Shown here: piece by piece, positions 1 through 21,433 of the stretch
Position numbering within the stretch: position 1 is the first letter of the stretch
Layout: the number at the start of each line of letters is the position of its first letter
From: a virus
Direction: 5' to 3' (one strand)
Length of the DNA: 21,433 nucleotides
IMG/VR virus record: IMGVR_UViG_3300048793_000068
Coordinates: 1 to 21,433 of that record
Notes under the pieces: model-generated
What the model saw: only the letters and a program-made list of their open reading frames with translations
Told to the model about the DNA's origin: nothing
Databases searched by the model: none
Translations under genes and position numbers: made by a program

Positions 1-142
1 GCCGCAAGCGGTGATAGACGAACGCAGTCTCGTTAGCGTTCTTGGAGTTGTCCGCAAGGGAGATGATCCGCTCGGCGCCTACATGCTGGAGCGCGCGGTT
101 TGCAATGTCCTCTGGGATTGTGAAGCCTGGTACGATCCACAT
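1..142 (-). CDS. Partial tail-tube/head-tail adaptor-like protein (N-terminus only)
   Basis: Only the first 47 codons are in the window and the gene runs off the left edge. The start is an ATG at 142, directly after the TAA of the preceding gene (TAAATG). The protein begins MWIVPGFTIPEDIANRALQH and continues with a V-G-A-E-R-I-I-S-L pattern and then N-E-T-A-F-V-Y-H-R-L-R. This 'NRAL..vG...I.SL.....NE...v...R..' pattern is typical of the N-terminus of podovirus tail tubular protein A and related head-tail adaptors, which attach to the portal. Its position, downstream of portal, scaffold and capsid, fits. The family call is from pattern memory on a short fragment. Confidence 0.6.
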   Translation of the reverse strand, partial: MWIVPGFTIPEDIANRALQHVGAERIISLADNSKNANETAFVYHRLR

Positions 143-787
143 TTATTCCACCGCTGTTGGTACGCGCGTGAATGATACCGCGCAGACGCCGAAGTAGCTG
201 ATCACCCTGTATGAGCCAGGGGGCAAGGCAAGCGCAGTCGGGAACGCTGTAAGCGCAGAGATATTGGCGGCGAGCCGATCTATCCACGTTACCCCATCCG
301 GCGCCAAGCGTTGTAGATAGAAAACCGCTGGGCCGCTGGTCAGCGTGGTCGCAGTGAACGTAGCATTGGTCACAGTCTTCGTGGAGGTGATGCCGGCAGT
401 GAGAAGGTTCCGCGCCGAGATGATCACCGTATGATTGGTCGTATCGATGACGCCGGCTGAAACCGCAGCAGCCGGCGAGACAGTGCCAGTGTAGTAGTCC
501 GTGCCTGCTACGCCCGTTCCGTTGAGGGTGGCAATCAAGGATGCAAGGGAGGTGTTGGCGTCCACGCCGATCTGCACATCGTTGGCTTGCGCCATCGTGG
601 TCTTAAACCGATAAGTGATCGTCTCAAGAACGACGACCTGAGCATCCGAGGGGTTGGTGCCCATCGTCAGCAGGCCGTTGTGCGTGCCCTGAAAGTCAAG
701 CTGATAAGTGCCGCCGCGAAGGGAGAAGTAAGCAACGCTAGAAAGCAAGGCCGGGTTCTGATAACCCTCATCCCCGTTGTTCCACAT
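143..787 (-). CDS. Virion-associated protein with inserted beta-rich domain (paralogue of the next gene upstream)
   Basis: This 214-aa protein has no signal peptide or membrane segment. Its ends match the 98-aa protein encoded at 792-1088. The N-terminus carries WNNGDEG then LRGGTYQLDFQGT, compared with WNGGDG then LRGGSYWVEFIGT. The C-terminus carries LQRLAPDGVTW, LPPGSYRV and FTRVPTAVE, compared with LKKLAPDGTTY, LPPGSYEV and VTRIPTAVE. Between these halves lie about 115 extra residues (roughly 38-152) with the pattern ITYRFK, NDVQIGVDANTSLASLIATL and NGTGVAGTDYYTGT, a Thr/Ala/Val-rich module that recurs in phage structural proteins. The ATG at 787 has GGAG about 6 nt upstream. A role as a head or tail decoration protein is inferred from context. 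Confidence 0.75.
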   Translation of the reverse strand: MWNNGDEGYQNPALLSSVAYFSLRGGTYQLDFQGTHNGLLTMGTNPSDAQVVVLETITYRFKTTMAQANDVQIGVDANTSLASLIATLNGTGVAGTDYYTGTVSPAAAVSAGVIDTTNHTVIISARNLLTAGITSTKTVTNATFTATTLTSGPAVFYLQRLAPDGVTWIDRLAANISALTAFPTALALPPGSYRVISYFGVCAVSFTRVPTAVE

Positions 788-791
788 TGGT

Positions 792-1088
792 TTACTCCAC
801 TGCGGTCGGGATGCGTGTCACTTCGAAATAGTTGGCGGTGAAGGTGGCGATGACAACTTCATAGGAACCGGGCGGCAAGCTGATGGTCTGCTGGCCAGCG
901 GTCGCACTGATCTGAGTGATGCGCGCGGTGTAGGTGGTGCCATCGGGAGCAAGCTTCTTCAAGTCAACAGTGCCGGACCCTGTGCCGATGAACTCTACCC
1001 AATATGATCCGCCGCGAAGCGTGAATGCATACGTTCCCGCTGCGACGTTCTTCTGGCGCGTGCCGTCGCCGCCATTCCAAATGCCCAT
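792..1088 (-). CDS. Small virion-associated protein, short paralogue
   Basis: This 98-aa beta-rich protein begins MGIWNGGDG and has LRGGSYWVEF near residue 25, LKKLAPDGTTY near 43 and LPPGSYEVV near 70, ending RIPTAVE. The last half is clearly homologous to the C-terminus of the 214-aa protein encoded just downstream, so the pair arose by duplication. The start ATG at 1088 follows AAGGAG with 5 nt spacing. It lies among structural genes after the capsid gene, so it is probably a virion surface or decoration component. No named family is recognised. Confidence 0.75.
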   Translation of the reverse strand: MGIWNGGDGTRQKNVAAGTYAFTLRGGSYWVEFIGTGSGTVDLKKLAPDGTTYTARITQISATAGQQTISLPPGSYEVVIATFTANYFEVTRIPTAVE

Positions 1089-1097
1089 GATGGCTCC

Positions 1098-1325
1098 TTA
1101 CAGAATTGGGAAGTTCGTGCCGTCCGGTGCCGAACCCGGCATTTCGAACAGGTTCTCAAGGGCTTCCAGGAACTTTGCGACATCTTGCCGCGTCAGGTTC
1201 TTGGCGTCCGCGATGCGGAGTTCCATGTCCGCAGCCGGCGAAGCAGCCGATGAACCCTTGCTGATGTCCTTGGTGAACGTTGTCCCGTCGAGGCCGCGAG
1301 TGATGCCGAAGAAATGGTCAGCCAT
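1098..1325 (-). CDS. Small protein of unknown function in the structural operon
   Basis: This 75-aa hypothetical protein begins MADHFFGITRGLDGTTFTKD and has a central helix-prone stretch (MELRIADAKNLTRQDVAKFL) and a short Gly/Pro-containing tail ending FPIL. No signal peptide, membrane span or known motif is visible. The ATG at 1325 has AAGGAA about 7 nt upstream. It sits 9 nt upstream of the 98-aa protein gene and 11 nt after the preceding stop, so it is co-transcribed. It may be a small virion component. The function cannot be told from sequence. Confidence 0.65.
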   Translation of the reverse strand: MADHFFGITRGLDGTTFTKDISKGSSAASPAADMELRIADAKNLTRQDVAKFLEALENLFEMPGSAPDGTNFPIL

Positions 1326-1336
1326 GTTTCAGTTCC

Positions 1337-1675
1337 TTATATGAGCCCGTAATTTGCACGGAATGTGTCAACGAGTTTAGCAAGTTCGGCGTTCAATTGC
1401 GCGACGGTCTTGATCACCGCCAGGTCGATGTCAACCACAACCGGAGCAGAAACGATTTGCGCCGTGATGGCCGTCTGAACCGCCGTGATCGCAGTCTGTA
1501 CCGCCGTGACCGCTGTGGCGACCGTTGCATCGCTTTCCGACTGCGAGGTTCGGGTTGTGGCCAGCGTTGCCCGCGCTGTGGAAGCGGTAGTGACCAAGTT
1601 GGTCAACGCGGTATTGTTGGCGTTCAAGCCAGGATGCAAAGCATAGGCACCAGATTTTACAGCAGCCCGAGCCAT
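1337..1675 (-). CDS. Ala/Thr/Val-rich helical protein, unknown, structural operon
   Basis: This 112-aa protein has very biased composition (Ala, Thr, Val). The region from about 35 to 75 has repeated VATAVTAVQTAITAVQTAIT-like segments, suggesting a helical or coiled-coil rod, followed by VDIDLAVIKTVAQLNAELAK and the C-terminal VDTFRANYGLI. The ATG at 1675 has AAGGGA about 7 nt upstream. A strong hairpin (1698-1720) lies just before it. Comparable low-complexity helical proteins occur among phage head and tail genes, but I do not recognise this one. A fibre or trimerisation role is speculation. Confidence 0.65.
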   Translation of the reverse strand: MARAAVKSGAYALHPGLNANNTALTNLVTTASTARATLATTRTSQSESDATVATAVTAVQTAITAVQTAITAQIVSAPVVVDIDLAVIKTVAQLNAELAKLVDTFRANYGLI

Positions 1676-1697
1676 GTTTCATCCCTTCCAAATTGGT

Positions 1698-1720
1698 CCC
1701 CGAGGGCTTGGCCCCCGGGG
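1698..1720 (-). terminator. GC-rich hairpin between structural genes (attenuator/terminator candidate)
   Basis: On the minus strand the sequence forms CCCCGGGGG-CCAAG-CCCTCGGGG-type pairing: a 9-bp stem with one G-T pair and a 5-nt loop. It follows the stop of the 247-aa gene (1731) and precedes the RBS of the 112-aa gene. There is no clean U-run after it, so partial termination, RNA stabilisation or attenuation is more likely than full stop. Confidence 0.55.
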
Positions 1721-1730
1721 TCTTGTAGTC

Positions 1731-2474
1731 CTACTCGGTGTAGGTGACGCGCACGAAGAGGTTCGCCGCAGCCTGCGTCGAAGCAGCCACGATGACACGA
1801 ACGTACACATCGAAGAAGCCTGCCGCAGCCCACGCAACGCCTCGGCTATCCGCGAAGCCGAGAATGTTGATGAGGGGGGTCTGCGTGAAGACCAGTTCGT
1901 TCGGGGCGCCCGAGTTCGTCGGGATGCCGTAGTTGTCGAGTTGGAGGTAGCCCGAGACGCCGCCTGTGGACGTAAGCGAGCCAACGCCGGTAATCATCTC
2001 CAGGACCGGATGCGCCTTTTGAGCGACACCATAAGCCGGCGATCCACCACCCAGAACCGGGGTGTTGCCGAAGATGTCATTCATGTCGGTGGTCGCCGGG
2101 GTCGCAACCGTGGCGCCTAGCCCGGTATCGGTCGGGGTCAGACCACGCACATTCGACGGGGTTCCGTCGATGGTGCTGTCGGAGAACACAACGCCCACGC
2201 CCAACGTCAGGGCGGGAGTGGCATTGTTGTCGATGTAGCCATCGGTCCAGAGTTCGACCTTCTTGACCTTGGCGGTCGTTGGGAAGCGGCAGAGACGGAC
2301 ATACGAGCCCGCATCCATGTTCGTGGCCGGCCAGGCGACCATGTCTTCGATCTGCTTGAGCCGCGCCGGGGCGCCTTCGCCAGCGGCGAGGGTCGGTGCT
2401 CCAACGAAGCCTGTGGCTGGGGTCGCGTCGAGAACGGTGACGTTGACGCCTTTGCCTGAAGTGGTAGTGCCCAT
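1731..2474 (-). CDS. Virion structural protein next to capsid (putative head decoration or minor structural)
   Basis: This 247-aa soluble protein begins MGTTTSGKGVNVTVLDATPA and is rich in Gly, Thr, Val and Ala with many predicted beta strands. It includes VRLCRFPTTAKVKKVELWTD (about 58-77) and a C-terminal FFDVYVRVIVAA segment followed by LFVRVTYTE. It lies immediately downstream of the capsid gene across tandem hairpins. The ATG at 2474 has AAAGGA about 8 nt upstream. Genes in this position in podoviruses often encode abundant structural proteins. I recognise no specific family, so the role is inferred from position and composition. Confidence 0.65.
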   Translation of the reverse strand: MGTTTSGKGVNVTVLDATPATGFVGAPTLAAGEGAPARLKQIEDMVAWPATNMDAGSYVRLCRFPTTAKVKKVELWTDGYIDNNATPALTLGVGVVFSDSTIDGTPSNVRGLTPTDTGLGATVATPATTDMNDIFGNTPVLGGGSPAYGVAQKAHPVLEMITGVGSLTSTGGVSGYLQLDNYGIPTNSGAPNELVFTQTPLINILGFADSRGVAWAAAGFFDVYVRVIVAASTQAAANLFVRVTYTE

Positions 2475-2544
2475 AGTGATAGTCCTTTCAAAGTGTTCTG
2501 GCTTCCGCCATCGACAACCTTGGGGGTTCCCAGGGCTGATAGGG

Positions 2545-2596
2545 TTCCCCCTACTTAGGGGGAAGTAGCCCGGCCCAGGAAGGTTCCCTGGGCCGG
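2545..2596 (-). terminator. Tandem hairpins after the major capsid gene
   Basis: Two adjacent perfect inverted repeats lie between the capsid stop (2610) and the next gene. The first pairs CCGGCCCAGG (2570-2579) with CCTGGGCCGG (2587-2596) across a 7-nt loop. The second pairs TTCCCCCT (2545-2552) with AGGGGGAA (2557-2564) across a 4-nt loop. Neither is followed by a clear U-run. Such hairpins after capsid genes often lower downstream expression or protect the capsid mRNA 3' end. Confidence 0.6.
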
Positions 2597-2609
2597 TAGA
2601 AATTCACCC

Positions 2610-3566
2610 TTACGGGTTAATGTCGGCGCCCGTGCTGTCCGCACAGTTGACCTGGAACACCTTGCCAAGCTGGGTGCGAGTTGCACCGTACATGGCCTGG
2701 GTGTAAAGCTGCCAGGGCTCGCTCGACAAGTCGAGACGCTGAGACACATTGTTGGTCATGTCTTTCCAGATGCCGAGATAGAGGCCCGACTTCACGAAAG
2801 ATAGGCAACCGCGAGTGGTAGTGGAGACAATCGGAACGCGCTCCATCACGACGATGTCGAAGCCGAGGAACCGCTTGAGGCTGCCGTCCTTGAGGATCGG
2901 CGCATCATTATAGTCGCGGCTAACGATCTGCTGTTGCGAGAGAAGATCGCTTTCCTGCTTCGAACCGATGATCAGCACAGCGCCTTCGCTGTCGAGATCA
3001 TTGTGGAACTTGCGGTAGGCGCGCTTCAGCTCGATCAGCTTGGCGACGGTGAGGCCGGTCGCGGCAGAGGCGCCGAAAGCCGGGTCAACAACGTAGCCCA
3101 TCGTGGCTGCGTCGGTGTAGGTGGTGCTGGCTGCGAACGAAGCTTCCGAACCAAGCGAGCCGGCATCGACGCCGGTAATCGCGGCACCCGGGCCGGCAGC
3201 GAGGATGCTGTCGTCATAGGCGCGGCCAATCGCATTCGCCGCATTCTGGGTGTAGCCAGATTTCGGGTCAACGATGGTCTGTAGCTGGTCGAAGCCGTCG
3301 AGCAACTGGTTCACATCGAGTTCGGCCGGGAATACCCAGCGCCGAACGAACGTGGACTGCGTGTTGTCCTTGGGAGCGAAACGGCCGGCTGGGGCCTTCG
3401 CGGTGATCGGGGCGATCTGTTGGATGGGCGAAGCCATCTTGCCGACATGCGCGCCGGTATCAACGAAGCCACGAAGCTTCGAACCCTTTTGCTGCAAGAG
3501 CAGTTCTAGGTTCGTGCTGTACTGCGCGGTATAGAGAGGGACAAGTCCCTGATCGAATGAGGCCAT
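2610..3566 (-). CDS. Major capsid protein
   Basis: This 318-aa protein of typical capsid length forms the head shell, presumably with the HK97 fold. It begins MASFDQGLVPLYTAQYSTNL, has the FVDTGAHVGKMASPIQQIAP segment near residue 34, RRWVFPAELDVNQLLDGFDQ near 75, an NAANAIGRAYDDSIL helix near 108, LTVAKLIELKRAYRKFHND near 172 and a C-terminal MYGATRTQLGKVFQVNC. These features match T7-like and related podovirus capsids. The gene directly follows the scaffold gene and has its own sigma70-like promoter at 3682-3711. The ATG at 3566 has AGGAG about 7 nt upstream. Two hairpins follow the stop. Confidence 0.88.
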   Translation of the reverse strand: MASFDQGLVPLYTAQYSTNLELLLQQKGSKLRGFVDTGAHVGKMASPIQQIAPITAKAPAGRFAPKDNTQSTFVRRWVFPAELDVNQLLDGFDQLQTIVDPKSGYTQNAANAIGRAYDDSILAAGPGAAITGVDAGSLGSEASFAASTTYTDAATMGYVVDPAFGASAATGLTVAKLIELKRAYRKFHNDLDSEGAVLIIGSKQESDLLSQQQIVSRDYNDAPILKDGSLKRFLGFDIVVMERVPIVSTTTRGCLSFVKSGLYLGIWKDMTNNVSQRLDLSSEPWQLYTQAMYGATRTQLGKVFQVNCADSTGADINP

Positions 3567-3681
3567 GATTGGCTCCTGTTACGGTTAAGTCCACGAATTG
3601 CGATGTGGCCTTATCCTAAGCAGGGGGCCGTTCAGTCCAGTTCGCCGCCATAGGGTTCTGACGAACTTTTATTTCGCGGGC

Positions 3682-3711
3682 ACTATAGGCCAGGGCGAGC
3701 ACTCTTGTCAA
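3682..3711 (-). promoter_or_regulatory. Sigma70-like promoter for the capsid gene
   Basis: On the minus strand, TTGACA (3711-3706) and TATAGT (3687-3682) are separated by 18 bp. It sits between the scaffold stop and the capsid start, giving a leader of over 100 nt. The segment AGAACCCTATGGC downstream of the -10 (around 3651) is identical to one after the other minus-strand promoter at 7099-7127, so the two promoter-leaders share a design. Confidence 0.7.
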
Positions 3712-3730
3712 GCGCCCGCCCTGGAGAACG

Positions 3731-4600
3731 TTAGACTGACTTCCCAGCCGCCAGGAGAATGGTGTTGAGTGCCACCATTTCTCTAAGCGCCGCCTTGTCA
3801 CCGCCCGAGTAGCGAGCAGTCCAGGCGCTATCGGAAAGCAGTTCAGCCTTGCGTGAGGCAGCCTGTTCACCCGACATCACACCAGCGCCGTTCGGAGAAG
3901 TGTTTCGAACGAACTTGTCTTCCCCGATCTTAGAGCCGATGTTGCGGAACATCTCCATGACCTTGGCGTAGCCCATGCCATCCATCTTTTCGAGGGCATC
4001 GACTTGTTCCTTGGAGACACCGAGCGCCGCCGCAGTCTGCCGAACCACGAATAGGTTGGCTTCTGCATCGGCACCCCAATCTTTCATCAGGGCTTCCCGC
4101 TCCGTAGCGAGAGCAGCAGTCTTGTCCGCAAGGACACTAGCCGCCGCAGTAGCACGATCCTTGATGATGTTCTGGGCCAGGGTGAGAGCCGCGTTCTGGC
4201 TCAAGTGCAACGCTGCCGCTTGAGCGCGAACGAAGTCACCTTGAGCCGGGTCTGCGAACGTCACCTTGGAGAAGTCGTACTGCTTGGGGTCCGTTGGGGC
4301 CCCGAGTTTTTCATAGAAGGTTTTCCAACCCGCTTCGTCGTTGGGCTCAGGGATGCGCGCGACTTTCTCCGGGGGATGCCCGATCAATTTCGCCGCAGCC
4401 TGATGCGACTGCACCGCAGCCAAGGCTGCTTCAGTCGGTGTCTTCACGTCCCAACCGTGGGACTGTAGATGGCCGATGGTGGCCGCATCGGCCCCCGCGT
4501 ACCATTTCGGAGCCGCCGCAGCAGCCGCAGTAGCGGCAGCAGTCGCGGCAGTGGCAGCCGCAGCAGCGGCAGCACCGTTATCGCCAGTGGCTTCAGTCAT
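3731..4600 (-). CDS. Capsid assembly scaffolding protein
   Basis: This 289-aa internal scaffold guides capsid assembly and is normally lost from the mature head. It begins MTEATGDNG and runs into an alanine tract (about residues 10-30, with Thr interruptions). It then has PKWYAGADAATIGHLQSHGW, TPTEAALAAVQSHQAAAKLI, PNDEAGWKTFYEKLGAPTDP and QYDFS. This WYAGAD...GHL...GW pattern is the podovirus scaffold signature. The rest is Ala/Lys/Glu-rich helix. I chose the ATG at 4600, which overlaps the upstream stop (ATGACTGA) and has AGGA about 10 nt before it. An ATG at 4609 is possible but sits too near the RBS. Confidence 0.85.
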   Translation of the reverse strand: MTEATGDNGAAAAAAATAATAAATAAAAAAPKWYAGADAATIGHLQSHGWDVKTPTEAALAAVQSHQAAAKLIGHPPEKVARIPEPNDEAGWKTFYEKLGAPTDPKQYDFSKVTFADPAQGDFVRAQAAALHLSQNAALTLAQNIIKDRATAAASVLADKTAALATEREALMKDWGADAEANLFVVRQTAAALGVSKEQVDALEKMDGMGYAKVMEMFRNIGSKIGEDKFVRNTSPNGAGVMSGEQAASRKAELLSDSAWTARYSGGDKAALREMVALNTILLAAGKSV

Positions 4601-4907
4601 CGCTTTCATCTTCCTTTGACGCTGTGGGAGGTTGGAAACCCGAGCCATTGTACAGCGCAAACAATTGGCTATCGGTTAGATTGATGTGTTGCTGAATGCG
4701 CCGTATCACGTCCTGCCGGCCGATGAGGCGCCATGTCTGATTGTTATCTGGGTCAGCGGGTCCTTGCAGGAAGCGCGTGTACTTCAGCAGATCGCTGAAC
4801 ATCATTTGCCCAGCCGGCGAAGTGATCGCCAACTTGTAAGCGGTGGAACGATCCCGGAGAAACAACATCGTGTTGTTGATCACGGCCGTCATTGTCAAGC
4901 GTGCCAT
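4593..4907 (-). CDS. Bbp19-like small phage protein
   Basis: This 104-aa protein begins MARLTMTAVINNTMLFLRDR and then has AYKLAITSPAGQMMFSDLLK, YTRFLQGPADPDN and RLIGRQDVIRRIQQHINLTD, with an acidic tail ending KEDESDD. The layout 'F.t..G..v..DLl.f.........G...vi..I...l.L.d' matches the Bbp19-type phage domain (named from Bordetella phage BPP-1). These genes usually sit between the portal and scaffold genes, as here. The molecular role is not known. The gene has GGGAGGG about 7 nt before its ATG and overlaps the scaffold start by 8 nt, suggesting translational coupling. Confidence 0.65.
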   Translation of the reverse strand: MARLTMTAVINNTMLFLRDRSTAYKLAITSPAGQMMFSDLLKYTRFLQGPADPDNNQTWRLIGRQDVIRRIQQHINLTDSQLFALYNGSGFQPPTASKEDESDD

Positions 4908-4951
4908 TTTGTAACCCTCCCGTTACATTAAGGGGCCTTAGCGTAACACCA

Positions 4952-6697
4952 CTATTGCATTCCCGGCTGTTGCTGTTGTGGTTGCGGGCCACCCATGCCA
5001 CCCCCAGGCGCAACGCCCGGCTGGTTCTTCTGCACTACGGCCTGCGCCTTGATCATCGCGGCTTGCGCCGGCAAGGCTTGGATTTGCTGTTGGGTCTGCT
5101 GCGCCTTCGCGCGGTTCTGCCGCTTGGCAACGATCTGCTGCGCGGTTGCCATCCAGCTTTCCGGCACTGCCTGGATTTCCGCGATGGCGGGAATGGCCTT
5201 GTCGAAGTCGAAAGTGTCGAGCAGGCTTGGATCGCCAGTGATGTTCACCAGCTCCTTGACGCTCTCCACGGTACGGATAAAGCCCGAGGCTTCCTGCGCC
5301 TTCATGGCACGCGAGATCGGTGAGGTGTAGCTGACCTCGTAACCGCGTGCTTCCTTCAGTTCAGGAGGCATCTCGTCAAGCAGACCAAGCTGAACCATCA
5401 AGTCCAACTCGCGCTCGATTAGCGGGCCGAGATATTCTGATTGCTGCCGGCCGATAGTTGGAGCCAGGAGGATGCCCTTCTCGTTCGTGCGCTCGATCAC
5501 TTCAGTCGCCGTCATCTGCGGCGTCTCGGTCATAATCTGGAAGAGCAGCACAAGGAAGGCGTCCTTGATGATGGCGACTTCCATCTCCATCATTTTTTCG
5601 TTGATCTGGATTTGGCCAGAGGGGAGGACACCTACGAGTGGCTTGCCATCGGGCGACATGCCACCCTTGTTCATCGCTCCAGGTCGCAGGGAGAGATCGA
5701 ACAATCCGTCATCGGCAGTCAACAGAACCGGGTCACTAGCCCGATGCCCTTGCTTCAAGAAGATGCGCTTCTCTGCGTTGAGCGTCTTCAGCGAGGGCAG
5801 AACTTGCATGGCTGGCGACCGGCCGTAAACCTCGCCCGGCGCCTGAGTGTAGCGCGTGATCGGAAGCGGGAAAGTCCGGTAGCCGCCTTCGCTCAACAGT
5901 GTGTGGCTGGTGAGGCAAATGTAATACGAGGCATAGGGCATTTTCTTCGGGGACAAACTATGCGGGTCCCAGTCCGCGCGCGGAATGACACGATGGATGA
6001 AATCATATTTCGTTTGGCTGCGCGCATCGAGCGCGGCCTGAAGCTGCTGCGGGAACGCCAGTGGGAACTGCTTCTTGCACTGATCAGCCGTCAGCCGGAA
6101 CCAGCGAACAAACCCGTCAACGCGGCCCTGGTGATTTTCCCGAATGTATAGTTCGCCTAAAGGGATAGCCTTGTATCGTAGGCCACGTTTGCCCTCCAGA
6201 GAGAATAGCTTGTCCACGAACATCCCGCTCGTGCCATATGCACCGAGCCCCTGAAAAATCATTTGGTTTTGCGAAGCAAAGTTCGCCGTATCGGTATAGC
6301 GTGCTTTGAAGAGGGCGTGGGTCGCTGTTTCGTACCATAGCCGCACCTTTCGGTTCTTCATAAGCTGGGCATGTTCAGAGCCAAGCCCGTGCCAGTACAT
6401 ATTGCGCGGGGTCAGCAAGCTGTCGCAGATGGCGGAAAATTTGTCAAGGGCGAGCTGCCCGTTACTGTCAACCTGGCGGTCGGTCTTCTTCATGCCCGGC
6501 CAATTGGCGGTGCCGAAGAAGAAAGTATTGCGGTGGGCGGGGATCAGAAGAGAAGCGATCTCTTCGCATTGTTCTGCGGTAGCAGATCGCCAGGTCTGCA
6601 TCTCAGCAAATTCGCGCAAGCTATCAATCACGATGTCCTGCGCGCGGCCAGTCTGCTGCATCGGTGTCGCAGCAATCTCTTTCAGTTCGTCGGCCAT
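4952..6697 (-). CDS. Portal protein (head-to-tail connector)
   Basis: This 581-aa portal would form the dodecameric ring at the head vertex through which DNA is packaged and the tail attaches. It begins MADELKEIAATPMQQ and has RSATAEQCEEIASLLIPAHR near residue 38, then DSNGQLALDKFSAICDSLLT and PRNMYWHGL. Further on are YGTSGMFVDK, GEVYGRSPAMQVLPSLKTLN (about 284-303), an EKMMEMEVAIIKDAFLVLL stretch and METPQMTATEVIERTNEKG. These match the head-tail connector family of T7 gp8-like portals, as does the length. The C-terminus is Gln/Gly/Pro-rich and disordered. AGGA lies about 7 nt before the ATG, within the end of the preceding gene. Confidence 0.9.
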   Translation of the reverse strand: MADELKEIAATPMQQTGRAQDIVIDSLREFAEMQTWRSATAEQCEEIASLLIPAHRNTFFFGTANWPGMKKTDRQVDSNGQLALDKFSAICDSLLTPRNMYWHGLGSEHAQLMKNRKVRLWYETATHALFKARYTDTANFASQNQMIFQGLGAYGTSGMFVDKLFSLEGKRGLRYKAIPLGELYIRENHQGRVDGFVRWFRLTADQCKKQFPLAFPQQLQAALDARSQTKYDFIHRVIPRADWDPHSLSPKKMPYASYYICLTSHTLLSEGGYRTFPLPITRYTQAPGEVYGRSPAMQVLPSLKTLNAEKRIFLKQGHRASDPVLLTADDGLFDLSLRPGAMNKGGMSPDGKPLVGVLPSGQIQINEKMMEMEVAIIKDAFLVLLFQIMTETPQMTATEVIERTNEKGILLAPTIGRQQSEYLGPLIERELDLMVQLGLLDEMPPELKEARGYEVSYTSPISRAMKAQEASGFIRTVESVKELVNITGDPSLLDTFDFDKAIPAIAEIQAVPESWMATAQQIVAKRQNRAKAQQTQQQIQALPAQAAMIKAQAVVQKNQPGVAPGGGMGGPQPQQQQPGMQ

Positions 6698-6698
6698 C

Positions 6699-6887
6699 TT
6701 ACTGTCCTGGCAGTGGCGAAGCGTTGCCCAGCAACATCATCATGCCAGACGAGCTAAGAGCATCGGGCTGAATGCCCTTTTTCTTGCGTGCCGCTTCTTC
6801 ATCGGCAAGCTGAGATTGCGTTCGATCACCAAGGCCCATGTCCATGCCGGACATACCGGACAAGCCCACATTCTTGGAGTTCATCAT
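6699..6887 (-). CDS. Small Met/Gly-rich protein upstream of portal
   Basis: This 62-aa protein begins MMNSKNVGLSGMSGMDMGLG, has a basic/acidic middle (LADEEAARKKKGIQ) and ends with MMMLLGNASPLPGQ. It has no signal peptide or transmembrane segment of clear length. Its ATG overlaps the TGA of the upstream 58-aa gene (ATGA), and its stop lies 1 nt before the portal start, with the portal RBS inside its last codons. That makes translational coupling to the portal likely. Small genes at this place in podoviruses are usually of unknown function, and I do not recognise this one. Confidence 0.65.
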   Translation of the reverse strand: MMNSKNVGLSGMSGMDMGLGDRTQSQLADEEAARKKKGIQPDALSSSGMMMLLGNASPLPGQ

Positions 6888-7060
6888 TTCTTGAGGCCCA
6901 TTGCACCCGAAGCTAGGTCAGGAGCAATTGAGCCCGCTGCACCTTCGGCTTGAGATTTCGAACCTGTTTGGGACGCGGCGATAGCGGCCGTGTGCGCCTT
7001 GTAGAAAGCGTCGAGGTGCGCTTGGAGTTCAGGCGGATTGCCAGGGGTGGGTGCAGCCAT
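6884..7060 (-). CDS. Small Ala/Pro-rich protein, first gene after the 7099-7127 promoter
   Basis: This 58-aa protein begins MAAPTPGNPPELQAHLDAFY and continues Ala-, Ser- and Gly-rich to GAMGLKK. The ATG at 7060 has GGAGAA about 5 nt upstream and is the first start after a sigma70-like promoter and an operator-like palindrome. A longer reading from a TTG at 7116 is in another frame and is less likely. The stop overlaps the next ATG (ATGA). The function is unknown. Confidence 0.6.
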   Translation of the reverse strand: MAAPTPGNPPELQAHLDAFYKAHTAAIAASQTGSKSQAEGAAGSIAPDLASGAMGLKK

Positions 7061-7071
7061 AGGGTTCTCCG

Positions 7072-7086
7072 CGCAAGATTGTTGCG
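7072..7086. promoter_or_regulatory. Operator-like palindrome CGCAA-N5-TTGCG at the late promoter
   Basis: The sequence CGCAAGATTGTTGCG lies 12 bp downstream of the -10 box of the minus-strand promoter at 7099-7127, where a bound repressor would block transcription. Identical copies occur at 12159, 12253 and 12369, and a one-base variant at 11968. A half-site (GCGCAAGATT, 7111-7120) lies inside the promoter spacer. Confidence 0.65.
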
Positions 7087-7098
7087 TTGGTTGAGGAC

Positions 7099-7127
7099 AC
7101 TATAGGCTTCGCGCAAGATTATGTCAA
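7099..7127 (-). promoter_or_regulatory. Sigma70-like promoter for the portal-head gene block
   Basis: On the minus strand, TTGACA (7127-7122) and TATAGT (7104-7099) are separated by exactly 17 bp. The -35 box overlaps the end of the small secreted protein gene. The first start codon downstream is at 7060. An operator-like palindrome (7072-7086) follows the -10, and a half-site lies in the spacer. Confidence 0.75.
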
Positions 7128-7330
7128 CGCCGCTTCCGATGACGGGGCTGGCGGACCTTCAAACAAGCCCGTCCCTTGGCGATATCCGCAGGGGTAGCGG
7201 TGGTTCGAATATACGCCGCCAGTGTTTCTGGCGACATATTCTTCACCGCCCAGCGCACCTGAGCGCAAGTGAAAGCGCTCGCTTCCGCCGCGAAAAGGAT
7301 CAGGAAGGCTATCGCCAGAAAAATTTTCAC
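7124..7330 (-). CDS. Small secreted protein at the end of the lysis cassette
   Basis: This 68-aa protein is read from a GTG at 7330 that overlaps the upstream TGA (GTGA). It begins MKIFLAIAFLILFAAEASAF, a clear Sec signal peptide with likely cleavage after ASA (residue 19). The mature part of about 49 residues includes FTCAQVRWAVKNM, PADIAKGRACL and a basic tail (RQPRHRKRR), with two Cys. Similar 'FTC..VR.......A..ARRCL' proteins are found in phages. The role is not established. It would act in the periplasm or be exported. A TTG at 7345 with GGAAG before it is an alternative start adding five residues. Confidence 0.65.
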   Translation of the reverse strand: MKIFLAIAFLILFAAEASAFTCAQVRWAVKNMSPETLAAYIRTTATPADIAKGRACLKVRQPRHRKRR

Positions 7331-7554
7331 TTGTACTGCGGGCAACCAAGCTTCCGCCCAATCTCATTCCGTTGATGGATGTCGAGGGCCACGAGGTAAG
7401 CTGCGTAGCGCTGAGACATTTTGTTACGCGTGTTGTATGAGATCGGCCCCACCAGAGCCGCGCAGATCGGAGCGATGCTGGCCGGGGGTAGGTCTTCCGG
7501 TGTACAGCCCGCCGCCATACATGACAGCGTAAGAGCGATTAAGCACCTATACAT
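7327..7554 (-). CDS. Small phage lipoprotein (possible outer-membrane lysis component)
   Basis: This 75-aa protein begins MYRCLIALTLSCMAAGC, a lipoprotein signal with lipobox AAGC and lipidated Cys17. The mature part has PPASIAPICAALVGPISYNT, QRYAAYLVALDIHQRNEIGR and LGCPQY. This 'piC.aLvGPI.YN....s.RyAa..L..Di..RN.iG..LgCp' pattern belongs to a recurrent family of small phage lipoproteins. Because it lies right after lysozyme and holin-like genes, it may serve as an outer-membrane spanin-like subunit, but it lacks the Pro-rich body of classic Rz1. The RBS is strong (GGAGG, 5 nt before the ATG). Confidence 0.7.
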   Translation of the reverse strand: MYRCLIALTLSCMAAGCTPEDLPPASIAPICAALVGPISYNTRNKMSQRYAAYLVALDIHQRNEIGRKLGCPQYK

Positions 7555-7569
7555 GATATCCTCCAGGGT

Positions 7570-7920
7570 TCAATTCTTCGGGTTATCCCACTTGTCTGCC
7601 GGTGCCTTGTGCTTCGCATTCGGGCGCGGGGTCGTTGACGTAACAATCTTACCCACCGCTTGGTCCAATACTGCCTGCTTGGCTTGCCAGCGAAGATCGG
7701 TGTCATGCTGAATATGCCCGCCCCAAATGAGCATAGCAACAAAAACCGCCGCCGCCCACAGGAAGTCGATCCTGAGTTTCCCAAGGAAAGGGCCGATCAC
7801 GGGGATGAACTGAGAGAGAAAGGCCAGGGCGATACAGCCGCCAGCGAGGATCACCAGGATGCTGTAGTCAGCAACCAGGTGCCAGACGCCGGCAAATGCT
7901 ATGGTTAAAAATAGGATCAT
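7570..7920 (-). CDS. Holin-like membrane protein
   Basis: This 116-aa protein begins MILFLTIAFAGVWHLVADYS and has three hydrophobic segments, at about residues 1-18, 21-46 (ILVILAGGCIALAFLSQFIP) and 53-68 (FLWAAAVFVAMLIWGG). A hydrophilic C-terminal tail ends PADKWDNPKN. Its ATG overlaps the lysozyme stop by 1 nt (TGATG). The topology, size and neighbours suggest a holin or pinholin that triggers lysis. It could also be an inner-membrane partner of the following lipoprotein. No holin family is recognised by sequence. Confidence 0.6.
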   Translation of the reverse strand: MILFLTIAFAGVWHLVADYSILVILAGGCIALAFLSQFIPVIGPFLGKLRIDFLWAAAVFVAMLIWGGHIQHDTDLRWQAKQAVLDQAVGKIVTSTTPRPNAKHKAPADKWDNPKN

Positions 7921-8405
7921 CAGTCCTCCCGTATGCAGTAGGCGCGTTCCGCATGGCGCCGGTTGTCCAGGCCCACCAAGACCTTATGATTGGCCACATC
8001 GTACTTCAAGAAGTCATCGCAAGCGCGCGCCGTGCGCCCCGCATTCATGTCCGTCTTGATACTCGATTTCTTGAGTGTACCCTCTCCCTCGTTATAAGTA
8101 AAGGACAAAACTGCCGAATAGCGGTGAGGGGGCATAGCCACCTTGATCTGTCGATCTACCATCTTGATATAACGAGGCAATTCGCCTTTGAGCAGCTTGG
8201 CGCACTGGGCGTCCGAGAAGACCTCGCCAACCCGGATATTCGGATTGTCGTAGTTCGTAAGGCCATTGCAATAAGTGATTATTCCAGCGGGGTCGATCTT
8301 CTGGTGGCGAGCAACATGGTCGATGCCTTCCCATACCCCTAGGAAAGGAATGGTGATGGCGAGGACAGCCGCGACTGGGCCTGAACCACGCGGCGCCGAG
8401 CTCAC
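7920..8405 (-). CDS. SAR-type endolysin, lysozyme-like (GH24-type)
   Basis: This 161-aa muramidase-like protein would cleave peptidoglycan glycan strands. From the GTG at 8405 (GTGA overlap with the protease stop) the N-terminus has a weakly hydrophobic Ala/Gly-rich segment, VAAVLAITIPFLGVW (about 10-25), with no clear cleavage site, as in signal-anchor-release endolysins. It is followed at once by the catalytic E26 (WEG), D38 in DPAGIITYCNGLT, and T44, giving the E-D-T triad of P21/T4-type lysozymes with about three extra residues between E and D. Later motifs include YSAVLSFTYNEGEG and LDNRRHAERAYC. The length is normal for the family. A TTG start at 8411 is possible. Confidence 0.8.
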   Translation of the reverse strand: MSSAPRGSGPVAAVLAITIPFLGVWEGIDHVARHQKIDPAGIITYCNGLTNYDNPNIRVGEVFSDAQCAKLLKGELPRYIKMVDRQIKVAMPPHRYSAVLSFTYNEGEGTLKKSSIKTDMNAGRTARACDDFLKYDVANHKVLVGLDNRRHAERAYCIRED

Positions 8406-9226
8406 GAACAAGTCGCCTTATCTGGCATCACACTCTTCACGAACTCTTGAATGTCAGAGAGTTGAACTGAAAGGGCAACGGGGGCTATCGCCTGGTAGCC
8501 ACGAACGACTACCCCGATGATCTCTCCCCGGTCGTTGTAAAGGGCGCCACCTGAACTGCCGCCACCGATTGGGGTGGTTGACTGGGTAAGGCCGTTGTCA
8601 CCATCCAGGCCAAGCGCACGATAGTTGCGCTGGGTGCTGGCGATGATGCCATTCGACACCGATGAATACAAGCCCTGTGGATTTCCTACGGCGTAAGCTG
8701 CATCCCCGCGCGCGGGCTGCATGCAAGCGATCTTGGCGTCCTGCCAGTTTGGCAACTTGGCTTGGACTTGTACCAGTGCAAGATCGCTATCACTGTCGCT
8801 CTTGATAATTTTGAATACATAGCTGGTCCGGGAAACTTCATTCGGTCCTCGGAAGACCAACTGGCTGACGGTGCCCGGCACTGAGACGCGGACTTTTTCG
8901 GTTGTCTGTTTGCCCTTGTCATCGTATTTCTCCCGCTCAACGACTGTGTACTGCTCCGCAATGCAGTGGTTGGCGGTCAACAGGATGCCTTTATCCTTGT
9001 CCACCAGTGTGGCTGAACAGCCTGTGTTCAGCAGGAAGTTGGTTTGGTCGATCTGCACATTCATCGGCACCTGTTCCCACGCATGAGCGTAGTGAAACCA
9101 GCCGACTATAATGGCGATGATGACGAGCCCAGTTTTCACCACGACAGATGCCTCATGATAAGGATCAAGATAATCCGAAACAGCATCAAGGGCAGCCAGC
9201 AGATGATCTCTAATAAACGACAGCAT
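8402..9226 (-). CDS. Membrane-anchored trypsin-like serine protease
   Basis: This 274-aa protein has a membrane anchor near the N-terminus (VVVKTGLVIIAIIVGW, about 28-43), then a trypsin-fold domain. The catalytic triad reads His87 in LLTANHC, Asp148 in SDSDLALVQV and Ser225 in GGGSSGGALYNDRGEIIGV. The topology suggests a periplasmic catalytic domain. I chose the ATG at 9226, which has GAGGGGG about 7 nt upstream. A longer reading to 9334 adds a 36-aa lead with no RBS. The gene lies between large terminase and lysozyme and overlaps the lysozyme gene, so it belongs to the lysis block. It could aid lysis, process virion proteins or defend the infected cell. The substrate is unknown. Confidence 0.8.
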   Translation of the reverse strand: MLSFIRDHLLAALDAVSDYLDPYHEASVVVKTGLVIIAIIVGWFHYAHAWEQVPMNVQIDQTNFLLNTGCSATLVDKDKGILLTANHCIAEQYTVVEREKYDDKGKQTTEKVRVSVPGTVSQLVFRGPNEVSRTSYVFKIIKSDSDSDLALVQVQAKLPNWQDAKIACMQPARGDAAYAVGNPQGLYSSVSNGIIASTQRNYRALGLDGDNGLTQSTTPIGGGSSGGALYNDRGEIIGVVVRGYQAIAPVALSVQLSDIQEFVKSVMPDKATCS

Positions 9227-9344
9227 TGCATCACCCCCTCGCAGATGAAACATCTTCTGGGCCGGGGCCCTACTTATCCCTGACGTTCGGGGCCCACCCC
9301 ACGACTGGAGGTACGCGGGGCGCCAGAATTTCAAAACTATGGAA

Positions 9345-10790
9345 CTAATCTAGGTCAAAGTCAATATCGCGCGCCATCGTCTGTGACTGCCGCGTAAATT
9401 TTGATCCAAGTTGTGCGGGCGCCGCATAGCGCCGCATCATAATCCCAATGCGAGTGGCCGACATTAAATCGTCGTTGACCTTCTCGATTGCCCCATTTTT
9501 GTCACGATGTAAATTTCGAAATTCTTCAAACCAATCCGACAAGTGTGCGGCGACTTTCAACCGGCCGGTCGTGATGCGCTGATCCATCTCGGCGTAGCCC
9601 GCCTCAGTACCGTAGCCACCCTCGGGGAACGTCGCGTGCTCGGGCAACATTCTCAGCCCCTGCGCGCGGTAGATCGACGCCAGCGGTTGCCCGCTGCCGT
9701 GTTCGCGAGCCGTGCCGTCTTGAGGCCAGGCGACTTTGACCGCCGCAGCGTAAACCTTCATTGCCGCCGCGTGCTGGATCGGCTGCATGTCCTTGACCCG
9801 GATGCTGTGCAGGATATGGATCACATCGTTGTCGCGGTCCCAGGCGTACAAGATCGCCGCGAACGGATGCGCGATACCAAAGTCTATGCCCCACAGCTTG
9901 ACCCAGGTGGGAGGAATGTAATCCACATAGGGCTCTTTGATGTTGGCTTCATCGTAGGGGAACACGCGGCCGAAGCCGGCCATCGGTATTCCCAGGCGCC
10001 GCGTCTCACGCTCATGTATCGGCCAGGAGGCGACCAGCGCGCGCTTCTGCTCCAGTGTGTAGTGCTCGGCGTCGTCCAGGATCATCTGCACCATCACGCG
10101 ATCTGGGGAGATTTCCTTGGTGAACTGATCGACCAAGGTGTTCAGGAGCGGGGTGGCCGTGACAAGCATAATGCCTTCGCCAGCAAGGCGCGTGAGGAAC
10201 TCAGGGTATATGTCGGCCTGGGTTTGGGTAGGCATTTCATCGCACCATCCAAAGTCCAGGGCGGTTCCTTGGAATTTATCACGGCCTTGCTCATACGACT
10301 TGAAGCTGAAACTGGACACGCCATCTTTCACCCCTTCTGTGAAATGCTGCACACGCAGTGTATCAAATGCATTCGAGACACCTCGGGCCAGAGTGTAGCC
10401 TAGGAGCTGCTCCTTGGGGATCATTCCTGTTCCGTGAAGCGACGTGATACCCGCTTCGCCGCAGAGTTTCTCTTGCATGACTTCTCGAACGGATAGGGAA
10501 GTGATGCCGGCTCCCCAACCTTTTGTGGGATGATCGAATTTCTTCCCCGCCCACCATTCGGGGTAAAGTCCCGTGAGGTGACAGGCCACTTCAAAGCCAC
10601 CCGTTTCGGTTTTGCCAACGCGGTTTCCCGCCATGAATAGTCGCTCACGTTTGGTTGCTCCCAGATCGAGGAAGAGTTTCTGCTTCGGGTATGGCTTGAA
10701 GTACAGCAGCTTGTTGAAACGACGATGGTCATCCATCGCGTCAAGCAGCGCCAGGGTGTCTTTCAGCTCCTGCTGGGTTGGCTCAGTCAC
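9345..10790 (-). CDS. Terminase large subunit
   Basis: This 481-aa DNA-packaging motor has an N-terminal ATPase and a C-terminal nuclease. Walker A is AGNRVGKT (54-61) and Walker B is LDFGWCDE (about 178-185). The coupling motif is LVTATP near 209-214, and the nuclease begins with LWGIDFGIAHP (Asp303). The pattern is that of T7-type large terminases. I chose the GTG at 10790, which overlaps the TGA of a 24-aa upstream gene (GTGA). The frame is open to a GTG at 10841, which would add 17 residues read across that small gene. It works with the small terminase encoded upstream and the portal. Confidence 0.88.
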   Translation of the reverse strand: MTEPTQQELKDTLALLDAMDDHRRFNKLLYFKPYPKQKLFLDLGATKRERLFMAGNRVGKTETGGFEVACHLTGLYPEWWAGKKFDHPTKGWGAGITSLSVREVMQEKLCGEAGITSLHGTGMIPKEQLLGYTLARGVSNAFDTLRVQHFTEGVKDGVSSFSFKSYEQGRDKFQGTALDFGWCDEMPTQTQADIYPEFLTRLAGEGIMLVTATPLLNTLVDQFTKEISPDRVMVQMILDDAEHYTLEQKRALVASWPIHERETRRLGIPMAGFGRVFPYDEANIKEPYVDYIPPTWVKLWGIDFGIAHPFAAILYAWDRDNDVIHILHSIRVKDMQPIQHAAAMKVYAAAVKVAWPQDGTAREHGSGQPLASIYRAQGLRMLPEHATFPEGGYGTEAGYAEMDQRITTGRLKVAAHLSDWFEEFRNLHRDKNGAIEKVNDDLMSATRIGIMMRRYAAPAQLGSKFTRQSQTMARDIDFDLD

Positions 10791-10861
10791 ATCTTTCCCC
10801 AGATCGCTATCGCGGTCAGGCAGCCCATCACGCAGATGCACAGAATTGTAAAGTCACTCAT
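10787..10861 (-). CDS. 24-aa hydrophobic membrane peptide between small-gene cluster and terminase
   Basis: This very short gene encodes MSDFTILCICVMGCLTAIAI followed by WGKM, essentially one membrane span with three Cys. Its ATG overlaps the preceding TGA (ATGA) and its own TGA overlaps a GTG in the large terminase frame (GTGA), a double coupling that argues it is translated. The role is unknown. It may exist mainly to couple translation, or act as a small membrane effector. Confidence 0.45.
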   Translation of the reverse strand: MSDFTILCICVMGCLTAIAIWGKM

Positions 10862-11136
10862 GTCCACCTCGTCGGTGGACACGGAAGCTGGGGCTCAACC
10901 GTTTTCAGGTTCGTCGCGTGGGGAACGACTTCACCAAGAGCCACGATCAATTTCATAACTGCTACTCGGTCGAGTGCCACGCAGCCAGAGTTGCCGGCCA
11001 TCCGAAGTCCCTCCACATCGCTCGGCCGGTCAGGACTGCGAACCGTGATCGTGAGTTCGTCGTCTTCCCGGTTGACCAGGAGAAACGCCGGGTACTTCTT
11101 GCCTTGCTCAGTGTACTCGTGAAGAAGGTGTTTCAT
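10858..11136 (-). CDS. Small soluble protein of unknown function, packaging operon
   Basis: This 92-aa protein begins MKHLLHEYTEQGKKYPAFLL, has a beta-rich middle (EDDELTITVRSPDR) and RMAGNSGCVALDRVAVMKLI, and ends with a Pro/Cys-containing tail. The ATG at 11136 overlaps the upstream TAA (TAATG), which is preferable to a start three codons earlier. No known motif is seen. The gene lies between small and large terminase, where podoviruses often carry unknown small genes. Confidence 0.6.
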   Translation of the reverse strand: MKHLLHEYTEQGKKYPAFLLVNREDDELTITVRSPDRPSDVEGLRMAGNSGCVALDRVAVMKLIVALGEVVPHATNLKTVEPQLPCPPTRWT

Positions 11137-11330
11137 TATCCACAATCCTTCGGAGTTGGGTCCGCATCGCAGACATCGTGGTGACAGGGAGCATAGACGT
11201 TGTTCAGTGTTCCATCACGGTTCTGAGTGAACCCGATCAGGTGCCGGCACTCATTGATCTTCCCCGCACTCAACGATAAGATAAGCGCCCAAACCAGAGC
11301 CGTGAGAATGAGGGCTATGACTACTCGCAT
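11136..11330 (-). CDS. Small single-span membrane or secreted Cys-rich protein
   Basis: This 64-aa protein begins MRVVIALILTALVWALILSL, a signal anchor or signal peptide, followed by a short polar part with four Cys (NECRHLIGF, YAPCHHDVCDADP and KDCG). The ATG at 11330 overlaps the small terminase stop (TGATG), making it the natural start over an ATG seven codons upstream. The mature part would lie in the periplasm and may form disulfides. Its function is not recognisable. Confidence 0.6.
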   Translation of the reverse strand: MRVVIALILTALVWALILSLSAGKINECRHLIGFTQNRDGTLNNVYAPCHHDVCDADPTPKDCG

Positions 11331-11929
11331 CACTCGATCTCCTTTGTCCATGCCTCGATCTCCAGCAGCGCATTGAGTTCGGGATCAATCTCCGCAAACT
11401 CTGCGTTGATTGTGGGCTTATTCTCCGCATCGAGCAAGAGGCGGATCGGCGCCGGCACCGAATTGATGAAATCAGGGTTATTCTTCAGCCGCTGCCGGAT
11501 CATTTCCAGCATCATCGTGTTCGTGCCAACGTCATGGGTCACCGCGATATTGTGCTCGGTCTTCGCGTGCAGGCCAACGCGGTCGAGTATCATCTGCGCC
11601 GCCGCGCGCCGATCTTTGTGCGAGGCCTTCGGATCGGTCAATTGCTCAAGAACCACGTTGACCGCCTCGATGGCGGAACCGCCCAGCCGTTTCGCCGCCT
11701 CTTCCAAGATCGCCGCTTGGACATAGGGAGTGTGCGCCGCTCGGAAGCCGGCCTGGGCCAGACCGTTTGCGTTCCCCGAGTACCCCGCCATCGCTGCCGC
11801 ACGCATGTGCTGACCGCCGCCGATCATCAGAATTGCCAGGACAAAGCGCCGCTGGAGCCGGGTGCAGCGTTTCATCGCCGGGCCGAGGCTTTCGTCGTCT
11901 ATGTCTGATATCACGATGTCTGTTCCCAT
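11330..11929 (-). CDS. Terminase small subunit
   Basis: This 199-aa protein would recognise phage DNA and recruit the large terminase. It has the small-subunit layout. The N-terminal helix-turn-helix region is about residues 23-75 (RLQRRFVLAILMIGGGQHMR, AAAMAGYSGNANGLAQAGFR). The central helices (ILEEAAKRLGGSAIEAVNVV, PKASHKDRRAAAQMILDRVG) suit oligomerisation, and the tail is acidic, ending WTKEIE. The ATG at 11929 has AAGGGA about 5 nt upstream. It is the first gene of the minus arm, directly beside the repeat-rich control region and an operator-like palindrome at 11968. Confidence 0.78.
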   Translation of the reverse strand: MGTDIVISDIDDESLGPAMKRCTRLQRRFVLAILMIGGGQHMRAAAMAGYSGNANGLAQAGFRAAHTPYVQAAILEEAAKRLGGSAIEAVNVVLEQLTDPKASHKDRRAAAQMILDRVGLHAKTEHNIAVTHDVGTNTMMLEMIRQRLKNNPDFINSVPAPIRLLLDAENKPTINAEFAEIDPELNALLEIEAWTKEIE

Positions 11930-11967
11930 GTTAATCCCTTACCATGAAAGTTCCACTAAGTCAAGCG

Positions 11968-11982
11968 CGCAAGATTATTGCG
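11968..11982. promoter_or_regulatory. Operator-like palindrome CGCAA-N5-TTGCG next to small terminase
   Basis: CGCAAGATTATTGCG differs by one base in the spacer from the copies at 7072, 12159, 12253 and 12369. It lies 39 bp before the small terminase start and abuts a TTGACT on the minus strand (11964-11959). I could not find a good -10 box for that hexamer. Confidence 0.55.
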
Positions 11983-12098
11983 TCTGGAGGACCGCCGCCG
12001 ATGCCCTAACTCATTTCGGCGCCGCGTGAAATTGACTTGGGACGCGAGAGCGTGGCAAGGCAGGAAGGCCGGGGCCGGCATGGGAGTACCCCGGGTCT
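11983..12098. other. Intergenic stretch before the repeat block
   Basis: This GC-rich spacer between the palindrome at 11968 and the first long repeat holds no credible ORF. It contains runs such as GGCCGGGGCCGGC. I found no strong promoter in it on either strand. Confidence 0.5.
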
Positions 12099-12158
12099 AT
12101 TTGTTCAATGAATACAATGGCTTGACCCATTTCATTGCATATTAATTGAGAGCGATGG

Positions 12159-12188
12159 CGCAAGATTGTTGCGCGCAATTATATTGCG
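12159..12188. promoter_or_regulatory. Paired abutting palindromes (unit 1)
   Basis: CGCAAGATTGTTGCG (12159-12173) is followed with no gap by CGCAATTATATTGCG (12174-12188). Both share the CGCAA/TTGCG arms with a 5-bp centre. Side-by-side palindromes are typical of cooperative repressor binding. Confidence 0.6.
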
Positions 12189-12252
12189 TGGCAGGGGCCT
12201 TGCATTTGTTCAATGAATACAATGGCTTGACCCATTTCATTGCATATTAAGG

Positions 12253-12282
12253 CGCAAGATTGTTGCGCGCAATTATATTGCG
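12253..12282. promoter_or_regulatory. Paired abutting palindromes (unit 2)
   Basis: This is the second exact copy of the paired palindromes, at 12253-12267 and 12268-12282, carried by the tandem duplication. The two pairs are 94 bp apart, roughly nine helical turns, which would allow looping. Confidence 0.6.
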
Positions 12283-12283
12283 T

Positions 12284-12349
12284 GGCAGGGGCCTTGCCCC
12301 ATAGGAGGCAGGATGAGGCAGGGGCCTTGCCCCATAGGAGGCAGGATGA
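12284..12349. repeat. Perfect 33-bp tandem repeat, two copies
   Basis: Units are at 12284-12316 and 12317-12349, each starting GGCAGGGGCCTTGCCCCATA and ending GGATGA. Each contains a small hairpin (GGGGC-CTT-GCCCC). The first unit overlaps the end of the larger duplication. Fragments (GGCAGGATGA, 12391-12400; GGCGCCGGCCGAG at 12352 and 12408) continue to 12420. Confidence 0.9.
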
Positions 12350-12368
12350 GTGGCGCCGGCCGAGCACG

Positions 12369-12383
12369 CGCAAGATTGTTGCG
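12369..12383. promoter_or_regulatory. Operator-like palindrome, single copy
   Basis: CGCAAGATTGTTGCG is identical to the copies at 7072, 12159 and 12253 but stands outside the tandem duplication, so it is not explained by that duplication alone. Confidence 0.6.
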
Positions 12384-12420
12384 TGATCAAGGCAGGATGA
12401 GGGGCAAGGCGCCGGCCGAG

Positions 12421-12484
12421 GGGCTCGATAGGCGCCACGGGCTCGATAGGAACCGGCCAAGGAACCGGCCAAGGAACCGGCCAA
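12421..12484. repeat. Short direct repeats: GGGCTCGATAGG x2 and GGAACCGGCCAA x3
   Basis: GGGCTCGATAGG occurs at 12421-12432 and 12439-12450. It runs into three perfect head-to-tail copies of the 12-mer GGAACCGGCCAA (12449-12484). The period of 12 is not reflected in any plausible protein. Confidence 0.85.
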
Positions 12485-12507
12485 GCGGTCTCGAAGCGCG
12501 ATTATCT

Positions 12508-12598
12508 AATGATATCAATACTACACTAATAGCGAGCATATTTTCATTGATATCATTGGACAATTAGCATGGGTCACTCGGGACCTACACTAATAGCG
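12508..12598. repeat. AT-rich segment with inverted and direct repeats (candidate origin)
   Basis: AATGATATCAAT (12508-12519) and ATTGATATCATT (12546-12557) form a perfect 12-bp inverted repeat with a 26-bp spacer. A 14-bp direct repeat, CTACACTAATAGCG, occurs at 12521-12534 and 12585-12598. The segment is clearly more AT-rich than its surroundings and lies between the two divergent arms. These are properties of replication origins or iteron-like sites, but nothing proves it. Confidence 0.5.
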
Positions 12599-12739
12599 GG
12601 CTATTTTATGCACGCAATGCGAGAGAAAATATACCCCAAGGATATCATAGACTTAGCTCAAATAAATCGAGTGAGCACGCGCGGCCGTAATTAACAAATC
12701 CAAATAACTCAATCAAATCAATGCCAGAAGAGGTTGTGA

Positions 12740-12768
12740 TTGACTATGGAAATGCTAGTCGCTATTGT
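12740..12768 (+). promoter_or_regulatory. Sigma70-like promoter for the rightward arm
   Basis: TTGACT (12740-12745) and TATTGT (12763-12768) are separated by exactly 17 bp. Expected transcription begins near 12775, ahead of the first plus-strand gene at 12855. It is the best plus-strand promoter found in the control region. Confidence 0.6.
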
Positions 12769-12775
12769 CGCTCTT

Positions 12776-12787
12776 GCGTTTTAACGC
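12776..12787. promoter_or_regulatory. Palindrome at the predicted start of the rightward transcript
   Basis: GCGTTTTAACGC is a perfect 12-bp palindrome placed at about +1 of the promoter at 12740-12768. It overlaps a CTTGCG half-site resembling the CGCAAG arm of the dispersed palindromes. A GC-rich self-complementary stretch (CCCCGAGACGCGGGG) follows at 12793-12807, before the RBS. Confidence 0.4.
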
Positions 12788-12854
12788 GCGTCCCCGAGAC
12801 GCGGGGCGCTTAAATACGCATCGACAATATAGCTTGTGACCAACAAAGGAGGCC

Positions 12855-13064
12855 ATGATGTTTACCCGACGCCACTACCGGAGCATAGCCCGCGCAATGC
12901 AGTCCTGCATGCCCGAGCCGGGATTTGGCACTTGCGATGCCGAGCGAGCCTGCGAGCATGATCAATGGCTCAATAGCATTGCCGCATTAGTCACGGTGTT
13001 CAAAGCGGACAATACCTGTTTCAGCTCTGATAAATTCGAAGAGGCATGCCACAAGTCGACGTAA
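12855..13064 (+). CDS. Small phage protein, first gene of the rightward arm
   Basis: This 69-aa protein begins MMFTRRHYRSIARAMQSCMP and ends with a LVTVFKADNTCFSSDKFEEA segment. The pattern 'F.R.HY..IA......' followed by 'F..DN..F...kF..AC' is shared by many small phage and mobile-element proteins of unknown function. Here it carries extra Cys residues. The RBS is strong (AAAGGAGG, 4-6 nt before a double ATG). As the first gene after the early promoter it should be highly expressed. Confidence 0.65.
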   Translation: MMFTRRHYRSIARAMQSCMPEPGFGTCDAERACEHDQWLNSIAALVTVFKADNTCFSSDKFEEACHKST

Positions 13065-13155
13065 TTGCAGTCCATGTGTCGCGCCGGCCATGCTCTAATG
13101 CGGGCCATTCTGGCGGGGCACATTGGCGGCAATTCAGCCGATGGAGGCCTAAGCT

Positions 13156-13380
13156 ATGCAGGATAAAAACTGGAATATTAAACACTGGCCTAGCGAGCCA
13201 AGCGAGCCCCGCAATAACGAAAGTCGGCGCGACTATCAGAACCGGCGCCAGACTGAATTGATTGCAGGATCAATTCGAGAAGTGAATGAGGCGCAAGCGT
13301 GGCTCACGCGCGCACGCAAGGCGCGCTTGCGTGGCGACTTCGAAATGGCCGAGTATATCACTCGCACGCAATTGGCCTGA
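13156..13380 (+). CDS. Small charged helical protein, unknown
   Basis: This 74-aa protein begins MQDKNWNIKHWPSEPSEPRN. It has an Arg/Glu-rich helix-prone body (YQNRRQTELIAGSIREVNEA, WLTRARKARLRGDFEMAEYI) and ends RTQLA. It has no membrane segment. GGAGG lies about 8 nt before the ATG. Its basic helical character would allow nucleic-acid or protein binding, but no family is recognised. The 91-bp gap before it contains only a weak 30-codon ORF. Confidence 0.55.
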   Translation: MQDKNWNIKHWPSEPSEPRNNESRRDYQNRRQTELIAGSIREVNEAQAWLTRARKARLRGDFEMAEYITRTQLA

Positions 13381-13382
13381 CC

Positions 13383-13454
13383 ATGTATAAAATTGTCAGG
13401 TTATATTTCGACTGCGAGATATCGCGTCGAACCATTGCGGCGGGCCATGACTGA
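13383..13454 (+). pseudogene. Short remnant of a common small phage protein (MYKIVR... type)
   Basis: This 23-codon ORF begins MYKIVRLYFDCE and reaches SRRTIAAG before stopping. Many phages carry a small protein starting MYK(I/V)VR.Y....RRTI..GLTLEEAQ.H with a further C-terminal half. Here the frame ends right after RRTIAAG, so it is probably truncated, though a shorter functional form is possible. It starts 2 nt after the previous stop and overlaps the next start. Confidence 0.4.
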
Positions 13455-13563
13455 GATCATAGACCAAGTCCGAAACGAAATCCATGCGGCCACCCATGGC
13501 GCGCGCGTCATTAGGGCGCCGGCATTCCTGGAATGGTGGGCTCGTTTTTGGAGGGGCTACTAA
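13447..13563 (+). CDS. Very small protein, unknown
   Basis: This 38-aa ORF begins MTEIIDQVRNEIHAATHGAR and ends LEWWARFWRGY, with an aromatic, basic C-terminus that could be amphipathic. Its TAA overlaps the next ATG (TAATG), which supports translation, but its own RBS is weak. The function is unknown. Confidence 0.4.
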   Translation: MTEIIDQVRNEIHAATHGARVIRAPAFLEWWARFWRGY

Positions 13564-13751
13564 TGTCATGGCTCGAAAAACGCACGCTAGTTCAACGTAG
13601 TGTTGATGGCGCCATCATTCGGAAATGGCGCGGCAAAGAATGGCGTGCCATTCGGACACAATGGGAGTATCAATTGCCAAATTGCCCCGTGATTATCGTG
13701 GTCAATAGGCAGGAACAAGTTCAACGTAGGGAGGCAAAGCTATGCACATGA
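13563..13751 (+). CDS. Small protein, unknown
   Basis: This 62-aa protein begins MSWLEKRTLVQRSVDGAIIR and is basic, with Trp residues and a short beta-prone stretch (CPVIIVVNRQ). The start at 13563 is the ATG of a TAATG overlap with the preceding stop and has GGAGGGG about 8 nt upstream. An ATG at 13533 in the same frame has no such support. It overlaps the next gene by 10 nt. No known domain is seen. Confidence 0.5.
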   Translation: MSWLEKRTLVQRSVDGAIIRKWRGKEWRAIRTQWEYQLPNCPVIIVVNRQEQVQRREAKLCT

Positions 13752-13918
13752 TATTGTTGCTCATCCTAGCTACATTTCTTATCGCGTTGTCGTTTGGCCG
13801 GCTCGCAGTAGCAGTGTGGTTTTCGTTATGGTACTTTGTGGCGATAGGGTATGTCCTATCACAAATTGCCTTTATGATAGGCCATAACCTATCAAATTTC
13901 CTCGGGATAATAGGATAG
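13742..13918 (+). CDS. 58-aa membrane protein with an internal 11-residue repeat
   Basis: This protein begins MHMILLLILATFLIALSFGR and is hydrophobic nearly throughout, with two likely membrane spans. The RBS is good (GGGAGG, 7 nt before the ATG). The last part contains an 11-residue tandem repeat (AIGYVLSQIAF then MIGHNLSNFLG), encoded by a diverged 33-bp DNA repeat. The DNA forms two GATAGG-N6-CCTATC palindromes there. Its size and hydrophobicity could suit a small phage effector (superinfection exclusion, holin-like), but that is a guess. Confidence 0.55.
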   Translation: MHMILLLILATFLIALSFGRLAVAVWFSLWYFVAIGYVLSQIAFMIGHNLSNFLGIIG

Positions 13919-13923
13919 AACAC

Positions 13924-14169
13924 ATGCACCCACCTGTGGCGGACCTTGCAATTGTGTCGCTTCACGAAAAAGGTTTTTGGCAGGCCGATCTTTACCATGA
14001 TGCCAGCCATCTGCGCGGCGACGAAATGGAGCAAATGGGCCTTTGTCCCGATGCTTTTTGCACGTTCAAGCGCGGCGGCAACGTCGAGGAAGCCTCTATT
14101 TGGGTGAAAGCGAACTGGCCGCAGGCGGAAGTGAAAGTAGTCGAAGAAATTGAAGATGACGAGGAATAG
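13924..14169 (+). CDS. Small acidic protein, unknown
   Basis: This 81-aa protein begins MHPPVADLAIVSLHEKGFWQ, has DLYHDASHLRGDEMEQMGLC, two Cys, and an acidic tail (VVEEIEDDEE). It starts 5 nt after the preceding gene. There is no membrane segment. The acidic tail recalls small inhibitor or DNA-mimic proteins, but the evidence is only composition. It ends 11 nt before the converging transposase remnant. Confidence 0.55.
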   Translation: MHPPVADLAIVSLHEKGFWQADLYHDASHLRGDEMEQMGLCPDAFCTFKRGGNVEEASIWVKANWPQAEVKVVEEIEDDEE

Positions 14170-14175
14170 AGGCTG

Positions 14176-14199
14176 TGTGTCTAAACCGGATAAGCATGA
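14176..14199. repeat. Copy 1 of a direct repeat resembling an IS1595-type end
   Basis: TGTGTCTAAACCGGATAAGC followed by ATGA nearly matches TGTGTCAAGCGGATAAGCAT at 15314-15335 in the same orientation. The repeat includes the last codons of the transposase remnant. The form TGTGTC...GGATAAG is consistent with IS1595-family terminal repeats as I recall them. Confidence 0.5.
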
Positions 14200-14591
14200 A
14201 AACAATCATCAGCCAGCGAGTTGTAGCCGCCCCAAGCATCGGTAACGACCATATTGGACGTAGGATCGACCGCAGCCTCTACAAAGCCGCACAGGGACTT
14301 GGCGGTACGATCCGGGATGATTTCCAGTCTAAGACGGCCCGCGTAGCGTCCGCCGCGCCGCTCTGGCTTGTCGCCCTTCTTGGGCGGTCGGGTACGGACT
14401 TCAACGGCGGCGACCACAAGCGTCTTGGCCTCGGCATGGGGGCCTTTGCCTTCGCCGCGCAGCACGCCGCCGATGTAGGTTTCGTCGATTTCGATATGGT
14501 CGCGTCCCGAACTGCGGGGTAATCCTTCAAACGTAACGCGCTTGATTTGCGCGGGTGTCGGTTGGCTTAATTGGGGCATCCATGTAAGCAA
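14181..14591 (-). pseudogene. Truncated ISXO2-like transposase (IS1595 family)
   Basis: The frame contains the DDE core of ISXO2-type transposases: DHIEIDETYIGG (first Asp near residue 36), an AKTLVVAAVEV strand and MVVTDAWGGYNSL (second Asp near 118). Full-length members have about 300 residues with an N-terminal zinc-ribbon region and a C-terminal part with the third catalytic residue. Here homology starts only just before DHIEID, and the frame ends at HAYPV, inside a repeat that resembles an IS end. Both ends are missing, so it should be inactive. The first roughly 25 codons overlap another ORF and are probably not transposase. Confidence 0.8.
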
Positions 14592-14682
14592 GGAACTTGA
14601 ACTGCGGCATATACGGCGGCGGCCAATCAGACCACCATCGAACGCGCGCCTTATCTTCGTAGAGATACCAAGTTCTCGGCAT
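14527..14682 (-). CDS. Small aromatic-rich protein in the reverse block
   Basis: This 51-aa ORF begins MPRTWYLYEDKARVRWWSDW and has PPPYMPQFKFLAYMDAP. It is Trp/Tyr-rich with no membrane span. It ends where transposase similarity begins in another frame, so it may be cut short by the insertion event. The RBS is weak. I do not recognise it. Confidence 0.4.
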   Translation of the reverse strand: MPRTWYLYEDKARVRWWSDWPPPYMPQFKFLAYMDAPIKPTDTRANQARYV

Positions 14683-14702
14683 GGCGGGCCTCTATATCCA
14701 GG

Positions 14703-14846
14703 TTAGCCGCCGATCCGGTCGCGGTCTTGGCGCACCATTCCGGCACGAACTGGACGCCAAGCATATGCTGTGCCTTCCGGGGAAACGACACGCGGATCGG
14801 CGTTCGTCGCGATGGCGAATTGCAGCCTTCTATCAAGTTCGTTCAT
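14703..14846 (-). CDS. Very small protein after the GNAT-like gene
   Basis: This 47-aa ORF begins MNELDRRLQFAIATNADPRV and is basic at the C-terminus (MVRQDRDRIGG). Its ATG lies 3 nt after the GNAT-like stop with AGGGG about 7 nt upstream, so it is likely co-translated. Its function is unknown. Confidence 0.45.
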   Translation of the reverse strand: MNELDRRLQFAIATNADPRVVSPEGTAYAWRPVRAGMVRQDRDRIGG

Positions 14847-14849
14847 GGC

Positions 14850-15254
14850 TCAACCCCTGTGCTTTGCTTCGCGGGACATCATCCCATTCCCCTCAAATCC
14901 AAATCTTTTGTAGAAATCCACAAGTCTCGCCGTGTTCATCCCCGGTTCATCCTCATCGGGGTGGGCCTCCAAACTCAGGTTAACCCCATGCTTGTCCGCC
15001 AACGACGTGACCTTATTCATCGCATCTGTTGCGTATCCAAAACCGCGCTCGTTTTCGGGTACGTTAAGACGCTGCAAGGTCGCTTCCCACGGCTCCCCCT
15101 CTGCGACAACCGCAACGGAAGCCGGGCTAAACCTTTGCGCGTTCACCGCCTCTACGAATTTTTGAGCGGGAGGAATTTTACCTACCCGCGCAACTCCGCT
15201 TTGATGGGCTATGCCGCCGCGCGGGTTACTGCCGTGTCCTTTTGCGTCTTTCAT
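14850..15254 (-). CDS. GNAT-like acetyltransferase protein in the reverse block
   Basis: This 134-aa protein begins MKDAKGHGSNPRGGIAHQSG, a leader seen on many phage-encoded proteins. It is followed by a partial GNAT fold: a strand (SVAVVAEG), the acetyl-CoA loop region (NERGFGYATDAMNKVTSLAD, matching R..G.G..A), a strand with LSLEAHPDE, and ARLVDFYKRFGFEGNGMMSR, the classic GNAT C-terminal motif. It would transfer an acyl group to an unknown substrate. It is short for a GNAT (about 95 residues of domain) and may lack the first strands. The ATG at 15254 has GGGAG about 6 nt upstream. It is on the opposite strand from its neighbours. Confidence 0.7.
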   Translation of the reverse strand: MKDAKGHGSNPRGGIAHQSGVARVGKIPPAQKFVEAVNAQRFSPASVAVVAEGEPWEATLQRLNVPENERGFGYATDAMNKVTSLADKHGVNLSLEAHPDEDEPGMNTARLVDFYKRFGFEGNGMMSREAKHRG

Positions 15255-15312
15255 GTTCAACTCCCGTTAACTACGGCCTTTTTGGCCTCTCCCATCTAGC
15301 ACTGGTAGGTGC

Positions 15313-15606
15313 ATGTGTCAAGCGGATAAGCATGATCACAATGATCCTGACGCCATTCCGCGCGAGCTATGCCGGCAATGCCTCCCAGCTCTGGCGCGCA
15401 GTCCGGCCGCGCGTGCCGCGCTAGATCGTGCTGACGTGGAACGATATGCCAAGGCAGAGGCTTTACGCATTAGAGAGCGTGCGCTCAATTCACTTGACAG
15501 TAAGATTGCGGCTATGATACGCAAGGGCGAGCCCCTGGAGGGGTCAGTGCCGGCCAAGATACTGGCAGGCTACCGCAAGAAGCGGAAGACATTGGAGGCT
15601 ACATGA
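15313..15606 (+). CDS. Small helical protein whose start lies in an IS-end-like repeat
   Basis: This 97-aa protein begins MCQADKHDHNDPDAIPRELC and has a CRQC motif and then long Arg/Ala-rich helices (AARAALDRADVERYAKAEAL, RIRERALNSLDSKIAAMIRK), ending RKKRKTLEAT. The first eight codons coincide with the second copy of the repeat found at 14176. The native start may have been altered by the insertion. The RBS is weak. It overlaps the next gene by 4 nt (ATGA). The function is unknown. Confidence 0.5.
   Translation: MCQADKHDHNDPDAIPRELCRQCLPALARSPAARAALDRADVERYAKAEALRIRERALNSLDSKIAAMIRKGEPLEGSVPAKILAGYRKKRKTLEAT
15314..15335. repeat. Copy 2 of the direct repeat
   Basis: TGTGTCAAGCGGATAAGCAT matches the copy at 14176-14199 in the same orientation apart from a 2-bp indel and small changes; ACAAT follows both. 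The two copies flank the reverse-oriented block. Confidence 0.5.
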
Positions 15607-16001
15607 TCGCCATTGGTGGAAAAGATAGTTGGCAATGGCGTTGCCTTGAGGCAACGTGCGAGATATGGAGCGGCCGGCGCTCACCTCGGGGCATGATCCT
15701 GCGCGCGGCATTTCAGAACAACGGTGTCGGGCCCCATTCATTCCCACGCTTGGCCTATTCGGCTGAGATTTCGAAAGAGGGAATTGTTCAAGTGCAATGC
15801 GCCAAAACTGAAGGCAGTGAGGTTCGCAAGATCAATCTTTGTACCGCTCAAGTGCTCGTGGATAGTTTCCGACGCTTGGCCGACGAATTGAAATTGAACG
15901 ATCAAGATCGCATCGCGTTGTTCACTTGCATCCGGCAATGGATAGGCAAGGATCACAGGGCGATCTCAAATATGGCAGGCGATTATCAGCATGAAGCGTA
16001 A
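15603..16001 (+). CDS. Hypothetical protein of the rightward operon
   Basis: This 132-aa soluble protein begins MIAIGGKDSWQWRCLEATCE, has a beta-prone middle (SAEISKEGIVQVQCAKTEGS) and a helical C-terminal half (VDSFRRLADELKLNDQDRIA, FTCIRQWIGKDH). It contains several Cys but no clear metal site. It is translationally coupled upstream (ATGA) and overlaps the next gene by 11 nt. No family is recognised. Confidence 0.55.
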   Translation: MIAIGGKDSWQWRCLEATCEIWSGRRSPRGMILRAAFQNNGVGPHSFPRLAYSAEISKEGIVQVQCAKTEGSEVRKINLCTAQVLVDSFRRLADELKLNDQDRIALFTCIRQWIGKDHRAISNMAGDYQHEA

Positions 16002-16224
16002 GTCAGTCTTCCATGAAAAGTCCGAATTGGTCGGGCTATTTAACTCGCGCTTCCAGGAACTGGGGCTCGGCAACGCCAAGCCATACCACAAGCCCGCCGA
16101 GGCCCCTGAGGAGCGTGTGGTGCGCGCCTATGCCGAGGCCAATAGGTCTGACCCATTCGCGGAGAAGCGTATTCGCCACTATCTGAAACAAGGCTATGTC
16201 CTAGCGAGTGATATCACACGATGA
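15991..16224 (+). CDS. Small basic protein of the rightward operon
   Basis: This 77-aa protein begins MKRKSVFHEKSELVGLFNSR and contains FQELGLGNAKPYHKPAEAPE and FAEKRIRHYLKQGYVLASDI. It is highly charged and helical. It is coupled on both sides (11-nt overlap before, ATGA after). The function is unknown. Confidence 0.55.
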   Translation: MKRKSVFHEKSELVGLFNSRFQELGLGNAKPYHKPAEAPEERVVRAYAEANRSDPFAEKRIRHYLKQGYVLASDITR

Positions 16225-16544
16225 CACCAGATCAATGGGCCCAGCTCTTAACCGCGCGCATCATCCCGCGTGCTATTGCGATAGATCATTATGTGCGCGA
16301 AGCATGTAGAAATATTCCTATCGGCGCCGAGATCAATACCCAGCAATTGCTCGAACGGCTATACCCCGCTGTGACGGGCGAGATGGATGAAATTAGAGGC
16401 CGGCAAAAATTGCTTGGTCTGCTAATGAGGCATGATAACGGCATTCCAGAGATCGCCCCGGATTGCCGGCATCGCGGGCCCCCACGCATGGGCCATTTCA
16501 GGATGATACGGCCGTGGATTTGGCATAGGAGTACCAGAGCATGA
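16221..16544 (+). CDS. Hypothetical protein, possible winged-helix fold
   Basis: This 107-aa protein begins MTPDQWAQLLTARIIPRAIA and contains YVREACRNIPIGAEINTQQL, LERLYPAVTG and RQKLLGLLMRHDNGIP, ending in an Arg/Trp-rich PRMGHFRMIRPWIWH. The sequence 'g..i.t.qL...LYP' followed by a helix and a basic hairpin-like tail recalls small phage DNA-binding proteins with a winged-helix layout, but this is only a resemblance. ATGA overlaps link it to both neighbours. Confidence 0.5.
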   Translation: MTPDQWAQLLTARIIPRAIAIDHYVREACRNIPIGAEINTQQLLERLYPAVTGEMDEIRGRQKLLGLLMRHDNGIPEIAPDCRHRGPPRMGHFRMIRPWIWHRSTRA

Positions 16545-16864
16545 CAGCACTCGAAATCTTAAAGAAAGCCCGCGCCCTCGTGGCCGAGGGTTGGTGCCAA
16601 GGGCAAGGCATTGCGGTATGCGATGGCGCGGTCTATAAGCGCGATATCGTCAACGCCTTGAATGATGCGGCTGGCGGCGTGGGTGGTATGGCTTCAATAG
16701 GTGGCCCCGAGGAACGGGAGGCATTCCGGTTGATGTGGGACGTCACTGGTGGTGCCGGCATCATCCGGTTCAATGATGACCCGCACACTACATTGTCGCA
16801 TGTGCTCTGGGCTTTTGACGTTTGCATCTCGGACCTAGAACCGGCTGCGGTCAAATCCGAGTGA
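16541..16864 (+). CDS. DUF6197-like protein
   Basis: This 107-aa protein begins MTALEILKKARALVAEGWCQ and continues GQGIAVCDGAVYKRDIVNAL, NDAAGG, then FNDDPHTTLSHVLWAFDVCI. The pattern 'L..Ar.li..GW.qg..A.d..G......' with 'wND.p..t...Vl..fD.ai' matches the DUF6197 family of phage and actinobacterial/proteobacterial proteins of unknown function. The length is normal. Its last 30 nt overlap the end of the convergent metalloprotease gene. Confidence 0.65.
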   Translation: MTALEILKKARALVAEGWCQGQGIAVCDGAVYKRDIVNALNDAAGGVGGMASIGGPEEREAFRLMWDVTGGAGIIRFNDDPHTTLSHVLWAFDVCISDLEPAAVKSE

Positions 16865-17182
16865 CTGACAGACTTGATCGGCGCATCTATGCCACGCAGC
16901 ATTGTGTTCACCGCCCCGCCACATTTTAGGATGGGAGAACAAATGGACGTGAACCATTTCGTGCGCCATGCCTTCAGTGAGGGTGTGCATGATCCCGACA
17001 AAGTGTGCGCTCACCATGATGCTGAGTTTTCGCTTTGTGTGGTTACAGTACGCGAAATTATGATGCGATCTGCCGACGATGAATTTAATATCCTCGGCAT
17101 CAGGAAGGTTCCAATGAGTAAAGGGCTCACACTCATCGAGCATGGAATAGCAGGCCCGCAATATGGTAGGGGTGAGGTGCAT
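16835..17182 (-). CDS. SprT-like zinc metalloprotease on the opposite strand
   Basis: This 115-aa protein begins MHLTPTILRACYSMLDECEP. The metal site is HEMVH (residues 74-78, the HExxH motif) in GMAHEMVHVHLF, with a likely third ligand His93 in GGEHNAAW, followed by RCADQVCQSLGFD, as in small phage SprT-like proteins. It would cleave unknown proteins. Host SprT/Spartan relatives act on DNA-bound proteins. It is the only minus-strand gene in this stretch and overlaps the DUF6197 gene tail to tail. GGAAG lies about 7 nt before the ATG, and a possible own promoter is at 17217-17245. Confidence 0.75.
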   Translation of the reverse strand: MHLTPTILRACYSMLDECEPFTHWNLPDAEDIKFIVGRSHHNFAYCNHTKRKLSIMVSAHFVGIMHTLTEGMAHEMVHVHLFSHPKMWRGGEHNAAWHRCADQVCQSLGFDRSRF

Positions 17183-17216
17183 GATTGACTTCCCGGAGTG
17201 ATAGGACTACGATGAT

Positions 17217-17245
17217 ACGTTAGACCTGGAGGTTGAGGTTGTCAA
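17217..17245 (-). promoter_or_regulatory. Possible promoter for the SprT-like gene
   Basis: On the minus strand TTGACA (17245-17240) is followed after 17 bp by TAACGT (17222-17217). The -35 is perfect and the -10 keeps only the TA...T positions. It lies within and just before the start of the divergent primase gene. Confidence 0.35.
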
Positions 17246-19173
17246 CTAAAAGTGAAAAGCACCTTGCAGCGCTTGATTATGTCGAGCGCGGCTGGGCAAT
17301 TATCCCCATCTTGCCGGGTGCGAAGCGCCCGCTGCGGGACGATTGGCGCAATGCCAAATTGAACACGGCCGAGGATGTTGACACCCTCTATGCCAGTGGA
17401 TTAGACTACAATCTCGCATTCGAGCCCGAGGATATGGGGCTCGCGGTTGTGGACGCTGACCTGTACCACGAGGGTTGTGATTATGCCGCCGAAAATCTTC
17501 CCGAGACTTACGAAGTTGAAACCCCGCGCGGGGGCACTCATTTCTACTTCGCGGGCTCGGTCCCGAGCACCGTTGGCAACCCAGACAAAAGGAAAGAAGG
17601 GCGCCTCGGTGACTACATCGACACGCGCGGCCGAGGTGGATATGTCCTGCTTCCGCCCTCTGAAATTATCGGGAAAGGCGCGGGCAAGTACGCGATTAAA
17701 GAAAATCGAAAATTCGCTGCCCTCCCTCTGGAAGTCGAGGTTAGACTTGCGCCGCGCAATAACGCAGCAAGCGTTGGTGCTGAAGTCGAGCCGGACCTCC
17801 CAGGAAACATTGCACGAGCAGTGTCTCGACTACGCGATCTCGTTAGCCGAGGAACTGTTGCAAGGATCGGACACTACGGCCATGACGTTTGTTACGAGGT
17901 GGCTGTTGAGTTGGTCCGTGATTTGGGTATCGCCCCAGGGACCGCGCTTGCATTGATGTTGGAGCATTGGTACCCCCATTGTACCCCGAACGACCAACCT
18001 GACTTTGTACGAGAGCGAGTAGAGAGTTGCGTCACCTCTGGCCAGAATGCCATCGGGGTGAACGCGACGGCGCCGGCTGCTGAAACATTCGCGGGCTTCA
18101 ACCTCCCTGCTGTGGCAACATCAGAGCCGGCGCCACGCTCGCCCTATTATGCCCTCGGCACAGTCGATCAACTCGACTTGCCTGACCCAGAATGGCTGGT
18201 GAAAGATGTCCTCCCCGCACGACAAATTGTTTTGTTGTCCGCCACCAAAGGGCAATTCAAAACCTTCCTGGCGCTCGATCTTGCCTTGGCAGTTGCTACC
18301 GGAAAGGCATCCTTTGGAGTTTTGCCCGAACATACCGGATTGGTTTTTTATGGAGATCACGAAAGCATGGAAGGCATCGCCAAATTTCACCGCCCCGCTT
18401 GGCATAGCGCGAACAACCTGGGACCCCGAGACGAAACAGGTTTCTATCTCATGGCTGGCCCCCGCATCGCTCGTGAAGAGGAACAGCAACTCTGGGAAGC
18501 GGAAATAAATTACCGCCAGAACATCGAGAAGCGTCCAGTCCGGCTGATCATCCTCGATACTTACAGCAAATGCATGGCGGGCCTGGACGAGAACGACCCG
18601 AACGACGCTCAAAAATTTATAGACTTCTGCAAGAAGCTGATCGACAAGTACGGCTGCACGATCTTGGTCCTGGCTCATCTTGGCAAGGATGCAACGCGCG
18701 GCACACGCGGTTCCTCGGCGCTGCCCTATGGCGTTGATAGCTTGCTGCGGGTCGAGCGGCACAAAAAGACCCTCTCGGTCAAGCTATTCGTGGATAATCA
18801 CCGCTCGGCGCCCGAGCGTGCGACCCCGTTCTCTTTCGAGGGCCGGGTCATGGAGCGGTCTATTGTCTTCCGGCTGCTGGGTGCGCCAGAAGTGGCCGCC
18901 CTGGCCGAAGAGCACGATGACTTCGACCCTAGGAAGGTCGTGGGTGCGTTGCGCGCCCTCGGGGCAGTGGATGATGAGCATAGGGTGATGACCCGCCCAG
19001 TGGCTATGGCGTTGAGCCCGCCGCATGAAAAAGAGGGCGACGAGCGATATGAAGCGCGCGTGGCTCACACCGATATGAGGCTGCGCCGGCTCTCGCGTAC
19101 AACGCTGAAGGGGCTCTGCTTTGGCGCCGGCCAGAAGTTGATGTGGACGCTGCCACCCGAGGTGCTCGAATGA
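17239..19173 (+). CDS. Bifunctional primase-polymerase with RepA-like helicase domain
   Basis: This 644-aa replication protein has an N-terminal Prim-Pol domain (about 6-170). Key parts are ALDYVERGWAIIPILPGAKR, the metal-binding LAVVDADL (Asp72, Asp74), ETPRGGTHFYF (His101) and GDYIDTRGRGGYVLLPPSE. A C-terminal RecA/RepA-like ATPase follows. Its P-loop SATKGQFKT (334-342) has Phe where Gly is usual, as in some AAA_25-type phage proteins, and Walker B is LIILDTYSK (Asp440). It likely primes and unwinds phage DNA. I chose the TTG at 17239, spaced 6 nt from GGAGG. A TTG at 17233 abuts the RBS. The end overlaps the next gene (ATGA). Confidence 0.82.
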   Translation: MSTKSEKHLAALDYVERGWAIIPILPGAKRPLRDDWRNAKLNTAEDVDTLYASGLDYNLAFEPEDMGLAVVDADLYHEGCDYAAENLPETYEVETPRGGTHFYFAGSVPSTVGNPDKRKEGRLGDYIDTRGRGGYVLLPPSEIIGKGAGKYAIKENRKFAALPLEVEVRLAPRNNAASVGAEVEPDLPGNIARAVSRLRDLVSRGTVARIGHYGHDVCYEVAVELVRDLGIAPGTALALMLEHWYPHCTPNDQPDFVRERVESCVTSGQNAIGVNATAPAAETFAGFNLPAVATSEPAPRSPYYALGTVDQLDLPDPEWLVKDVLPARQIVLLSATKGQFKTFLALDLALAVATGKASFGVLPEHTGLVFYGDHESMEGIAKFHRPAWHSANNLGPRDETGFYLMAGPRIAREEEQQLWEAEINYRQNIEKRPVRLIILDTYSKCMAGLDENDPNDAQKFIDFCKKLIDKYGCTILVLAHLGKDATRGTRGSSALPYGVDSLLRVERHKKTLSVKLFVDNHRSAPERATPFSFEGRVMERSIVFRLLGAPEVAALAEEHDDFDPRKVVGALRALGAVDDEHRVMTRPVAMALSPPHEKEGDERYEARVAHTDMRLRRLSRTTLKGLCFGAGQKLMWTLPPEVLE

Positions 19174-19400
19174 CGTATGCCTTCATGTTCCTCGCAATGA
19201 TCGGCCTGGACTTTGTATGGGCGCGCTATACCAAGACCGTGGCGGACGGGAAACCGTTGGCTGCCGCTTGCTATTCAATTGGCATCATGCTAGGCGGTGC
19301 AGTGACTGTTATCGGGTACATGGAAGACCATTGGATGCTGATCCCACTCGTGCTCGGGTCATTCATTGGAACTTATTTCACGGTGAAGCACGGCGAATGA
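19170..19400 (+). CDS. Small three-span membrane protein in the replication operon
   Basis: This 76-aa protein begins MTYAFMFLAMIGLDFVWARY and has AACYSIGIMLGGAVTVIGYM and a third span ending GSFIGTYFTVKHGE. The pattern 'lDf.WA.Yt......p.aA..ys..i.......v..y..d.....p...G.f.GTy' is shared with a small phage membrane protein family of unknown role. It is coupled to the primase stop (ATGA). It could anchor replication at the membrane or act in exclusion, but neither is shown. Confidence 0.65.
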   Translation: MTYAFMFLAMIGLDFVWARYTKTVADGKPLAAACYSIGIMLGGAVTVIGYMEDHWMLIPLVLGSFIGTYFTVKHGE

Positions 19401-19415
19401 CTGGAGGGTAGCATT

Positions 19416-19703
19416 ATGACAGAGCATAAGATACGCGCGGGCTCGCGCTTGCAAAACAACGAAACCGGCGCCATCATCACGGTGGAAAAGACGGAAGATC
19501 GCTATGTCAACGTGGCCGGCATTGGCGACCCACCGGCTGCGCTGAAGTGGGCGTACTATCGGACCCCAACGAAAGACAACCACAAAAATGGCCGGCTCGT
19601 TCGCATCTCAGCGGACCGTATCTTCGACGGCCCAGTGCGTAACAAGAGAGGCTACACCGTGGTCGCCCCCGGCGTGGACTTCGACATAGACAACGTAATT
19701 TGA
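19416..19703 (+). CDS. Hypothetical beta-rich protein in the replication operon
   Basis: This 95-aa protein begins MTEHKIRAGSRLQNNETGAI and has short strands (ITVEKTEDRYVNVAG), RTPTKDNHKNGRLVRISADR and VAPGVDFDID. It resembles a small SH3-like or barrel protein in strand spacing, without a recognised family. GGAGGGT lies about 8 nt before the ATG. Its TGA overlaps the helicase ATG (TGATG), so the two are probably made together. Confidence 0.6.
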   Translation: MTEHKIRAGSRLQNNETGAIITVEKTEDRYVNVAGIGDPPAALKWAYYRTPTKDNHKNGRLVRISADRIFDGPVRNKRGYTVVAPGVDFDIDNVI

Positions 19704-21337
19704 TGCATCTCGACTGGAACAAATCGAACGACACTTTCGTGGTGCGAGTGCCCAGAGGTGCTGATCTCAACATGCTCATGCGTGAGCACGGGCTTGACTT
19801 CAGCACCTCGGCCTCGACTGAAAAAGAAGCGGTCCTGTTTACCCGGGACCAATACGCGGCTGCTACGTTTTCGGATTATGCAAGTCCAGACGCTCTACTG
19901 CGTCTGGCGCCCACTCTGTTTGAGATTAGTGAAAGCTGGAGGGCTACAAGCAATGCTCACATCGCAGTGCCGGCTGACAGGGAACTCTGGCCATTCCAAA
20001 AAGCGAATATCGAATACGCTCTTAGGCGGCGCAATACGCTTGTTGGCGACGTTCCCGGGCTGGGAAAGACACCCACAGCTATCGCCTTTTGCAATGAAGT
20101 TCGTGCAAAAAAAGTTCTGGTCATTTGTCCCGCGAACATTAGACTGCAATGGCACAAGCGCATCCAAGAATGGACGACGATGCCCTGGCCGGATAATAAA
20201 ATCTACCCTATCTTGAAAGGGTCGCACGGAACTAACCCGGCCGCTGCGTGGACGATAGTGAGTTACGATTTGGCACGGACGGAAGGCATTGGGAAGGCTC
20301 TAGCAAAGGAACACTACGATGTACTCATCCTCGATGAACCTCACTACCTTAAAGAGATTGATGCTCAAAGAACCCGGGCTGTATTTGGAGGCGGACCGAG
20401 GCTTTTCCCTCCACTGGCCGAACGGGCAGAGCGTATTCTTGGCCTCACTGGAACACCCCTTCCGAATCGGCCACGTGAGGCCTACGCCCTTGCGAGAGGA
20501 CTTTGTTGGGACGCTATTGATTGGGCTTCGGAAGATAAATTTCGGCACCGTTATAATCCCTCCCAGACCAAGGTCACTGACGAAGGGAAGATTTACATAG
20601 ACGAGCGCAGTGGGCGCCATTCCGAATTGCAGAACCGGCTGCGGTCCTGGTTCATGTGCCGGCATGAGAAGCATGGGCCCCGAGGTGTGATGAAGCAGTT
20701 GCACATGCCCATCTATGATCTGATCCAGGTTGAAGAGACACGCGCCGTCAAGCAAGCGCTCCAGGCCGAGAGCCTGCTCGACATTGACCCGGAGAAGCTA
20801 GAGGGCGCCGACGCGACCATGCTCGGGCATATCGCGGTAGTGCGCCGGCTCATGGGCATCGCCCTGGCCCCCCAGGTGGCCGACTATGTAGAGATGCTGC
20901 TTGACAGCGGTGAAGAGAAGTTGGTACTCTTCGCCTGGCATATAGAGGTGATGAACATTCTGGAGGCCAGGCTGGGCCGGCATGGGATAGTCCGCATGGA
21001 CGGCCGTACTGGTCCGGTCAAAAAGGATAAGCTGGTCAAAGAGTTCATCACCAATCCCCGTATCAAGATCGCTCTCGGTAACACTCTCACAATGGGAACT
21101 GGAACCGATGGCTTGCAGGAGGTTTGTAATCATGCGCTCATTGGAGAGCCCGATTGGGTCCACGGAAATAACCTCCAATGTTTTGACCGCCTTGATCGTG
21201 GCGGACAGCGTGATCAGGTCCAAGGAGATATCTTTGTTGCCCCTGGCTCTATCGCAGAAAAAATCCTCGCGGCGGCCCTCCGCAAAGGCCAGACGACGCA
21301 CAAAGCGTTAGACAAACAATTTTCGGATGACCGATGA
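19703..21337 (+). CDS. SNF2-type DEAD/H helicase
   Basis: This 544-aa superfamily 2 ATPase begins MHLDWNKSNDTFVVRVPRGA. After an N-terminal region (1-90) come LWPFQKANIEYAL, motif I GDVPGLGKT (115-123), motif Ia VICPANIRLQW, motif II DEPH (211-214), motif III GLTGTP (247-252), and C-terminal motifs MGTGTDGLQEVC and QCFDRLDRGGQRDQ (from about 492), as in SNF2/SMARCAL1-like proteins of phages. Motif II has Pro where most have Ala or Ser. It probably remodels forks or branched DNA in replication or recombination. The ATG at 19703 overlaps the previous stop (TGATG). Confidence 0.85.
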   Translation: MHLDWNKSNDTFVVRVPRGADLNMLMREHGLDFSTSASTEKEAVLFTRDQYAAATFSDYASPDALLRLAPTLFEISESWRATSNAHIAVPADRELWPFQKANIEYALRRRNTLVGDVPGLGKTPTAIAFCNEVRAKKVLVICPANIRLQWHKRIQEWTTMPWPDNKIYPILKGSHGTNPAAAWTIVSYDLARTEGIGKALAKEHYDVLILDEPHYLKEIDAQRTRAVFGGGPRLFPPLAERAERILGLTGTPLPNRPREAYALARGLCWDAIDWASEDKFRHRYNPSQTKVTDEGKIYIDERSGRHSELQNRLRSWFMCRHEKHGPRGVMKQLHMPIYDLIQVEETRAVKQALQAESLLDIDPEKLEGADATMLGHIAVVRRLMGIALAPQVADYVEMLLDSGEEKLVLFAWHIEVMNILEARLGRHGIVRMDGRTGPVKKDKLVKEFITNPRIKIALGNTLTMGTGTDGLQEVCNHALIGEPDWVHGNNLQCFDRLDRGGQRDQVQGDIFVAPGSIAEKILAAALRKGQTTHKALDKQFSDDR

Positions 21338-21433
21338 CTAAAAAATTAGAGCCAGGGGCTAGACGGATTGCGCGATTGGCCGCGCAAGGCCGGTGGCGTT
21401 CTCGTAATCGAGAGGCCAATAGGGATGCTCAGT
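21334..21433 (+). CDS. Partial gene at the right edge, unknown
   Basis: The ATG at 21334 overlaps the helicase TGA (ATGA). The visible 33 residues, MTKKLEPGARRIARLAAQGR then WRSRNREANRDAQ, are basic and helical. The gene runs off the window. Its strong basic character suits a nucleic-acid-binding protein, but the fragment is too short to name. Confidence 0.5.
   Translation, partial: MTKKLEPGARRIARLAAQGRWRSRNREANRDAQ

Follow-up and report, generated by a model that had tools for sequence, protein, structure and literature searches.

The stretch of DNA analysed here, called the window, comprises the 21,433 bases of IMGVR_UViG_3300048793_000068, which is viral by IMG/VR classification and possibly a fragment. 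On its minus strand, the gene for the large terminase subunit is followed by genes for a protease, a GH24 lysozyme, a multi-transmembrane (multi-TM) protein, a lipoprotein and a small secreted protein. The last five make up the cassette proposed in the first-pass annotation, and we found this order in place, running from 9226 to 7124 (-) directly downstream of the large terminase gene. Beyond the small secreted protein lie two small ORFs and then the portal gene. The features are as follows.

9345..10841, minus strand: large terminase subunit (PF03237 and PF17289); upstream neighbour, outside the cassette
8402..9226, minus strand: exported trypsin-like (HtrA-type, PDZ-less) serine protease, 274 aa (PF13365; model; DegP/DegQ fold match)
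9140..9226, minus strand: N-terminal extension of the window protease, residues 1-29 (alignment; absent from L003, L006 and L007)
9080..9139, minus strand: hydrophobic segment ending YAHA|W, residues 30-49 (alignment with relatives; hydropathy)
8966..8968, minus strand: catalytic His87 codon CAC (sequence; invariant in alignment)
8783..8785, minus strand: catalytic Asp148 codon GAT (DLAL motif alignment with Deg proteases including DegQ; invariant)
8552..8554, minus strand: catalytic Ser225 codon TCA (sequence; invariant in alignment)
7920..8405, minus strand: GH24 lysozyme whose SAR-like N-terminus is weakly hydrophobic (PF00959, start codons, hydropathy, alignment)
7570..7920, minus strand: multi-TM protein, holin-like or i-spanin-like, with a predicted periplasmic tail (hydropathy; L035/L037 counterparts)
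7327..7554, minus strand: small lipoprotein, o-spanin candidate (lipobox AAGC; kept in L003, L006 and L052)
7124..7345, minus strand: small protein with a predicted signal peptide (sequence and hydropathy; kept in L003, L006 and L007)

The protease stop codon TGA (8404-8402) overlaps the likely GTG start of the lysozyme at 8405 as GTGA. This overlap, pointed out in the first-pass annotation, is real in the window but is not a conserved feature, being missing in the relatives L003, L006 and L007. A search for promoter-like sites returned three, including 9364-9336 and 7127-7099 (-), against 1.7 expected, and thus gave no evidence of promoters.

The protease matched PF13365 Trypsin_2 (E=2.2e-20; 74.3 bits, above the curated cut-off of 27.6) and PHROG 9683 'protease' (E=1.5e-19). 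Its His-Asp-Ser triad is intact, as had been claimed, with H87 in LTANHC, D148 in SDLAL and S225 in GGSSGG, and is conserved in 25/25 of the other relatives examined. At the level of sequence, a catalytic function and export both have good support. The dN/dS of the protease against L003 was ~0.08 and that of the lysozyme was similar at 0.10, with synonymous sites near saturation. Across the family the values were 0.08-0.26, corresponding to strong purifying selection, again with synonymous sites near saturation in several pairs.

We then considered where translation starts and how the product might be exported. The ATG at 9226 has the Shine-Dalgarno sequence gaggggg, and 28 codons after this ATG are extra compared with close relatives. 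An alternative GTG at 9142 has a GAGG of its own, 8 nt before it, and coincides in the alignment with the start codon of these relatives, which is preceded by a Shine-Dalgarno block (gagggggtg) identical to that of the window. In the closest relatives the N-terminus reads MLKT(A/T)(F/L)AV..IVLGW.HYAHA|WEQ and places the hydrophobic stretch at the extreme end, and an AxA site of the Sec signal-peptide type follows this stretch in the window and relatives alike (YAHA|W). Relatives with unlike hydrophobic stretches still end in A-x-A, or a close variant, before the conserved W. Because such varied stretches share A-x-A followed by W, a cleavable signal peptide is the simpler reading; the window segment is probably of this kind, and a retained anchor is less likely. 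The membrane anchor described in the first-pass annotation is not supported as the working state of the protein: relatives carry ordinary signal peptides and the window copy has the same YAHA|W site, though with its 28 extra residues this copy may retain an anchor. Cleavage would leave a mature enzyme of 225 residues, soluble in the periplasm.

Cysteines point the same way. All family members carry the pair in GCSATL..LTANHC, which we take to occupy the position of the chymotrypsin Cys42-Cys58 disulfide. In the window subfamily both cysteines of a second pair (C168 and the C-terminal Cys) are either present or, as in L006/L007 and L041, missing together, and nearly all members of the other subfamily have a different C-terminal pair. 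Even cysteine numbers in the mature domains are as expected for periplasmic disulfide-bonded proteins, and one or two disulfides would stabilise the domain. Together, the conserved export signal and the paired cysteines argue for the exported, periplasmic orientation suggested before, rather than a cytoplasmic one.

An AlphaFold2 model of residues 50-274, built from 14 sequences of the mature domain only, had a pLDDT of 83.6 and a pTM of 0.82; a model from four full-length sequences had a pLDDT of 35.4. Among solved structures, the modelled domain was matched best by DegP/DegQ (Z 24.7, rmsd 2.5-2.6 A, 185 residues aligned), and other HtrA protease domains were also among the best matches (Z about 23-25). 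No Pfam match to a PDZ domain was obtained for the window protease, and the chain ends soon after the protease domain. The suggestion of a PDZ-free, DegP-like protease thus agrees with the modelled fold. The likeness to Deg/HtrA proteins (DegP, DegQ, DegS) extends to the order of the triad and the predicted periplasmic location, whereas the phage-encoded protein differs in the missing PDZ domain, in the cysteine pair around the catalytic His and in its identity of about 20-26%. NCBIfam Deg models also scored far below their cut-offs (Do-family, 67.7 against 416.2), and for these scores and the lack of a PDZ domain we did not file the protease in the Deg/HtrA family despite its fold.

The lysozyme matched PF00959 (E=6.9e-26), with a likely GTG start at 8405 and an alternative TTG at 8411; its weakly hydrophobic N-terminal segment (hydropathy 1.73) and GH24 domain make it a putative SAR endolysin. 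The next protein, previously labelled holin-like, does have several TM segments. The charged loop that precedes the last of them predicts a periplasmic tail, and its counterparts in L035 and L037 gave weak matches to Rz-like spanin PHROGs, so that it may be i-spanin-like or a dual protein. The layout of this protein and the lipoprotein fits a two-component spanin, with PHROG matches that were weak or below significance. The lipoprotein relative at L052:7745-7975 weakly matched the Cor superinfection exclusion family phrog_1119 (E=0.065), probably reflecting the lipoprotein signal only.

Viral contigs yielded nothing when queried with the protease by itself; its relatives were reached through the terminase and then with profiles, giving a phage-borne family of 25 relatives besides the window copy. 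Four related records (L003, L005, L006 and L007; terminase identity 89-92%) carry the terminase and all five cassette genes in the order of the window. Within this group the proteases are 66-69% identical and occupy a fixed position between terminase and lysozyme. L052 shares the genes from terminase to lipoprotein, but its lysozyme, multi-TM protein and lipoprotein are only 34-44% identical. The group also shows insertions: an HNH-like ORF lies between terminase and protease in L007, and L006, L007 and L032 have an insertion between the lipoprotein and the secreted protein. Two small ORFs absent from the window were seen in L003, L006 and L007. One, of 29 codons (L003:8579-8668, MIQLYIFWVALWQEGMRVSLEEMYGHPSP), lies between protease and lysozyme, begins in an ATGA shared with the protease stop, extends into the start of the lysozyme and possibly encodes a tiny membrane protein; the other (L003:7593-7826), between terminase and protease, is Ala/Pro-rich (MPNDPSDPRNDPNYAKERAANIAAHTAAAAKAAQ...).

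Outside these contigs, well-covered relatives among 50,697 phage records were confined to three Sulfitobacter phages (six records). Genome contigs yielded no full-length bacterial relative but one weak match, 25% identical over part of the query, and a plasmid search gave partial Deg/trypsin matches, none covering 80% of the protease. Isolate phages with related terminases (Rhizobium, Microcystis and Achromobacter phages) have no annotated protease beside the terminase, and the more distant contigs L008, L011, L013 and L023 had neither a Trypsin_2 nor a GH24 match. The homologue of Sulfitobacter phages pCB2047-A, pCB2047-C and NYA-2014a (SUAG_00063 / SUFP_011) belongs to the same family at 27-34% identity (tblastn). 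It likewise has a signal peptide and the triad and adjoins genes for XhlA, a 3TM protein and a GH108 endolysin; it differs in having no second cysteine pair, in the type of phage and endolysin, and in being followed by a gene with an MPP domain. It is annotated by domain only, and we found no functional study of it.

When we examined the genomic settings, about half of the relatives adjoined endolysin or holin genes, in at least seven distinct settings, so that homologues are far from being always found outside lysis modules. The lysis genes concerned were of several kinds, namely SAR and non-SAR GH24, GH108, M15 and DUF1906. The neighbours were GH24 in the window group and L052; holin phrog_1356, a SAR-like lysozyme and an Rz-like protein in L035-L040; GH108, a 3TM protein and XhlA in L041 and the Sulfitobacter phages; CHAP-like and DUF1906 genes in L051; M15 in L073; GH24 without a SAR segment in L075 and L079, the latter also with a GTA-type holin; and GH24 with a holin-like ORF in L082. 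In L034 and L055 the protease lies 2-3 kb from holin or spanin-like genes. About half of the homologues had no recognised lysis gene beside the protease (L044, L045, L056, L072, L074, L076-L078, L080, L081 and L083), a label that is itself uncertain because many family members are on short fragments. Here the protease was found with a T7-like RNA polymerase and an endonuclease (L044), near portal and scaffold genes (L045, L056 and L081) or with the terminase downstream (L080 and L083).

In all seven records with a detectable GH24 lysozyme, that gene was 237-1,172 bp from the protease. Compared with random placement in the same contig, this proximity gave a Fisher P of 1.9e-5 for the seven records and 3.9e-4 for five lineages, values that are supportive rather than final, as the test is conditioned on GH24-bearing records, partly on short contigs. 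On a tree of 25 members, lysis adjacency required ~7 changes and its clustering was not significant. The L052 protease grouped with that of L045, outside the window group, even though L052 and the window have matching neighbours. With further homologues located close to portal, terminase or T7-like RNA polymerase genes, the protease gene is mobile: it moves between phages and repeatedly lands beside lysis genes.

Lysis by phages of Gram-negative hosts is described as three steps directed at the inner membrane, the wall and the outer membrane; to our knowledge, none of these is proteolytic. We tentatively propose, giving it close to an even chance, that the protease assists lysis as an accessory factor by cutting envelope proteins of the host in the periplasm, both the class of substrate and the effect on lysis being inferred. 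Exported through Sec and presumably freed of its signal, the protein, a single Deg/HtrA-type domain soluble in the periplasm, would probably be expressed late together with the lysis genes and accumulate in the periplasm. Its targets might be tethers of the outer membrane or peptidoglycan, host lysozyme inhibitors or other envelope proteins, and their cleavage would speed up wall digestion and outer-membrane failure or make them more complete. The recurrent linkage to different endolysins speaks for this reading; the homologues away from recognised lysis genes and the lack of significant clustering of lysis adjacency on the tree speak against it. Endolysins differ in kind from setting to setting whereas the protease is retained, so an endolysin is less likely to be the specific substrate. 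A role in place of the spanins was also considered and not adopted, the window having both a lipoprotein and an i-spanin-like candidate; a crude lipobox scan of the other members found lipoproteins only in L003, L052 and L055.

Lysis borders are common landing sites for accessory genes, and the protease might be such a 'moron', an exported envelope protease that has no role in lysis and serves another purpose, for example superinfection exclusion, breakdown of receptors or of phage proteins that have been injected, or escape to the surroundings upon lysis. The mobility of the gene, the grouping of the L052 protease with that of L045 and the homologues near portal, terminase and RNA polymerase genes all agree with this, as does the temperate nature of some carriers (Sulfitobacter phage pCB2047-A has an integrase). 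However, linkage to different endolysins in several lineages exceeds what a neutral landing site needs, and the window group has kept the gene in one place, the terminase-lysozyme interval, at the identity given above. We consider a 'moron' somewhat unlikely, though it is the main rival.

The first-pass annotation had listed envelope-protein cutting, which we favour, beside degradation of superinfecting phage proteins, which our results neither favour nor disfavour, and activation of the SAR lysozyme or holin. In the last case the protease would process the phage's own lysis proteins, cutting the SAR segment of the lysozyme, the holin or a spanin to release or activate them. The genes are adjacent and overlapping in the window, SAR-like lysozymes adjoin the protease in the window group and L037, and SAR endolysins can depend on a helper for their release, as seen in phage Mu (PMC9239132). 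SAR-lysozyme activation is nonetheless unlikely, because homologues adjoin endolysins that have no SAR segment (GH24 in L075 and L079, GH108 in L041), with DUF1906 in L051 and M15 in L073 as further non-SAR cases. The SAR endolysins known to us, moreover, exit the membrane without proteolysis, and we hold processing as a whole to be improbable. Another possibility is periplasmic quality control of the DegP/DegQ type during infection, in which the protease would clear misfolded envelope proteins, damp envelope stress and prevent premature lysis. The protease domain is closest to DegP and DegQ, but it lacks the PDZ domain with which substrates are captured or cages assembled, and such a role would call for early expression instead of a position among the lysis genes; we regard it as quite improbable. 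A head or virion maturation protease, to which the portal and scaffold neighbours in L045, L056 and L081 might point, is largely refuted by export, since export signals and paired cysteines are conserved in these three as well, and is very improbable.

For a protease with a part in phage lysis, the nearest functional precedent is the CARD-NLR-like LypABC of Caulobacter crescentus, in which mutation of the LypA peptidase Ser abolishes restoration of GTA-mediated lysis; this 2026 report found the peptidase domains to be essential for GTA-driven lysis (PMC13236601). Both cases would involve trypsin-like peptidase activity in host lysis, there by a phage-derived element in an alphaproteobacterium (PMC13236601). 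LypABC is, however, host-encoded, large and multi-domain, with CARD, ATPase and endonuclease parts, and shares no architecture with the window protein, whose predicted mature form is a single domain of 225 aa without a CARD/ATPase fusion. Phage Mu gp25, the releasin, is an accessory lysis protein that aids an endolysin (PMC9239132), but it is a small DUF2730 membrane protein without a protease domain and acts on the cytoplasmic side. The Rz/Rz1 spanins target the outer membrane as the last step of lysis, and candidates for both partners are present in the window cassette; unlike the protease, they are not enzymes. In the open-access literature we found no report of a periplasmic protease as a phage lysis protein nor, LypABC apart, of a phage protease encoded within a lysis cassette.

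If an exported protease does recur in lysis modules for this reason, a proteolytic step would be added to lysis, and proteolysis may have been missed so far as an aid to the release of phages. This would bear on how some phages finish disrupting the outer membrane, whose breakage by spanin-less phages is an open question (PMC6139136), and would be consistent with the Caulobacter GTA peptidase report (PMC13236601). A broader generalisation, which we regard as rather unlikely, is that an exported 'lysis protease' constitutes a fourth class of lysis protein beside holin, endolysin and spanin, cutting envelope protein tethers, transferred among unrelated phages and docking beside any endolysin. 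As isolated Sulfitobacter phages carry a homologue, the idea of a lysis protease is directly testable.

Several minor features were also observed near the protease genes and elsewhere in the window. In several lineages, a gene whose product has an HTH-like N-terminus is found close to the protease (L037:7021-8253, L041:6627-7778, L055:3703-5559, L073:3540-5114 and L079:7464-9092); PHROGs assigned it as an exonuclease in L037 (phrog_704) and a DNA transfer protein in L055 (phrog_1745), and an MPP domain is noted in a Sulfitobacter record. L045:4272-5207, immediately upstream of the protease, encodes a protein predicted to be exported; it carries an HESTH (HExxH-type) motif and may be another exported protease. 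In L044, the intact gene is followed at 7541-7920 by a short copy of the protease GGNSGG region with duplicated flanks, which is either a duplication or an assembly artefact. In the window itself, positions 12011-12567, between two oppositely oriented gene blocks, contain repeats whose translation shows LICNEMGQAIVFIEQ twice as well as SCLLWGKAPA and GRFL repeats, perhaps representing a regulatory or repeat region.
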